A DNA stretch of 57,577 nucleotides from positions 1 to 57,577 of the forward strand of contig JAISXP010000069.1 of NCBI GenBank assembly GCA_031270465.1. Reading direction: 5' to 3'. The notes below the pieces were generated by a model. It was not told where the DNA came from and did no database searches. It worked only from the letters and a program-made list of their open reading frames with translations. Shown here one piece after another: positions 1-57,577 of this stretch. Each line of letters begins with the position of its first letter. Positions within the stretch are counted from its first letter, which is position 1. This DNA comes from Tannerella sp. (GTDB taxonomy: Bacteria; Bacteroidota; Bacteroidia; Bacteroidales; Tannerellaceae). The translations under genes were made by a program, and so were the position numbers.

Positions 1-186
1 CGTTGCATAAAAACCATTAGGCTCCAATGACGACTTCTCATAACCCTCGGGGGTTTCATGCTTCTCTTCCAAATACAGATGAAGCTCATGCCCTTCTTCT
101 TGCACATCTACCAACTCAAACGAAGAGGCGATCTCTTCCGGCAATATCTAATACGCTAATTTTATATAGGGATTCTCTTTTTCCAT
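1..186 (-). pseudogene. ISAon1-type transposase N-terminal fragment, amber stop at codon 13, cut by window edge
   Basis: Read leftwards from the ATG at 186-184, the frame begins MEKENPYIKLAY, meets TAG at 150-148, and continues in the same frame as ILPEEIASSFELVDVQEEG and on to the window edge. The acidic LPEEI..FELVDV..EG.ELHLYLEEK pattern resembles the short N-terminal protein of ISAon1-type insertion sequences. The residues before the stop also fit that family (NPY.KLA), so I read the TAG as a nonsense mutation of a longer start. An alternative is initiation at the TTG just after the stop. The rest of the element lies outside the window, so whether it is active cannot be judged. Confidence 0.6.
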
Positions 187-190
187 ACGG

Positions 191-221
191 CAAAAGTATG
201 GCTTTTTTTCGATTATTCAAA
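191..221 (-). promoter_or_regulatory. Bacteroidota-type promoter for the ISAon1-type fragment
   Basis: On the minus strand TTTG (221-218), a 19-nt spacer and TACTTTTG (198-191) match the consensus exactly. The -7 box ends only 4 nt before the ATG at 186, so the transcript would start at or inside the start codon. It would therefore be leaderless, or translation would begin further in. Confidence 0.6.
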
Positions 222-411
222 CACAGGGTTTTGCTGGTGTCCCAGGAAAATCGCAAACTTGAGCAATCCAACCGCGACATCCGCAAGGCGATGACTGACC
301 TGATTGCCGCCGGCAAAAAGGAATGAAACGTCGCTAATTGGAATCGGTTCTGGGCATCGCTGATAATCATGCTTTATAATTGCCCTGTTTTAAACGATTT
401 AAATGTTTACG

Positions 412-486
412 TCGGGGTGAAAGGATTCGAACCTTCGACCCTCTGCTCCCAAAGCAGATGCGCTAACCGGACTGCGCTACACCCCG
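412..486 (-). tRNA. tRNA-Pro (anticodon UGG)
   Basis: The minus strand folds into a complete cloverleaf. The 7-bp acceptor stem is CGGGGTG with CACCCCG. The anticodon stem-loop reads CTGCT-TTGGGAG-CAG with the TGG anticodon. The T arm carries GGTTCGAATCC, and the discriminator base is A. The CCA end is not encoded. No other tRNA was seen in the window. Confidence 0.95.
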
Positions 487-647
487 TTTCCTGAAAATGC
501 GCGGCAAAGGTACTGAAATAATCGATATGAACACAATGCATGCCGCATTTTTTCGGTCGCATTGCAGCCTCCTGCCCGCGCCTACTCCATACAGTCAGAC
601 TTTTCCGTCAAAAATCTTTGAATTTCAAATAGTACAAAACCGCATCA

Positions 648-1187
648 TCAATCTTTCACGGACGGAAGCAGAAAATCGGTGAAGCACAATGCCGCCAACG
701 CCGTGCCGTATCGTTTTTCTATTGTAATTCCTTCCGTGACAAAGTTTAAATCGCCCAAATAATATTTGCCGTACGTTTTCTGGTGCAAATCGTGTATCAC
801 GCGAATCAGGCGTGACTCCAACTCCTCGATACGGTAACGTCCGCTGACCTCGCATACCAGGCCACCAAGTTTCTCGTCAAAGTTTTCGTCCTTGTACATC
901 CACGCATACACGATTCCCGCCGACACAAACTCATCCTGATAGCCATGCGAAACAGCCATGATGGTTTTCATTTCCGAACCAAACGGAGGCAAATCAATCT
1001 CGTCCATCGTCTTCAGATGTGCCGTTGCCGGAATCACAGACGAATATGTCATGATGTTGAAATCAGCAATACCGGCATCATACAATGCCATGTGGTAAGA
1101 TCCGGCATGTTTTTCCAGATCGGATTCTCCACTCCCTTTTGCAATAAAAAAGGTATTCGGAATTAAATTCCCTACTCTCTTTACCAT
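648..1187 (-). CDS. pyruvoyl-dependent arginine decarboxylase
   Basis: This is a 179-residue PvlArgDC-family protein. The family makes agmatine and CO2 from arginine, starting polyamine synthesis or acting in acid resistance. The proenzyme cleaves itself at a Ser-Ser pair to form the pyruvoyl cofactor. Here TYSSVIP places that pair at residues 49-50, giving a short beta and a longer alpha chain. The conserved EFVSAGIVYAW helix, the GG..CEVSGRY stretch and the closing EKRYGTALAAL are also present, and length is normal. It stands alone, with no agmatine-processing gene beside it in the window. Confidence 0.88.
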   Translation of the reverse strand: MVKRVGNLIPNTFFIAKGSGESDLEKHAGSYHMALYDAGIADFNIMTYSSVIPATAHLKTMDEIDLPPFGSEMKTIMAVSHGYQDEFVSAGIVYAWMYKDENFDEKLGGLVCEVSGRYRIEELESRLIRVIHDLHQKTYGKYYLGDLNFVTEGITIEKRYGTALAALCFTDFLLPSVKD

Positions 1188-1263
1188 TTCAAAAAGTCTT
1201 TTATTCTATTAATACTAAGTTCATTCCCGTCTTGCCGTTTCATAATGTTTCTGTTCGGGGTCG

Positions 1264-1271
1264 CAAAATTA
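1264..1271 (-). promoter_or_regulatory. -7 box upstream of the arginine decarboxylase
   Basis: TAATTTTG on the minus strand fits TAnnTTTG and lies about 77 nt before the ATG at 1187. No clear TTTG -33 box stands at the usual spacing. The 210-nt gap 1188-1399 shows nothing else. Confidence 0.4.
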
Positions 1272-1399
1272 CAAACTTATTAAAGATTTTACCCTTCTCT
1301 CCTCAAAAAAAATCATATCTTTAGCTAAAATATTTTTCATTCCGGAGGTAAAATCTTCTTTCTCATACGGACAGTCTTCATAAATATCTGACAACAAAG

Positions 1400-2248
1400 C
1401 TAGAACAGATATACAAGTCCCACACCCACATTTCGCGCGCCGACAGAAGGCATAATGACCAATTGCCGGTCATCGTCGATACCGAACAGGCTGTGCCAGA
1501 CGGGAAGCATCATATAACCGATTTCGGCGCTCAGGATGCCTATCCCTGCGCCTGCCACGATGTCGCTCATCCAGTGGGCGCGGTTAATGACGCGAAGCGC
1601 TCCCGTCATCGTCGCGACTGCATATCCTCCAACACCGATCCAGGGCGACTGCTCTCTATATTCCCTGTATAAAATATGCGCCCCGGTGAATGCCACGGCC
1701 GTATGTCCCGAAGGAAAAGCATCGCTGTTCCATCCGCGGGGACGGACAACAGGGATTTGCTGCTTCATGAACGTCACCGTTCCCCACATGAACAGGTACG
1801 ACGTGGCAAGAATCAGCGTCCTGTCCCTGAAATTATGCTGCGACGCGACGCCGGGCAAGAAGTCCAGTCCGTATGCAACTGCGGCAGGCACTGCAGCGAG
1901 GTAAGAGTCGATCGGATAATGGCCGTCGATATTCAGTTCCACCTGCTCGGCCACGTACTTGTCGAATCGACGAAAGGGCGTGTCGTTGAAACGCGCCGCC
2001 GTGCCATAGGCGATAAAAAGTGCGGGAGTGATAAAACGTGTGGCGGAAAGACGTTCGACCTCGCCGGATGTCGAAGCAACAGAAGCGAACGGCTGCCTTC
2101 CTGCTAAAAAAGAACTGTGCTGCGGCAGGCGCGCCAGACTTGCGGGCAGAAGTTCGCGTTCATACAGTGATATTTGCAAAGTATCTTCTTTCGAAAAAAC
2201 CATTCCTGCAACGAGAATAAAACCTGTGATAAAAAGAATTTTTTTCAT
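1400..2248 (-). CDS. PAP2-family phosphatase, exported or membrane-anchored
   Basis: This 282-residue protein has an N-terminal hydrophobic segment (residues 2-19, signal peptide or anchor). A PAP2 acid-phosphatase core fills its C-terminal two thirds. All three signature motifs are visible: K..IPVVRPR, FPSGHT, and INRAHWMSDIVAG, whose His and Asp are the catalytic residues. Relatives act on lipid phosphates such as lipid A, undecaprenyl pyrophosphate or phosphatidylglycerol phosphate at the periplasmic face. The substrate cannot be read from sequence. The extended N-terminal region (about residues 25-110) has no recognisable domain. A second, smaller PAP2 protein follows directly upstream on the same strand. 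Confidence 0.85.
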   Translation of the reverse strand: MKKILFITGFILVAGMVFSKEDTLQISLYERELLPASLARLPQHSSFLAGRQPFASVASTSGEVERLSATRFITPALFIAYGTAARFNDTPFRRFDKYVAEQVELNIDGHYPIDSYLAAVPAAVAYGLDFLPGVASQHNFRDRTLILATSYLFMWGTVTFMKQQIPVVRPRGWNSDAFPSGHTAVAFTGAHILYREYREQSPWIGVGGYAVATMTGALRVINRAHWMSDIVAGAGIGILSAEIGYMMLPVWHSLFGIDDDRQLVIMPSVGARNVGVGLVYLF

Positions 2249-2266
2249 TACCGGGTTAAAATATTA

Positions 2267-2824
2267 TTAATGATAATGTATGGCTGCATATCCATACAGT
2301 TTGTAGACCAGCCATCCCAGCAGCGAGCCGACCAGCAGCCCCGCAACTACATCCGAAATGAAGTGAGCGCCCAGATAAATACGCGAATATCCTATCAGGA
2401 CAGCCCAAAGCAGGATGGCAACAGTGTACGCCTTTTTTCTGACCAGCAACAACGAGAGAACGGCAAAGCCGAAAGCCGTCGTCGAATGTCCGGAAATGAA
2501 ACCGTATATGCCGTTTGCGTGATAGTCATTCAGCAAAGTCACGCAATGCATGTACAAAGGATGCTCCGTAGGGCGGAAACGGGCAAAAGCAGGCTTGAAC
2601 ACATACGCAGAAACGAGCAGGCTGCACACAATGACTGTCACAAACGAAAGCGCGGTGTGAATCCATTCCGTTTTTTTCTTCCATGTGAAATACAACGGCA
2701 CGAGCAGTACCGGACACCATATCCACACACCTGCACAGCACCACATCACCATGTCCAAAAAAGGTGTATGCGAACTGTTGAGCCACAAAAACAAGTCGTG
2801 TTCATATTCCAGGAGCGTTTCCAT
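2267..2824 (-). CDS. PAP2-family integral membrane phosphatase
   Basis: A compact 185-residue membrane protein with about five hydrophobic helices. The PAP2 motifs are KPAFARFRP, FISGHST and SRIYLGAHFISD. Size and topology fit undecaprenyl-pyrophosphate or phosphatidylglycerolphosphate phosphatases of the BcrC/PgpB type, which recycle carrier lipid for peptidoglycan and O-antigen synthesis. It lies 18 nt upstream of the larger PAP2 gene and 23 nt downstream of tdh, all reading leftwards, so tdh and the two phosphatases may share a transcript. Which lipid it uses is undetermined. Confidence 0.85.
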   Translation of the reverse strand: METLLEYEHDLFLWLNSSHTPFLDMVMWCCAGVWIWCPVLLVPLYFTWKKKTEWIHTALSFVTVIVCSLLVSAYVFKPAFARFRPTEHPLYMHCVTLLNDYHANGIYGFISGHSTTAFGFAVLSLLLVRKKAYTVAILLWAVLIGYSRIYLGAHFISDVVAGLLVGSLLGWLVYKLYGYAAIHYH

Positions 2825-2847
2825 CGGCAGGCCTGCAAGTGTGTTCT

Positions 2848-3807
2848 TTACTGTTCATTCAGACTGACACGCAGTTTCGCAAGCATGTCTTTCGTCATCG
2901 CATCCAAATCGTAGCGAGGCTGCCAGTCCCATTCTTCGCGGGCACAGGTATCATCCAGCATGTCCGGCCACGACTCGGCAATCGCTTGACGCAGCGGATC
3001 GACGCGGTATTCCATCGTGAAATCGGGAACGTATTTGCGTATTTGGCTGAAAAGGCTTTCAGGATCCAAACTCATCGAAGTGACGTTGAACGCATTGCGG
3101 TGTTTCAGCCGCGACGGGTCGGCTTCCATCAGCCGGATGGCGGCGTCCAGTCCGTCGGGCATGTACATCATGTCCATGAACGTGCCTGCTGCAATCGGAC
3201 AGACGAAACGTTCTTTCCTGACGGCCGCATAAAAAATCTCGACGGCATAGTCGGTCGTCCCACCACCCGGAGGCGTAATATACGAAATCAATCCGGGGAA
3301 ACGCACCGAACGCGTATCGACCCCATATCGCCTGAAATAATAATCGCTCAGCAGTTCGCCCGTCACTTTCGTCACGCCATACATCGTACGCGGACTGCGA
3401 ATCGTATCCTGCGGTGTCCTGCATTTCGGAGCGTCTTCGCCGAAAACACCTATCGAACTGGGCGTAAACACGGCGCAATGTTTCTCGCGAGCCACTTCCA
3501 GCACGTTGAACAATCCCCCGACACCTACATTCCAGGCTAATTGCGGCTTAGCTTCCGCCACGGCCGACAGCAACGCTGCCAGATTGTATATCGTATCTAT
3601 CCCGTAGCGCGAAACCGCATCGGCAATCTGCCGTCCGTCGGTAATGTCTACCTGCACGGATGGCCCCGACGCGGCAAGTTCGCCTTTCGGCTCTGCGCCC
3701 GAAATATACCCTGCTACAATCTGCCCTCCGGCATAACGCTGCCTCAACGCCATCGTCAATTCTGAACCAATCTGGCCTGTTGAGCCGATTATCAATACAT
3801 TCTTCAT
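2848..3807 (-). CDS. tdh: L-threonine 3-dehydrogenase, SDR type
   Basis: A 319-residue extended short-chain dehydrogenase with the NAD-binding GSTGQIGSEL motif at residues 8-17 and the catalytic Tyr143/Lys147 pair in MYGVTK. The substrate-side segments FPGLISYITPPGGGTTDYA and MYMPDGLDAAI are those of SDR-type threonine dehydrogenases rather than sugar epimerases. The enzyme oxidises L-threonine to 2-amino-3-ketobutyrate. The divergent neighbour, starting 138 nt away, is kbl, the next enzyme, which strongly supports the assignment. Confidence 0.9.
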   Translation of the reverse strand: MKNVLIIGSTGQIGSELTMALRQRYAGGQIVAGYISGAEPKGELAASGPSVQVDITDGRQIADAVSRYGIDTIYNLAALLSAVAEAKPQLAWNVGVGGLFNVLEVAREKHCAVFTPSSIGVFGEDAPKCRTPQDTIRSPRTMYGVTKVTGELLSDYYFRRYGVDTRSVRFPGLISYITPPGGGTTDYAVEIFYAAVRKERFVCPIAAGTFMDMMYMPDGLDAAIRLMEADPSRLKHRNAFNVTSMSLDPESLFSQIRKYVPDFTMEYRVDPLRQAIAESWPDMLDDTCAREEWDWQPRYDLDAMTKDMLAKLRVSLNEQ

Positions 3808-3830
3808 ATTTTATTTTTGAAACACGGGCG

Positions 3831-3838
3831 CAAAGATA
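3831..3838 (-). promoter_or_regulatory. -7 box of tdh
   Basis: TATCTTTG on the minus strand, 23 nt upstream of the tdh ATG. It sits back to back with the kbl promoter, so the 138-nt tdh/kbl gap holds divergent promoters. Confidence 0.55.
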
Positions 3839-3903
3839 CGTATTAATTATCGTATCCGCGACAAATTATTTGTTATTTTCGTCCGTATTTAACCGGAATG
3901 AAT

Positions 3904-3911
3904 TATATTTG
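3904..3911 (+). promoter_or_regulatory. -7 box of kbl
   Basis: TATATTTG, 34 nt upstream of the chosen kbl ATG at 3946. An in-frame ATG at 3898 lies upstream of this box and would give a 16-residue extension of poor quality, so 3946 is the better start. Confidence 0.55.
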
Positions 3912-3945
3912 CCCCTCGAAAAAAGCAAACCTAATAATTATCATT

Positions 3946-5136
3946 ATGTACGGAAAAATAAAGTCATTTCTGGCCCGCGAACTGGCCGAAATCGAAAACA
4001 ACGGACTGTATAAAAAAGAGCGTATCATCACTACGCCGCAGAAAGCCGACATTCGGGTCAACAACAGTCAGGAAGTTTTGAACTTCTGCGCCAACAACTA
4101 TCTCGGGCTGTCGAACCATCCGCGGCTGATCGAAGCTGCCGCAAAAGCAATGTCCTCACACGGATTCGGGATGTCGTCAGTACGCTTCATCTGTGGCACG
4201 CAAGATCTTCACAAAGAGCTAGAACATGCCATATCCGACTATTTCGGGACGGAAGATACCATTCTGTATGCCGCCTGTTTCGATGCCAACGGCGGCCTGT
4301 TCGAACCGCTGCTCACGGACGAAGACGCCATCATCTCCGACGCCCTCAACCATGCATCGATAATCGACGGCATAAGGCTCTGCAAGGCTGTCCGCTATCG
4401 CTATGCCAACGCCGACATGGCCGAACTGGAGCAATGCCTGCAGAAAGCGCAGGAGCAGCGTTTTCGCATCATCGCGACGGACGGCGTTTTTTCTATGGAC
4501 GGAAACGTCGCTCCGATGGACAGGATTTGTGAACTGGCCGAAAAATACGATGCGCTGGTGATGGTCGACGAATCACATTCGGCAGGCGTCGTCGGCCCGA
4601 CGGGACATGGCGTCGCCGAGCAGTTCGGCGTATACGGTCGCATCGACATCTTCACGGGGACGCTGGGCAAATCGTTTGGAGGCGCACTGGGGGGCTTCAC
4701 TGCCGCACGGAAGGAAATCATCGACATGCTGCGTCAGCGTTCGCGGCCATACCTTTTTTCCAACTCGCTTGCACCGGCCATCGTCGGGGCGGGAATCGAA
4801 GCGTTCAGGATATTGAAGGATAGCAACGAACTGCATGACAAACTGACTGAAAACGTGGCTTACTTCCGCGACAGGATGGCTGCCGCCGGATTTGACATCA
4901 AACCCACGCAGTCGGCCATCTGTGCCGTGATGCTGTACGACGCCAAACTGTCGCAGGATTTTGCACAGTTCATGCAGGACGAAGGCATATATGTGACGGG
5001 ATTTTATTACCCCGTCGTACCCAAAGGACAGGCGCGTATCCGAGTACAATTGTCGGCCGGACACGAAAAGGCACATCTGGACAAGGCGATCGAAGCGTTT
5101 GTGAAGATTGGGAAAAAGTTGCAGGTCGTCAAATAA
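3946..5136 (+). CDS. kbl: glycine C-acetyltransferase (2-amino-3-ketobutyrate CoA ligase)
   Basis: A 396-residue fold-type I PLP enzyme of the alpha-oxoamine synthase family. It cleaves 2-amino-3-ketobutyrate with CoA to glycine and acetyl-CoA, completing threonine breakdown begun by Tdh. Visible features are NFCANNYLGLSNHP near residue 48, the VDESHSAGVVG stretch near 208-217, and TGTLGKSFGGALGG with the PLP-binding Lys242. The start matches family length and follows a good -7 box. The next gene begins on the base after its stop codon, so translation is probably coupled. Confidence 0.93.
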   Translation: MYGKIKSFLARELAEIENNGLYKKERIITTPQKADIRVNNSQEVLNFCANNYLGLSNHPRLIEAAAKAMSSHGFGMSSVRFICGTQDLHKELEHAISDYFGTEDTILYAACFDANGGLFEPLLTDEDAIISDALNHASIIDGIRLCKAVRYRYANADMAELEQCLQKAQEQRFRIIATDGVFSMDGNVAPMDRICELAEKYDALVMVDESHSAGVVGPTGHGVAEQFGVYGRIDIFTGTLGKSFGGALGGFTAARKEIIDMLRQRSRPYLFSNSLAPAIVGAGIEAFRILKDSNELHDKLTENVAYFRDRMAAAGFDIKPTQSAICAVMLYDAKLSQDFAQFMQDEGIYVTGFYYPVVPKGQARIRVQLSAGHEKAHLDKAIEAFVKIGKKLQVVK

Positions 5137-6009
5137 ATGCCGCGCAGTCCGAATTCAAGCATGCAACCCAGCAATTTTCACAGCCACTGCACTTTCTGCG
5201 ACGGACACAGCGATCCGGAAGACTTTATCGGCGCAGCGCTGTCGCAGAGATTCAGGGCCTACGGCTTTTCGTCGCACTCTCCGCTGCCGTTCGAGACAGC
5301 ATGGAACATGTCCGCCTCCGACATGCCCGCCTATCTGCACGAAATCGCGCGGCTGAAAGAAAAATACAAAGGACAGATAGAAATTTACGCAGGTCTTGAA
5401 ATCGACTATCTCGACGAGACCTGCAATGCTTCCATCCCCTACTTCCGCTCGCTGCCGCTGGACTACCGCATCGGCGCCATCCATTTTCTGCCGTGGAGGC
5501 TTCCTCTGGAAGAAGACAATATGAGTTGCATCGACGGCCGCTACGAGAGCTTCGCCGAGGCCGTCGCAAAGCATTACGGCGGCGACATACGGCTGATTAC
5601 AAAACACTATTTCGAATCGTCCATGCGAATGGTGGAAGCGGGCGGGTTCGATATCGTCGGACATCCCGACAAGATTTACATGAACGGAAGCCTCTATCCC
5701 GGTTTCGACCTCTCGGCAGACTGGTACTGCAAACCTTTCGCGGCTTTCCTCGACCTGATTGCCGAAAAGGAATTGACTGTCGAGGTCAATACAAAAAATC
5801 TGCACCGTAAAAATCAGATATATCCGCATATAAACATGTTCAGGGAACTCAGGCGGCGCAACATCCCGGTCATCGTCAATTCGGACTGCCATTTCACCGC
5901 GCTGGTGAACGACGGGCGGACGGAAGCGCTCGCCCTGCTGAAAGATGCCGGATTCCGTACGACGCGCGAACTGGCCGGAGGCGAATGGACGGACATCCCT
6001 GTCGAATAA
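5137..6009 (+). CDS. PHP-family phosphatase, histidinol-phosphatase (HisK) type
   Basis: A 290-residue PHP-domain metal hydrolase. FHSHCTFCDGHSDPEDF near the N-terminus carries the first His-x-His metal ligands. GFSSHSPLPF, the Glu of AGLEIDYL, the GHPD segment near residue 180 and the late VNSDCH complete the metal site. This arrangement is that of HisK-type histidinol phosphatases, which release histidinol from histidinol phosphate. No his genes are nearby, so another phosphate ester could be the substrate. The ATG at 5137 abuts the kbl stop; a second ATG at 5161 would also suit the family. Confidence 0.78.
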   Translation: MPRSPNSSMQPSNFHSHCTFCDGHSDPEDFIGAALSQRFRAYGFSSHSPLPFETAWNMSASDMPAYLHEIARLKEKYKGQIEIYAGLEIDYLDETCNASIPYFRSLPLDYRIGAIHFLPWRLPLEEDNMSCIDGRYESFAEAVAKHYGGDIRLITKHYFESSMRMVEAGGFDIVGHPDKIYMNGSLYPGFDLSADWYCKPFAAFLDLIAEKELTVEVNTKNLHRKNQIYPHINMFRELRRRNIPVIVNSDCHFTALVNDGRTEALALLKDAGFRTTRELAGGEWTDIPVE

Positions 6010-6045
6010 TTCAATTCTGCGCATATCTGAAAACAGACAGCAAAT

Positions 6046-6942
6046 ATGTTATCATTCAAACCCATCGATATTGAAGACAGGAAGATCATTACTTCCTGCA
6101 TATATCCGTGCAACTACATGAACTGCGATTTTTCGTTTGCGAATATATGCAGCTGGCGTTTTGTCTACAAAAGCGAATTTGTCGTAGTCGACGGTTTCCT
6201 GCTGATTCGCTTCTTTGCCGACGAAAAGCACAGAGGCTACATGTATCCCGTCGGTAGCGGCGACTTGAAACACATCGTCGGACTGCTCGAAGATGACGCC
6301 CGCACGGGAGGTTATCCGCTGAGGATTTTCGGTGTCACGCCGGACGCAAAAAGCGAACTCGAAAACTGCCTTCCCGGACAGTTTGCGTATACACCCGAGC
6401 CGGACTACTTCGACTACGTCTACCTGCGTACCGATCTGGCCTCGCTGACAGGCAAAAAATATCAGTCCAAACGCAATCACGTAAACCGGTTTAAAAAGCA
6501 GTACCGGTACGAATACCTCCCCATCGCACCCGACATCATCCCCCTGTGTATGAGTCTGGAGAGCAAGTGGTTTCAGACCAACAGCACAAAAAACGATATC
6601 GACGGACTGCGGCTCGAAAACCGCTCGATGCGTTTTGCCATGAATCATTTCAGCGATCTGGGGCTGCTGGGCGGGGCAATTGCCATCGACGGCGAAATTG
6701 TCGCCTTCACGTACGGTTCGCCTATCAACCACTGCACTTTCGGCGTGCATGTCGAAAAGGCCGACATACGGTACGACGGCGTTTTCAGCCTCATCAATCA
6801 GGAGTTTGCATCGCGCATTCCCGAGCAGTTCGTCTTCGTCAACCGCGAAGAAGATCTGGGTCTTCCCGGACTGCGGCAGGCTAAGCAGTCTTACCATCCA
6901 GCCATCCTGCTGGAAAAAAATACGGCTGTCAAAAAAACGTAA
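6046..6942 (+). CDS. DUF2156 / phosphatidylglycerol lysyltransferase-domain protein
   Basis: A 298-residue protein resembling the C-terminal aminoacyl-transferase domain of MprF-like enzymes (DUF2156, a double GNAT fold). Characteristic segments are CNYMNCDFSFANICSWR near the N-terminus, KKYQSKRNHVNRFKKQY in the middle, GLLGGAIAIDGEIVAFTYG and the final NREEDLGLPGLRQAKQSYHP. There is no membrane domain, so it is a soluble stand-alone version as is usual in Bacteroidota. The acceptor is unknown; an aminoacyl transfer to lipid or peptide is an inference from the family. The next gene, another GNAT, starts 12 nt later. Confidence 0.8.
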   Translation: MLSFKPIDIEDRKIITSCIYPCNYMNCDFSFANICSWRFVYKSEFVVVDGFLLIRFFADEKHRGYMYPVGSGDLKHIVGLLEDDARTGGYPLRIFGVTPDAKSELENCLPGQFAYTPEPDYFDYVYLRTDLASLTGKKYQSKRNHVNRFKKQYRYEYLPIAPDIIPLCMSLESKWFQTNSTKNDIDGLRLENRSMRFAMNHFSDLGLLGGAIAIDGEIVAFTYGSPINHCTFGVHVEKADIRYDGVFSLINQEFASRIPEQFVFVNREEDLGLPGLRQAKQSYHPAILLEKNTAVKKT

Positions 6943-6954
6943 CCCTGTAACCTC

Positions 6955-7884
6955 ATGAAACAGCAAATCATCGACTTGTGGAAGACCGTATTCGGCGATT
7001 CCGACGCATTCGTCAAACTCTGGTTCGACCACATATACAGGAACGAACAGACTCTGGTCGTCGAGAAGCGCGGGCGCATCGTTTCGGCGCTGCAAATCAT
7101 CCCCCGCGAGATGATTTACTTTGGCGAGCGTATCTCCGCGGCATACGTCTGCGGCGTCTGCACCCTGCCGGCCGAGCGCGGGAAAGGCTTCATGACGCAG
7201 ATGTTGCACGAGGCGGAGCGCGTCATGACAGACCGACGGTTTGCTCTCGCAACGCTTATCCCGAGCGACGGATGGCTTTTCGGCTACTACGGCCGCTTCG
7301 GCTATGCAACGACGTTCGACCTTTCCTCCGAGACACACTGCCTTCATACACAGACATTTCCTGCCGTTACCTGTCGGATTGAGCCTTCGGGACCTGTCGC
7401 TGACGATGCCCTCTACCGCTGCTACGACCTTGTGCAGTCCGCACGTCAATGCGCCATAATCCACCGCGCAAGCGACCTCGAACTCGTAAGACAGGACTGC
7501 CTGACGGACGGCGGCGACTGCTGGGCGGCGCACGTCGACGGACAGCCGGCCGGTATCGCCTTCGCCGTCCCCCGCGCGGACGGAACGGTCTTTTTCAAAG
7601 AAATAGCATGTGACGACCCTTCGTTAAGAAACGCGCTGATACAGTCCGTCATGAAGCATTACCGCGCACACACCGCCCGTGTCCGCATACCGCCCGTCAC
7701 CGCCTCGTCCGCTCCCTACGGCATGGCGCGCGTACTCGATGCAGCACGCATATACGACATCTACCTCCGCCACAATCCACCGCCCGCAACCGGCAATCCG
7801 CTACGCGCCGACATTGCCGCATGTACACAAACCCTCCTCGCTTACGACCGGCGCGCGGGATACATGAACTTGATGCTCGATTAG
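6955..7884 (+). CDS. GNAT-family N-acetyltransferase (Eis-like)
   Basis: A 309-residue protein. An N-terminal acetyl-CoA-binding GNAT fold is visible as AAYVCGVCTLPAERGKGFMTQML (residues 62-84), where the R-G-K-G-F loop binds the CoA pyrophosphate. It is followed by PSDGWLFGYYGRFGY, typical of Eis-type and related acetyltransferases. A second, degenerate GNAT-like half follows. The substrate is unknown. It is probably the last gene of the kbl/PHP/DUF2156/GNAT run, and a hairpin at 7937-7958 closes the unit against the converging barrel gene. Confidence 0.82.
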   Translation: MKQQIIDLWKTVFGDSDAFVKLWFDHIYRNEQTLVVEKRGRIVSALQIIPREMIYFGERISAAYVCGVCTLPAERGKGFMTQMLHEAERVMTDRRFALATLIPSDGWLFGYYGRFGYATTFDLSSETHCLHTQTFPAVTCRIEPSGPVADDALYRCYDLVQSARQCAIIHRASDLELVRQDCLTDGGDCWAAHVDGQPAGIAFAVPRADGTVFFKEIACDDPSLRNALIQSVMKHYRAHTARVRIPPVTASSAPYGMARVLDAARIYDIYLRHNPPPATGNPLRADIAACTQTLLAYDRRAGYMNLMLD

Positions 7885-7936
7885 ACTGCGGGCGACGAAC
7901 GGAGGCTGCCGAATGCAGGCCGGTTCATGTGCGAGC

Positions 7937-7958
7937 AAAAAATTCACTCGAATTTTTT
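7937..7958. terminator. bidirectional intrinsic terminator
   Basis: AAAAAATTC and GAATTTTTT form a 9-bp stem around a 4-nt loop between two convergent genes. It carries A and T tracts on the proper sides for termination in both directions. The rest of the gap 7885-8054 shows nothing. Confidence 0.55.
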
Positions 7959-8054
7959 CTCCCGAAACGTGCGGGGAAGAAAAAAACGCAGGTTATTTAT
8001 TTCGCATCCTTCAGCCGGCATGATGCACCCGGCGCTCCAGGCCCCATGCGTGCC

Positions 8055-8735
8055 TTACCGCAGGCGGACGAGGTATGCGACTCTCAGTGTAAGCACCTGC
8101 GCGGAAGCTTTTCCGAAGACGTCGGAGCGGCGTGTACTGTAGAAATCGCTCAGGGCGTAGTAGTACCGTCCTTCGAGGAGGAAACAGCCGATGCCGGTAC
8201 GCAGTTCCAGACCCGGCCCTCCGCCGATGCCCCATTCGAACGATTTCGTGGCGGGCATGTCGTGCTGGGCATTTATCCGCTGCGGTTCGAGGCCGTCGAG
8301 GTTCGAGGCCGTCTTTTCGTTGAGGAGGAATCCTATCTGCGGGCCGAGGTTGACGAAGAAGTTCACCCGTTCGCCGCCGAAACGTACGTGCGTGAGAAAA
8401 GGAATGTCGACATAATTCATGCGTCGGCGGTAGTAGAGGGCGGAATAGTCGTTCCCGTCGTCGTCGAAGCGTTCCTGCCATCCCTGCTGCTTGCAGTTGA
8501 TTTCTATCTGGATGCCGAGATTCTTTTCGGTAATCCACCGGACGGTCAGGCCGCCGGTATATCCCGTGTACATGCTTTGCTGTACTTTTGGCGAGAAGAC
8601 GGTGTTGGCGTAGTTCACGCCTGCCGACACGCCTGCCGACCATTCGGGACGGAAGGCTGTATTCTGCGCCGGCGTCGCAACGGACGCAAGGAGGCAGCAG
8701 CAACTCAACAGGCAGACAATGGTCGTTCGTTTCAT
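8055..8735 (-). CDS. outer-membrane beta-barrel protein (PorT-like fold)
   Basis: A 226-residue exported protein. A signal peptide (MKRTTIVCLLSCCCLLASVA, cleaved near PAQ) precedes alternating amphipathic strands such as WSAGVSAGVNYAN, GLTVRWITEKNLGIQIEI and GGPGLELRTGIGCFLLEGRYYYALSD, as expected for a small outer-membrane barrel. The frame stays open well upstream, but only the ATG at 8735 begins a signal peptide. That ATG overlaps the stop of the upstream LysM gene by 4 nt, so the two are translationally coupled and probably act together in the envelope. The specific role is unknown. Confidence 0.82.
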   Translation of the reverse strand: MKRTTIVCLLSCCCLLASVATPAQNTAFRPEWSAGVSAGVNYANTVFSPKVQQSMYTGYTGGLTVRWITEKNLGIQIEINCKQQGWQERFDDDGNDYSALYYRRRMNYVDIPFLTHVRFGGERVNFFVNLGPQIGFLLNEKTASNLDGLEPQRINAQHDMPATKSFEWGIGGGPGLELRTGIGCFLLEGRYYYALSDFYSTRRSDVFGKASAQVLTLRVAYLVRLR

Positions 8736-10516
8736 TCTTCGCGGTGGATGGTATAGTCCTTTTTGTTGAAATGCACGATGTAGAGATTCGTGTTGAGGAA
8801 GCCTCCCCAGTTGTTTACCCTCTCGAAACGGAAGCCTGACTGGATGCTGCTGTTTCTGTGGAGTTGAACGTAGTTGTCGAAATTGCGCCCGTAGGTGCGG
8901 ACGACAGTAAGGAAATACATCCCCATGTCGAATCCGAGCACGGCGTATTTGGGCGACGACGGCGGGAGAGGTTTGCGGTAAAGCGTCGTGTATTTGTCGG
9001 TGAACTGTTTTGCTTCGGGCGTCGTGGCGTTCATGTACGACGGGGCGTAGAAGCGTGCGTCGAGGGCGTAAAAGTCGTCGAGGCAGTCTTTCACATAGGA
9101 CTGCCACTCGGGATGTCCGAAGAGCGTGACCGCATATTCAGGTTTTGTTTCGATGATGCTGCGCAGCGTGCCCTTGATTTTGAGCAGTGCATCAAGCGAA
9201 CCCGAGCAGGGGATAATCAGATTGGGTTCGGTGCTGCTCATCGCGCCCAGCATGTCGGTCTGGAAGGTTTTTTCCTGATAGGTCACTTCGGCGAAGGGGA
9301 TGTGGCTGTCGTTCAGATCGGCCTTGAGGACGTTGATGAAATGCTTTTTCGCGTCGTTGTCGTTCGTGTTGAGCAGGATGATCCGGTGCCGCGGAAAGAG
9401 GGAGCGGATGCGGGGAGCGAGGTAGGAGTAGAGGTTTTGCGGCAGGGTGTTCACCTGGAAGACGCTGGGATTTTCCATCGTCAGGCGTTCGCACCGCGAC
9501 GAGAAGGGAACGACGTATTTTATTTCGTTTCGTTCCGCATAGTCGGCGATCAGTTCGATCTGTTCGTCTGTCATGCCGCCGATTATCAGGTCGGCGTGTT
9601 CGATTTCGATGTTTTCGAGCGCTTTTCTTGCCGTGCCGGCGTCGTTGCCGATGTTTTCTACATACAGTTCGATGGTCATGCCGCTGTTTCGCATGCTGTC
9701 GACGGCCATCAGGAAGCCTTCGTAAAACTCTATTACTCGCGCGTCGAGCGGCGTGCCGGCGTCGGGTTTGTGAAAAGGCAGCAGCATGATTATCCGGGCT
9801 GCATCGGTCTGTTCGATTTTGCGTCTGAAGCTGATCAGTTCCGCGATGTCAAGTTCCTTCTGTTCGGGGATTTCGGTCACTACTTCTTCCGTCCTGACGG
9901 GAATCGTCAGTTCCATTCCAGCCTTCAGTCCCGATTTCAGCTGCGGGTTATAGGCGACAAGTTCTTCGCTGGTCACATTGAACTGGCGGCAGATGCTGTA
10001 CATCGTTTCCTTCCGCCTGATTTTGTATTTCATTTCCCGGACGACCGTTTTTGTCTGCGTGACGGGCAGCGAACGGATTTTCATCGAGGGGATACGAATC
10101 GTCTTTCCGGCGGCAAAGGTCTGCGGCGTGAGGCCGCGGTTGGCATCCGAGAGGTCTTCGGCCAAAAGACCGTATTGCCGCGAGACGCCATACAGCGTTT
10201 CGCCCGACTGAATCGTATGGTAGACATACACCTCCTCGTCGTCCACCTTCTCGCCGGAATGTTCCTTCTGCGGAATTTTGAGCGCTTCGCCGGCCTTGAT
10301 GACTTCGCGGCTCGAGGGATTCAGGCGATAGATTTCCTCGTCGTCGACGCCGTACATCAAACTGATGGAATAAACCGTCTGGCCGCGTTCGACGGTGTGC
10401 AGAAATAAGCCTTCTTCCTGACCTTCCACGACGGGCGTCTGCTGCGGATACGATGCCTGCACGTTCATTCCGAGCATCAAAACAGCCAAATATAAACCGT
10501 AACTTTTCATTGCCAT
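8732..10516 (-). CDS. exported protein with three LysM domains and a type 1 periplasmic-binding fold
   Basis: A 594-residue protein. A signal peptide at residues 1-21 is followed by three LysM peptidoglycan-binding repeats at about 39-82, 99-143 and 163-206, each with the xVxxGETLYxIxRxYxV pattern and a closing LxIP. From about residue 240 it resembles the Leu/Ile/Val-binding type 1 periplasmic fold (IIMLLPFHKPDAG, ADLIIGGMTDEQIELI, KYVVPFSSRCERL, NLIIPCSGSLDALLKIKGT). This combination recurs in Bacteroidota, and the ligand is not known to me. Cell-wall tethering through LysM is an inference. It is coupled to the downstream barrel gene by a 4-nt overlap. Confidence 0.82.
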   Translation of the reverse strand: MAMKSYGLYLAVLMLGMNVQASYPQQTPVVEGQEEGLFLHTVERGQTVYSISLMYGVDDEEIYRLNPSSREVIKAGEALKIPQKEHSGEKVDDEEVYVYHTIQSGETLYGVSRQYGLLAEDLSDANRGLTPQTFAAGKTIRIPSMKIRSLPVTQTKTVVREMKYKIRRKETMYSICRQFNVTSEELVAYNPQLKSGLKAGMELTIPVRTEEVVTEIPEQKELDIAELISFRRKIEQTDAARIIMLLPFHKPDAGTPLDARVIEFYEGFLMAVDSMRNSGMTIELYVENIGNDAGTARKALENIEIEHADLIIGGMTDEQIELIADYAERNEIKYVVPFSSRCERLTMENPSVFQVNTLPQNLYSYLAPRIRSLFPRHRIILLNTNDNDAKKHFINVLKADLNDSHIPFAEVTYQEKTFQTDMLGAMSSTEPNLIIPCSGSLDALLKIKGTLRSIIETKPEYAVTLFGHPEWQSYVKDCLDDFYALDARFYAPSYMNATTPEAKQFTDKYTTLYRKPLPPSSPKYAVLGFDMGMYFLTVVRTYGRNFDNYVQLHRNSSIQSGFRFERVNNWGGFLNTNLYIVHFNKKDYTIHREE

Positions 10517-10710
10517 AAAATTTTAGGACAAAAATAATACTTGTTTGCGAGACTGCAAAAAATCATGATTCAAAGGTTGATTCTTTTTTTTGCAGCGCAT
10601 ATTTGCAGCATACTGAAAACGGGTAAGAAAAAACACTTTCCGCATTCTTTGAATCTTGAAATCTTCGAATTTTGGAATCTTCGAACATCCAGTCCGTACA
10701 CCGTATCGCT

Positions 10711-11505
10711 TCATTTCAACAATCCCAGCGCCGAAGCATATTTGACGGCTTCCATCGAGTTGTCGACGTTCAGCTTTTCCAGTATTCTCTGGCGGTGTGT
10801 ATTGACGGTATGTACGCTGATGTACAGCCGATCGGATATTTCCTTGCTCAGCATTCCATCTCCGACCATCTGCAGGATTTCGATTTCGCGCGGAGAAAGT
10901 CCGGCCATGTTTCCGGCTGGCAAACCGGGTATGGATACCGCGCTGCTGTCTTTCTTTCTGAACACGCCGAACTTGACCGCCTTGAGCGGACTCTGGTCGG
11001 GCGACAGGTCGAGGACGCTCAGCACCAGCCAGACGTTTCCTGCCCTGTCCGATTCCAGCACGGACTGCTGCTCGATGACGCGGACATACCGGCCGGAGGC
11101 GTTGCTTATACGGTATTCGACGATGAACTTGCAGTCGGCCACGTCCGTCCTGCAGGCGAGTGCATATCTGAACGCGCTCACGGCATGTTGCCACAGATGG
11201 AGCACGTCGTCGGGATGCATCCTGACTTCCATTTCCTCGACATCCGTCTGCCGGCCGAAGAGGTCGGAGAAGTTGCACGAAGTAAAGACATGCCTCCGTG
11301 CGCACATGTCGAAGATGGATACGACGCTGCCGCACATTCTGGCCATCTGCGCCAGCATCGGCCGGTGCCGTTCCAGCAGTCCGTAATCCATGTCGGCAGC
11401 GTTGAAAACCTGCGAGGACATGAGCCTTCCGTATTCTTTCCGTAATGTTTCGACCATTTCGATTAATGATAATTCAGTATTGCGGCCGTCTCCGTTTAGC
11501 GTCAT
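10711..11505 (-). CDS. PAS-domain LuxR-family transcriptional regulator
   Basis: A 264-residue regulator. A PAS-like sensor region (about residues 60-170) contains MHPDDVLHLWQHAV and YRISNASGRYVRVIEQ, the usual PAS/PAC features. A C-terminal GerE/LuxR helix-turn-helix (about 200-262) reads LSPREIEILQMVGDGMLSKE and ISVHTVNTHRQRILEKL. There is no receiver domain, so it is not a classical response regulator. It is divergent from the TonB-dependent receptor gene, with only 37 nt between starts, so it may control that gene. The ligand is unknown. The 194-nt gap downstream (10517-10710) holds only AT-rich TTGAATCTT-like repeats. Confidence 0.85.
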   Translation of the reverse strand: MTLNGDGRNTELSLIEMVETLRKEYGRLMSSQVFNAADMDYGLLERHRPMLAQMARMCGSVVSIFDMCARRHVFTSCNFSDLFGRQTDVEEMEVRMHPDDVLHLWQHAVSAFRYALACRTDVADCKFIVEYRISNASGRYVRVIEQQSVLESDRAGNVWLVLSVLDLSPDQSPLKAVKFGVFRKKDSSAVSIPGLPAGNMAGLSPREIEILQMVGDGMLSKEISDRLYISVHTVNTHRQRILEKLNVDNSMEAVKYASALGLLK

Positions 11506-11542
11506 CTTTGCACCGTCAATAACCGATAAAGCAAAGTGAATT

Positions 11543-13873
11543 ATGAAACGAAGAAGTATAGCCGTTCTTTTAAACGTATTTTTTGCTGCCGTATTGTACG
11601 GGCAGTCTTTTCAGAACATCAGGGGCATTGTGAGAGACAGGCTGTCCGGCGCGCCGCTCGAATATGCCACGATAGCGGTAGTTGGCACCGATCCGCTTTT
11701 GGGCGCGGTGAGCGACAGTCTCGGGCAGTTCGTTGTCCGCAACGTACCGGTGGGGCGCTACGACGTGCAGGTCAGTTTCGTGGGATACGAGCCGCTTCTT
11801 GTCCGCGAAGTGCTGCTGACGGCGGCAAGGGAGACGTATCTTGAAGCACTGCTGACGGAAAATGCAAACGCGCTGGACGAGGTGACGGTCAGGCCGGCGG
11901 TCAGCAAGTCGCAGCCCTTAAACACGATGGTGCTGGGCAGCGCGAGGATGTTCAGCGTGGAAGAGGCCGGACGCTATGCCGGAGGATTCGACGACCCTGC
12001 GCGGCTGGCTTCCGCCTTCGCCGGAGTGGCGGGAAGCATCGGGAACAACGGAATCGTCGTCCGAGGCAATTCGCCCAAATTCCTGCAGTGGCGGCTCGAG
12101 GGCGTGGAGATACCGAATCCGAATCACTTTGCCGAAGTCACCACTTTCGGAGGCGGTGCGATGACGGCTTTCAGCAGCCATCTGCTCGGCAATTCGGACT
12201 TCTTCACCGGCGCTTTCCCGGCCGAATACGGCAATGCGCTATCGGGCGTATTCGACATGAACCTGCGCGCCGGAAACAACCACCGGCGCGAAAGCGCTTT
12301 TCAGATCGGCGCCATCGGCATCGACTTCGCTTCCGAAGGACCGCTGCGCAGTGAAGGCAGCGCGTCGTATATCTTCAACTGGCGCTATTCGACCCTGGCG
12401 CTGCTGGCGCCTGTATTGCCCGAAAATGCCGGGGCAGTCCGATACCAGGACCTCTCCTTCAAACTGAATTTCCCCACCCGGCGAGCCGGCGTTTTCTCTG
12501 TCTGGGGCATCGGGCTTGCCGACCGTTCGGGACAAAAGGCAAAAACCGACAGCACGAAATGGGAATACGTGAACGACCGGTACGAACAGACCCATGAACA
12601 GCACTCGGGAGCCTTCGGCGCAAACCACACGATCGGCATCCGTGGCAACGCCAGCCTGAAAACGTCGCTCGCCGCCACTGTCAGCCGCCTGGGGTTCCAC
12701 ACCGACCGTCTGGACGAAGACCTGCGCCTCAAACCGGAAAATGTGATAGAAAACACCAGCTGGAACTTCATCCTGTCATCTTTCCTGAACCGCAAATTCA
12801 GCGCCGGGCATACCAGCAGGACGGGAATCAGAATAACCGGCATGAAATACGACTTGCTGCTCGGCAAGACGTCCGACCGTCAGACGATAAAGAACATTGC
12901 GGACGAATCGGGCTTCAGCGCACTGCTTTCCGCCTGTTCGAGTTCGTCGTTCACCCTCTCAGATGCATGGACGCTCAATCTCGGCATACATGCACAGGTG
13001 TTCAGCCTGAACGGACGCTATGCCGTGGAACCGCGCGCCGGAGTACGCTGGAAATTCCGTCCGCGCCATTCCGCCGGGCTGTCATACGGCTTGCACAGCC
13101 GGATGGAAATGCTTTACTACTACTTCACGAAGTCGGCAACAGGCGAACGTATGAACAGAAACCTCGATTTTACCCGCGCACACCATCTTGCCGGCACTTA
13201 CGACTGGGACGTCGCGGACGACTGCCACCTGCGAATCGAGCCGTATGTACAGTACCTGTTCAGCGTGCCGGTCGTGCCCGGCAGTTCATTCTCCTTCATC
13301 AACCTGCAGCGCGACTGGTTCGTTTCGGACAAGCTGGAAAATTCGGGGAAGGGACTGAACTGCGGGATAGAACTGACGTTCGAGAAATACCTGTCGCGAG
13401 GCTATTATTATATGTATACGGCTTCGCTGTTCGACTCGCGCTACCGGGCGGGCGACGGAGTGTGGCGCAATACGCGCTACAACCGCAACTTCGTGTTCAA
13501 TCTCCTTGCCGGTAAGGAGTGGATGACGGGACGCGCCGGGCAGAACGCCGTCAACGCCGGCATCCGTTTCACATATCAAGGCGGCGACCGCCATTCGCCC
13601 GTCGACGAAGCCGCCTCGCAACGTGCACAAGAGGCCGTCTATTCCGAAGAAAACGCTTTTGCCGACCGGTATCCGCCCACATTCGTATGCCACTTCACGG
13701 TTAGCTACAGAATAAACCGGAAAAAATCGGCACACGAATTTGCCCTGAAAATGATAAATGCCACCATGAGCCGTGAATACTACGGTCATCTGTACAATTT
13801 CAAAACTGGCCGCACGGACGTCGACAGCGAAGCAATGATAGTACCGAACATCAGCTACAGAGTTGAATTTTAG
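11543..13873 (+). CDS. TonB-dependent outer-membrane receptor with carboxypeptidase-regulatory-like domain
   Basis: A 776-residue outer-membrane protein. It has a signal peptide (residues 1-20), then a CarboxypepD_reg-like beta-sandwich (about 25-105, with GIVRDRLSGAPLEYATIAV and GRYDVQVSFVGYEPL), a plug domain (about 125-235, with NNGIVVRGNSPKFLQWRLEG and GNALSGVFDMNLRAG) and a long barrel. It ends in the C-terminal aromatic signature NISYRVEF recognised by the Bam machinery. There is no SusD partner downstream, so it is more likely a siderophore-, cofactor- or peptide-type receptor than a glycan SusC. It is divergent from a PAS-LuxR regulator. Confidence 0.9.
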   Translation: MKRRSIAVLLNVFFAAVLYGQSFQNIRGIVRDRLSGAPLEYATIAVVGTDPLLGAVSDSLGQFVVRNVPVGRYDVQVSFVGYEPLLVREVLLTAARETYLEALLTENANALDEVTVRPAVSKSQPLNTMVLGSARMFSVEEAGRYAGGFDDPARLASAFAGVAGSIGNNGIVVRGNSPKFLQWRLEGVEIPNPNHFAEVTTFGGGAMTAFSSHLLGNSDFFTGAFPAEYGNALSGVFDMNLRAGNNHRRESAFQIGAIGIDFASEGPLRSEGSASYIFNWRYSTLALLAPVLPENAGAVRYQDLSFKLNFPTRRAGVFSVWGIGLADRSGQKAKTDSTKWEYVNDRYEQTHEQHSGAFGANHTIGIRGNASLKTSLAATVSRLGFHTDRLDEDLRLKPENVIENTSWNFILSSFLNRKFSAGHTSRTGIRITGMKYDLLLGKTSDRQTIKNIADESGFSALLSACSSSSFTLSDAWTLNLGIHAQVFSLNGRYAVEPRAGVRWKFRPRHSAGLSYGLHSRMEMLYYYFTKSATGERMNRNLDFTRAHHLAGTYDWDVADDCHLRIEPYVQYLFSVPVVPGSSFSFINLQRDWFVSDKLENSGKGLNCGIELTFEKYLSRGYYYMYTASLFDSRYRAGDGVWRNTRYNRNFVFNLLAGKEWMTGRAGQNAVNAGIRFTYQGGDRHSPVDEAASQRAQEAVYSEENAFADRYPPTFVCHFTVSYRINRKKSAHEFALKMINATMSREYYGHLYNFKTGRTDVDSEAMIVPNISYRVEF

Positions 13874-13902
13874 AAATGCGGAATCAACGGTAGCGGCAGT
13901 CC

Positions 13903-13954
13903 GAATTGAAAATCGACGCGGTCAAATGCATCTCCGGTTTTCAATTCTTTTTTT
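13903..13954 (+). terminator. intrinsic terminator after the TonB-dependent receptor
   Basis: GAATTGAAAA (13903-13912) pairs perfectly with TTTTCAATTC (13938-13947), followed directly by seven T residues. Confidence 0.75.
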
Positions 13955-13971
13955 ATTCGAACGGAAAAATA

Positions 13972-13979
13972 TATCTTTG
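13972..13979 (+). promoter_or_regulatory. -7 box of alanine dehydrogenase
   Basis: TATCTTTG with TTTT where a TTTG -33 box would stand. The box is 107 nt before the ald ATG, giving a leader of about 100 nt that includes a TTTGAATCTTTGAA motif. Confidence 0.5.
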
Positions 13980-14086
13980 CAGGACATTCATTCAATAAAT
14001 GCAGAATGAAACAAAAACAGCCCCGTCTCCGCACGAAAAGGCGGAAGGCGGCTTTGAATCTTTGAACCGTATAAAACTATTGAATT

Positions 14087-15193
14087 ATGATTATTGGCAT
14101 TCCAAAAGAAATCAAGAACAGCGAAAACCGCGTGGCGATTACGCCCGGAGGAGTAAGAGAACTCGTCAAAAGAGGCCACACGGTACACGTACAGCAGTCA
14201 GCGGGCGAAAACAGCGGATTTTCCGACGCCGAATACCGTTCGTCCGGAGCAGAAATCCTTCCGTCCATCGAAGACATCTACCGTCATGCCGGAATGATAC
14301 TGAAAGTAAAAGAACCGATAGCCGGCGAATACCCGCTTGTGCGTAGCGGACAGATGCTTTTCACCTATTTTCATTTCGCATCCGAAGAGACGCTGCTCAA
14401 AGCCATGCTCGCAAGCGGCGCAACGTGCATCGCATACGAAACGGTCGAAGCGGAAGACCGCACGCTTCCGCTGCTCATTCCGATGAGCGAAGTGGCAGGG
14501 CGCATGTCCATTCAGGAAGGCGCCAGGTATCTCGAAAAGCCGCATGGCGGAAAAGGCATCCTGCTGGGAGGCGTGCCGGGCGTCAAGCCGGCGCACATAC
14601 TGATTCTGGGCGGAGGAGTGGTCGGATACAATGCCGCGCTCGTAGCCGCCGGCTCGGGTGCGGACGTGACGGTCGCCGACATCTCGCTGCCACGCCTGCG
14701 CTACCTGGACAGCATCATGCCCGCCAACGTGAAGACGCTCTACTCGTCTACGCACAACATCGAGCAGGAACTGCCCCGCACCGACCTGGTCATCGGCGCC
14801 GTGCTGATTCCCGGCGCCAAGGCTCCTCGGCTGCTCACACGCGACATGCTGCAGCTGCTCAAGAAAGGCAGCGTGCTGGTCGACGTGGCCATCGACCAGG
14901 GAGGATGCTTCGAAACGTCGCACCCAACGACTCACGCCGAACCCGTCTACGAAGTCGACGGCATCCTGCACTACTGCGTAGCCAACATTCCCGGCGCCGT
15001 GCCGTACACCTCCACGCTCGCCCTCACCAGCGCCACACTGCCTTACGTCTTCAAACTGGCCGACCTGGGATGGAAGGAAGCCTGCAGGAACGACCCCGGA
15101 CTGAAATCGGGCGTGAACGTGGCTGGCGGCAAAATCACCCATCCTGAAGTCGCACGAACGTTCGGACTGCACTGCGAACCATTGGTTTTTTGA
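14087..15193 (+). CDS. ald: alanine dehydrogenase
   Basis: A 368-residue NAD-dependent alanine dehydrogenase that interconverts L-alanine and pyruvate plus ammonia. The N-terminus MIIGIPKEIKNSENRVAITP is diagnostic for the alanine dehydrogenase/transhydrogenase family. The substrate region contains KVKEPIAGEY and HFASEETL. The NAD-binding Rossmann motif ILGGGVVGYNAALVAAGSGA lies near residue 170, followed by the hexapeptide-like NIPGAVPYTSTLALTSAT. It stands alone between a terminator and a 1 kb non-coding stretch. A GC-rich 7-bp hairpin just after the stop (about 15214-15240) lacks a T tract. Confidence 0.93.
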   Translation: MIIGIPKEIKNSENRVAITPGGVRELVKRGHTVHVQQSAGENSGFSDAEYRSSGAEILPSIEDIYRHAGMILKVKEPIAGEYPLVRSGQMLFTYFHFASEETLLKAMLASGATCIAYETVEAEDRTLPLLIPMSEVAGRMSIQEGARYLEKPHGGKGILLGGVPGVKPAHILILGGGVVGYNAALVAAGSGADVTVADISLPRLRYLDSIMPANVKTLYSSTHNIEQELPRTDLVIGAVLIPGAKAPRLLTRDMLQLLKKGSVLVDVAIDQGGCFETSHPTTHAEPVYEVDGILHYCVANIPGAVPYTSTLALTSATLPYVFKLADLGWKEACRNDPGLKSGVNVAGGKITHPEVARTFGLHCEPLVF

Positions 15194-15339
15194 GGTGCGA
15201 CTGTTTTTGAGCCGGCGTGCTATGTGGCAAACACGCCGTTCGGACGAAGTTCCGCCCAATGCCGTCAAGTGAAAAAAATCGTGTAACTCATGGATTGTAA
15301 GCTCCGGCAACAGGATTTTTTGCCTGATACAAAAAAAAG

Positions 15340-15370
15340 TTTGCTGAGTCAATTTCTTTTCATACTTTTG
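15340..15370 (+). promoter_or_regulatory. consensus promoter with no recognised gene downstream
   Basis: TTTG (15340-15343), a 19-nt spacer and TACTTTTG (15363-15370) match the Bacteroidota primary sigma consensus completely. It is one of the best matches in the window, yet no recognised gene follows. Confidence 0.7.
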
Positions 15371-15405
15371 CTGTCGACAATATACAACAACATTACAAGA
15401 AACTG

Positions 15406-15504
15406 ATGAAAGCAGCCGTACATATTAGACCAAAAAATTCGCCCATGAAGTTTATTGCCAGCCTGTTTTGGCATGAATTTTGCGGGGTATATGCTCTGAT
15501 TTAA
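15406..15504 (+). CDS. possible 32-residue peptide inside the candidate small RNA
   Basis: An ATG about 35 nt after the promoter opens a frame beginning MKAAVHIRPKNSPMKFIASL and ending GVYALI. An internal ATG would give 19 residues with a hydrophobic middle. No family is recognised. Its only support is its position between a strong promoter and a terminator. Confidence 0.2.
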   Translation: MKAAVHIRPKNSPMKFIASLFWHEFCGVYALI

Positions 15505-15532
15505 TTTTTTGTTGCCATATTGTTACTGTTTT

Positions 15533-15573
15533 GAAGCATGTCGCCGAGTTATCGGTGGCGTGCTTCTTTTTTT
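15533..15573 (+). terminator. strong intrinsic terminator
   Basis: A 15-bp stem (GAAGCATGTCGCCGA with TCGGTGGCGTGCTTC, three G-T wobbles) closes on a 4-nt loop and is followed by seven T residues. Confidence 0.8.
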
Positions 15574-15661
15574 GTTTTGTGCGTCCTGCAGCATGTCGTG
15601 CACGAGTTTCACCGTCGCGCGGCAACGTTTCCCGCGATTTCATTATTAATATCACTACTGA

Positions 15662-17492
<1,831 letters not shown>

Positions 17493-17595
17493 ATCCATCC
17501 GCTTCAAGCACGGTGTGCGAATATCAAAGAACCTGTCCCCCTGTCACGGGCGGACAGGCTTTCTGTTCGCCGCAATTCGAAAATCCAAAAATGCA

Positions 17596-17979
17596 ATGAA
17601 AATAACAGGCTACAAAACAAAAATGCACGGCGCGCCGACAAAGCGCTATTGCCAGACGCTGGATCTGAAAGACGACCCCGCACTGATTGAAGAATACACA
17701 AGACGCCACAGCGAAAATGAATCATGGCCCGAAATACGGGAAGGAATCCGCAGCGTGGGCATCCTCGAAATGGAAATATACATTCTGGGTAACCGCCTGT
17801 TTATGATTGTGGAAACGCCGCTTGACTTCGACTGGGACGAAGCCTTCGGCCGCCTGGCAACCCTGCCACGGCAGCAGGAATGGGAAGACTTCATGTCCGT
17901 CTTTCAGGACACGGAGGCAAATGCCACCTCGGCAGACAAGTGGAAACTGATGGAACGGATTTTCAGGCTGTATGATTGA
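17596..17979 (+). CDS. L-rhamnose mutarotase-family (DUF718) protein
   Basis: A 127-residue dimeric alpha/beta-barrel type protein. The pattern EEYTRRHSENESWPEI, then VGILEMEIYILGNRLFMIVE and QQEWEDFMSVFQD, is that of the RhaM/DUF718 family, which interconverts anomers of L-rhamnose or related deoxy sugars. It has two extra residues between the RRH and WPEI blocks compared with the RhaM at 36325-36639, and an N-terminal extension, so the sugar may differ (for example fucose). Its neighbours eno, phoH and purC give no sugar context. The last 8 nt overlap phoH. Confidence 0.75.
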   Translation: MKITGYKTKMHGAPTKRYCQTLDLKDDPALIEEYTRRHSENESWPEIREGIRSVGILEMEIYILGNRLFMIVETPLDFDWDEAFGRLATLPRQQEWEDFMSVFQDTEANATSADKWKLMERIFRLYD

Positions 17980-18955
17980 ACGCATCTACATTCTCGAAAG
18001 CGTCGACCCGGTCGCTTTCTACGGCGTGAACAATGCGAACATGCAACTGATCAAGACGCTGTTCCCGAAACTGCGTATCGTGGCGCGCGGCAACGTGATG
18101 AAGATCGTCGGCGACGAGGACGAACTGGACGTCTTCATCCGAAAAATACGGGAAATAGAGGAACACTGCGAAGAATACAACACGCTGACGGAAGATGTGA
18201 TCATCGATATCGTGAAAGGCAATCCGTCCGAAGCGGTAAGGAAGCAGGACAACTTGATCATACACGGCGTGGGCGGCAGACCTGTCGTCGCCCGTTCGGC
18301 AAACCAGCAGAAACTGGTGAAAAGCTTCGAAGAAAACGACCTCACCTTCGCCGTCGGCCCTGCGGGATCGGGCAAGACGTTTGTCGCCATAGCGCTTGCC
18401 GTGCGGGCGCTCAAGAGCAGGCAGGTGCGGAAAATCATCCTCAGCCGTCCCGCCGTGGAGGCCGGCGAGAAGCTGGGTTTCCTGCCCGGCGAGATGAAAG
18501 ACAAGCTCGACCCCTACCTGCAGCCGCTCTACGACGCGCTGCAGGAAATGATTCCCCCCGCCAGACTGAAGGAATACACGGAAAGCAGCATCATTCAGAT
18601 TGCCCCGCTCGCCTTCATGCGCGGGCGCACGCTGAACGACGCCGTGATTATCCTCGACGAAGCGCAGAACACGACGCCGCTACAGATCAAAATGTTCCTC
18701 ACACGGCTGGGACTGCGCGCCAAAATGATCGTCACCGGCGACATCACGCAGATCGACCTCCCGGCAAGCATGAACTCCGGTCTTGTCGAAGCCATGCAAA
18801 TACTCTCCGGAGTGCACGGCATCGGGAAGGTGGCATTCACAAAAAAAGACATCGTCCGCCACAAACTTGTCCGGCACATCGTCGACGCCTACGAGAAGAA
18901 CGGCAGACGGCGAAAAGAAATCAGCTCGAAAACAAAAACAGTCATAAAAGAATAA
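17972..18955 (+). CDS. PhoH-family ATPase
   Basis: A 327-residue cytoplasmic PhoH-like protein. An N-terminal KH-like region (about residues 1-85) is followed by the P-loop ATPase, with Walker A GPAGSGKT at 129-136, ILSRPAVEAGEKLGFLPG, Walker B VIILDEAQNTTPLQIKMFL and the sensor VTGDITQIDLP. The family is linked to RNA metabolism and phosphate starvation, and the exact role is unresolved. Its start lies 8 nt inside the upstream RhaM-like gene and purC follows after 3 nt, which points to one transcript. Confidence 0.9.
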   Translation: MIERIYILESVDPVAFYGVNNANMQLIKTLFPKLRIVARGNVMKIVGDEDELDVFIRKIREIEEHCEEYNTLTEDVIIDIVKGNPSEAVRKQDNLIIHGVGGRPVVARSANQQKLVKSFEENDLTFAVGPAGSGKTFVAIALAVRALKSRQVRKIILSRPAVEAGEKLGFLPGEMKDKLDPYLQPLYDALQEMIPPARLKEYTESSIIQIAPLAFMRGRTLNDAVIILDEAQNTTPLQIKMFLTRLGLRAKMIVTGDITQIDLPASMNSGLVEAMQILSGVHGIGKVAFTKKDIVRHKLVRHIVDAYEKNGRRRKEISSKTKTVIKE

Positions 18956-18958
18956 GAC

Positions 18959-19918
18959 ATGAAAAAAGCTTTGATAAAAACCGACTATCACTTTCCGGGA
19001 CAGTTGGGCGTGTATCACGGAAAGGTACGCGACGTGTACAGCCTGCGCGGCGAAATCCTGGTCATGGTCGCCACCGACCGCATTTCGGCCTTCGACGTCG
19101 TGCTGCCTGAAGGAATACCGTACAAGGGGCAGATGCTCAATCAGCTGGCGGCCAAATTTCTGGATGTGACGGCCGACATCTGTCCGAACTGGAAACTGGC
19201 CGTTCCCGACCCGATGGCGACGGCGGGTGTCCGCTGTGAAGGCTATCCCGTCGAGATGATCGTGCGCGGATACCTCTGCGGCAGCGCATGGCGGGCTTAC
19301 AGAAACGGCGCGCGCGAAATATGCGGCGTGACAATCCCCGACGGCATGAGTGAAAACGAAGCCCTGCCCGAACCCGCCGTCACCCCGACAACAAAAGCGG
19401 CGCAGGGCGCGCACGACGAAAACATCTCCAGAGACGACATACTGAAAAGCGGCCTGGTGTCGGAAGGCGACTATGCCGTACTGGAAAAATATGCGCTCGA
19501 ACTGTTTCGCCGCGGCACGGAGATCGCCGCCCGCCGTGGACTGATCCTCGCGGACACGAAATACGAATTCGGACATGCCGACGGCACGATCTATCTGATC
19601 GACGAAATCCACACGCCCGACTCGTCACGCTATTTCTACCGCGACGGCTACGAACAGCGTCTTTCGCACGGCGAACCACAGAGACAGCTCTCCAAGGAGT
19701 TTGTCCGCGAATGGTTGATGGCGAACAGCTTTCAGGGAAAGGCCGGCCAGACGGTGCCCGCAATGACGCCCGAAATCGTCGACGGCATCAGTAACCGTTA
19801 CATCGAACTCTACGAACAGATCACGGGCGAAACGTTCGTGAAAGTCGACACCGGCGACCTGCTTTCGCGCATCGAACGGAACGTGACGGAATGGTGCCGC
19901 GCGCGGCAGAACCCCTGA
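18959..19918 (+). CDS. purC: phosphoribosylaminoimidazole-succinocarboxamide synthase
   Basis: A 319-residue SAICAR synthetase. It joins aspartate to CAIR with ATP in step eight of purine synthesis. Motifs are [28 protein letters not shown], the AICAR-side [29 protein letters not shown] and [13 protein letters not shown]. Length and the C-terminal extension fit the longer PurC of Bacteroidota and eukaryotes. It is the last gene of the eno/RhaM-like/phoH/purC run. A mismatched hairpin sits just after the stop without a T tract. Confidence 0.95.
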
Positions 19919-20016
19919 CACGGGGATTCTTTTCGTTTAAACACGGAGAATACCCTTAGTTTGCAAAAGGAAAAAAGCAATGTTAATTTCAATCGCCCGT
20001 TTGTAAGGGAGAAAAG

Positions 20017-20168
20017 AATTAACAGGCCGGAGAGGTGAACTAAACGGAGACAGAAGTTTAAAACTTATTCTCCGAAACAGACCTCTGCCGGCCAGGCTAA
20101 AAATACCATATGGAATTTTAGTCCTTTAAGACTGCTAAGGATGTTAGTACAGTCAGCTTTTGTTAATT
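20017..20168 (+). other. strongly folding multi-helix segment upstream of an IS110 remnant
   Basis: Nested complementarities are visible. AATTAAC (20017-20023) pairs with GTTAATT (20162-20168) and encloses three hairpins. The first joins GGCCGGAGAGGT (20025-20036) to ACCTCTGCCGGCC (20081-20093), with an inner CGGAGA/TCTCCG helix. The second joins CTAAAA (20097-20102) to TTTTAG (20116-20121). The third joins GACTGCTAA (20130-20138) to TTAG-TA-CAGTC (20144-20154). It could be a structured RNA, possibly the guide RNA of the decayed IS110, or fortuitous palindromes in dying DNA. Nothing else is seen between purC and 20017. Confidence 0.4.
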
Positions 20169-20188
20169 CCAAAATCATAAGAAACAAA

Positions 20189-20453
20189 GATTTCACCGCG
20201 TTCGAAAACAGCCGGCAGTTTTCCTGTTATGCCGGTATGGCGCCCTTCGACGATTCTTTGGGTACAAGCCGCAACCGGGGCAGGCATATTCGCAGAACAG
20301 GCTCAAACAGGTATATATGAAGGCCCTGCTTACTCAGGCTGCCAGATCTGCGTGGTATACGACTGCGAATTGAGAGCGTATTATCAGCGTAAACTGGCCG
20401 AAGGCAAGCTGATAAATGCGAATAACGTATTGTTTGTGGGGAAACTGAAATAA
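20189..20453 (+). pseudogene. IS110/IS116/IS902-family transposase, C-terminal remnant with two frameshifts
   Basis: Three frames in succession give the Transposase_20 region: DFTAFENSRQFSCYAGMAPF and then DDSLGTSRNRGRHIRRTG; next, after a shift near 20320, KALLTQAARSA; then, after a second shift near 20367, ELRAYYQRKLAEGK, ending at a TAA at 20453. The order F.CYAG.APF, GTS..RGR, ALL..AA.SA, LRAYY.RK..EGK is that of IS110-family transposases. The RuvC-like N-terminal half is missing, and the final residues diverge from the family. The copy is dead. Confidence 0.75.
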
Positions 20454-20490
20454 TAACGCGAAAACCGGCCGTTCATTGAAGAAAAAGAAG

Positions 20491-20498
20491 TACCTTTG
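20491..20498 (+). promoter_or_regulatory. -7 box of serC
   Basis: TACCTTTG, 34 nt before the serC ATG. No TTTG stands at the -33 distance. Confidence 0.5.
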
Positions 20499-20532
20499 CA
20501 CGATTTTATAACATAACATTATCAATAAAGCA

Positions 20533-21600
20533 ATGAAAAAGCATAATTTTTATGCGGGGCCTTCTATTCTAAGTGAATATACGATAAGGAATACCGCAGC
20601 AGCCGTAGAGAATTTTGCAGGTACGGGACTTTCCCTGCTGGAAGTTTCGCATCGCGGAAAAGAGTTTGTCGCCGTCAACGACGAGGCGCGCCTGCTCGTG
20701 AAAGAGTTGTTGGACGTGCCGGATACGCACGAAGTCGTCTTCCTGGGCGGCGGCGCCAGCATGCAATTCTGCATGGTGCCTTACAACCTGCTCAACAGGA
20801 AAGCATCCTATCTGGATACCGGTACATGGTCGTCCAAGGCTATCAAGGAAGCCCGGCTCTTTGGCGAAATCGAAGTAGTCGCCTCTTCCAAAGACAGTAA
20901 TTACACTTACATCCCAAAGGATTATACCGTTTCGCCCGATTCCGACTATTTTCATATCACGACGAACAACACCATCTTTGGAACGGAGATTCACAACATC
21001 CCGGAAGTAGATATTCCATTAATCGCCGACATGTCGTCGGACATTTTCGCACGCCCGATAGACGTATCCAAATACAGCATCATCTATGCCGGTGCACAAA
21101 AGAATCTGGCGCCCGCGGGCGTAACGATTGTGATTGTCCGCAAGGATGCGCTCGGGAAAGTCGACCGTCCGATTCCGTCCATGCTTAACTATCAGATTCA
21201 CATCGCCAACGACTCGATGTTCAACACGCCCCCCGTCCTGCCCATTTACGCCGCGCTGCAAACGCTCAAATGGTACAAGGAACAGGGCGGAATCCCCGTT
21301 TTGCAGAAGAAAAATATCGAAAAGGCAGCTATTCTGTACGACGAAATTGACCGCAACAAACTGTTTCGGGGAACGACCGCTGTCGAAGACCGCTCGCTGA
21401 TGAACGTCTGTTTCGTGATGAACGACGAATACAAAGAATTGGAAAGTGCTTTCAGTCAGTATGCTTCTTCGCAGGGTATTGTCGGTATTAAGGGACACCG
21501 TTCGGTCGGAGGGTTCCGCGCATCGCTGTACAATGCAATGCCCGGAAGCAGCGTAAAAGTTCTGGTAGATGCAATGAAATCATTCGAAAAAAACATCTGA
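20533..21600 (+). CDS. serC: phosphoserine aminotransferase
   Basis: A 355-residue class V PLP aminotransferase. It converts 3-phosphohydroxypyruvate and glutamate to O-phosphoserine. The N-terminus [47 protein letters not shown], and [13 protein letters not shown] with the PLP Lys190 are all diagnostic, as is the C-terminal [16 protein letters not shown]. It heads the serC-serA-DUF1015 cluster common in Bacteroidota, with serA 17 nt downstream. Confidence 0.96.
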
Positions 21601-21617
21601 TCAATCCCAATCGAATT

Positions 21618-22538
21618 ATGAAAATACTGATAGCTACCGAAAAGCCGTTTGCCGCACCGGCAGTAAACGCCATCCGTCAGGTCGTCGAAACGGCGGATAT
21701 GACTTTGACGCTTTTAGAGAAATACACGGAGAAGGCGCAGCTGCTGAATGCCGTGACGGATGTCGACGCCATCATTATCCGAAGCGATATTATTGACAGC
21801 GAGGTGTTCGATGCTGCCGGACAGTTGAAAATCGTCGTCCGTGCGGGTGCCGGTTACGACAATGTGGATTTGGCATCGGCCACGGCGCATAACGTCTGCG
21901 TGATGAACACGCCCGGACAAAATGCCAATGCCGTAGCTGAGCTTGCGTTTGGGCTGATGGTCTGCGGCGTGCGCAACTTCTTCAACGGCACGTCGGGAAC
22001 AGAAATGAAAGACAAGACGCTCGGCATACACGCCTACGGCAATGTAGGCCGGTGTGTCGCGCGGATTGCCAGAGGTTTCGGGATGGAAGTGTATGCCTTC
22101 GACCCGTTTCTTTCTGCGGAAACAATTGAAAAAGATGGCATCAGAGCCTTAAGCTCGGCGGCGGAACTGTACAGCGTCAGCCGGTTTGTGTCGCTGCATA
22201 TCCCGGCGACGGCCGAGACAAAAAATTCCATCGGCTACGACCTGCTCATCTCCATGCCGAAAAACGCCATGCTCGTAAACACGGCGCGCAAGGAAGTGAT
22301 CCACGAAGCGGAGTTGCTTAAAGTCATGGACATACGTCCCGACTTCAAGTACCTGACCGACATCATGCCGGACTGTCATCCCGAGCTGAGTGAAAAATTC
22401 GCCGGACGCTATTTCAGCACCCCCAAAAAGATAGGCGCACAAACGGCCGAAGCCAATAACAACGCAGGCATCGCCGCCGCCGAACAGATCGTCGATTTCC
22501 TGAAAAACGGAAATGAACGGTTTCGGGTGAACAGGTAG
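21618..22538 (+). CDS. serA: D-3-phosphoglycerate dehydrogenase
   Basis: A 306-residue D-2-hydroxyacid dehydrogenase. It oxidises 3-phosphoglycerate to 3-phosphohydroxypyruvate, the first step of serine synthesis, directly before SerC in the pathway. Visible are VVRAGAGYDNVDLASA, NTPGQNANAVAELAFGLM, the NAD-binding GIHAYGNVGRCVARIARGFG and FVSLHIPATAETKNSIG. The chain stops after the nucleotide and catalytic domains and has no ACT or ASB regulatory domain, so classical serine feedback through ACT is not expected. The NAD motif begins G-I-H-A-Y-G rather than GxGxxG. Confidence 0.93.
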   Translation: MKILIATEKPFAAPAVNAIRQVVETADMTLTLLEKYTEKAQLLNAVTDVDAIIIRSDIIDSEVFDAAGQLKIVVRAGAGYDNVDLASATAHNVCVMNTPGQNANAVAELAFGLMVCGVRNFFNGTSGTEMKDKTLGIHAYGNVGRCVARIARGFGMEVYAFDPFLSAETIEKDGIRALSSAAELYSVSRFVSLHIPATAETKNSIGYDLLISMPKNAMLVNTARKEVIHEAELLKVMDIRPDFKYLTDIMPDCHPELSEKFAGRYFSTPKKIGAQTAEANNNAGIAAAEQIVDFLKNGNERFRVNR

Positions 22539-22570
22539 ATCCCATTTTCATAACCAAACAGTCAAGCAAT

Positions 22571-23818
22571 ATGATCATAAAGCCTTTCAGGGGTATCCGT
22601 CCGCCGAAAGAATTAGTCGAGGCCGTTTCGTCACGACCGTATGACGTGCTGAACTCGGACGAAGCGCGCACGGAAGCCCGCGACAACGGAAAGTCGCTGT
22701 ATCACATCATCAAGCCGGAGATAGATTTTCCGGCGGGAACGGACGAACACGATCCGAAAGTATACGACAGAGCTGTCGCCAATTTCAAAGCCTTCCGGAC
22801 GAACAAATGGCTCGTGCAGGATGAAAAGGAACTGTACTATATCTACGCGCAGACAATGAACGGCAAAACGCAATACGGCCTCGTATTGTGCGCACATGTA
22901 GATGATTACTTGGCAGGACGCATCAGGAAGCACGAACTCACGCGCCGCGACAAGGAAGAAGACCGCATGAAACACGTGAGGATAAACAATGCCAACATCG
23001 AACCGGTCTTTTTCGCCTGTCCCGACAACGACACTCTCAATGCCATCGTCGCAAAATATACCTGCCGGACACCCGAATACGATTTTGTCGCACCGCCCGA
23101 ACATTTCCGACATACGTTCTGGATTGTGGACAACGATACGGACATACAGCAGATTACGGACTGCTTTGCTGCCATCCCGTCGCTGTATATTGCAGACGGT
23201 CACCACCGTTCGGCTGCAGCTGCACTGGTGGGAGCCGAGAAGGCGCAGCAGAATCCACATCACCGCGGCGACGAAGAATACAACTATTTCATGGCAGTAT
23301 GTTTCACCGCCGGACAACTGACCATCATCGACTACAACCGTGTTGTGAAAGACCTGAACGGACTTTCGGACGACGCTTTTCTGCAGGCCCTCACTAAAAA
23401 CTTCACCGTCGAACCGAAAGGAAGCGAAATTTTCAAACCCGCCCGGCTGCATCAGTTTTCGCTTTATCTGAACGGCAACTGGTACGCTCTGACAGCCAAA
23501 GAAGGCGCATACGACGACAGTGACCCCATCGGCGGCCTCGACGTGACGGTCTCGTCCAACCTGATTCTGAACGAAATACTGGGCATCAAAGACCTGCGTT
23601 CGGACAAACGGGTCGACTTCGTGGGCGGCATCCGTGGACTGAGCGAACTCAAACGGCGCGTAGACAGCGGCGAAATGAAAGCGGCGCTGGCTTTGTTCCC
23701 CGTTTCGATGCAGCAAATCATCCGCATCGCCGACGCAGGTCTCATCATGCCCCCGAAAACAACCTGGTTCGAGCCAAAACTGCGTTCCGGCCTGGTCATC
23801 CATTCGCTCGAAGAATAA
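22571..23818 (+). CDS. DUF1015-family protein
   Basis: A 415-residue protein of the DUF1015 family, recognisable from IIKPFRGIRPPKELVEAVSS at the N-terminus, RPYDVLNSDEAR, the FPAGTDEHDP loop and especially YIADGHHRSAAAALVG. Its biochemical activity is not established to my knowledge. Its constant position behind serC and serA in Bacteroidota suggests a link to serine metabolism. It lies 32 nt after serA and probably shares that transcript. An imperfect inverted repeat (TTCCGGGGAC near 23881 with GTCCCGGAA near 23925) follows 60 nt after the stop. Confidence 0.9.
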   Translation: MIIKPFRGIRPPKELVEAVSSRPYDVLNSDEARTEARDNGKSLYHIIKPEIDFPAGTDEHDPKVYDRAVANFKAFRTNKWLVQDEKELYYIYAQTMNGKTQYGLVLCAHVDDYLAGRIRKHELTRRDKEEDRMKHVRINNANIEPVFFACPDNDTLNAIVAKYTCRTPEYDFVAPPEHFRHTFWIVDNDTDIQQITDCFAAIPSLYIADGHHRSAAAALVGAEKAQQNPHHRGDEEYNYFMAVCFTAGQLTIIDYNRVVKDLNGLSDDAFLQALTKNFTVEPKGSEIFKPARLHQFSLYLNGNWYALTAKEGAYDDSDPIGGLDVTVSSNLILNEILGIKDLRSDKRVDFVGGIRGLSELKRRVDSGEMKAALALFPVSMQQIIRIADAGLIMPPKTTWFEPKLRSGLVIHSLEE

Positions 23819-23933
23819 AAAACGCAAGGCGAATAAAGTGCATTAACGCAATGTAGCCTGTGCATCGATGCCTGATGAATTTCCGGGGACAAACGTGCAG
23901 GGTGTACGACAAAAGTCCCGGAACAAACAAATT

Positions 23934-23964
23934 TTTGTTTATGACATAAAAACGGCTATCTTTG
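23934..23964 (+). promoter_or_regulatory. consensus promoter of the truncated nuclease-transposase
   Basis: TTTG (23934-23937), a 19-nt spacer and TATCTTTG (23957-23964), with the ATG at 23991, 26 nt downstream. The spacing equals that of the eno promoter. Confidence 0.7.
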
Positions 23965-23990
23965 TATATTAATCTTAAAGAAACAGAAAT

Positions 23991-24116
23991 ATGGGACGAT
24001 ATCTTGATCCGAAAAACGATATGCCGTTCAAGCGCATCTTCGGGGAACATCCCGAGTTGCTGAAAAGTTTTCTCAATGCTCTGATGCCGTTTGATGATAA
24101 CCGGTATGTCGAATGA
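23991..24116 (+). pseudogene. PD-(D/E)XK (Rpn-like) nuclease-family transposase, 41-residue N-terminal stub
   Basis: The 41 codons read MGRYLDPKNDMPFKRIFGEH and then PELLKSFLNALMPFDDNRYVE before a TGA. R.L.P..D..FK.IFG.HPELL..FLNALMP is the standard N-terminus of PD-(D/E)XK nuclease-family transposases of Bacteroidota, normally around 300 residues. The catalytic region is gone and the DNA after the stop is unrelated. The intact consensus promoter and clean start suggest a recent deletion. Confidence 0.72.
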
Positions 24117-24214
24117 ACGGGGCTCACGGAAAACGCGACACTTTCGGGATATGTGTATTATTGCGTCCGTAAGGTATCCGTAAAATATTTTATCGGAGTT
24201 TCCCAAAAAACAAC

Positions 24215-24222
24215 TACTTTTG
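24215..24222 (+). promoter_or_regulatory. -7 box of the M3 peptidase gene
   Basis: TACTTTTG, 25 nt upstream of the ATG at 24248. The short gap 24117-24247 otherwise holds only debris after the truncated transposase. Confidence 0.55.
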
Positions 24223-24247
24223 ACGTCAGAATTTTATACATACCAAT

Positions 24248-26371
24248 ATGATGAAAAAAGTGATGATTTTTATGGGATTAACATTTTTGGCAGGGGCATG
24301 CAACGTGTCTCCTGATAAAAAGACAGAGACGGCCGACACTGCGAATCCGTTTCTGACCGAGTACACAACGCCTTTCGGCGTTCCTCCGTTCGATCGAATC
24401 ACGATCGATGACTACAAGCCGGCCATACTGCAGGGCATGGACGAACAGAAAAAAGAAGTGGATGCCATCGTAAACAAAACGGCCGAGCCTGACTTTGAAA
24501 ATACGATTGTCGCGCTGGATCAAAGCGGACAGTTGCTGTCAAAGGTATACATCGTCTTTTCGGGACAAAACAGCGCCAACACTTCGGACGAGATGCAGGC
24601 GCTCAGCAGAGAACTCTCGCCGCTAATGTCGGCACACAGAGATGACATTTCTCTCAACCCCAAACTGTTTGCCCGCGTTCAGAACGTATACGATAAACGT
24701 AACGAGCTGAATCTGACCAAAGAGCAGGCCAAACTGCTGGAAGAAACCTACAAAAATTTCGTGCGTGGAGGAGCCAGCCTGCCCGAAGACAAACAGGCAC
24801 GGCTGCGCGAGTTGAACAGCGAAATAGCCATGCTGCAACTCTCTTTCGGACAAAACATGCTCAAGGAAACGAACGCTTTCAGGCTGATAATCGACAACAA
24901 AGACGATCTTTCCGGCTTGCCCGACAATCTGATTGCCTCTGCTGCGGAAGATGCCCGCGCGGCGGGAGAAGACGGCAAGTGGGTCTTCACGCTGCAAAAT
25001 CCCAGCATCATGCCTTTCCTGCAATTTTCCGACAGACGCGACCTGCGCGAGAAAATCTTCACCGGATACATCAGCCGGGGAAATAACAACAACGAGGCAG
25101 ACAATAAGGAGATTGTGAAAAAACTCGTCAAAGCACGGCTCGAAAAGGCACAACTGATGGGATACGAACACTTTGCCGCGTTTGCTCTGGATGATCGCAT
25201 GGCAAAAAACGCCAACAACGTCTACAAACTGCTACACGAAGTCTGGACGCCGGCTCTGGATAAAGCGAAAGCCGAACTTGCCGACTTGCAGGCCATGATG
25301 AAGCAAGACGGTATCGACGGCGAACTGAAGGGCTGGGACTGGCGCTACTACAACGAAAAAGTGATGAAAGCGCGTTTCGATATGGACGAAACCGCTGTCC
25401 GCCCCTATCTGCAACTCGAAAAGGTTCGCGAGGGATTGTTTTATGTAGCAAACAGGCTCTACGGAATCTCATTCACAGAATTGAAGGATATACCCAAGCC
25501 TCACGAAGACGCCGTCGCCTTCGAATGTAAGGATGTCGACGGCACGCACCTCGGACTGCTTTACATGGACTACTTCCCGCGGGCAAGCAAACGGGGCGGA
25601 GCCTGGTGCGGCTCGTACCGGCAGCAGACCTGCAGCGACGGCAAACGTGTCGCCCCGCTGGTGACCATCGTCTGCAACTTCACCAAACCCGCAGCCGGAC
25701 AGCCAGCCTTGCTGAGTGTAGACGAGGCTTCGACCATGTTTCACGAGTTTGGGCACGCGCTGCACAGCCTGTTCAGGGATGTACATTACTACGGCGTTGC
25801 GGGCGTGCCGCGCGATTTTGTAGAGCTGCCTTCGCAGGTGATGGAACACTGGGTGCTCGAACCGGAAGTGCTGAAAGTATACGCCAAACACTACCAGACA
25901 GGCGAGAACATGCCTGCCGAACTGGTCAAAAAACTGGAAGAAAGCAGTAAATACGGACAGGGCTTTATGACTTCCGAATACGTGCAGGCCTCAATTCTGG
26001 ATATGGATTACCATGTACTGACCGATATCCCCGGCAACCTGGATATCCTGAAATTCGAAACCGAATCGATGAACAGACTGCACGCCTTGCCGCAAATCCC
26101 GCCACGATATCGCTCCACCTATTTCAATCACACGATGGGCGGCGGCTATACGGCCGGCTATTACAGCTACATGTGGTCGGAAGTGCTCGACGCCGACGCT
26201 TTCGAAGCCTACAAAGAGGCCGGAGATATTTTCGACCAGGCAACGGCAAAACGCTTCCGTGAATATGTGCTTACGCCGGGCGGCATCGACGATGCGATGG
26301 TGATGTACAGGAATTTCCGCGGGAAAGAACCCGACACCACCCCCCTGTTAAAAAATAGAGGACTGAAATAA
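24248..26371 (+). CDS. M3-family metallopeptidase lipoprotein (peptidyl-dipeptidase Dcp type)
   Basis: A 707-residue zinc peptidase. The N-terminus is a lipoprotein signal with lipobox LAGAC (Cys near residue 18), so it is lipid-anchored in the envelope. The long helical N-terminal half (NPFLTEYTTPFGVPPFDRI) is typical of Dcp/oligopeptidase A enzymes. The catalytic site is FHEFGHALHSLF (HExxH), followed by the downstream PSQVMEHWVLEPEVL segment that supplies the third ligand. It trims C-terminal dipeptides or oligopeptides. A second ATG at 24251 is equally possible. The perfect-stem terminator behind it makes it monocistronic. Confidence 0.93.
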   Translation: MMKKVMIFMGLTFLAGACNVSPDKKTETADTANPFLTEYTTPFGVPPFDRITIDDYKPAILQGMDEQKKEVDAIVNKTAEPDFENTIVALDQSGQLLSKVYIVFSGQNSANTSDEMQALSRELSPLMSAHRDDISLNPKLFARVQNVYDKRNELNLTKEQAKLLEETYKNFVRGGASLPEDKQARLRELNSEIAMLQLSFGQNMLKETNAFRLIIDNKDDLSGLPDNLIASAAEDARAAGEDGKWVFTLQNPSIMPFLQFSDRRDLREKIFTGYISRGNNNNEADNKEIVKKLVKARLEKAQLMGYEHFAAFALDDRMAKNANNVYKLLHEVWTPALDKAKAELADLQAMMKQDGIDGELKGWDWRYYNEKVMKARFDMDETAVRPYLQLEKVREGLFYVANRLYGISFTELKDIPKPHEDAVAFECKDVDGTHLGLLYMDYFPRASKRGGAWCGSYRQQTCSDGKRVAPLVTIVCNFTKPAAGQPALLSVDEASTMFHEFGHALHSLFRDVHYYGVAGVPRDFVELPSQVMEHWVLEPEVLKVYAKHYQTGENMPAELVKKLEESSKYGQGFMTSEYVQASILDMDYHVLTDIPGNLDILKFETESMNRLHALPQIPPRYRSTYFNHTMGGGYTAGYYSYMWSEVLDADAFEAYKEAGDIFDQATAKRFREYVLTPGGIDDAMVMYRNFRGKEPDTTPLLKNRGLK

Positions 26372-26421
26372 TAACTCGCCTGTTTTTCCGTTATAAGACG
26401 GTAAGACTGTCATATAATTCG

Positions 26422-26473
26422 CTGCTTCCTTCCTTCGTTCATGCAAATGAGCCTCCGGAAGGAAGCAGTTTTT
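26422..26473 (+). terminator. intrinsic terminator after the M3 peptidase
   Basis: CTGCTTCCTTCC (26422-26433) and GGAAGGAAGCAG (26457-26468) pair perfectly over 12 bp, followed by five T residues. Confidence 0.85.
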
Positions 26474-26509
26474 CGCCGGTCTTCAGGATTTTAAAAAAAA
26501 CGGACATTT

Positions 26510-27673
26510 ATGAATAGCCTGTACGACAAACGGCAATATCTGAAATATATTTTCATCATCGCGGCGACGCTGATATCCGTCGGGTCGGTCGTCGTATCCA
26601 ATTCGATGGTCAACAAACTTGCGGCGGAAGAACGCCAGAAAATGGAAGTCTGGACGGAAGCGTACCGTTTTTTTCTGATGGAAGATACGATTGCCGACCC
26701 ATATATGCTTATGCTTAAAGTGATAGGAGGCAACACCACAATACCCGTCATCCTGTGCGACGAAAAAGGCAGTAATGTGGAACCTCGCAACCTTGATGTA
26801 CCCGAAAAAAACCAGGAAGCCTTTTTCAGACAAAAGATGCAGGATTTTAAAACACGGCATGAGCCTTTTGTTATCGAAGTGGGCGAAAAGAAGCAATATC
26901 TTTACTACGACGACTCGATCATCCTGAAACGGCTGGAAATGTATCCCTACATACAGTTGCTGGTCGTATTCGTTTTCATGATGATTGCTTTCTTTGCGCT
27001 GACAAGCACGAAAAAAGCCGAGCAAAACAAAGTCTGGGTCGGACTCTCGAAAGAGACGGCTCACCAGTTGGGCACACCCATCTCGTCGCTGATGGCGTGG
27101 GTCGAATATCTGAAAACAAAGGAGGTTGACGCATCCTATCTGACAGAGATGGAGAAAGACGTGAAACGGCTCGAAATGATCGTCGACCGGTTTTCAAAAA
27201 TCGGCTCCAATCCCGAACCCTTTCCCCTGAATATCAACGACGCCGTCCGTTCGGCCTGCGGATACCTCGAATCGCGCATCTCGGCAAAGGTGAAAATGAA
27301 ACTGGAGCTTGCCGGCAAGCCCATCCTCGCGCTGATGAACGAATCGCTCTTCTCGTGGGTTATCGAAAACCTGACCAAGAACGCCGTAGACGCAATGAAC
27401 GGACAGGGAACCATCACCTATCAGGTCAGCGAAAAAGGCAACAAAGTACGCCTCGACATCACGGATACGGGCAGGGGCATCCCCAAGTCGAAATTCAACA
27501 CCATCTTCAATCCGGGTTACACAACCAAGGCGCGCGGCTGGGGACTGGGGCTTTCGCTCGTGAAACGCATCGTCGAATCATATCCCGGCGGCAGGATTTT
27601 CGTGAGAAATTCCGAACTGGGCAAGGGCGCCACCTTCCGCATCGAAATGAGGAAATACCGCAAAATGCTATAA
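26510..27673 (+). CDS. membrane sensor histidine kinase, orphan
   Basis: A 387-residue kinase. Transmembrane segments near residues 12-33 and 146-165 enclose an extracytoplasmic sensor loop of about 110 residues. No HAMP is obvious. The phospho-acceptor H box is KETAHQLGTPISSLMAWVEY. The ATPase domain shows the N box SWVIENLTKNAVDAM, then DTGRGIPKSKF and GWGLGLSLVKRIVESYPGG. No response regulator is adjacent, so its partner is encoded elsewhere. The H box carries the HQLGTPISS form common among Bacteroidota kinases. Confidence 0.9.
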   Translation: MNSLYDKRQYLKYIFIIAATLISVGSVVVSNSMVNKLAAEERQKMEVWTEAYRFFLMEDTIADPYMLMLKVIGGNTTIPVILCDEKGSNVEPRNLDVPEKNQEAFFRQKMQDFKTRHEPFVIEVGEKKQYLYYDDSIILKRLEMYPYIQLLVVFVFMMIAFFALTSTKKAEQNKVWVGLSKETAHQLGTPISSLMAWVEYLKTKEVDASYLTEMEKDVKRLEMIVDRFSKIGSNPEPFPLNINDAVRSACGYLESRISAKVKMKLELAGKPILALMNESLFSWVIENLTKNAVDAMNGQGTITYQVSEKGNKVRLDITDTGRGIPKSKFNTIFNPGYTTKARGWGLGLSLVKRIVESYPGGRIFVRNSELGKGATFRIEMRKYRKML

Positions 27674-27803
27674 TCCGGCTTCACCTGTCCGGACAAAGTT
27701 CCGCCCCGTCCGAACGGAAATTTTGCCCGCAAAATAATATTCCTTTACATCTTCCGTTTTTACTGTAAAGCGTATGTTGTTAAACTAAAGACCTGAATAA
27801 ATT

Positions 27804-28991
27804 GTGAAACGAATATTGCTGGTAAACAAATTTTACTATCCCCGCGGCGGCGACTGTACGGCTGTCCTGACAACGGAAGAACTATTGAAAGCACACGGCC
27901 ATCAGGTAGCCGTCTTCAGTATGCAGTATCCCGACAACATCTCCTCGCCGTGGGAAAGCTACTTTCCGAAAGAAATATCCTTTTCGGCGCCGCAACTGTC
28001 CGGCAAAGTCAGGGCGGCCATGCGGCTGTTTCGCCCGGCCGATGTCGTTGCAAAATTCGAGCGGCTGCTGAACGATTTCCGCCCCGACGCCGTACATCTC
28101 CACAACATCCACTCCTATCTCTCGCCCGCCGTAGCGCAGGTTGCCTGCCGGAAAGGCGTGCGGGTCGTCTGGACGATGCACGACTACAAGCTGATCTGTC
28201 CCGCCTACTCCTGCCTGCGAAACGGGGCGCCCTGCGAACTGTGTCTTGCAAACAGGTCGAGCGTCTTCACTTGCCGGTGCATGAAAAACAGCTGTGCGGC
28301 AAGTCTGCTCGCATGGATGGAAGCGCTATACTGGAATCGACGGAAACTGGAACGGACGACGGACACGTTCATCAGTCCCAGTGCCTTCCTGAAGGAGAAG
28401 ATGGTATCGGCCGGATACCGTCCGCAGCAAATCGAAGTGCTGCACAATTTCATGTACCGGCAGCCACCGCCGCCGGCCGAAAAGGCGGATTATTACTGCT
28501 ACGTGGGGCGCCTGTCGGAAGAGAAAGGCGTGGCCTCCCTGCTGGAAGCCGCAAAACAGCTGCCCTACCCGCTGAAAATCATCGGCGACGGCCCCCTGCG
28601 CGATTCGCTGAAAAGGCAATATCCGCAGGCTCACATCGAATTTACGGGACAGCTGCCCTCCGACCGTGTGCTGTCGGCCGTACAGCGGGCGCGCTTCCTG
28701 GTTATGCCTTCCATCTGGTACGAAAACAACCCGTACAGCATCATCGAAGCGCTCTGCACGGGCACGCCGGTGCTCGGTGCGAGGATTGGCGGCATACCGG
28801 AACTGATCGACGCCGGACGCAACGGAGACCTGTTCACGCCCGGCGACGTGCACGACCTGCGCGCCAAAATCGTTTCTGCCTTCAGGCGCTTCTCCGTTTC
28901 CTGCCCTTATGAAGAAATCGCTGCCGCGGCGCAAAATAAATTCGACGCCGAAGCGTTTTATGAACGACTAATAAAAGTATATGACCGCTAA
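27804..28991 (+). CDS. GT4-family glycosyltransferase
   Basis: A 395-residue GT-B glycosyltransferase using a GTG start. The N-terminal domain shows NKFYYPRGGDCTAVLTTEEL and VHLHNIHSYLSP. A Cys-rich insert (residues about 131-160) contains CPAYSCL..GAPCELCLANR and CRCMKNSC, perhaps a metal site and common in this subfamily. The donor-binding domain has YYCYVGRLSEEKG, IIGDGPLRD and the E-x7-E site PYSIIEALCTGTPVLGA. It probably transfers a sugar to a surface polysaccharide. It overlaps the radical SAM gene by 11 nt, and a second glycosyltransferase follows. Confidence 0.88.
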   Translation: MKRILLVNKFYYPRGGDCTAVLTTEELLKAHGHQVAVFSMQYPDNISSPWESYFPKEISFSAPQLSGKVRAAMRLFRPADVVAKFERLLNDFRPDAVHLHNIHSYLSPAVAQVACRKGVRVVWTMHDYKLICPAYSCLRNGAPCELCLANRSSVFTCRCMKNSCAASLLAWMEALYWNRRKLERTTDTFISPSAFLKEKMVSAGYRPQQIEVLHNFMYRQPPPPAEKADYYCYVGRLSEEKGVASLLEAAKQLPYPLKIIGDGPLRDSLKRQYPQAHIEFTGQLPSDRVLSAVQRARFLVMPSIWYENNPYSIIEALCTGTPVLGARIGGIPELIDAGRNGDLFTPGDVHDLRAKIVSAFRRFSVSCPYEEIAAAAQNKFDAEAFYERLIKVYDR

Positions 28992-30042
28992 AATATATAA
29001 GCCAACGGATGTGAGTATCATTACAACGTATCGCTGCCCGATGCGCTGCAAGATGTGCAATATATGGAACAATCCGACGCAGGCCGACCGTGAAATCCGC
29101 CCCGAGGAACTGGAGATTCTTCCCCGCCTGCGGTTTGCCAACGTCACCGGCGGCGAGCCTTTCGTACGCAAGGATCTGGACAGGATCGTCGCCGTGCTGT
29201 TCAGAAAATCGCCCCGGGTTGTCATCTCGACATCGGGATGGTTCGAAGACAGCATTGTCCAACTGGCCAGGGAGTTTCCCAAAATCGGCATCCGCATCAG
29301 CATCGAAGGACTGTCGCAGAAGAACGACGATTTGCGGGGACGTCCCGGCGGCTTCGACCGGGGGATGCGCACGCTGCTCGTCCTCCGCGAGATGGGACTG
29401 AAGGACATCGGCTTCGGCTGCACGGTGAGCAATCACAATTCGGCCGACATGCTGGCACTCTACCGGCTCTCCAAAGAACTCGGAATGGAATTTGCCACCG
29501 CCGCGTTTCACAATTCCTACTATTTCCACAAGCACGACAATCAGATCACAAACAGGGAAGAAGTCACCGCCAACTTCGAAAAACTGATCGAGATGCAGTT
29601 GAAAGCACATCACCCGAAATCGTGGAGTCGCGCGTTTTTCAACAACGGCCTGATCAACTATATCGAAGGCAACCGCCGGATGCTGCCCTGCGAGGCAGGC
29701 TCGATCAACTTCTTTGTAGACCCCTACGGCGAAGTCTATCCCTGTAACGGTCTGGAAGAACGCTTCTGGATGGAAAGCATGGGCAATATCCGTCAGGCGT
29801 CCTCGTTCGACGAGATATGGAACAGCGAGCAGGCGCAGCGCGTGCGCGAACAGGTGAGACGCTGTCCAAAGAACTGCTGGATGGTAGGAACAGCCGCCCC
29901 GGTAATGAAAAAATACATCCGACACCCGCTGCAGTGGATGGTGAAAAACAAAATCAGGAGTCTGCTCCACCGCCCGCTCTGTCTCGAGCGGAAATGGTAC
30001 GATGTCGGGCAGGATCCGCAACAGGGAAGGATGACGGAATGA
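28981..30042 (+). CDS. radical SAM protein with SPASM-like C-terminal cysteines
   Basis: A 353-residue radical SAM enzyme. The cluster motif CPMRCKMC (CxxxCxxC) lies near residue 19, followed by the SAM-binding VTGGEPF and the barrel. A second set of cysteines (LPCEAG, YPCNGLEE, CPKNCW) in the C-terminal third resembles a SPASM or twitch auxiliary-cluster region. Such enzymes modify peptides, sugars or carrier molecules, and the substrate cannot be told from sequence. It is translationally joined to glycosyltransferases on both sides (11- and 4-nt overlaps), which points to modification of a surface glycan or its carrier. Confidence 0.85.
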   Translation: MTAKIYKPTDVSIITTYRCPMRCKMCNIWNNPTQADREIRPEELEILPRLRFANVTGGEPFVRKDLDRIVAVLFRKSPRVVISTSGWFEDSIVQLAREFPKIGIRISIEGLSQKNDDLRGRPGGFDRGMRTLLVLREMGLKDIGFGCTVSNHNSADMLALYRLSKELGMEFATAAFHNSYYFHKHDNQITNREEVTANFEKLIEMQLKAHHPKSWSRAFFNNGLINYIEGNRRMLPCEAGSINFFVDPYGEVYPCNGLEERFWMESMGNIRQASSFDEIWNSEQAQRVREQVRRCPKNCWMVGTAAPVMKKYIRHPLQWMVKNKIRSLLHRPLCLERKWYDVGQDPQQGRMTE

Positions 30043-31157
30043 AGATTACAGTAACCGGACTCCGAGGCTTCCCGAATATCCAGGGCGGTGTCGAAACGCA
30101 CTGCGAGGAACTGTACCCGCGCCTGGCGAAGCTGGGATGTGACGTGACACTGCTGCGGCGCAGGCCGTTTGTCCGCGAGACGCCGCCGCTCGCATCGTGG
30201 AAGGGGGTGAAGTTCCGCGACCTGCCCGCGCCGACACGAATGGGCGTCGAAGCCTTTGTGCACACGTTCAGGGGCGTCTGGCACGCCTTCCGGCACCGGG
30301 CGGAAATACTTCACATCCATGCCATCGGGCCGTCCGTGGCCGTGCCCTTCGCCAGGCTGCTGGGGCTGAAAGTCGTCGTCACACATCACGGACCGGACTA
30401 CAACCGCCTGAAGTGGGGACGATTCGCGCGTTTCATCCTGCGGACGGGCGAATGTTTTGCAGCCCGGTGGGCGAACGAAATCATTGTCATCTCGACCGTC
30501 ATCCGCGACCTTCTCGGGGAGAAATACAGCCGCACCGACGGCGTGCATCTCATATACAACGGCGTGAACATGCCGCAGCGGCGGACGGAATCGACGGACA
30601 GCATCGCACGCATGGGGCTTGCGCCCGGCAAATACATCCTGACTGTCGGGCGGTTTGTAGAGGAAAAGAACTTCGACAAGCTCATCCGCGCCTGTGCCGC
30701 GATGACGCTGCCCGAAGACTGCCGCCTGGTGATTGCCGGCGCGGCCGACCATCCGACCGCATATTCGGAATCGCTCCGCGAACTGGCCGTCAGAAACAGC
30801 GTCGTGCTCACAGGTATGGTCAAAGGCGACGCGCTGCAGGAGTTGTATGCCCACGCGCGGCTTTTCGTCCTGCCCTCGTCGCACGAGGGGTTGCCTTTCA
30901 CGCTGCTTGAAGCCATGAGTCACGGCACGGACGTGCTCGTCAGCGACATCCCCGCCAACTGCGCGGTCGGTCTGCCGGCGGACTGCTATTTCCCGTACGG
31001 CGACGACGTCGTCGCAGCCCTGCGTCGGGCGCTGGAAACCAAACTGTCGCAGCCGCCAAAGCCACGCGCCTACGACCTTGCGCCGTACGATTGGGATGCA
31101 ATTGCTCAAAAAACACTCGAAGTCTACGAGAGGACGTTCAGTCCGCCCCGTCCGTGA
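30039..31157 (+). CDS. GT4-family glycosyltransferase (rhamnosyltransferase-like)
   Basis: A 372-residue GT-B glycosyltransferase. The N-terminus TVTGLRGFPNIQGGVETHCE matches the family of glycosyltransferases related to rhamnosyltransferases in capsule and O-antigen clusters. Further on come VVTHHGPDYNRLKWGRFARF, LIYNGVNMP, ILTVGRFVEEKNFDKLI and the E-x7-E site PSSHEGLPFTLLEAM. The ATG at 30039 overlaps the radical SAM stop by 4 nt. Its 3' end overlaps the converging gene at 31138 by 20 nt. Donor and acceptor are unknown. Confidence 0.88.
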   Translation: MKITVTGLRGFPNIQGGVETHCEELYPRLAKLGCDVTLLRRRPFVRETPPLASWKGVKFRDLPAPTRMGVEAFVHTFRGVWHAFRHRAEILHIHAIGPSVAVPFARLLGLKVVVTHHGPDYNRLKWGRFARFILRTGECFAARWANEIIVISTVIRDLLGEKYSRTDGVHLIYNGVNMPQRRTESTDSIARMGLAPGKYILTVGRFVEEKNFDKLIRACAAMTLPEDCRLVIAGAADHPTAYSESLRELAVRNSVVLTGMVKGDALQELYAHARLFVLPSSHEGLPFTLLEAMSHGTDVLVSDIPANCAVGLPADCYFPYGDDVVAALRRALETKLSQPPKPRAYDLAPYDWDAIAQKTLEVYERTFSPPRP

Positions 31158-31836
31158 CTGTGCCACGCACCCTGTCAAGCAGTTCGCGAAAGACGTAGTC
31201 GTTCGCCCTCTCCGGGTTTGTCTTGCGGTGCAGTTTCTTGCCCATGCGGGCGATTTCCTTTATGGCCTCATACAGGTCGTTCATCTTATCCATGTTACGT
31301 TTCAGCAGTTCCTGCCGCACGCCGTTTATCTCGAACAGTGTCCGGCGGTCGGCGTCAATCGACTCGGCAGCGTCGAGCAACTGTTTGGGAATGGTCGCGG
31401 GCATGCCGTGTTGCGTCAGCGCCGTGTGATAGGTATGGATATTGTCCGTCACCGTTCGCAACTGTCGGAGCAGGCTGTCCACTTCCTTAATTCGAATCTT
31501 CTGGAGCAGCTTTGTCACTCCGAAATCCGCCGCCGAGAGAGGCGCAGCAGCCTTGGCAAGTTTGAGGTAGATAGACAGTTTGCTCACCGGCGCGCTCATG
31601 CTGCGTATCGTCTCATGCATTCGCGATGTAATCACTTTCAGCGTCACCGATTCCGATTCCGAGGGCACAAAATCGGCGCATGTTCGCACTTTCTCGTCAA
31701 ACTGCAGAGCGTAGTTTTCGTCAAAACGGGGCGACAGCGCAGTAAAACCCTTCAAATCTCTTTTCAAACTCTCCGAGAGATATTTCCCGATGAGGGGCAG
31801 TTCCTCATCCTTGCAATTGTAACTCCTTACTTTCAT
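31138..31836 (-). CDS. uncharacterised all-helical protein
   Basis: A 232-residue soluble protein with no recognised domain, predicted almost wholly helical. It is rich in Lys, Leu and Glu with heptad-like stretches such as KLLQKIRIKEVDSLLRQLRT. No signal peptide or membrane segment is present. It resembles in general character the roughly 230-residue helical proteins scattered singly in Bacteroidales genomes, but I cannot assign a family with certainty. Its tail overlaps the converging glycosyltransferase by 20 nt. It is divergent from pyk, with back-to-back promoters in the 244-nt gap. Confidence 0.75.
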   Translation of the reverse strand: MKVRSYNCKDEELPLIGKYLSESLKRDLKGFTALSPRFDENYALQFDEKVRTCADFVPSESESVTLKVITSRMHETIRSMSAPVSKLSIYLKLAKAAAPLSAADFGVTKLLQKIRIKEVDSLLRQLRTVTDNIHTYHTALTQHGMPATIPKQLLDAAESIDADRRTLFEINGVRQELLKRNMDKMNDLYEAIKEIARMGKKLHRKTNPERANDYVFRELLDRVRGTVTDGAD

Positions 31837-31959
31837 AACGTTATGCTTTCATAAATAATTTATGCCGTAAAAGTAATAAAAATGTAAATACAAACCGCCG
31901 GAACATGCATTTTTTTTTACCTGCCCCGCCATCCGAAGGTCTGCTGCGCTTCCTTTCTG

Positions 31960-31990
31960 CAAAGTTACGTCATTTATCGTACAGTCCGAA
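31960..31990 (-). promoter_or_regulatory. promoter of the uncharacterised helical protein
   Basis: On the minus strand TTCG (31990-31987, one mismatch), a 19-nt spacer and TAACTTTG (31967-31960). This implies a leader of about 115 nt before the ATG at 31836. Confidence 0.5.
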
Positions 31991-31998
31991 AAAATGAC

Positions 31999-32006
31999 TA
32001 CCTTTG
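31999..32006 (+). promoter_or_regulatory. -7 box of pyk
   Basis: TACCTTTG, 74 nt upstream of the pyk ATG and back to back with the leftward promoter. Confidence 0.55.
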
Positions 32007-32080
32007 TATCATAATTCGAGAGCGTTCCGCGTTCATGCGCGGACAGAAAAGAGAAATATGAATCATTAGAATCAAGAAAT

Positions 32081-33529
32081 ATGCTGAAACATACGAAAAT
32101 TATTGCAACTGTTTCGGATCGGCGATGCGATGCGGATTTCATCCGGGCACTTTATCACGCCGGCATGAACGTGGTCCGGCTGAATACGGCGCACATGCTG
32201 GCGGACGGTCTGGAGCGGGTAGTAAACAATGTGCGCGCCGTGTCTAACCGCATCGGTATTCTGATAGACACGAAGGGGCCGGAGATACGCACCACGCCGT
32301 CGGATGCGCCGATAGCGTTCAGGACAGGCGACCTCGTGGCCATGACCGGCAACCCCGACGCAATCACCACGCGAGAGTGCATCTGCGTGTCGTATAAAAA
32401 CATGGCGGACGACCTGCCCGTCGGTAGCGACATCCTGATCGACGACGGCGAACTGGAACTGAAAGTGCGCGGCAGGGAAAACGGCCGCCTGATTTGCGAA
32501 GTGCTGAACGACGGCGAGCTTGGAAGCCACAAGAGCGTGAACGTGCCCGGCGTTCGCATCAACCTCCCCTCGCTGACGGACAACGACCGGGAGAATATCC
32601 GCTGGGCGGTGGCGCACGACCTGGATTTCATCGCCCACTCGTTCGTGCGCAGCAGGCAGGACGTCCTCGACGTGCAGCAACTGCTGGACGAACACAGAAG
32701 CCCGATAAAAATCATCGCCAAGATTGAAAACCAGGAAGGCGTAGACCGCGTGGACGAGATTCTCACGGCGGCTTACGGCATCATGGTCGCCCGCGGCGAT
32801 CTGGGCATCGAAGTACCGGCCGAGCGGGTGCCGGGCATACAGCGCGTATTGATACGCAAGTGCGTCGAAGCCAAAAAGCCCGTCATCGTCGCCACACAGA
32901 TGCTGCATTCCATGATCACAAATCCGCGGCCGACGCGCGCCGAAGTGACCGACGTGGCCAATGCCATCTATTACCGTACCGACGCGCTGATGCTGAGCGG
33001 CGAAACGGCGTACGGCAAATATCCCGTCGAGGCGGTGCAGACGATGACGAAGATTGTCCGCGAGGCCGAAAAAACCAAGCTGAGCGCGAACGACATCCGC
33101 GTGCCGATACAGGGCGACGACCTCGACGTTACCTCGTTTCTTGCGAAGCAGGCCGTCAAGTCGTCGCAGAAGCTGAACGTCCGCGCCATTATCACGGACT
33201 GCTTCAGCGGGCGGACGGCGCGCTATCTGGCGGCGTTTCGCGGTGCAGCCACGGTGTTTGCCGTCTGTTACAGCGAGCAGGTGATGCGCATGTTGTCGCT
33301 TTCCTACGGCGTCTGGGCGGTCTACCAGCCGTGGAACGAGAACCGCAGAGAATACCTGTACGACGCCCTGCGCCGTCTGATCGAGAGCGGACGCCTCACG
33401 CCGGACGACAAGGTGGCCTACCTGAGCGGGAGTTTCGGCGCGGGAGGCGGCACCACGTTTCTTGAAATCAACGAAGTGGGGAATGTCCTCAGCGCCGGGA
33501 AAGTGTACCAGTTGCCGATATTCAAATGA
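32081..33529 (+). CDS. pyk: pyruvate kinase
   Basis: A 482-residue pyruvate kinase that makes pyruvate and ATP from phosphoenolpyruvate. Visible are VVRLNTAHM near the N-terminus, LIDTKGPEIRTT, DDGELELKVRG, the catalytic KIIAKIENQEGVDRVDEIL, MVARGDLGIEVPAERVPGIQ, PVIVATQMLHSMITNPRPTR and DALMLSGETAYGKYPVEAV. The C-terminal allosteric domain is complete (PWNENRR, FGAGGGTTFLEI). It converges on the PLP gene at 33548 with an 18-nt gap. Confidence 0.96.
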   Translation: MLKHTKIIATVSDRRCDADFIRALYHAGMNVVRLNTAHMLADGLERVVNNVRAVSNRIGILIDTKGPEIRTTPSDAPIAFRTGDLVAMTGNPDAITTRECICVSYKNMADDLPVGSDILIDDGELELKVRGRENGRLICEVLNDGELGSHKSVNVPGVRINLPSLTDNDRENIRWAVAHDLDFIAHSFVRSRQDVLDVQQLLDEHRSPIKIIAKIENQEGVDRVDEILTAAYGIMVARGDLGIEVPAERVPGIQRVLIRKCVEAKKPVIVATQMLHSMITNPRPTRAEVTDVANAIYYRTDALMLSGETAYGKYPVEAVQTMTKIVREAEKTKLSANDIRVPIQGDDLDVTSFLAKQAVKSSQKLNVRAIITDCFSGRTARYLAAFRGAATVFAVCYSEQVMRMLSLSYGVWAVYQPWNENRREYLYDALRRLIESGRLTPDDKVAYLSGSFGAGGGTTFLEINEVGNVLSAGKVYQLPIFK

Positions 33530-33547
33530 ATGTTTTGTCGGACAGGC

Positions 33548-34765
33548 TTACAGATTCAGCGCCTGCTCCAGGTCGGCGATCAGGTCGGCGGCGTCTTCCA
33601 GACCTGCGGAGAGGCGGAATATTCCTTCTCCGGCAAAAATATTCCACGACTCCCGCTGTTCCGGCGCGGGGAGTTTGAAAGAGGTTTCCAGAAGGTCTTT
33701 GCTGTTCAGGTAAAAAATCAGCGAGCGGTGGTGTCCGAGGGATACCGCGTAATGAATGATTTGCAGTTTGTCGACAAACCGCTGCGCCTGTTCACGTCCG
33801 TTTTCCATCTGAAAAGTGATGATGCCCGAGAAATTTTTCATCTGCCGTACGGCCAGTTCATGCTGTGGATGTGAAGGCAGGCCGGGATAAATCACCCGCT
33901 TTATCCGGGGATGAGTCTCGAGATACGCGGCAATTTTCAGCGCATTCTCTTCGTGTACCCTCATCCGAAGGGGGAAAGTAGCCAGGCCTCGCAGTATCAG
34001 CCATGCGTTGAAGGGGCTTAACACTCCACCCAGACGGATGGCCGTCTTTTTCCGCAAAGGCGCAAGATGTGTTCTGTATCCCAGAACAACTCCTCCCAGG
34101 GCGTCGCCATGCCCTCCCAGATATTTCGTAAGGGAATGTATGACAAAATCTGCGCCTGATGTCAGCGGTTTGGTAGCGGCCGGCGTGGCAAAGGTCGAAT
34201 CGACGGCCAGCAGCGCTCCGGCACTGTGAGCGATGCGTGCAACCGCCGCAATGTCCGTAAGACGCAGCAGCGGATTGCAGGGCGTTTCGATATAAACCAG
34301 CCGCGTGTCTGGCCGGATGGCTCTGCGTACGGCTTCCAGGTCGGATGTATTCACCTTGCTTACTTCAATCCCCAGTTCGGGAATCTTTTCGTTGGTGATT
34401 TCCGAAAGGGCGGCGTATGCCACGTCGCTCACAATCGCATGGTCGCCCGCCTTGAGCAGGTGAAGCAGGAGGGCGACGATGGCAGCCATCCCGCTTGCAA
34501 AGGCGATGGCCGTCTCGGCGCCTTCGAGGGCAGCCAGTTTCTGCTCCAGCTGATGAATCGTGGGATTCCCCCAGCGGGTATAAAGCCACGTTTCATTTTC
34601 TTCCATCCCTTCTACCGAGAACCCTGCGCCGGCATCTGCAACAAACGTGGTAGACATTACCAGGCTGGGTGCAGATGCCTTTGTGACCGGGTCGGGGGAT
34701 TCTCCGGCATGAATGGCCTTCGTCTGTTCTCCGGCGTTTGACAGAAAAACGGTATCTTTAGACAT
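33548..34765 (-). CDS. PLP-dependent trans-sulfuration enzyme (cystathionine/methionine gamma-lyase group)
   Basis: A 405-residue Cys/Met-metabolism PLP enzyme. Evidence includes ETWLYTRWGNPTIHQLEQKL, EGAETAIAFASGMAAI, VYIETPCNPLLRLTDI, LLAVDSTFATPAATKPL and the PLP-Lys segment HSLTKYLGGHGDALGG. By sequence alone it cannot be split between cystathionine gamma-lyase, gamma-synthase and methionine gamma-lyase. The start MSKDTVFLSNAGEQTKAIHAG is preferred, though an in-frame ATG 24 nt upstream exists. It lies 27 nt downstream of an O-acetylhomoserine sulfhydrylase and probably shares its promoter. Confidence 0.85.
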   Translation of the reverse strand: MSKDTVFLSNAGEQTKAIHAGESPDPVTKASAPSLVMSTTFVADAGAGFSVEGMEENETWLYTRWGNPTIHQLEQKLAALEGAETAIAFASGMAAIVALLLHLLKAGDHAIVSDVAYAALSEITNEKIPELGIEVSKVNTSDLEAVRRAIRPDTRLVYIETPCNPLLRLTDIAAVARIAHSAGALLAVDSTFATPAATKPLTSGADFVIHSLTKYLGGHGDALGGVVLGYRTHLAPLRKKTAIRLGGVLSPFNAWLILRGLATFPLRMRVHEENALKIAAYLETHPRIKRVIYPGLPSHPQHELAVRQMKNFSGIITFQMENGREQAQRFVDKLQIIHYAVSLGHHRSLIFYLNSKDLLETSFKLPAPEQRESWNIFAGEGIFRLSAGLEDAADLIADLEQALNL

Positions 34766-34792
34766 GATGCATGACTGATGCCCGTTCAAATT

Positions 34793-36639
<1,847 letters not shown>

Positions 36640-36679
36640 AACTGTTATTTTGACTGTGAATTAATATGTATTGTGAGAA

Positions 36680-39409
36680 TTATTCCATCATTTCCATTTC
36701 TCTGATCACGACCGGTCCCGGCAGCCCCGAGGGTAGCGGCTGCCACGTATCGAAGCGCGTATTCCGGTAGGTGATGTCCACGAAATTGATTTCATGAAAG
36801 ATGCGCCATTCCACGCCGCGGCGGTCGTAGTCGGCGATGCGGTTGGCGGGCAGACCGGTCACATCGATCGCGATGACATTTTCGCCGTCGCGAAGCCACC
36901 GGCCGACGGGCATCTCGAACGGAACGGCGTACCGCACGCCCGCCTTCGTGCCGTTCACGCTGACGGCGGCACTTTCGCGCACGTCGCCCATGCAGAGGAT
37001 ATATTCCATGCCGGGCTTCTTCGCGAGGTCGAATTTTATTTCATACCGGGCTGTCCCCATATTCCGTTTCAGGACGTCGCTGTCCAGTTCTGTCCATGAG
37101 ACAGGAGCCGGAAGCCGGAACGTATCGTTCACAGCCGGTTCGCTCTCGACGAAGTGCATCTTCCATTCCGTTTCCGGGACGATTTCCCGGCCTGTCGGGC
37201 GGTAATAAGCCCAGTTTTCCGTCCGGATGTTTCTGCGGGCAAATGTTTTCATGATCAGCGATTCGCCCGGCCGGAGCTGCATGTAGACTTCCGTCCGCCC
37301 GTTGCGGCTGCGCAGGCGTGCTTTGCCCGTTCGGCCTGTCACGGCGTCGTACAGCACGGCGCTTTCCGCCTCTGTGCCGAGCGTCACCCAGCCGTCTACC
37401 GGCCGGTTTTGCAGCATGGCGAAGAAGTAAATATGTCCGCCATCGTGTCTGCGGCGAATCATTTTCCCTCCGAAGTCCGCGACGAACGCCTCACGGCATG
37501 TTTCGAACGCCGCCGTCAGAGAAGCGTCGAACGACCCGACCGTCACCGTTTTCTCCGCGCGCAGATTTTCCATAATCCGTCCGAATGCCTGCCGCCGTTC
37601 TTCCAGGCGCGAGAGTCCCGGTACGTCTTCGGGATACTGTCCGGCAAAGACGACGGCCGCTCCCTGCCGCGCCAGGTCGTGAATGTGCGCGAGCGTCTCG
37701 ACGGGAATCCGCCTGACCCGGGGGAGAATCAGCGCCCTGTATAGCGTGCCGGCGGCGGTCTTCAGCAGTCCGTTTTCGACGGTACAGGTCTGCAGAAAGC
37801 GGTCGGAGATGTAATCCACATCATGTCCGGCAGCCATGATGCTGTCGACAGCGTCGCAAAATTCCGGCAGCATCGCGCGCATGTTGTGAATGGCAAACGG
37901 CAGGTAGTAATTGCCGCGCTGTTCGTGCCAGAAGTCGTATACCGGCAGGTAAAGCAGGAAATCGCTGTCGGGCGCTCCGCTTTGCAGGAACGCCTGCGTG
38001 CGGGCGATGTAGTCGAAAAAAGCCGGGGCGTCGCGCCATATTGTATTGGTCGGCGACATGTCTGTCGAGGCATAAAACTTCCATCCCGGCCAGGGCGCGT
38101 CGGCGGGCGAATAGGCCGTTCCGTGGAAAAAGACGCGGTTGACGCCGGAGGCGAACATCAGGTCGAGTTCGGGCTTGCACTGCGAGAGCGAGGTGCGGAA
38201 ATGTTCGGTGAGCCAGGTGAACGTCTCGGCCGACGTGTATTTTTTCCCCGCGACATGCGCTGCAGAGGAGGCGTATTTAAGCACGCCCGGGTCGCTGTCG
38301 TTTGTCCTGCGGATGGAATCGCGGCGCAGTCCCGGGATGTCGAAATCCGTTATTCCGAACGATTCGCATTCGGGTATGTCCACCAGGGCATAGAGGTCGA
38401 GCAGGTTTGCGGGCGATCCGTGCGCCTGATTGCGGATGCTGACGCCGTGGCTGTGCGCCCAGTCGGTCCATACCTGCGTAAAATTGTCATGCAGGATGTC
38501 GGCGACCGTTTCGCGGTAGTCTGCAACGACGCGCGCCGAGCTGTCCGTCGCGCCGTCGGCCAGCAGTTCGGGGAAATAATCCTGCAGACGGTAGCCGCGC
38601 CGCCGTTCGAACTCGTCCGGCAGTGCGGGCGTCCAGTCGGCGCCGTATACTTCGTACGAATCGTTGAAAAAACCGTGCGGAAAGGGCGTGCGGTTTTCGG
38701 CAAAAGCCCTGTCGAATTTAGCGAAATACCGTTCGACGGCGTCTCTGTTGAAATGGTCCAGCACATAGCCCTGTCCGCCGGGAGCGGCGCGCTTCACCTG
38801 CTGGCGTGTTTTTACGACAAAAAGGGCGGTCAGGCGGCTGTCACCGCCGGGCGGGGCTGTCCAGTCCAGTATGCCGTCGCTGTCGAGGCGGCCGGTCAGG
38901 TCCAGCCGTTCGCCCGATGCCGAACAGGCCATCAGCCTGTCGGGCAACTGTCCGGACAGGGTGAAGGCTTCGTCCGGGCGCTGTCCGCCCCGCACGCGGT
39001 ACTCTTTGAAAACAGCTTTCGAGGCGGCGTCATCCTCGCTCACATCGGGGCCGCCGAACGGCCATCCGGTGCCGTTGTTCATATCCACGCCCATGTCCAG
39101 CCGTTCGGCTTCCGATTCGGTGAAGGCCAGCATTGCCATCCACCGTGGAGAAAGATAGTCGATGTACTGCGCCTCCCGCCCCTTCACTCCGTATATGGGT
39201 GTTATTTCCACTCCGCCGATGCCGGCGCGGCTCAGCGTTTCCAGACTGTGCGCGAGGTTGGCCGAATCGACGGCGCTTCCCATCCACCACCAGCGTGTCC
39301 ACGGCCTGCTCGCGCGCGTGACGGCCGGCCAGCGCGCATCGCCGGAATCCGAAGTGCATCCCGCAAGGCACAGCAATACTGCGGGGAGAATCAAAACATA
39401 CTGTTTCAT
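36680..39409 (-). CDS. GH106-type glycoside hydrolase lipoprotein, probable alpha-L-rhamnosidase
   Basis: A 909-residue exported enzyme. The start at 39409 gives a lipoprotein signal peptide with lipobox LCLAGC; an earlier in-frame ATG would only add a charged leader. The conserved core PWTRWWWMGSAVDSANLAHS, IGGVEITPIYGVKG, DMNNGTGWPFGGPDVS, the HGFFNDSYEVYGADWTP block and SAETFTWLTEHFRTSL follows the layout of GH106 rhamnosidases. A beta-sandwich domain ends the chain. It probably sits at the cell surface or in the periplasm and feeds rhamnose to RhaM, encoded directly downstream. No SusCD pair or other PUL genes are adjacent. Confidence 0.85.
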   Translation of the reverse strand: MKQYVLILPAVLLCLAGCTSDSGDARWPAVTRASRPWTRWWWMGSAVDSANLAHSLETLSRAGIGGVEITPIYGVKGREAQYIDYLSPRWMAMLAFTESEAERLDMGVDMNNGTGWPFGGPDVSEDDAASKAVFKEYRVRGGQRPDEAFTLSGQLPDRLMACSASGERLDLTGRLDSDGILDWTAPPGGDSRLTALFVVKTRQQVKRAAPGGQGYVLDHFNRDAVERYFAKFDRAFAENRTPFPHGFFNDSYEVYGADWTPALPDEFERRRGYRLQDYFPELLADGATDSSARVVADYRETVADILHDNFTQVWTDWAHSHGVSIRNQAHGSPANLLDLYALVDIPECESFGITDFDIPGLRRDSIRRTNDSDPGVLKYASSAAHVAGKKYTSAETFTWLTEHFRTSLSQCKPELDLMFASGVNRVFFHGTAYSPADAPWPGWKFYASTDMSPTNTIWRDAPAFFDYIARTQAFLQSGAPDSDFLLYLPVYDFWHEQRGNYYLPFAIHNMRAMLPEFCDAVDSIMAAGHDVDYISDRFLQTCTVENGLLKTAAGTLYRALILPRVRRIPVETLAHIHDLARQGAAVVFAGQYPEDVPGLSRLEERRQAFGRIMENLRAEKTVTVGSFDASLTAAFETCREAFVADFGGKMIRRRHDGGHIYFFAMLQNRPVDGWVTLGTEAESAVLYDAVTGRTGKARLRSRNGRTEVYMQLRPGESLIMKTFARRNIRTENWAYYRPTGREIVPETEWKMHFVESEPAVNDTFRLPAPVSWTELDSDVLKRNMGTARYEIKFDLAKKPGMEYILCMGDVRESAAVSVNGTKAGVRYAVPFEMPVGRWLRDGENVIAIDVTGLPANRIADYDRRGVEWRIFHEINFVDITYRNTRFDTWQPLPSGLPGPVVIREMEMME

Positions 39410-39691
39410 ATCCGTGTTTTCTTTTAAATTTACTGTTTTTTCATGCACTGCGCGCGGCAAAGTTCAAAGATTCAAAAATTCAAGGAATCAAGGGTTTTCG
39501 GCGGAAGCGTCTCATGTATCAATGAACGGTTTTATCACGCGTGCAGCATATCGACTGCAAATATCGCAATTTGCATGAACATTTTACAATTTTTTCGGCA
39601 CATTTTTTTCATCCGCAAATAAAAATTCCGTCTATTTGCATCGAATCGTTCGTAATCGGCTGAAACGCTTAATTCTCCCTGCCCCGGATTC

Positions 39692-39830
39692 ACAGAATTG
39701 CAGAATTTTCAGAATTTACATGTATTCCGGGGAGCTGTTCGAAGATTCGGGGATTTCCGGCAGAAGCATCCTTCCATCCGGACGGGATTCTGCTTCATAC
39801 CTGTAAATTCTGAAAATTCTGCAATTCTGT
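39692..39830. repeat. 29-bp perfect inverted repeat with 81-nt spacer
   Basis: The arms 39692-39720 and 39802-39830 are exact reverse complements over 29 bp, and each contains three spaced AGAATT units. The spacer has a further GCAGAA/TTCTGC pairing. It lies in the 483-nt gap between the divergent GH106 and aminotransferase genes, which also holds TTCAAAGATTCAAAAATTCAA near 39470 and otherwise no gene. The right arm ends 27 nt before the aminotransferase -7 box. It could be a bidirectional terminator, a foldback element or an attenuator. Confidence 0.85.
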
Positions 39831-39856
39831 AAATCAGCAAATCAGTAAAAAAACAC

Positions 39857-39864
39857 TATCTTTG
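39857..39864 (+). promoter_or_regulatory. -7 box of the aminotransferase
   Basis: TATCTTTG, 28 nt before the ATG at 39893, directly after the inverted repeat. No TTTG -33 box is at standard spacing. Confidence 0.5.
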
Positions 39865-39892
39865 CCTCCCGAAAACAGACAAACCGTATAAG

Positions 39893-41209
39893 ATGAAGCA
39901 TACACCGATAGATTATCAGACAGCGAAAAGGGTGATTGAAAGCTACGGCCTGCCCGACTTCGGGCGGGCGACGATTCGCGAGATGGTAGCCATCTCCGCC
40001 CAGCTGGAAAAGGAAACGGGTACGGAGTTTATCCACATGGAAATGGGAGTTCCCGGCTTGAAACCATCACAGACCGGCGTCGAGGCGGAGATAGAGGCGT
40101 TGCGTGGCGGCATTGCGGCTATCTATCCGGACATTAACGGTCTGGAGGCGCTGAAGAACGAAGCGTCGCGCTTTATCCGTGCGTTTGTCAACGTCGACGT
40201 GCCGCCCGAATGCTGCGTGCCGGTAACAGGCTCCATGCAGGGCACCTACGCATCATTTCTCACATGCGGACAGTGCGATCCGGAAAAGGATACCATCCTC
40301 TTCATCGACCCCGGCTTCCCCGTGCAGAAGCAGCAAATCGCGGTGCTGGGATACAAATATGCGTCGTTCGACGTCTACGACTGCCGCGGCGAAAAGCTGC
40401 GTCCCGTACTCGAACGGTTCCTCTCGGCAGGTAACATCGCGGCCATGATCTATTCCAATCCGAACAATCCGGGCTGGTTCTGCCTGACGGAGGGCGAACT
40501 GCAAACCGTCGGCGACGTGGCAAACCGCTACGGCACCGTGGTAATCGAAGACCTGGCCTATTTTGCGATGGATTTCCGCAAACCGCTGGGTACGCCGTTC
40601 CGGCCACCCTATCAGGCAAGCGTGGCGAACTATGCAGATTATTATATCCTGCAGATTTCGGCCTCGAAAGCGTTCAGCTATGCCGGTCAGCGCATCGGCG
40701 TGACGGCGATTTCGGACAAGCTGTATCACCGGCGTTACGGGGGGCTGACCCGGCGTTACGGCGGCGGGACATTCGGCACGGTATACATCCACCGCGTCCT
40801 CTATGCACTCTCGTCGGGGACAAGCCATTCGGCGCAGTATGCTCTGGCGGCGATGTTCAAAGCTGCATCCGACGGGCGCCTCGATTTCGTGTCCGAAGTC
40901 CGGGAATACGGCGTCCGCGCGGCGCGTCTGAAACGGATTTTTCTGAATCACGGATTCCGCATCGTCTACGACCTCGACCTCGACGAGCCGATTGCCGACG
41001 GCTTCTATTTCACGGTAGCCCGGCCGGGCATGACGGGCGGACAGCTGATGGAAGAACTTGTGTACTACGGCATAAGCACCATCTCGCTGAGCACGGCCAA
41101 CAGCAGCCAGGAAGGACTGCGCGTGTGTACGTCCTTCATCAGACCGCATCAGTACCGGCTGCTCGAAGAACGGCTGACGCTTTTCGAAGCAAATCACCCT
41201 GCCCTGTAA
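39893..41209 (+). CDS. PLP-dependent class I/II aminotransferase
   Basis: A 438-residue fold-type I aminotransferase. Evidence includes the substrate loop EMGVPGLKPS, AIYPDINGLEALKNEASRFI, CCVPVTGSMQG, MIYSNPNNPGWFCLTEGEL with the cofactor-binding NPNNP, VIEDLAYFAMDF and the PLP-Lys motif ISASKAFSYAGQRIG. It resembles aspartate and aromatic aminotransferase relatives, and the preferred amino acid cannot be deduced. It is preceded by its own -7 box and is followed after 113 nt by the yqgE start. Confidence 0.85.
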   Translation: MKHTPIDYQTAKRVIESYGLPDFGRATIREMVAISAQLEKETGTEFIHMEMGVPGLKPSQTGVEAEIEALRGGIAAIYPDINGLEALKNEASRFIRAFVNVDVPPECCVPVTGSMQGTYASFLTCGQCDPEKDTILFIDPGFPVQKQQIAVLGYKYASFDVYDCRGEKLRPVLERFLSAGNIAAMIYSNPNNPGWFCLTEGELQTVGDVANRYGTVVIEDLAYFAMDFRKPLGTPFRPPYQASVANYADYYILQISASKAFSYAGQRIGVTAISDKLYHRRYGGLTRRYGGGTFGTVYIHRVLYALSSGTSHSAQYALAAMFKAASDGRLDFVSEVREYGVRAARLKRIFLNHGFRIVYDLDLDEPIADGFYFTVARPGMTGGQLMEELVYYGISTISLSTANSSQEGLRVCTSFIRPHQYRLLEERLTLFEANHPAL

Positions 41210-41322
41210 GCGATTGACAGCAAGATTGTTTATTATTTTTAACGAATATTTTCCGGCCGTTTTGCATTTCCCATGAAAATTTGAAGTATATTGTCGTCCG
41301 TTTTAGCATAAAGTCCGGAACA

Positions 41323-41916
41323 GTGGAACAGTATAAAAACATATTCGAAATCAGGCACAACAGCCTGCGCCCGCAAAAAGGAAGGATACTTATTTCGGAA
41401 CCGTTCCTGCGCGACGTTTACTTTCAGCGATCCGTCATATTGCTTGTCGAACACAGCGCGCGCGGATCGATGGGATTTGTCCTGAACAAGCGTACCGACC
41501 TGATTGTAAACGACCTTTTCCCCGAACTGAAAGACTTGCCCGACATACCGGTTTATCTTGGCGGACCTGTGGGTTCCAATCATCTGTTTTTCATGCATCT
41601 GCTGGACAAGAATATTCCCAACGGCGTGGAAATAGGCAACGGCCTGCGTTTCGACGGCAATTTTGAAGCGCTGAAAAAGTATATGCTCGACCGCAACCCC
41701 GTAGAAGGGAAAATCAAGTTCTTCATCGGCTATTCGGGATGGACGGAAAACCAGCTTAACGGCGAAATCATCAACGATTCGTGGCTGGTCAGCACCATGA
41801 CGTCCGACGAGATGATGCAGGCGAGCGACGACACGTTCTGGAAAGAATCCGTCAAATCGCTCGGCCGGCCGTACGAGGCGTGGACGAACTACCCCAAATA
41901 TCCCGACATGAACTGA
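41323..41916 (+). CDS. YqgE/AlgH-family protein
   Basis: A protein of 197 residues if started at the GTG at 41323, which matches the usual family length. An in-frame TTG at 41281 would add 14 residues. The diagnostic block is GRILISEPFLRDVYFQRSVI, then LLVEHSARGSMGFVLNKRTD, VYLGGPVGSNHLFFMH and FFIGYSGWTENQLNGEI. The family is widespread and structurally known but has no agreed function. It converges tail to tail with the ThiC-like gene, with only 5 nt between stops. Confidence 0.88.
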   Translation: MEQYKNIFEIRHNSLRPQKGRILISEPFLRDVYFQRSVILLVEHSARGSMGFVLNKRTDLIVNDLFPELKDLPDIPVYLGGPVGSNHLFFMHLLDKNIPNGVEIGNGLRFDGNFEALKKYMLDRNPVEGKIKFFIGYSGWTENQLNGEIINDSWLVSTMTSDEMMQASDDTFWKESVKSLGRPYEAWTNYPKYPDMN

Positions 41917-41921
41917 ATCAG

Positions 41922-43472
41922 TCAGGGCGCAATCTTCAGTACGTGAAAATCTTCAAGCCGCCCTTCCCGGCGGGCTTTGCTCAGCGCATTGTCGCGCACC
42001 TGTGCGCCGGGATGTCCTTTGGCGATGTCGGCCGAATGAGCCGCGATTTTATGCGCAAAAATGTCCGTGCGAATATCTTCCGGAGCCGGGACCCGGAGTT
42101 CGTCTTTCATCGTGATGCCGCTGATCAGCGAAGCGCCATGCCATGCAATATGCGCGCTGCCGATTGCCGAGGCAATGTAGTCAAATTCGCCCGCAATGTC
42201 TACGGTAGTGATGCCCAGAGTAAAAAACGGAAGCCCCCGGCAAATGTGCTGATGGTCCTTGATGTTTGTCTCGATCTTGTTCAGCGGCACGTGTCCCGGC
42301 CCTTCGCACATGACCTGCACGCACTGATCCCATGCCGCTTCGATCAGTCCGCTCATTTCGTGCTGTTCGGCATACTGGGCGTCGTCGTTGGCATCGTAGA
42401 TGGAACCTGGACGCAGGCCGCAACTCAGCCAGAGGGTTATGTCGTAGGTTTTCAGGATTTCGCATATCTCGCCGAAATGCGTGTGGAGAAAATTTTCCTC
42501 TCTGTGCGCCTCCATCCAGCGGCTGATGGCAATGCCGCTGCGCGAAACAAGCTCGGTCAGGCGTATGTCTATCAGCTTCAGGTGCTCCCGGCGCATGCCG
42601 GCATGGATGGCCACGAAGTCGATCCCCTGCTCGGCCTGTTCTATCAGCGTATCCCTGAAAAGCTCCCAACTCAGGTCTTCGGCTTTGCCGCCCGCCTTCA
42701 TCAGAGCCTGATACAGCGGGCTTGTCCCAAAAGGGACGGGGCTGTTGCGAATCAGCCATTCGCGCGTTTGATGACAGTTATCGTGAAGCGAAAGGTCGAG
42801 CAGCGTGTCCGTACCCCATTTGCAGTACAAAATGATTTGATCGACGGCATCCTTTGCGGAGTCTCCGGGCGGAAGGATTTGCGTATTGACCTTCACGCGG
42901 AAACGTTTCCCGATAATCATCGGTTCCACTTCGGGATGATTGATGTTGCAAGGTATGACGGCACGCCCCGAAAGGAGTTCCTTCCGCACAAAATCGGGTG
43001 TGATATACGACTTTATCCCCAGCGCCTCGACCTGCTGATTTTCGCGGATGGCTACATATTCCATTTCGGGCGTGATGATTCGCTTTCTGGCGTAATACAT
43101 CTGCGTAATCTGCTTGTCGGGTTTTGCCCTGGAAACAGGCGGCCTGTTGGGAAAATGATGCCCGTTCATGCCGGCATGATGCTTTTCCTGTACAATATCC
43201 TTGCGCCTGCAGTTCCATCCATCGCGAATACGGAAAAGCCCGTTTTCCATCGAATGAACATACCGCGAATCGGAATAGGGTCCCGATGTATCGTACAGTG
43301 TGACGGGATTGTTGCTTTTCACCGTTTTTGTGCCGTTTTTTCCGGTATGCACGGTATCGGACAACAGAATCTGGCACATGCCGACCCGTACTTTGTTAAT
43401 CGTTCCGGGAACGTAAATTTTGTTCAGTTTGGGCTGGGAAGCCGCTTTTTCATCCTCTTTTTTTTCTGCCAT
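41922..43472 (-). CDS. ThiC-family protein lacking the Fe-S cluster motif
   Basis: A 516-residue homologue of phosphomethylpyrimidine synthase (ThiC makes HMP-P from AIR by radical SAM chemistry). Clear family segments are YDTSGPYSD, RIITPEMEYVAIRE, INHPEVEPMIIG, REWLIRNSPVPFGT, FRDTLIEQAEQGIDF, GLRPGSIYDAND, EGPGHVP and KGHPGAQVRDNALSKA. The chain ends 20 residues after the last block, so the CxxCxxxxC cluster region is absent, and no CxxC exists anywhere. NIGNS and DLSTG are replaced by ILPPGDS and DLSLHD; the His of YDH is Tyr432. No TPP riboswitch or thi gene is nearby. It may be a diverged paralogue with another activity. Confidence 0.8.
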   Translation of the reverse strand: MAEKKEDEKAASQPKLNKIYVPGTINKVRVGMCQILLSDTVHTGKNGTKTVKSNNPVTLYDTSGPYSDSRYVHSMENGLFRIRDGWNCRRKDIVQEKHHAGMNGHHFPNRPPVSRAKPDKQITQMYYARKRIITPEMEYVAIRENQQVEALGIKSYITPDFVRKELLSGRAVIPCNINHPEVEPMIIGKRFRVKVNTQILPPGDSAKDAVDQIILYCKWGTDTLLDLSLHDNCHQTREWLIRNSPVPFGTSPLYQALMKAGGKAEDLSWELFRDTLIEQAEQGIDFVAIHAGMRREHLKLIDIRLTELVSRSGIAISRWMEAHREENFLHTHFGEICEILKTYDITLWLSCGLRPGSIYDANDDAQYAEQHEMSGLIEAAWDQCVQVMCEGPGHVPLNKIETNIKDHQHICRGLPFFTLGITTVDIAGEFDYIASAIGSAHIAWHGASLISGITMKDELRVPAPEDIRTDIFAHKIAAHSADIAKGHPGAQVRDNALSKARREGRLEDFHVLKIAP

Positions 43473-43625
43473 TATACATTAATATATATGTCTTACTATA
43501 TTTCACGACAAATATAAAAAGATAATAAAACTTTTCAAAGCAAATTGCATTTTTTAATTTTTAATAGCGTAAACGTGAAGACTGCAAAACTGTTTAGAAT
43601 TGTCGTTTTTGTTTCGAAATTTATA

Positions 43626-43690
43626 AACCGCAAAGAGCACAAAGCTTTTACACAAAGGTCACAAAGCATACACCGTGTTCCTTGTGGTTA
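43626..43690. repeat. degenerate CACAAAG foldback, relative of the 57-kb repeats
   Basis: AACCGCAA at 43626 and TTGTGGTT near 43682-43689 bracket CACAAAG-type units, the same layout as the AACCACAGAG foldbacks at 57137-57490 with A for G changes. It lies in the 340-nt AT-rich gap 43473-43812 between the ThiC-like and DUF4290 genes. That gap otherwise shows only the DUF4290 promoter. Confidence 0.5.
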
Positions 43691-43760
43691 ATAATAGAAA
43701 AATTACCATAGCCAGACCCTCAGTGCGACAATCTGAAATGTACCCTCATTTTGCAATGAA

Positions 43761-43792
43761 TTTGAATAAGTCAATATTAATGCCTATTTTTG
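43761..43792 (+). promoter_or_regulatory. promoter of the DUF4290-murA cluster
   Basis: TTTG (43761-43764), a 20-nt spacer and TATTTTTG (43785-43792), with the ATG 20 nt downstream at 43813. Confidence 0.65.
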
Positions 43793-43812
43793 TACCCTGA
43801 AAACATTATCTT

Positions 43813-44427
43813 ATGAATGATATAAAGTACAACACCGAGAACGAACGACTGATATTGCCTGATTACGGGCGCAATATCCAAAACATGGTCAATTATTGCA
43901 TGACCGTAAAAGACCGCGGGGAACGGAACCGCTGCGCAAATACGATTATAAACATCATGGGCAATATGTTTCCGCATTTGCGCGATGTCAATGATTTCAA
44001 GCATATTTTGTGGGATCATCTGGCTATTATGTCCAATTTCAAACTGGATGTGGATTATCCGTACGAGACGGTAAAGCAGGAAAACCTGCACCGGCGTCCG
44101 CCCCGTCTGACATACAGCAATTCCAATATATCGTATCGCCATTACGGGAAAATGTTGGAACAGATGATTCTGAAAGCCAACGAACTGGAAGCCGGAACCG
44201 AAAAGGATATGCTCGTCAGCCTGCTGGCAAACCACATGAAGAAATCGTTCATGATTTGGAACAAGGATACGGTCGACGACCGTAAAATCCTGAAAGACCT
44301 GTATGAATTGTCGGACGGTAAAATCGTCCTGCACGAAAGTTCCTGCAAACTGGTGGAAAAGAAAGATCTTCAATCTCACAACACAAACAACTTCAAGAAA
44401 CAATTTGTACGCAAGAGCAACAGATGA
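43813..44427 (+). CDS. DUF4290-family protein
   Basis: A 204-residue soluble protein of the Bacteroidota-specific DUF4290 family. It is recognised from LPDYGRNIQNMVNYCMTVKD near the N-terminus, NTIINIMGNMFPHLRD, DHLAIMSNFKLDVDYPYE and YGKMLEQMILKANELE. Function is unknown. Its stop overlaps the murA start by 4 nt, a coupling often seen in this phylum, so a link to envelope synthesis is likely but unproven. The C-terminal tail is basic and polar. Confidence 0.88.
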   Translation: MNDIKYNTENERLILPDYGRNIQNMVNYCMTVKDRGERNRCANTIINIMGNMFPHLRDVNDFKHILWDHLAIMSNFKLDVDYPYETVKQENLHRRPPRLTYSNSNISYRHYGKMLEQMILKANELEAGTEKDMLVSLLANHMKKSFMIWNKDTVDDRKILKDLYELSDGKIVLHESSCKLVEKKDLQSHNTNNFKKQFVRKSNR

Positions 44428-45728
44428 ATTCGTTTGTCATAGAAGGAGGGTATCGGCTGCATGGGGAAATCACTCCCCAGGGAGCAAAAAATGAGGCGCT
44501 TGAAGTAATCTGCGCCGTTTTGCTTACGGACGAACGGATGGTTATCCACAATATCCCCGACATTCTGGACATTCGAAATCTGATACAGCTGCTTCGCGAC
44601 ATGCACGTAAAAGTTGACCGCCTCTCGACCGGCACATACGCCTTTCAGGCGGATACGGTCGATGTGGCATACTTCGAATCGGACGAATTTATCCGGTGCG
44701 TGGCAGCGCTCCGCGGCTCGGTGATGCTGACAGGCCCCTTGCTGGCGCGCTTCGGCAAAGCCATCCTTCCACATGTGGGGGGCGATAAAATCGGGCGGCG
44801 GCGGCTGGATACCCACATCTTCGGGTTTCGGAAGCTGGGCGCCGAGTTTCGCTACGATGAACAGCGCCAACTGTATGACATCGAGGCGGCGACGCTCAAG
44901 GGCACGTATATGCTGCTCGACGAAGCCTCGGTCACGGGTACGGCCAATATCCTGATGGCCTCCACACTGGCAAAGGGCGTCACTACCATATACAACGCAG
45001 CATGTGAACCATATATCCAGCAATTGTCCGAGATGCTGAACCGCATGGGTGCGCGTATCACGGGCATTGGCTCCAATCTGCTTACGGTCGAAGGCGTTGC
45101 GTCGCTCCGCGGAACGGAGCATGTCATCCTGCCCGATATGATTGAGGTGGGAAGCTTCATCGGGATGGCGGCCATGACCGGGTCGGATATCGTGATTAAA
45201 AATGCAGGTTACGACAAATTAGGCATCATCCCCGACTCGTTCCGGCGAATCGGCATTCATATTGAACAGCAGAACGACGATATATATGTGCCTGAACATG
45301 ATTCGTATGAAATTGAGACATTTATGGACGGTTCCATCATGACTGTCGCCGATGCCACCTGGCCGGGACTGACGCCTGACTTGCTGAGCGTCTTTCTGGT
45401 CGTGGCTACACAGGCAAAAGGGAGCGTGCTGATTCATCAGAAAATGTTTGAAAGCCGTCTGTTCTTTGTGGACAAGCTGATAGATATGGGAGCGCAGATT
45501 ATCCTTTGCGATCCGCACCGCGCAACGGTGATCGGACTGGGCAATCGCCTGAAACTCCGCGCTGCAAAAATGGTTTCGCCCGATATTCGCGCCGGCATTG
45601 CCCTGCTGATTGCCGCAATGAGCGCCGAAGGGACAAGCCGTATCGACAATATTGAGCAGATCGACCGCGGCTATCAACAGATCGACTGCCGGCTCAACGC
45701 CCTGGGCGCGCATATCTCAAGATTATAA
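44424..45728 (+). CDS. murA: UDP-N-acetylglucosamine 1-carboxyvinyltransferase, Asp-type
   Basis: A 434-residue MurA. It transfers enolpyruvate to UDP-GlcNAc, the first committed step of peptidoglycan synthesis in the cytoplasm. Motifs are IEGGYRLHGEITPQGAKNEA with the catalytic Lys, RGSVMLTGPLLARFG, GGDKIGRRRLDTH and FIGMAAMTGSDIVIKN. The loop residue that is Cys115 in E. coli is Asp121 here (HVGGDKIG). In other bacteria a Cys-to-Asp change keeps activity and prevents covalent inhibition by fosfomycin. It is coupled to DUF4290 upstream and followed by rimM after 12 nt. Confidence 0.95.
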   Translation: MNSFVIEGGYRLHGEITPQGAKNEALEVICAVLLTDERMVIHNIPDILDIRNLIQLLRDMHVKVDRLSTGTYAFQADTVDVAYFESDEFIRCVAALRGSVMLTGPLLARFGKAILPHVGGDKIGRRRLDTHIFGFRKLGAEFRYDEQRQLYDIEAATLKGTYMLLDEASVTGTANILMASTLAKGVTTIYNAACEPYIQQLSEMLNRMGARITGIGSNLLTVEGVASLRGTEHVILPDMIEVGSFIGMAAMTGSDIVIKNAGYDKLGIIPDSFRRIGIHIEQQNDDIYVPEHDSYEIETFMDGSIMTVADATWPGLTPDLLSVFLVVATQAKGSVLIHQKMFESRLFFVDKLIDMGAQIILCDPHRATVIGLGNRLKLRAAKMVSPDIRAGIALLIAAMSAEGTSRIDNIEQIDRGYQQIDCRLNALGAHISRL

Positions 45729-45740
45729 ACGTACGGATGT

Positions 45741-46262
45741 ATGATAAGGAAAGAAGATTTGTTTCAGATCGGACGGTTTTTGAAGCCCCACGGCATCAAA
45801 GGCGAATTGACATTGCTGACTGACTGCGATATCCTGGAACAGGTCAAAAGTCCTTTTTTCGTATGTGAAATGGATGGCATTCCGGTTCCTTTTTTCACGG
45901 AAAACTGCCGGCCGAAAGGAAATGCCTCCGTACTGGTAAAGATAGAAAATGTGGACGACGAGACGGCGGCGCGCCGTTTTGCAGGCCTTGCAGTCTATTA
46001 TCCGCGCCCGGCACCGGCCGGCGACTGCGCGCAAAAAGATGAAAGCTGGTCGCAGTGGAAAGGTTATGTGATTGAATCGAATGGCTTTGGCGAACTTGGC
46101 GTCATCGCAGATGTAGACGAAACGACCGTCAATACGCTGCTGCATGTGGACTGTCAGGGGAAAAAAATGCTGATTCCGGCTGTGGACAAATGGATTTGCT
46201 CCGTCGACCGGAGAGAAAAAAGATTGACGATGTCACTGCCCGAAGGATTAACGGAATTATAG
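45741..46262 (+). CDS. rimM: 16S rRNA processing protein RimM
   Basis: A 173-residue ribosome-maturation factor that assists assembly of the 30S head with S19. The N-terminal RimM domain begins FQIGRFLKPHGIKGELTLLT, with the family's conserved HGIKGE, and continues through VKIENVDDETAARRFAGLAV. The C-terminal PRC-barrel includes GYVIESNGFGELGVIADVDE and MLIPAVDKWICSVDRREKRL. In many bacteria rimM sits beside trmD and rpsP; here it sits between murA and an M23 peptidase, as in other Bacteroidota. Confidence 0.93.
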   Translation: MIRKEDLFQIGRFLKPHGIKGELTLLTDCDILEQVKSPFFVCEMDGIPVPFFTENCRPKGNASVLVKIENVDDETAARRFAGLAVYYPRPAPAGDCAQKDESWSQWKGYVIESNGFGELGVIADVDETTVNTLLHVDCQGKKMLIPAVDKWICSVDRREKRLTMSLPEGLTEL

Positions 46263-46277
46263 TGAACAACAACGATT

Positions 46278-47147
46278 ATGTCGAAGAAACAGTACAAAAA
46301 GAAGAAGTCGTTCTGGAAACGCGTCAGGTTTAATTATAAACTGTTGTTTTTGAACGAATCTACGCTCGAAGAAGTCTGGTCGTTCCGCATTTCGCAATTG
46401 TCCGGCTGCATCACGGTGCTGCTGTTTGCATTTTGCCTGATATTCGTCACGGCCATTGTTATCATCAAAACGCCAATCCGCAATTACCTGCCCGGCTATC
46501 TGGACAACGAAGTACGAAATGAAATCATCCGGAACGCCCTGCGCGCCGATTCGCTGGAGTCGGTGTTGCAGATACATTCGCTGTATCTGAAAAACGTATC
46601 GGATATTATGACCGGAAACGTGATTCCCGATTCCATTCTACATCCGGACTCCATGGATTTCATTGATGCCAACTACGATATCCAGCGTTCCGAAAAAGAA
46701 GACGGTTTCATAAAATCATTCGAAGAAGAAGAAAAATACAGCCTGACAGGACTGATAGCCGATCCGGTAGTCACGGAAGGCCTGTTTTTCTATAAACCGG
46801 TAAACGGAGTTATATCATCACATTACAACAAGGACAGGAATCACATGGGCGTCGACTTGGTGGCCGCCCCGAAAGAAAACATACTGGCTACGCTGGACGG
46901 CACAGTGATATATACGGGCTACGATGCCGAATACGGTAACGTGATTGGCTTACAGCATAAAAACGGTTTTATTTCCATATATAAGCACAACGAGGTCATT
47001 CTGAAGAATATGGGAGACCATGTGATTGCAGGCGAGGCCATTGCCATAATCGGAAATACGGGCGAACTGTCTACCGGGCCGCATCTGCATTTCGAGTTGT
47101 GGTACAAAGGCGAATCCATCAATCCGGAAGAATGTATTGCCTTCTGA
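46278..47147 (+). CDS. M23-family membrane-anchored peptidoglycan peptidase
   Basis: A 289-residue LytM/M23 zinc peptidase. A basic N-terminus (KKQYKKKKSFWKRVRFNYKL) precedes one transmembrane helix at about residues 40-60, then a coiled stalk and the peptidase domain from about 170. Zinc-site motifs are HYNKDRNHMGVDLVAAPK (H-x-G-x-D) and GPHLHFELW (HxH). It probably cuts peptide cross-links in peptidoglycan or activates amidases. It lies 15 nt upstream of dxr and shares the transcript of the envelope cluster. Confidence 0.92.
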   Translation: MSKKQYKKKKSFWKRVRFNYKLLFLNESTLEEVWSFRISQLSGCITVLLFAFCLIFVTAIVIIKTPIRNYLPGYLDNEVRNEIIRNALRADSLESVLQIHSLYLKNVSDIMTGNVIPDSILHPDSMDFIDANYDIQRSEKEDGFIKSFEEEEKYSLTGLIADPVVTEGLFFYKPVNGVISSHYNKDRNHMGVDLVAAPKENILATLDGTVIYTGYDAEYGNVIGLQHKNGFISIYKHNEVILKNMGDHVIAGEAIAIIGNTGELSTGPHLHFELWYKGESINPEECIAF

Positions 47148-47162
47148 CGCAGACATACCAGT

Positions 47163-48320
47163 ATGAGACAGTTAGCAATATTAGGTTCGACAGGGTCAAT
47201 CGGGACGCAGGCGCTTGAAGTAGTCTGCGAGCATCCCGATTTGTTCGAAGTGTATGCGCTGACGGCCAACAACAATGTGGACTTGCTCGTCGAGCAGGCG
47301 CATCGCTATCTGCCCGAAGTAGTTGTGATTGCAAACGAAAAGAAATATCCTGAACTGAAAGAGGCTCTCGAAGATTTGCCCGTGAAAGTATGGGCTGGAG
47401 CAGATGCCATTTCGCAGGTCGTTCAGATGGAACCCGTGGATATGGTGCTCGCCGCCATGGTCGGATATTCGGGATTGCACCCGACCATCTCCGCCATCAG
47501 GGCGGGCAAGGCGATTGCCCTGGCAAACAAGGAAACGCTGGTCGTAGCCGGCGAATTAGTGACATCGCTGGCGAAAACGTACGGCGCACCCATCCTGCCT
47601 GTCGATTCGGAACATTCCGCCATTTTCCAGTGCCTTGCAGGCGAATGGGATAACCCCGTGGAAAAAGTGCTGCTGACAGCGTCGGGCGGGCCTTTCCGCA
47701 CAAAAACGCGAGAAGAACTGGCAACCGTCACAAAAGCGCAGGCGCTCAAACATCCGAACTGGACGATGGGCGACAAGGTGACTATCGACTCGGCAACAAT
47801 GATGAACAAGGGCTTTGAGATGATCGAAGCGAAATGGCTGTTCAATCTCGCACCCGAACAGATTCAGGTAATAGTACATCCGCAGTCCGTCATACATTCG
47901 ATGGTACAGTTCGAAGACGGCGCGGTGATGGCGCAAATGGGCGTCCCCGACATGAAACTGCCGATTGCCTACGCATTTTCGTATCCGCAACGGCTGAAAA
48001 ACAGAACGGCACGCCTGGATTTCCGCCATTATAATTCGCTGACGTTCGAAGAACCCGACATGCAGCGATTCCGCAATCTGGCTTTTGCCTTCGACGCCGT
48101 ACGCAAAGGCGGCAACATGCCCTGCATACTGAATGCGGCCAACGAAATCGTCGTCGCGGCATTCCTGCAGGACAGAACGGGATTTCTCCGTATGAGCGAC
48201 ATTATCGAAGAAACGATGCGTAAAGCCCCGTTTATCCCGAAACCTTCGTACGAAGATTATGTGCAGACTGATGCCGAAGCACGAAAAATTGCCGCAGAAC
48301 TGACAATAAAATTACAATAA
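47163..48320 (+). CDS. dxr: 1-deoxy-D-xylulose 5-phosphate reductoisomerase
   Basis: A 385-residue DXR. It reduces and rearranges DXP to MEP with NADPH, the second step of the non-mevalonate isoprenoid pathway. Motifs are the N-terminal LAILGSTGSIGTQALEV, AMVGYSGLHPTISAIRAGK, ALANKETLVVAGELV, ILPVDSEHSAIFQCL with metal ligands, LTASGGPFRT and the MMNKGFEMIEAKWLF loop. Length is normal. It feeds the undecaprenyl carrier used by the neighbouring cell-wall genes. Confidence 0.96.
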   Translation: MRQLAILGSTGSIGTQALEVVCEHPDLFEVYALTANNNVDLLVEQAHRYLPEVVVIANEKKYPELKEALEDLPVKVWAGADAISQVVQMEPVDMVLAAMVGYSGLHPTISAIRAGKAIALANKETLVVAGELVTSLAKTYGAPILPVDSEHSAIFQCLAGEWDNPVEKVLLTASGGPFRTKTREELATVTKAQALKHPNWTMGDKVTIDSATMMNKGFEMIEAKWLFNLAPEQIQVIVHPQSVIHSMVQFEDGAVMAQMGVPDMKLPIAYAFSYPQRLKNRTARLDFRHYNSLTFEEPDMQRFRNLAFAFDAVRKGGNMPCILNAANEIVVAAFLQDRTGFLRMSDIIEETMRKAPFIPKPSYEDYVQTDAEARKIAAELTIKLQ

Positions 48321-48351
48321 CCGCGTTTTACACATTAATAATTATATATAC

Positions 48352-49677
48352 ATGGAAGTATTTTTACTGAAAGCGCTACAACTCATCCTGAGTTTATCCA
48401 TTCTGGTCATTGTGCACGAATTTGGGCATTTTATCTTTGCCCGCATGTTTAAGGTCAGAGTAGAAAAATTTTATCTTTTTTTCGATCCGTGGTTCGAACT
48501 GTTCAAATTCAAACCGAAAAACAGCGAAACGGAATACGGCATCGGGTGGTTGCCTCTGGGCGGCTACTGCAAGATTTCGGGCATGATAGACGAGTCGATG
48601 GACAAGGAACAGATGGCGCAGCCGCCTCAACCTCACGAGTTTCGATCCAAACCGTCCGGACAGCGCCTGCTTATCATGACTGCCGGTGTACTGTTCAATT
48701 TCATTCTGGCACTGTTCATTTATTCGATGATTCTTTTCACATGGGGCGATACTTACCTGCCGCTCAAGAATATAAAGATGGGCATGGCCTATGGCGACAC
48801 GTTCAAGAGCGTGGGATTTGAGGACGGCGATATTCTGTTGAAGGCGGACGACAAGGATTTGGAACGTCTGAATACGGCTTTCCGGTCAGTCGTCGAAGCC
48901 AATATCGTGACGGTACGCCGCAACGGCTCCGAACTGGGGATTGTGATTCCCGACGATATGATGCAGCGCGTCATGCGCGACAAGCAGTTTTTTGCTGTAG
49001 AGCGCTATCCCATGGTCGCCGAACAATGCGACGGTGACCATTCGCCTGCCGCACTGGCCGGCATTCTGCATGGTGATACGATTATTTCCATCGACGGCAT
49101 AATGACCCCGACAGTCTACGACGTGAGCGAACAGCTTGAAAAGAAAAAAGACCGGGAAATAACCGTTGGAATAGTCCGCAACAGCGATTTCCGGTCGTTG
49201 ACTCTTCACACGGATTCGACCGGCCGGATGGGACTGTATTTTCAGTCGCCCTATCAGCTGTATGCCACGGTAAAGGTGGAATATGGATTCTTCGAATCGT
49301 TTCCCGCCGGTATTCGTTTGGGTGTGAACACTCTGAAAGGGTATGTGAGCGACATGAAATATGTTTTCACGAAAGAAGGCGCCTCCTCTTTGGGCGGATT
49401 CGGCACCATCGGCAGCCTGTTTCCTTCGGTGTGGAACTGGCGTTCGTTCTGGATGACGACGGCTTTTCTGTCCATCATCCTGGCATTCATGAATATACTG
49501 CCCATCCCCGCGCTGGATGGCGGGCATGTCCTGTTTCTTGTCTATGAAGTGGTAGCTCGCCGCAAACCGAGCGACAAGTTCCTGGAATATGCACAAATAG
49601 CAGGGATGGTCGTGCTGTTCGGTCTGCTGATTTATGCCAACGGCAACGACCTGTTCCGCCTATTGTTTAATAAATAA
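48352..49677 (+). CDS. rseP: RIP metalloprotease RseP (site-2 protease family)
   Basis: A 441-residue intramembrane zinc protease. The HExxH motif appears as VIVHEFGHFIFARMF in the first transmembrane segment. The third-ligand motif NILPIPALDGGH lies in the C-terminal third. Between them are a second membrane segment (about residues 103-125), two PDZ-like regions and the G-GGYCKISGM loop. It cleaves membrane-bound anti-sigma factors or remnant signal peptides. It lies 31 nt after dxr, an order conserved in many bacteria. Confidence 0.94.
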   Translation: MEVFLLKALQLILSLSILVIVHEFGHFIFARMFKVRVEKFYLFFDPWFELFKFKPKNSETEYGIGWLPLGGYCKISGMIDESMDKEQMAQPPQPHEFRSKPSGQRLLIMTAGVLFNFILALFIYSMILFTWGDTYLPLKNIKMGMAYGDTFKSVGFEDGDILLKADDKDLERLNTAFRSVVEANIVTVRRNGSELGIVIPDDMMQRVMRDKQFFAVERYPMVAEQCDGDHSPAALAGILHGDTIISIDGIMTPTVYDVSEQLEKKKDREITVGIVRNSDFRSLTLHTDSTGRMGLYFQSPYQLYATVKVEYGFFESFPAGIRLGVNTLKGYVSDMKYVFTKEGASSLGGFGTIGSLFPSVWNWRSFWMTTAFLSIILAFMNILPIPALDGGHVLFLVYEVVARRKPSDKFLEYAQIAGMVVLFGLLIYANGNDLFRLLFNK

Positions 49678-49706
49678 CGGCGAAGGCGACAAAAAACGGG
49701 CAATAA

Positions 49707-49738
49707 TTTGAGTGAGAAATGTTTTTTTATTACTTTTG
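49707..49738 (+). promoter_or_regulatory. promoter of the exported nitroreductase-like gene
   Basis: TTTG (49707-49710), a 20-nt spacer and TACTTTTG (49731-49738), with the ATG at 49793, 54 nt downstream. Confidence 0.65.
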
Positions 49739-49792
49739 CCGAAGTATTCATTATAACAGTATAAGCATGTATCATTAAAAAAAATTGAATTT

Positions 49793-50437
49793 ATGAAAAC
49801 AGGAAGAATTTTATTCGCACTGGCAGCATGCATGGCATGGCTGGGCGCATCGGCGCAGGAATTGAAGGTTATCAAGCTGGATGCCCCCGACAAGACGCGG
49901 GGCACGGCTATAATGAAAGCCCTTTCGGATCGTCACTCGGATCGTGTATTTGACGGAAAGGCGTTGAGTATTAAAGATCTGTCGGAACTTCTCTGGGCGG
50001 CCAACGGCATAAACCGTTCCGACGGGAAGCGTACGGCGCCCTCGGCAATGAACAGGCAGGAGATTGATGTGTACGTCATACGTAAAGACGGTGCATATCT
50101 GTATGACGCCGCGGCTCATTCGCTGACGCCTGTTGAAGCGGGAGACTATCGCGGCTTTGTAGCAGGCAGGCAGGATTTTGTGAAATCCGCGCCCGTCAGC
50201 CTGGTGCTGGTCATTGATCTGGAGAAACTGGGCGACCCGACGGCAGAGCAAACACGCCTCATGGGCGCCGTGGATGCCGGTATTGTTTCGCAGAATATCA
50301 ATATCTTTTGCGCCGGAGTCGGGCTTTCTACCGTACCCCGTGCGTCGATGGAGCAGAGCGAATTGCGCAAAGTATTGAAGCTGCGGGATACGCAACTTCC
50401 GATAATGAATAATCCGGTAGGCTATCCGGCAAAATAA
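49793..50437 (+). CDS. exported nitroreductase-family protein (SagB-like)
   Basis: A 214-residue protein. A signal peptide (cut after LGASAQ, near residue 22) precedes an FMN-binding nitroreductase fold: ALSDRHSDRVFDGKALSIKD, LLWAANGINRSDGKRTAPSA, MNRQEIDVYVI and GIVSQNINIFCAGVGLSTVP. The R..R.F and TAPSA..RQ segments are typical of SagB-type members. An exported flavoenzyme of this kind is common in Bacteroidales but of unknown substrate. It carries its own consensus promoter and is probably monocistronic. Confidence 0.87.
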   Translation: MKTGRILFALAACMAWLGASAQELKVIKLDAPDKTRGTAIMKALSDRHSDRVFDGKALSIKDLSELLWAANGINRSDGKRTAPSAMNRQEIDVYVIRKDGAYLYDAAAHSLTPVEAGDYRGFVAGRQDFVKSAPVSLVLVIDLEKLGDPTAEQTRLMGAVDAGIVSQNINIFCAGVGLSTVPRASMEQSELRKVLKLRDTQLPIMNNPVGYPAK

Positions 50438-50536
50438 TTCAAGAGCCGAAGATTCGGGGTTCGTTTTTTTGAACTTTGCAGAAATCATTGCAATGCAGTT
50501 CGCTTCTTCATCGAAACCGGCACTTTATTGATATTT

Positions 50537-51637
50537 ATGAGGGCTTATTTCATACTGGTGTTACTGGCCTATATTGGTGGTAACGTGTACATTTTCGTGC
50601 GGGGATTGCAGGCCATACAGCATTTCCCGCACATTTATAAATGGTTGTGGGGCGGGCTGTTCTGGTTCTCCTTTCTGTCGTTCATACTTGTGTTTGCACT
50701 GAGAAATTCAAGAGTGGCGACAACTGCCGGGTGGCATGTTTTTTACGAATACAGTTGCAGTTGGCTTGTGATTATCCTTTACATGGGGTTGCTGCTGCTG
50801 TTTTTCGACGGATTCAGGCTTTTCAACCATTCGTTCCACTACGGTTTCGTCATATCTTTGATTCTGACTGCCTGTCTGTTATTGTATGGACATTACCGTT
50901 ATCAACATCCTGTTAACAGGATTATCAACATAGATGTCAACAAATCGCTGCCCGGCCGGACACAGTCGCTCAAGGTGGTAGCCGTAAGCGACATACATCT
51001 GGGAACAGGGACAAACAAGAAAAGATTGCAGAAATATGTGCGCCTGATTAATGCGCAGAATCCCGACATAATCCTGATTGCCGGCGATTTGATTGACAAC
51101 AGTATCACGCCTGTCCGCCGCCAGCGGATGGAGGAAGAACTGCGGCAGTTGCACGCACCCTTCGGGATTTACATGTCGCCGGGTAATCATGAATATATCA
51201 GCGGTATTGCCGAAAGCCGGGAATATATCACCGGCGCTACCGATATCCGTTTCTTGTGCGATTCGGTTGCGGTATTGCCGAACGGTATCAGGATTGTCGG
51301 GCGGGACGACGTGAGCAATCCGTCGCGAAAGGAGTTGCGGGCATTGCTGGAGGGTACAGACCGCAGCCTCCCTGTCATCGTGCTGGATCATCAGCCGTAT
51401 CAGTTGAAACAGGCGGAAGCGGAAGGCGTCGACCTCCTGTTTTGCGGGCACACGCACCACGGACAGGTATGGCCGATGTCGTGGATAACGGAACTGCTTT
51501 TCGATGTCGGTTACGGATTTGAAAAACGCGGAAATACATCCATCTACGTCTCGTCCGGTCTGTCGCTCTGGGGGCCTCCGTTCCGTATCGGCACACAAAG
51601 CGAACTGGCGGTGTTTAATATTCGTTTCAAAGACTGA
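50537..51637 (+). CDS. membrane-anchored calcineurin-like metallophosphoesterase (YkuE/YaeI type)
   Basis: A 366-residue protein with four hydrophobic segments in the first 130 residues and a soluble phosphoesterase domain. Metal-site motifs are AVSDIHLG, IAGDLIDN, SPGNHEYISG, VLDHQPYQLK and LFCGHTHHGQVWPM. Members hydrolyse phospholipid or nucleotide phosphoesters, and this protein's substrate is unknown. The ATG at 50537 is preferred over a TTG 9 nt earlier. The next gene, a paralogue with the same layout, begins 3 nt after the stop, so the pair arose by tandem duplication and is co-transcribed. Confidence 0.88.
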   Translation: MRAYFILVLLAYIGGNVYIFVRGLQAIQHFPHIYKWLWGGLFWFSFLSFILVFALRNSRVATTAGWHVFYEYSCSWLVIILYMGLLLLFFDGFRLFNHSFHYGFVISLILTACLLLYGHYRYQHPVNRIINIDVNKSLPGRTQSLKVVAVSDIHLGTGTNKKRLQKYVRLINAQNPDIILIAGDLIDNSITPVRRQRMEEELRQLHAPFGIYMSPGNHEYISGIAESREYITGATDIRFLCDSVAVLPNGIRIVGRDDVSNPSRKELRALLEGTDRSLPVIVLDHQPYQLKQAEAEGVDLLFCGHTHHGQVWPMSWITELLFDVGYGFEKRGNTSIYVSSGLSLWGPPFRIGTQSELAVFNIRFKD

Positions 51638-51639
51638 GC

Positions 51640-52770
51640 ATGAGGTTTTTTCTACATGCAATATGGGGACAGCTCTTTATCAATGCGTATATTGCATGGA
51701 GAGGATACGGTATGCTGGCATACCGGCCCTGCGTACGAAAATATTTTTTTGCCGCCCTTCTGTCCGAAATTGTATTCTACCTGACGGGTTTCTTTTTTTA
51801 CAGATTATTGCCGGAAAGAATCCTGGATGCTATTGTAATCGTTTGCAATACATGGTATATTGCGTCGATATATGTTACAACAGGACTGCTTTTGCTGCAT
51901 GTGGTGAAATGGTCGGGCAGGTTGTGGAAATGGTATCCGAAGCGACTTTTGCCGCATCTGCCGCAATACAGGTTCCGGTTGTTTGCGCTGCTTTTTGCCG
52001 TTGTGCCGCTGTTGATGCTGAAAGGGTATTACAACGCGACATATCCGGTTGTAAAACATGTGAATATACATATTCCGAAAGCTGCCGGGGGGCATGACAG
52101 CCTGACTGTGGCGCTGATGAGCGATTTGCATTTCGGCGAACGTATCGGGAAGGCTCATGCGCGGCGCTTTGTGTCGTTATGCAATGCGCAGAAGCCTGAT
52201 TTGGTAGTGATACCCGGCGATGTGATAGATTATGAATCGCATTTTGTCGTACGCGACGGTCTGGCCAGCGAACTTCGGAAGATTAATGCGCCTATGGGTG
52301 TGTACATTACGTTAGGCAATCATGAGTATCGCGCCAACAGACACGCCAAACTCGACTGGCTGAAAGAGACGGGGGCAACCGTGCTCGTCGATTCCGTGGC
52401 AATGCCCGACTCGACATTTTACCTCGTCGGCAGAGACGATGCAACGAACAGACGGAGAACATCTTTAGCTGCACTGATGCGCGATGTCGACCTGTCGAAA
52501 CCCGTCATCCTGCTCGACCATCAGCCCATGCGTCTGAACGAAGTGGTAATGAACCGCGCCGACCTGTCGCTTCACGGACATACGCATAACGGCCAGATAT
52601 GGCCTAACGTGCTTGCACTTAGGATATATTTCGAATGTTCGTATGGCTATTACCGCAAGGGCGACACACAATTCTACGTGACGTCGGGTATCGGTTTCGC
52701 CGGCCCGCCGTTTCGCATCGGCACGCGTTCCGAACTCGTCGTGCTGCATGTCACGTTCGAAAAAGAATGA
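51640..52770 (+). CDS. membrane-anchored metallophosphoesterase, paralogue of the preceding gene
   Basis: A 376-residue protein with hydrophobic segments in residues 1-130 and a C-terminal calcineurin-like domain: LMSDLHFGERIGKAHA, VIPGDVIDYE, TLGNHEYRANRHAKL, ILLDHQPMRL and LHGHTHNGQIWP. All metal ligands seen in the first copy are kept. Differences in the N-terminal membrane region exceed those in the catalytic domain. It ends the GC-balanced part of the window; the AT-rich operon begins about 180 nt downstream. Confidence 0.88.
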   Translation: MRFFLHAIWGQLFINAYIAWRGYGMLAYRPCVRKYFFAALLSEIVFYLTGFFFYRLLPERILDAIVIVCNTWYIASIYVTTGLLLLHVVKWSGRLWKWYPKRLLPHLPQYRFRLFALLFAVVPLLMLKGYYNATYPVVKHVNIHIPKAAGGHDSLTVALMSDLHFGERIGKAHARRFVSLCNAQKPDLVVIPGDVIDYESHFVVRDGLASELRKINAPMGVYITLGNHEYRANRHAKLDWLKETGATVLVDSVAMPDSTFYLVGRDDATNRRRTSLAALMRDVDLSKPVILLDHQPMRLNEVVMNRADLSLHGHTHNGQIWPNVLALRIYFECSYGYYRKGDTQFYVTSGIGFAGPPFRIGTRSELVVLHVTFEKE

Positions 52771-52922
52771 ACCCAAAATGTCTATCGGGATACTGCAACC
52801 TGTTGAATCCGCTTACAACGTTTTGTCTTAAAATATTGATTATTTGTTTTTTTGAATCTATGAACCGTGATTTCATGCACAAAATCATGTCCCGAACAAT
52901 ATGGTCGTTTGTCATATTTTTA

Positions 52923-52930
52923 TACCTTTG
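52923..52930 (+). promoter_or_regulatory. -7 box at the head of the AT-rich operon
   Basis: TACCTTTG, 16 nt upstream of the ATG at 52947. It may drive the whole run from the ABC fragment to the LivH-type permease. No -33 TTTG is at standard spacing. The gap 52771-52922 holds nothing recognised. Confidence 0.45.
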
Positions 52931-52946
52931 CAAAAAAATAAAAAGT

Positions 52947-53210
52947 ATGAATTATTCGAAATATATTAAACAGACCGCAGGTGAAAAACAGTTGCTGGCA
53001 TTTGGAAACGTGCTGGTTCATTCGCCGAAACTTATTTTGCTCGACGAACCGTTTGCGGGAGTAGATGTGGAAAATTCGGAAATTCTTCGAAAGTGTATAT
53101 ACGATTTGCAAAAAAGTATTACCTTTGTAATTGTTGAACATAAGCGACAGTTGCTCGATGACATTGTAAATAAAGTTGTTGAATTGGAATTAGGAATGAT
53201 TAAAAATTAA
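52947..53210 (+). pseudogene. ABC transporter ATPase, C-terminal half only
   Basis: The 87 codons read MNYSKYIKQTAGEKQLLAFG, then SPKLILLDEPFAGVDVENSE and FVIVEHKRQLLDDI. The signature loop (QTAGEKQ for LSGGEQ), Walker B with D-loop, and the switch His are present. Walker A and the Q-loop are missing and are not found upstream in any frame. It cannot bind ATP alone. It resembles the C-terminal half of a LivG/LptB-type subunit, and a complete copy may exist beyond the window. It has a promoter-like box and is 6 nt from the next gene, so it may still be translated. Confidence 0.65.
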
Positions 53211-53216
53211 AATAAC

Positions 53217-54281
53217 ATGGCAAAGAAAATTTTTATTACGATTGGAGTGATTGCGGTAGTTGCAATCGGAGTGTTGGTTTATCTGAATAATGCAGGTAGG
53301 AAACAAGAAGTTGTAAGAATAGGTGCAATACTTCCTTTATCTGGAAATTTAGCACAGTTAGGGGAATCAGGTAGGACAGGACTTTTACTTGCTGAAGAAT
53401 ATATCAACAGCAAAAATAATAACAAAAAGATTAAGTTTCTTTTTGAAGATGGAAAGGCTAATCCAACAGCATCAATAAATGCTGCGAATAAACTAATAAC
53501 TCTTGACAAAATTGATATTGTGTTTTCAATTATCAGTGCAGTTGAATTGTCAATAGTTCCCATACAAGAGAAAGAACATTTTTTAATGTTTTCACATTCT
53601 TCACATCCGCAATTGAGTAATGTTAATGATTTGTTTTTTAGACAATCTCAGACAGTACAACAAGAATCGGATTTTATTTTGTCAAATATAGATAGTATCG
53701 CTACTTTAACTATTTGTTATATGAGCGATGATTATGGCGTTGCTTTTGAAAAAGAAATGCAAGGCAAAATCCAGCCAAATCGCATAAAATCAGTTGTTTC
53801 TTTTTTACCAACAGAATCCAATTTTGCTACGATAGCCAAAAAAGCAATAGATGCTAAATCAGATAAAATAGTGATATGTGCAGGAGGAAAGAATATAGCA
53901 GACTTTGTTAAAAAGTTAAGAGAACAAAATTATAGTGGCGAAATAATAACTACATTGGCATATATTGTATCAGGTGCAAATAAAAACACAAAAGATGTAA
54001 AAAATTTATCTATGATAGATTTCAAAAAGGTAACAGTTGATAAAGAGTTTGAGGATTTTATTCACAATTACAAAACTAAAACAGGTGAAAAAATCGGTAC
54101 AGCAGAATTGATGTTTTTCAATAGTGCGTGGATTGTTTATACAAACAGTATAAATGGTAATATGCCTCAACAAATATCTGCCGAAATAAAAAATCACACT
54201 ACCCAGAATATATTAGGTAATATTGTAACAATAACCAATACAAACGACATTTTACCGGAATTAGAAATTATAAAACAATGA
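53217..54281 (+). CDS. Liv-type (type 1) ABC transporter substrate-binding protein
   Basis: A 354-residue protein with an N-terminal membrane anchor (residues 4-24) that lacks a lipobox Cys. It then has a type 1 periplasmic-binding fold of the branched-chain amino-acid family (Peripla_BP_6): VRIGAILPLSGNLAQLGESG, GLLLAEEYIN, FEDGKANPTASINAANKLI, YMSDDYGVAFEKEM and GEIITTLAYIVSGA. Codon use is AT-rich and unlike the genes before 52.8 kb. Its stop overlaps the next start by 4 nt. The ligand is unknown; amino acids or amides are typical for the family. Confidence 0.85.
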   Translation: MAKKIFITIGVIAVVAIGVLVYLNNAGRKQEVVRIGAILPLSGNLAQLGESGRTGLLLAEEYINSKNNNKKIKFLFEDGKANPTASINAANKLITLDKIDIVFSIISAVELSIVPIQEKEHFLMFSHSSHPQLSNVNDLFFRQSQTVQQESDFILSNIDSIATLTICYMSDDYGVAFEKEMQGKIQPNRIKSVVSFLPTESNFATIAKKAIDAKSDKIVICAGGKNIADFVKKLREQNYSGEIITTLAYIVSGANKNTKDVKNLSMIDFKKVTVDKEFEDFIHNYKTKTGEKIGTAELMFFNSAWIVYTNSINGNMPQQISAEIKNHTTQNILGNIVTITNTNDILPELEIIKQ

Positions 54282-55324
54282 AAAAGGAAATACGAGATAT
54301 TTTCTTCTCTTTTGTCAAAGAGAACGATTTTCAGATAATAGAACGAAGTAATTTAGTCTCCAAATACTTCAAAGATGAATTTAATTTAAGCGGGGGACAT
54401 AGTCATCTTGTCCCTGCTATTTTAAATTCCGAAAAAGTTAATAAAGATGATATTGCTGTTATTGATTTATGTGTTAGAAAAGCTGATGCACAAGTTATAG
54501 GAATTAGCAATACTCATCTTTTACTGTTTGAAATGGGCGTTTGGGGTAGTTTTGGTTACATAGAAGACAAAAAACAGGAAGAATTCCGTCAATTATCCTT
54601 ATTGTTAGAATTTCTCTATCAATGCGGAATAAGTAAAGAATTTTTATATTTTACAATTTGTGCAGGTGGACAGTATTTAGATAAGTTAATTTTACCTGAT
54701 AATGACTCTTACGAAATTCTATCTTCTTTGGGCATAGAATCAAGCCATATATTCAAAACCGCAGGGCGAAGAAATTTTATGCTAAGTCGTGGCATAGATA
54801 GATTGGCAGGCTACAATATTGAGGTTTTTATCAAGAAAAATGACCAGTTTATTGAGATTGCATCATCTAATATATATCAATATGTAAATAAACTCACATA
54901 TTTAGAAAAAACAGTAAATGCAGGAATAGGTTGTGGAGTAGGGATTGAAAGGGTAGAATTTATTGCAAAAGGTTATAATAGTGTATATGATTTGGATTTC
55001 TTCAAAGCAATAAAAGAAAAAGTCAGAAATCTATTGCACATATCTAATGATTCTGTCAATATTATTGCGGATAAAATATACCGAAGTATTGAATTATCTA
55101 AAACTCTTATTTTTTTGATAAATGACAATCAAGATTTGGATAAATCTGCACAAGGTAAAACAATGAAAAGTTATTTGGCTAAAATAATATCTGAACTCAA
55201 TTTTTTATCTATTCCTATTGATATATTTATCGAAATATTAAAATCTGAAATGACAAAAATATATGATGATTATCAAATTAGAGAGGATGTTTTTAATATT
55301 TTACTTAGTGAAATTTGCAGTTAA
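54278..55324 (+). CDS. stand-alone alanyl-tRNA-synthetase-like protein
   Basis: A 348-residue protein resembling the N-terminal part of AlaRS. Residues 5-30 (EIRDIFFSFVKENDFQIIER) match the AlaRS start. CVRKADAQVIGISNTHLLLF and FEMGVWGSFGY (65-94) align with motif 2 (CVRAGGKHNDLE..RHHTFFEMLGNFSFG). NAGIGCGVGIERVEF and YNSVYDLDFFKAI (214-245) align with motif 3. Residues 260-345 resemble the following helical region. Editing and C-Ala domains are absent, and the RHH of motif 2 is NTH. It overlaps its neighbours in a Liv-type operon, so an aminoacyl-activating or amino-acid-sensing role is possible. tRNA charging is doubtful. Confidence 0.7.
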   Translation: MKKEIRDIFFSFVKENDFQIIERSNLVSKYFKDEFNLSGGHSHLVPAILNSEKVNKDDIAVIDLCVRKADAQVIGISNTHLLLFEMGVWGSFGYIEDKKQEEFRQLSLLLEFLYQCGISKEFLYFTICAGGQYLDKLILPDNDSYEILSSLGIESSHIFKTAGRRNFMLSRGIDRLAGYNIEVFIKKNDQFIEIASSNIYQYVNKLTYLEKTVNAGIGCGVGIERVEFIAKGYNSVYDLDFFKAIKEKVRNLLHISNDSVNIIADKIYRSIELSKTLIFLINDNQDLDKSAQGKTMKSYLAKIISELNFLSIPIDIFIEILKSEMTKIYDDYQIREDVFNILLSEICS

Positions 55325-55330
55325 ACTATT

Positions 55331-56269
55331 ATGAAGAGATTCTTATATTCTATCATGTTGCCATTTGCATTATTGACGCAAGTTCTGATTTCTTTGTTTC
55401 ATAAAGATAATCAAAGACTCTGGGTTGCAAAGATAATTTTCTACATCAAAAAAGAATATCAAAAAAACAATTTAATTTTATTGGGTTATTCACTATTTCC
55501 TTTTTTGCTTATTTCCATAGCGTATTTTATTTGTGATGTTGTAGACATATTGCCTTGCCGTTTTTGGACAGGAGATACTTTTTATCCTTTTGTATTGGCA
55601 ATAGGCACCTTAGTAATAACAATGATAATTGCAATTAACATCAATCCCAAAAAAATAGAAAATGGCGAACAATTTATAAAATGCTTAATAGAACATATTT
55701 TTTATCTCAAATATATAAAAGATAAAAAACAAACATCAGAAAAATTGAAATTGTACCTCATTACCCCAAACATAAATATGGGGGCTGGAATAGGCGTTGA
55801 TAAAAATTTCTCAAAAATAATCAAGGAGCATAAATGTATTGAATTTCATTTTATATGTTTATCTATAGAAAAAGAAAAAATAACCACTTATAATAGTGTT
55901 AATAACGCAGATAAAGCAAATTTTTTTGCGAAAGCTAATGATAAAAATAAGATGTTATTGTTTTTATATAAACGCTATGACACGACAGATGCAAAAAAAT
56001 TAGATGAAATAATAACAGAACTTGATGCAATATTAAGTAATACAAATGTAATAATTCATAATTGTTCCGTAAACCTTGAGGAACAACAAATTAGTGGATA
56101 TTTATCTGATTTTGAATGTGTTTTTGGTAATTATTCTAATATAAACAAACAAGAAGGAGATGTGAATTTTAGAGGAGAAGTAATTACAGCAGAAGAATTT
56201 ATAAAGATTATTAAAGAGCAAATGCTCCAACATTTTATCCAATCAGAAGACGATGCAACTGCTGTTTAA
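55331..56269 (+). CDS. unknown membrane protein with C-terminal soluble domain
   Basis: A 312-residue protein I do not recognise. Three hydrophobic segments lie at about residues 4-22, 46-70 and 84-105, followed by a soluble alpha/beta domain of about 180 residues: LKLYLITPNINMGAGIGVDK, FHFICLSIEKEKI, KMLLFLYKRYDTTDAKKLDE and DVNFRGEVITAEEFIKIIKE. The alternation of hydrophobic strands and helices suggests a Rossmann-like fold, but no catalytic motif stands out. It begins 6 nt after the AlaRS-like gene and ends 17 nt inside the permease gene, so it is part of the same translationally coupled operon. Confidence 0.6.
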   Translation: MKRFLYSIMLPFALLTQVLISLFHKDNQRLWVAKIIFYIKKEYQKNNLILLGYSLFPFLLISIAYFICDVVDILPCRFWTGDTFYPFVLAIGTLVITMIIAININPKKIENGEQFIKCLIEHIFYLKYIKDKKQTSEKLKLYLITPNINMGAGIGVDKNFSKIIKEHKCIEFHFICLSIEKEKITTYNSVNNADKANFFAKANDKNKMLLFLYKRYDTTDAKKLDEIITELDAILSNTNVIIHNCSVNLEEQQISGYLSDFECVFGNYSNINKQEGDVNFRGEVITAEEFIKIIKEQMLQHFIQSEDDATAV

Positions 56270-57125
56270 CATATTAATTTCATTTAATATTTGTGGTTTG
56301 GTTGCATTATCTACTATTGTAATGTATTATCCAACTAAATTCTTTCATATCGCCCATGCCATAACCCTAACCTTTTCCGCCTACTTCACCTACTTTTTCG
56401 CAATACAACTCCAATGTCCCGTGTGGCTATCCATTCCATTAGCAATAGTGTGCGCCACAGTTATAGGAATGTTATCCGAAATAGCATTATATAAGCCGTT
56501 AAGAAAACGCAATGCTTCGCCAATGATACTGATGATAGCTTCTTTGGGACTTTATACCGTCCTACAAAATGTAATTTCAATGCTTTGGGACGACGATACT
56601 AAAAGCGTGCGTACCGGCGAAATCAAAGTAGGACATGAGTTTTTCGGAGCATATATTACCGATATTCAAATTATCACGATTGTGGCTTGCGTGGCGCTGT
56701 TTGTGGCTTGCGTGTTGCTGATGAAATACAGCCGTATCGGGCGGAATATCCGTGCGGTGGCAAGCAATCCCGAATTGAGTAATGTTGTTGGAATTCATTC
56801 CGACAGGGTTATTTTGTGGGCGTTTGGTATCGGTTCGGCATTGGCGGCGGTTGCCGGAATTTTAATTGCTTTCGATACGGATATGACGCCAACGATGGGT
56901 TTTAACTGGTTACTCTATGGCGTGGTGGCAATGATTATCGGCGGCGTGGGCAGCAATTGGGGACTGGTCGGCGGTGCATTATTACTGGCTACGGCGCAAC
57001 ATCTAGCGGCATACTATATCGGCAGTCAGTGGATGGATGCTGTGGCGTACATTATTCTTATTTTATTTCTGATAGCCAAACCGCTCGGCTTTAGCGGCAA
57101 ACGATTGAAAAAAATAGAGATATGA
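56253..57125 (+). CDS. branched-chain amino-acid ABC transporter permease, LivH type
   Basis: A 290-residue inner-membrane permease with about eight hydrophobic helices. Diagnostic segments are YYPTKFFHIAHAITLTFSAY, LYKPLRKRNASPMILMIASL, the cytoplasmic coupling loop YSRIGRNIRAVASNPELSNV, GIGSALAAVAGILIAFDTDM and YGVVAMIIGGVGSNWGLVGG. The start overlaps the unknown membrane gene by 17 nt. Base composition rises again within this gene. A LivM partner and complete ATPases should follow but would lie beyond the repeats and the window edge, or the transporter is incomplete. Confidence 0.88.
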   Translation: MQLLFNILISFNICGLVALSTIVMYYPTKFFHIAHAITLTFSAYFTYFFAIQLQCPVWLSIPLAIVCATVIGMLSEIALYKPLRKRNASPMILMIASLGLYTVLQNVISMLWDDDTKSVRTGEIKVGHEFFGAYITDIQIITIVACVALFVACVLLMKYSRIGRNIRAVASNPELSNVVGIHSDRVILWAFGIGSALAAVAGILIAFDTDMTPTMGFNWLLYGVVAMIIGGVGSNWGLVGGALLLATAQHLAAYYIGSQWMDAVAYIILILFLIAKPLGFSGKRLKKIEI

Positions 57126-57136
57126 GAATAAATATT

Positions 57137-57490
57137 AACCACAGAGAACATTTTAATAACCACAGAGAACATTTTAATAACCACAGAGAACACAGAGTAC
57201 ACAGAGGAAAAATAAACTCTGTACTCTCCGTGTCCTCTGTGGTTAAAAATAATATTAACCACAGAGAACACAGAGTACACAGAGGAAAAATAAACTCTGT
57301 GCTCTCCGTGTCCTCTGTGGTTAAAAATAATATTAACCACAGAGAGCACAGAGGACACAGAGGAAAAACAAACTCTGTGCTTTCCGTGTCCTCTGTGGTT
57401 AAAAATAATATTAACCACAGAGAGCACAGAGGACACAGAGGAAAAATAAACTCTGTGCTCTCCGTGTCCTCTGTGGTTAAAAACAATGTC
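57137..57490. repeat. four tandem 78-bp foldback repeats plus two 21-bp partial units
   Basis: Units starting AACC recur at 57179, 57257, 57335 and 57413, exactly 78 bp apart. They are preceded by two truncated 21-bp units at 57137 and 57158. Each unit is itself an imperfect inverted repeat: a left arm of CACAGAG motifs, a short AT centre and a right arm ending CCTCTGTGGTTAA, so each can fold into a hairpin of about 30 bp. Because 78 is a multiple of three, long reading frames open on both strands across the array; these are not genes. Copies differ by a few bases. Confidence 0.95.
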
Positions 57491-57519
57491 TGTAATTCCA
57501 AAAAAACATTGTACTTTTG
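57489..57519 (+). promoter_or_regulatory. promoter of the gene entering the right edge
   Basis: TCTG (57489-57492, one mismatch), a 19-nt spacer and TACTTTTG (57512-57519), 20 nt before the ATG at 57540. Confidence 0.55.
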
Positions 57520-57539
57520 TATTCTAAATTAAAACGATT

Positions 57540-57577
57540 ATGAATGATAATGTATTAACAGAAACTGTAATTGGTTG
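57540..57577 (+). CDS. start of a gene cut by the window edge, possibly GxxxExxY family
   Basis: Only MNDNVLTETVIG can be read. A good promoter precedes it. Short N-termini of this kind, directly behind CACAGAGG foldback repeats, recall GxxxExxY-family proteins in Bacteroidota, but 12 residues cannot prove it. Confidence 0.35.
   Translation, partial: MNDNVLTETVIG

Follow-up and report, generated by a model that had tools for sequence, protein, structure and literature searches.

We report a family of modular bacterial operons, which looks like an as yet undescribed system, in which the core of a Liv-type ABC transporter is conserved and the binding protein (SBP) and its neighbouring genes are exchanged. 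This genomic pattern is well supported across 19 loci in 17 genomes of Bacteroidota and Fibrobacterota. One of the exchanged genes encodes a short protein related to the catalytic core of alanyl-tRNA synthetase (AlaRS). Taken alone, this protein would be a synthetase paralogue outside translation, which is a known kind, and the novelty rests with the modular operon family. No paper on this operon type or on transporter-linked synthetases was found among the matches listed in the open-licence PMC literature.

If our view is correct, bacteria would have a new way to diversify what they sense or make, in which the receptor and its companion enzymes are swapped together while the import transporter stays constant. 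Each cassette would name an enzyme and its probable receptor, and would provide a readable link between small molecules and dedicated binding proteins. With the two synthetase-like cargoes that we describe, the recruitment of synthetase cores for making transporter-linked signals could be tested directly.

An AlaRS-like gene within a Liv-type operon

The window (the whole stretch of DNA analysed, 57,577 nucleotides of a Tannerella sp. contig) carries an AT-rich, incomplete Liv island at its end, with the following features.

52950..53210, + strand: C-terminal fragment of livF (ABC ATPase), with Walker B kept and the first ~140 aa, including Walker A, missing
53217..54281, + strand: Liv-type SBP, 354 aa (Peripla_BP_6, 1.1e-23)
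54278..55324, + strand: AlaRS-like catalytic-core protein, 348 aa
55331..56269, + strand: membrane protein with three hydrophobic segments by hydropathy (two in Fibrimonas) and a C-terminal soluble domain
56253..57125, + strand: LivH permease (BPD_transp_2, 1.3e-43), 83% identical to the LivH of Fibrimonas
57178..57487, no strand assigned: a 78-bp unit repeated four times in tandem close to the contig end, in the expected place of livM

The coordinates bear out the 4-nt overlap between the AlaRS-like gene and a Liv-type SBP gene that the sequence-only reading had reported. The SBP has an N-terminal hydrophobic stretch with no Cys there, as judged by eye, and the membrane protein found no family match in Pfam and profile searches. 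Pfam ABC_tran matches the livF fragment over 30 aa only and below cutoff, and the DNA match to the intact livF of Fibrimonas begins at window position 52980 (8726 in that locus). No livG is present, and the contig ends (57577) 452 nt after livH. When the genome of the window was queried with LivM, nothing was returned at E <= 1, a weak empty answer given that there was no positive control; LivG retrieved five ATPases, 28-32% identical. The window copy may be a remnant.

Two tandem metallophosphoesterase-like genes lie directly before the island (50528-52770), with N-terminal hydrophobic segments by eye; the Pfam analysis covered the second of the two. Tandem repeats of 21 and 78 bp occupy 57136-57487, and the 78-bp unit is partly an inverted repeat by eye and is absent elsewhere in the window.

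A second, intact copy in Fibrobacterota

The same gene occurs in Candidatus Fibrimonas termitidis (Fibrobacterota; locus L004), an organism whose name suggests a termite-gut origin. Here the AlaRS-like protein is 78-79% identical to that of the window, and the Liv set of SBP, two permeases and two ATPases is complete, compared with the SBP, LivH and LivF fragment that the window holds before its contig end. The gene order is livG-livF-SBP-AlaRS-like-membrane protein-livH-livM, with junctions of -7, -14, -4, -4, 7 and 1 nt, such that overlaps of 14, 4 and 4 nt surround the SBP, AlaRS-like and membrane protein genes. Between the two copies, the SBP is 79%, LivH 83% and the membrane protein 39% identical. 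The corresponding dN/dS ratios, which are rough given that they were calculated by NG86 at dS 1.3-3.1, are ~0.10 for both the SBP and the AlaRS-like protein, ~0.03 for LivH and 0.42 for the membrane protein. Domain alignment also reveals that the C-terminal soluble domain of the membrane protein is tandem-duplicated in Fibrimonas.

This second copy bears on whether the window island is an assembly chimera or contamination at the contig end. GC content drops from ~50% to ~28% across the livF junction, the contig ends soon after livH behind repeats, and the AlaRS-like gene was not found at E <= 1e-10 in the other 99 of 100 relatives of the window genome, many of which are incomplete. However, the same low GC content recurs inside the intact Fibrimonas operon, and composition alone therefore does not show a chimera. 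We regard an artefact of this kind as highly improbable, and horizontal transfer is the most likely means by which the cassette entered the window genome.

In the genomes searched, the AlaRS-like family itself was rare. A peptide-pattern search of an 84,980-species collection, a method that reaches close relatives only, revealed Fibrimonas as the one relative locus. The family was detected in one of 395 Bacteroidota genomes at E <= 1e-15 (that of the window) and in one of 167 Fibrobacterota genomes at 1e-10 (Fibrimonas), and the protein used as a single query found no match among viral contigs. The survey beside Liv transporters that the sequence-only reading had suggested thus yields the intact Fibrimonas operon, with the family found in two genomes among those searched.

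Matches from plasmids (19 records) and phages (9 records) are 20-26% identical to the AlaRS-like protein, and the three of these 28 records that were inspected proved to be a 394-aa AlaRS-related protein, a 595-aa AlaRS and E. coli alaS. The first is a stand-alone ‘alanine--tRNA ligase-related protein’ near type I-E cas genes on a Streptomyces plasmid (L014, 7977-9161). The second lies on an Exiguobacterium plasmid (L015, 1-9005), clustered with ATP-grasp, kinase, MFS and S66 peptidase genes in what is perhaps an antibiotic or self-resistance cluster.

A synthetase core with an altered active site

By sequence and fold comparison, the 348-aa protein consists of the AlaRS catalytic core and the first helical part. 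This was the assignment of the sequence-only reading, including the absence of the editing and C-Ala domains, and family, profile and alignment matches agree with it. The alaS profile is covered at positions 1-342 of 847 only, and the protein ends at the equivalent of E. coli AlaRS residue 365 in the alignment. Family and alignment tests identify a class II core of the AlaRS type with motifs 2 and 3. In an alignment that took in E. coli, host, Fibrimonas, Exiguobacterium and Streptomyces relatives, the retained features are the motif-2 arginine (R67), the following histidine (H80), FEM, and motif 3 as GxGxER (R225). The motif 2 and motif 3 contacts that the earlier reading had singled out for inspection are present, in that both arginines and GxGxER are kept in both copies, and ATP binding is plausible.

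Other positions have changed considerably. The aspartate that contacts the amino group of alanine in AlaRS is replaced by G218 in the window copy and by Gly also in the Fibrimonas copy, and the W and N of the AlaRS EIWN motif have become A and S. Among 61 invariant columns, defined against ten AlaRS relatives from viral contigs, 26 are retained in both copies, including R67, E224 and R225. A further 31 are lost in both, among them the aspartate at G218, three invariant Trp residues, and Arg residues of the tRNA-side helices. The tRNA acceptor recognition region (basic helix and later residues) is not kept: E. coli RGYVLRRIIRRA aligns with QGKTMKSYLAKII. With the tRNA-side arginines substituted and no sequence beyond the counterpart of residue 365, charging of tRNA-Ala appears unlikely.

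The AlaRS-like protein thus resembles the AlaRS catalytic domain in fold, motif order and the arginines of motifs 2 and 3, but differs from it in its truncated architecture, in the residues just listed, and in residing in hosts that keep their own alaS. These separate full-length frames encode 874 aa in the window host and 883 aa in Fibrimonas. Over the core, the AlaRS-like protein is 19-28% identical to AlaRS; against the hosts’ own enzymes it reaches no more than 32%, and that in short segments. Recent truncation of an ordinary alaS is ruled out by this low core identity and by the separate alaS genes. A remnant without conserved neighbours, which the earlier reading had named as the outcome that would undo it, is not what we find, given the separate alaS, the dN/dS of ~0.10 and the same neighbours in another phylum.

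Passages of PMC12143591 state that Asp235 of E. coli AlaRS binds the alanine amino group, and its loss as G218 argues against plain L-alanine chemistry. Judging from these residues, any acid that the protein activates would probably be a different one. The same source includes the statement that lactate, which has no amino group, can be activated by AlaRS, and activation without the aspartate contact is therefore conceivable, although we treat this as a lead only.

Synthetase cores have been put to other uses. According to passages of PMC9437257, cores that lack tRNA domains either serve in regulation or transfer acyl groups to carrier proteins, other proteins or small molecules. The amino acid:[carrier protein] ligases described there are class II cores that similarly lack the tRNA-binding part, but they derive from SerRS, whereas the window protein is AlaRS-type by sequence and is linked to a transporter. 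HisZ and PoxA likewise reuse a synthetase core outside translation, but they derive from HisRS and LysRS, and these passages mention no SBP partner for either. A regulatory pseudo-synthetase resembling HisZ could bind ATP or a ligand without catalysis and gate the transporter or a partner protein. We consider this decidedly unlikely for the AlaRS-like protein, given that the arginines of motifs 2 and 3 and GxGxER are kept in both copies.

A transporter core with exchanged binding proteins and cargo

Liv/HAAT ABC transporters include LivJHMGF and the urea transporter UrtABCDE. The intact Fibrimonas locus resembles them in having SBP, LivH, LivM, LivG and LivF, but differs in that cargo genes reside inside the operon and are exchanged, together with the SBP, under a constant core.

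Related loci were chosen by LivH similarity, such that LivH figures are not independent of locus choice; the SBP played no part in this choice. A LivH probe matched three of 167 Fibrobacterota genomes at 67% identity or more, including Fibrimonas (11 had a match at 1e-30), and four of 393 genomes of the order of the window at 52% or more, including the window (five at 1e-40). A LivH profile recovered 11 of 395 Bacteroidota genomes at 1e-70, again including the window. Searches within the genus of the window gave two of 41 genomes at 1e-15 (its own, and G583 at 26%), and within the family of G966 one of five (G966 itself). LivH matches below 40% identity (G417, G556, G557, G553, G552, G429, G558, G555 and G942) were set aside and, with G583, supplied ten loci that we treated as ordinary or distant Liv operons (L034, L035 and L078-L085).

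All 19 modular loci have, next to the SBP gene and within or alongside the operon, an ORF of 90 aa or more that encodes no transporter component. The genes follow one of two layouts, either livG-livF-SBP-cargo-livH-livM, or the SBP and cargo placed before livH-(livM)-livG-livF.

The exchange is evident from protein identities. For pairs of loci whose LivF proteins are at least 60% identical, median SBP identity is 28.7% (20 pairs), versus 70.0% in control operons (15 pairs from six of the ten distant loci, L078-L081, L083 and L084), where pairs are not independent. Among L004, G446 and G409, median identities are 83% for LivG, 77% for LivF and 84% for LivM, and the SBPs are 20-29% identical. 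The window SBP, 79% identical to its Fibrimonas counterpart, is 17-24% identical to those of 14 other loci. LivH is itself divided: in the same three loci it is 57% identical over residues 1-110 and 84% over 156-290. The N- and C-terminal parts are 47 versus 83% identical in six Bacteroidota loci and 46 versus 67% over all 15 loci, compared with 34% for both regions in eight of the ten control loci.

In each of the 15 loci tested, LivG, LivF and LivM have a higher mean GC content than the cargo (average difference 8.6 points, narrowing to about 3 points in L041 and L060), and in 12 of the 15 it is also higher than that of the SBP. These GC and identity tests cover loci in which SBP, LivH and LivF are uninterrupted and on the contig (hence not L057, L064 or L066); the GC and LivF tests do not include the window, which has no complete LivG, LivF or LivM, and the medians over all loci do not include L067. 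Within the window livH, GC content is ~26% for the initial 100 nt and climbs to 39-54% in most of the remainder. A GC step near the livH 5′ end is present in both the window and L004, which fits a junction there. Recombination of cassettes between livF and livH would leave the observed pattern of identity and GC content.

This subfamily may not be sharply bounded: in four of the ten more distant Liv operons, too, the SBP has neighbours unrelated to transport. These are a kinase and a TPR-like gene (L084), a GNAT-like gene by eye (L035), and a radical SAM gene with a large protein (L082 and L085). L084 is an ordinary GC-rich (59%) Liv operon in which the Ser/Thr kinase and the TPR-like gene (by eye), AT-richer at 39-40% GC, lie between SBP and livH (5044-6676). 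The last genes of L082 (1-3862) and L085 (4871-9000) encode an SBP, a radical SAM protein and a product of 876-910 aa or more. By eye, these two large products have an SHNIGSHVL motif in common, and neither has a Pfam match at 0.05.

These distant examples speak for the possibility that the operon is merely an insertion hotspot, its cargo a set of unrelated hitch-hikers and the window copy a decaying remnant. Such a view would accommodate the truncated livF, absent livG and unfound livM of the window, as well as plain mobile-looking inserts such as the Bro-N gene (6e-10) between livH and livM of the G446 operon (L032, 7399-8247). However, the tight overlaps, the exchange of SBPs together with cargo, the low dN/dS values and an all-against-all comparison, in which distant loci repeatedly have cargo of the same classes next to the SBP, count against it, and we judge it very unlikely.

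Diverse cargo beside the binding protein

Cargo genes were assigned by Pfam, NCBIfam and PADLOC, and are as follows.

AlaRS-like: window, L004
SerRS type-2-like core: L057 (PDB 3w3s, 8e-22)
Radical SAM, with or without B12/SPASM domains: L032/L036, L033 (after livM), L056, L060, L061, L063, L064, L067
Methyltransferases: Methyltransf_33 in L041 and L065; others in L032, L059 and, below cutoff, L061
Aminotransferase: L058
Prenyl synthase and M28 peptidase: L042
RelA/SpoT: L043, L066
GGDEF: L062
TIR: L056, L065
bSEFIR: L066
Caspase: L065
DUF4062 with P-loop region: L057, after livM
AIPR/AbiU: L061, upstream of livG
SLATT: L064, upstream of SBP

Several cargo proteins match no family in these three collections. 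At least one biosynthetic or amino-acid-acting enzyme is present in 16 of the 19 loci by manual sorting of family matches, and simple hydropathy indicates a cargo protein with at least two hydrophobic segments in 14 of 19. The SerRS-like gene of L057 is placed between the SBP and a two-TM protein, and its product also matches the amino acid--[acyl-carrier-protein] ligase model NF005479 at 4.3e-14, which is below cutoff; it is SerRS-type, as those ligases are, and the window protein is not. No carrier protein was recognised beside the synthetase-like genes among ORFs of at least 80 aa (window) or 90 aa (L004 and L057).

No homology is detectable between the membrane partners of the AlaRS-like and SerRS-like genes. 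A PLD-like membrane partner, or homologous membrane partners across loci, had been suspected by eye but gained no support; hhalign comparison with four other cargo proteins gave probabilities of 0.1-0.4%, with a query of low power (a three-sequence domain alignment, Neff 1.8), and a profile of the partner domain found no match among PDB sequences.

A proposed role for the AlaRS-like protein

The explanation that we favour, albeit tentatively and at somewhat less than even confidence, is that the AlaRS-like protein is a tRNA-independent adenylating ligase, carried as cargo of a modular Liv system, and that it produces or alters the molecule which the partner SBP binds. Each operon would comprise a constant core (LivG, LivF, LivM and the C-terminal half of LivH) and an exchangeable, usually AT-rich cassette with a dedicated SBP and at least one cargo gene; a membrane protein is often among the cargo. 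The AlaRS-like protein might adenylate a small acid, either carboxylic or amino but not plain L-alanine, and pass the activated acid to a non-tRNA acceptor, and could thereby make or modify a small ligand bound by the SBP. The neighbouring membrane protein may anchor or regulate it. We favour an adenylating ligase because of the known uses of tRNA-less synthetase cores in the passages of PMC9437257 noted above. Furthermore, L057 has a second, separate class II synthetase core, flanked by an SBP and a two-TM protein, and this recurrence speaks for a function of such cores in these operons. The interpretation offered by the sequence-only reading is upheld insofar as an AlaRS-type module is coupled to a Liv-type SBP and is not a recent remnant; the place of the gene among the many interchangeable cargoes of modular operons goes beyond it.

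Several results weigh against the favoured explanation: the AlaRS-like family was found in two genomes only, the transporter of the window is incomplete, no carrier protein was recognised among the ORFs covered, and the membrane partners of the two synthetase-like genes show no homology that we could detect. In addition, the RelA/SpoT, GGDEF, TIR and caspase cargoes do not fit simple ligand biosynthesis. They could be accommodated by a conflict or signalling system, in which the SBP and LivHM form a receptor for an outside cue, the variable cargo supplies effectors or messenger enzymes fired by it, and the AlaRS-like protein consumes ATP or makes an aminoacyl nucleotide. Ten cargo proteins, picked as the likeliest, were submitted to PADLOC and six matched at 0.001: spbK TIR (L056), caspase (L065), PDC-S33 RelA/SpoT (L043 and L066), bSEFIR (L066) and AbiU just upstream of livG (L061). 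SLATT (L064) and ThsB_TIR (L065) upstream of the SBP, GGDEF in L062 and the fast evolution of the membrane partner (the dN/dS of 0.42) point in the same direction. However, the AlaRS-like and membrane proteins of the window and L004 have no PADLOC match at E <= 1, the window SBP reaches only 0.017, and the SerRS-like protein has none at 0.001. Moreover, signalling or effector-type genes occur in 8 of 19 loci by the same manual sorting, even with DUF4062, AIPR and SLATT beside the operon counted, versus 16 for biosynthetic-type enzymes. We consider this explanation somewhat unlikely for the AlaRS-like protein.

The variable-effector conflict systems described in passages of PMC7159879 also combine constant components with many alternative effectors, and TIR, caspase, SLATT and radical SAM are common to both. 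In those passages, however, a PBP domain is only one alternative domain, whereas in the Liv loci an ABC transporter of the import type, with its SBP, takes the place of the constant component.

A broader possibility, which we rate as unlikely, is that the loci are private systems for small-molecule communication or self-recognition. Each cassette would encode signal-making enzymes and the matching receptor, the Liv core would take up or relay the signal, and cassettes swapped through recombination at livF and at livH would change the signalling dialect of the cell. The signal might be derived from an amino acid or peptide, and its makers could include AlaRS- and SerRS-like adenylating ligases, radical-SAM enzymes, histidine-type methyltransferases, the prenyl synthase and the aminotransferase.

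Further observations on the modular loci

In L057 (8070-10277), a 348-aa ORF that resembles a transposase by eye separates the SBP reading frame into two parts. An ORF pair resembling AbiEi/AbiEii toxin-antitoxin genes by eye lies directly before livH in L064 (8791-12012) and L065 (9799-12296), and in L064 the pair has a partial livH on one side and a full livH on the other, which has the look of an insertion accompanied by a duplication.

L032 (939-5401) encodes tandem cargo proteins of 712 and 775 aa that are 47% identical to each other. As judged by eye, they have TM helices at the N terminus and a C-terminal part that resembles a methyltransferase; the first matches a Pfam methyltransferase at 0.034 only. 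Finally, the prenyl synthase cargo of L042 (3280-4353) matches best to the family 2 encapsulin cargo prenyl transferase model, at 5e-28, which is below cutoff.
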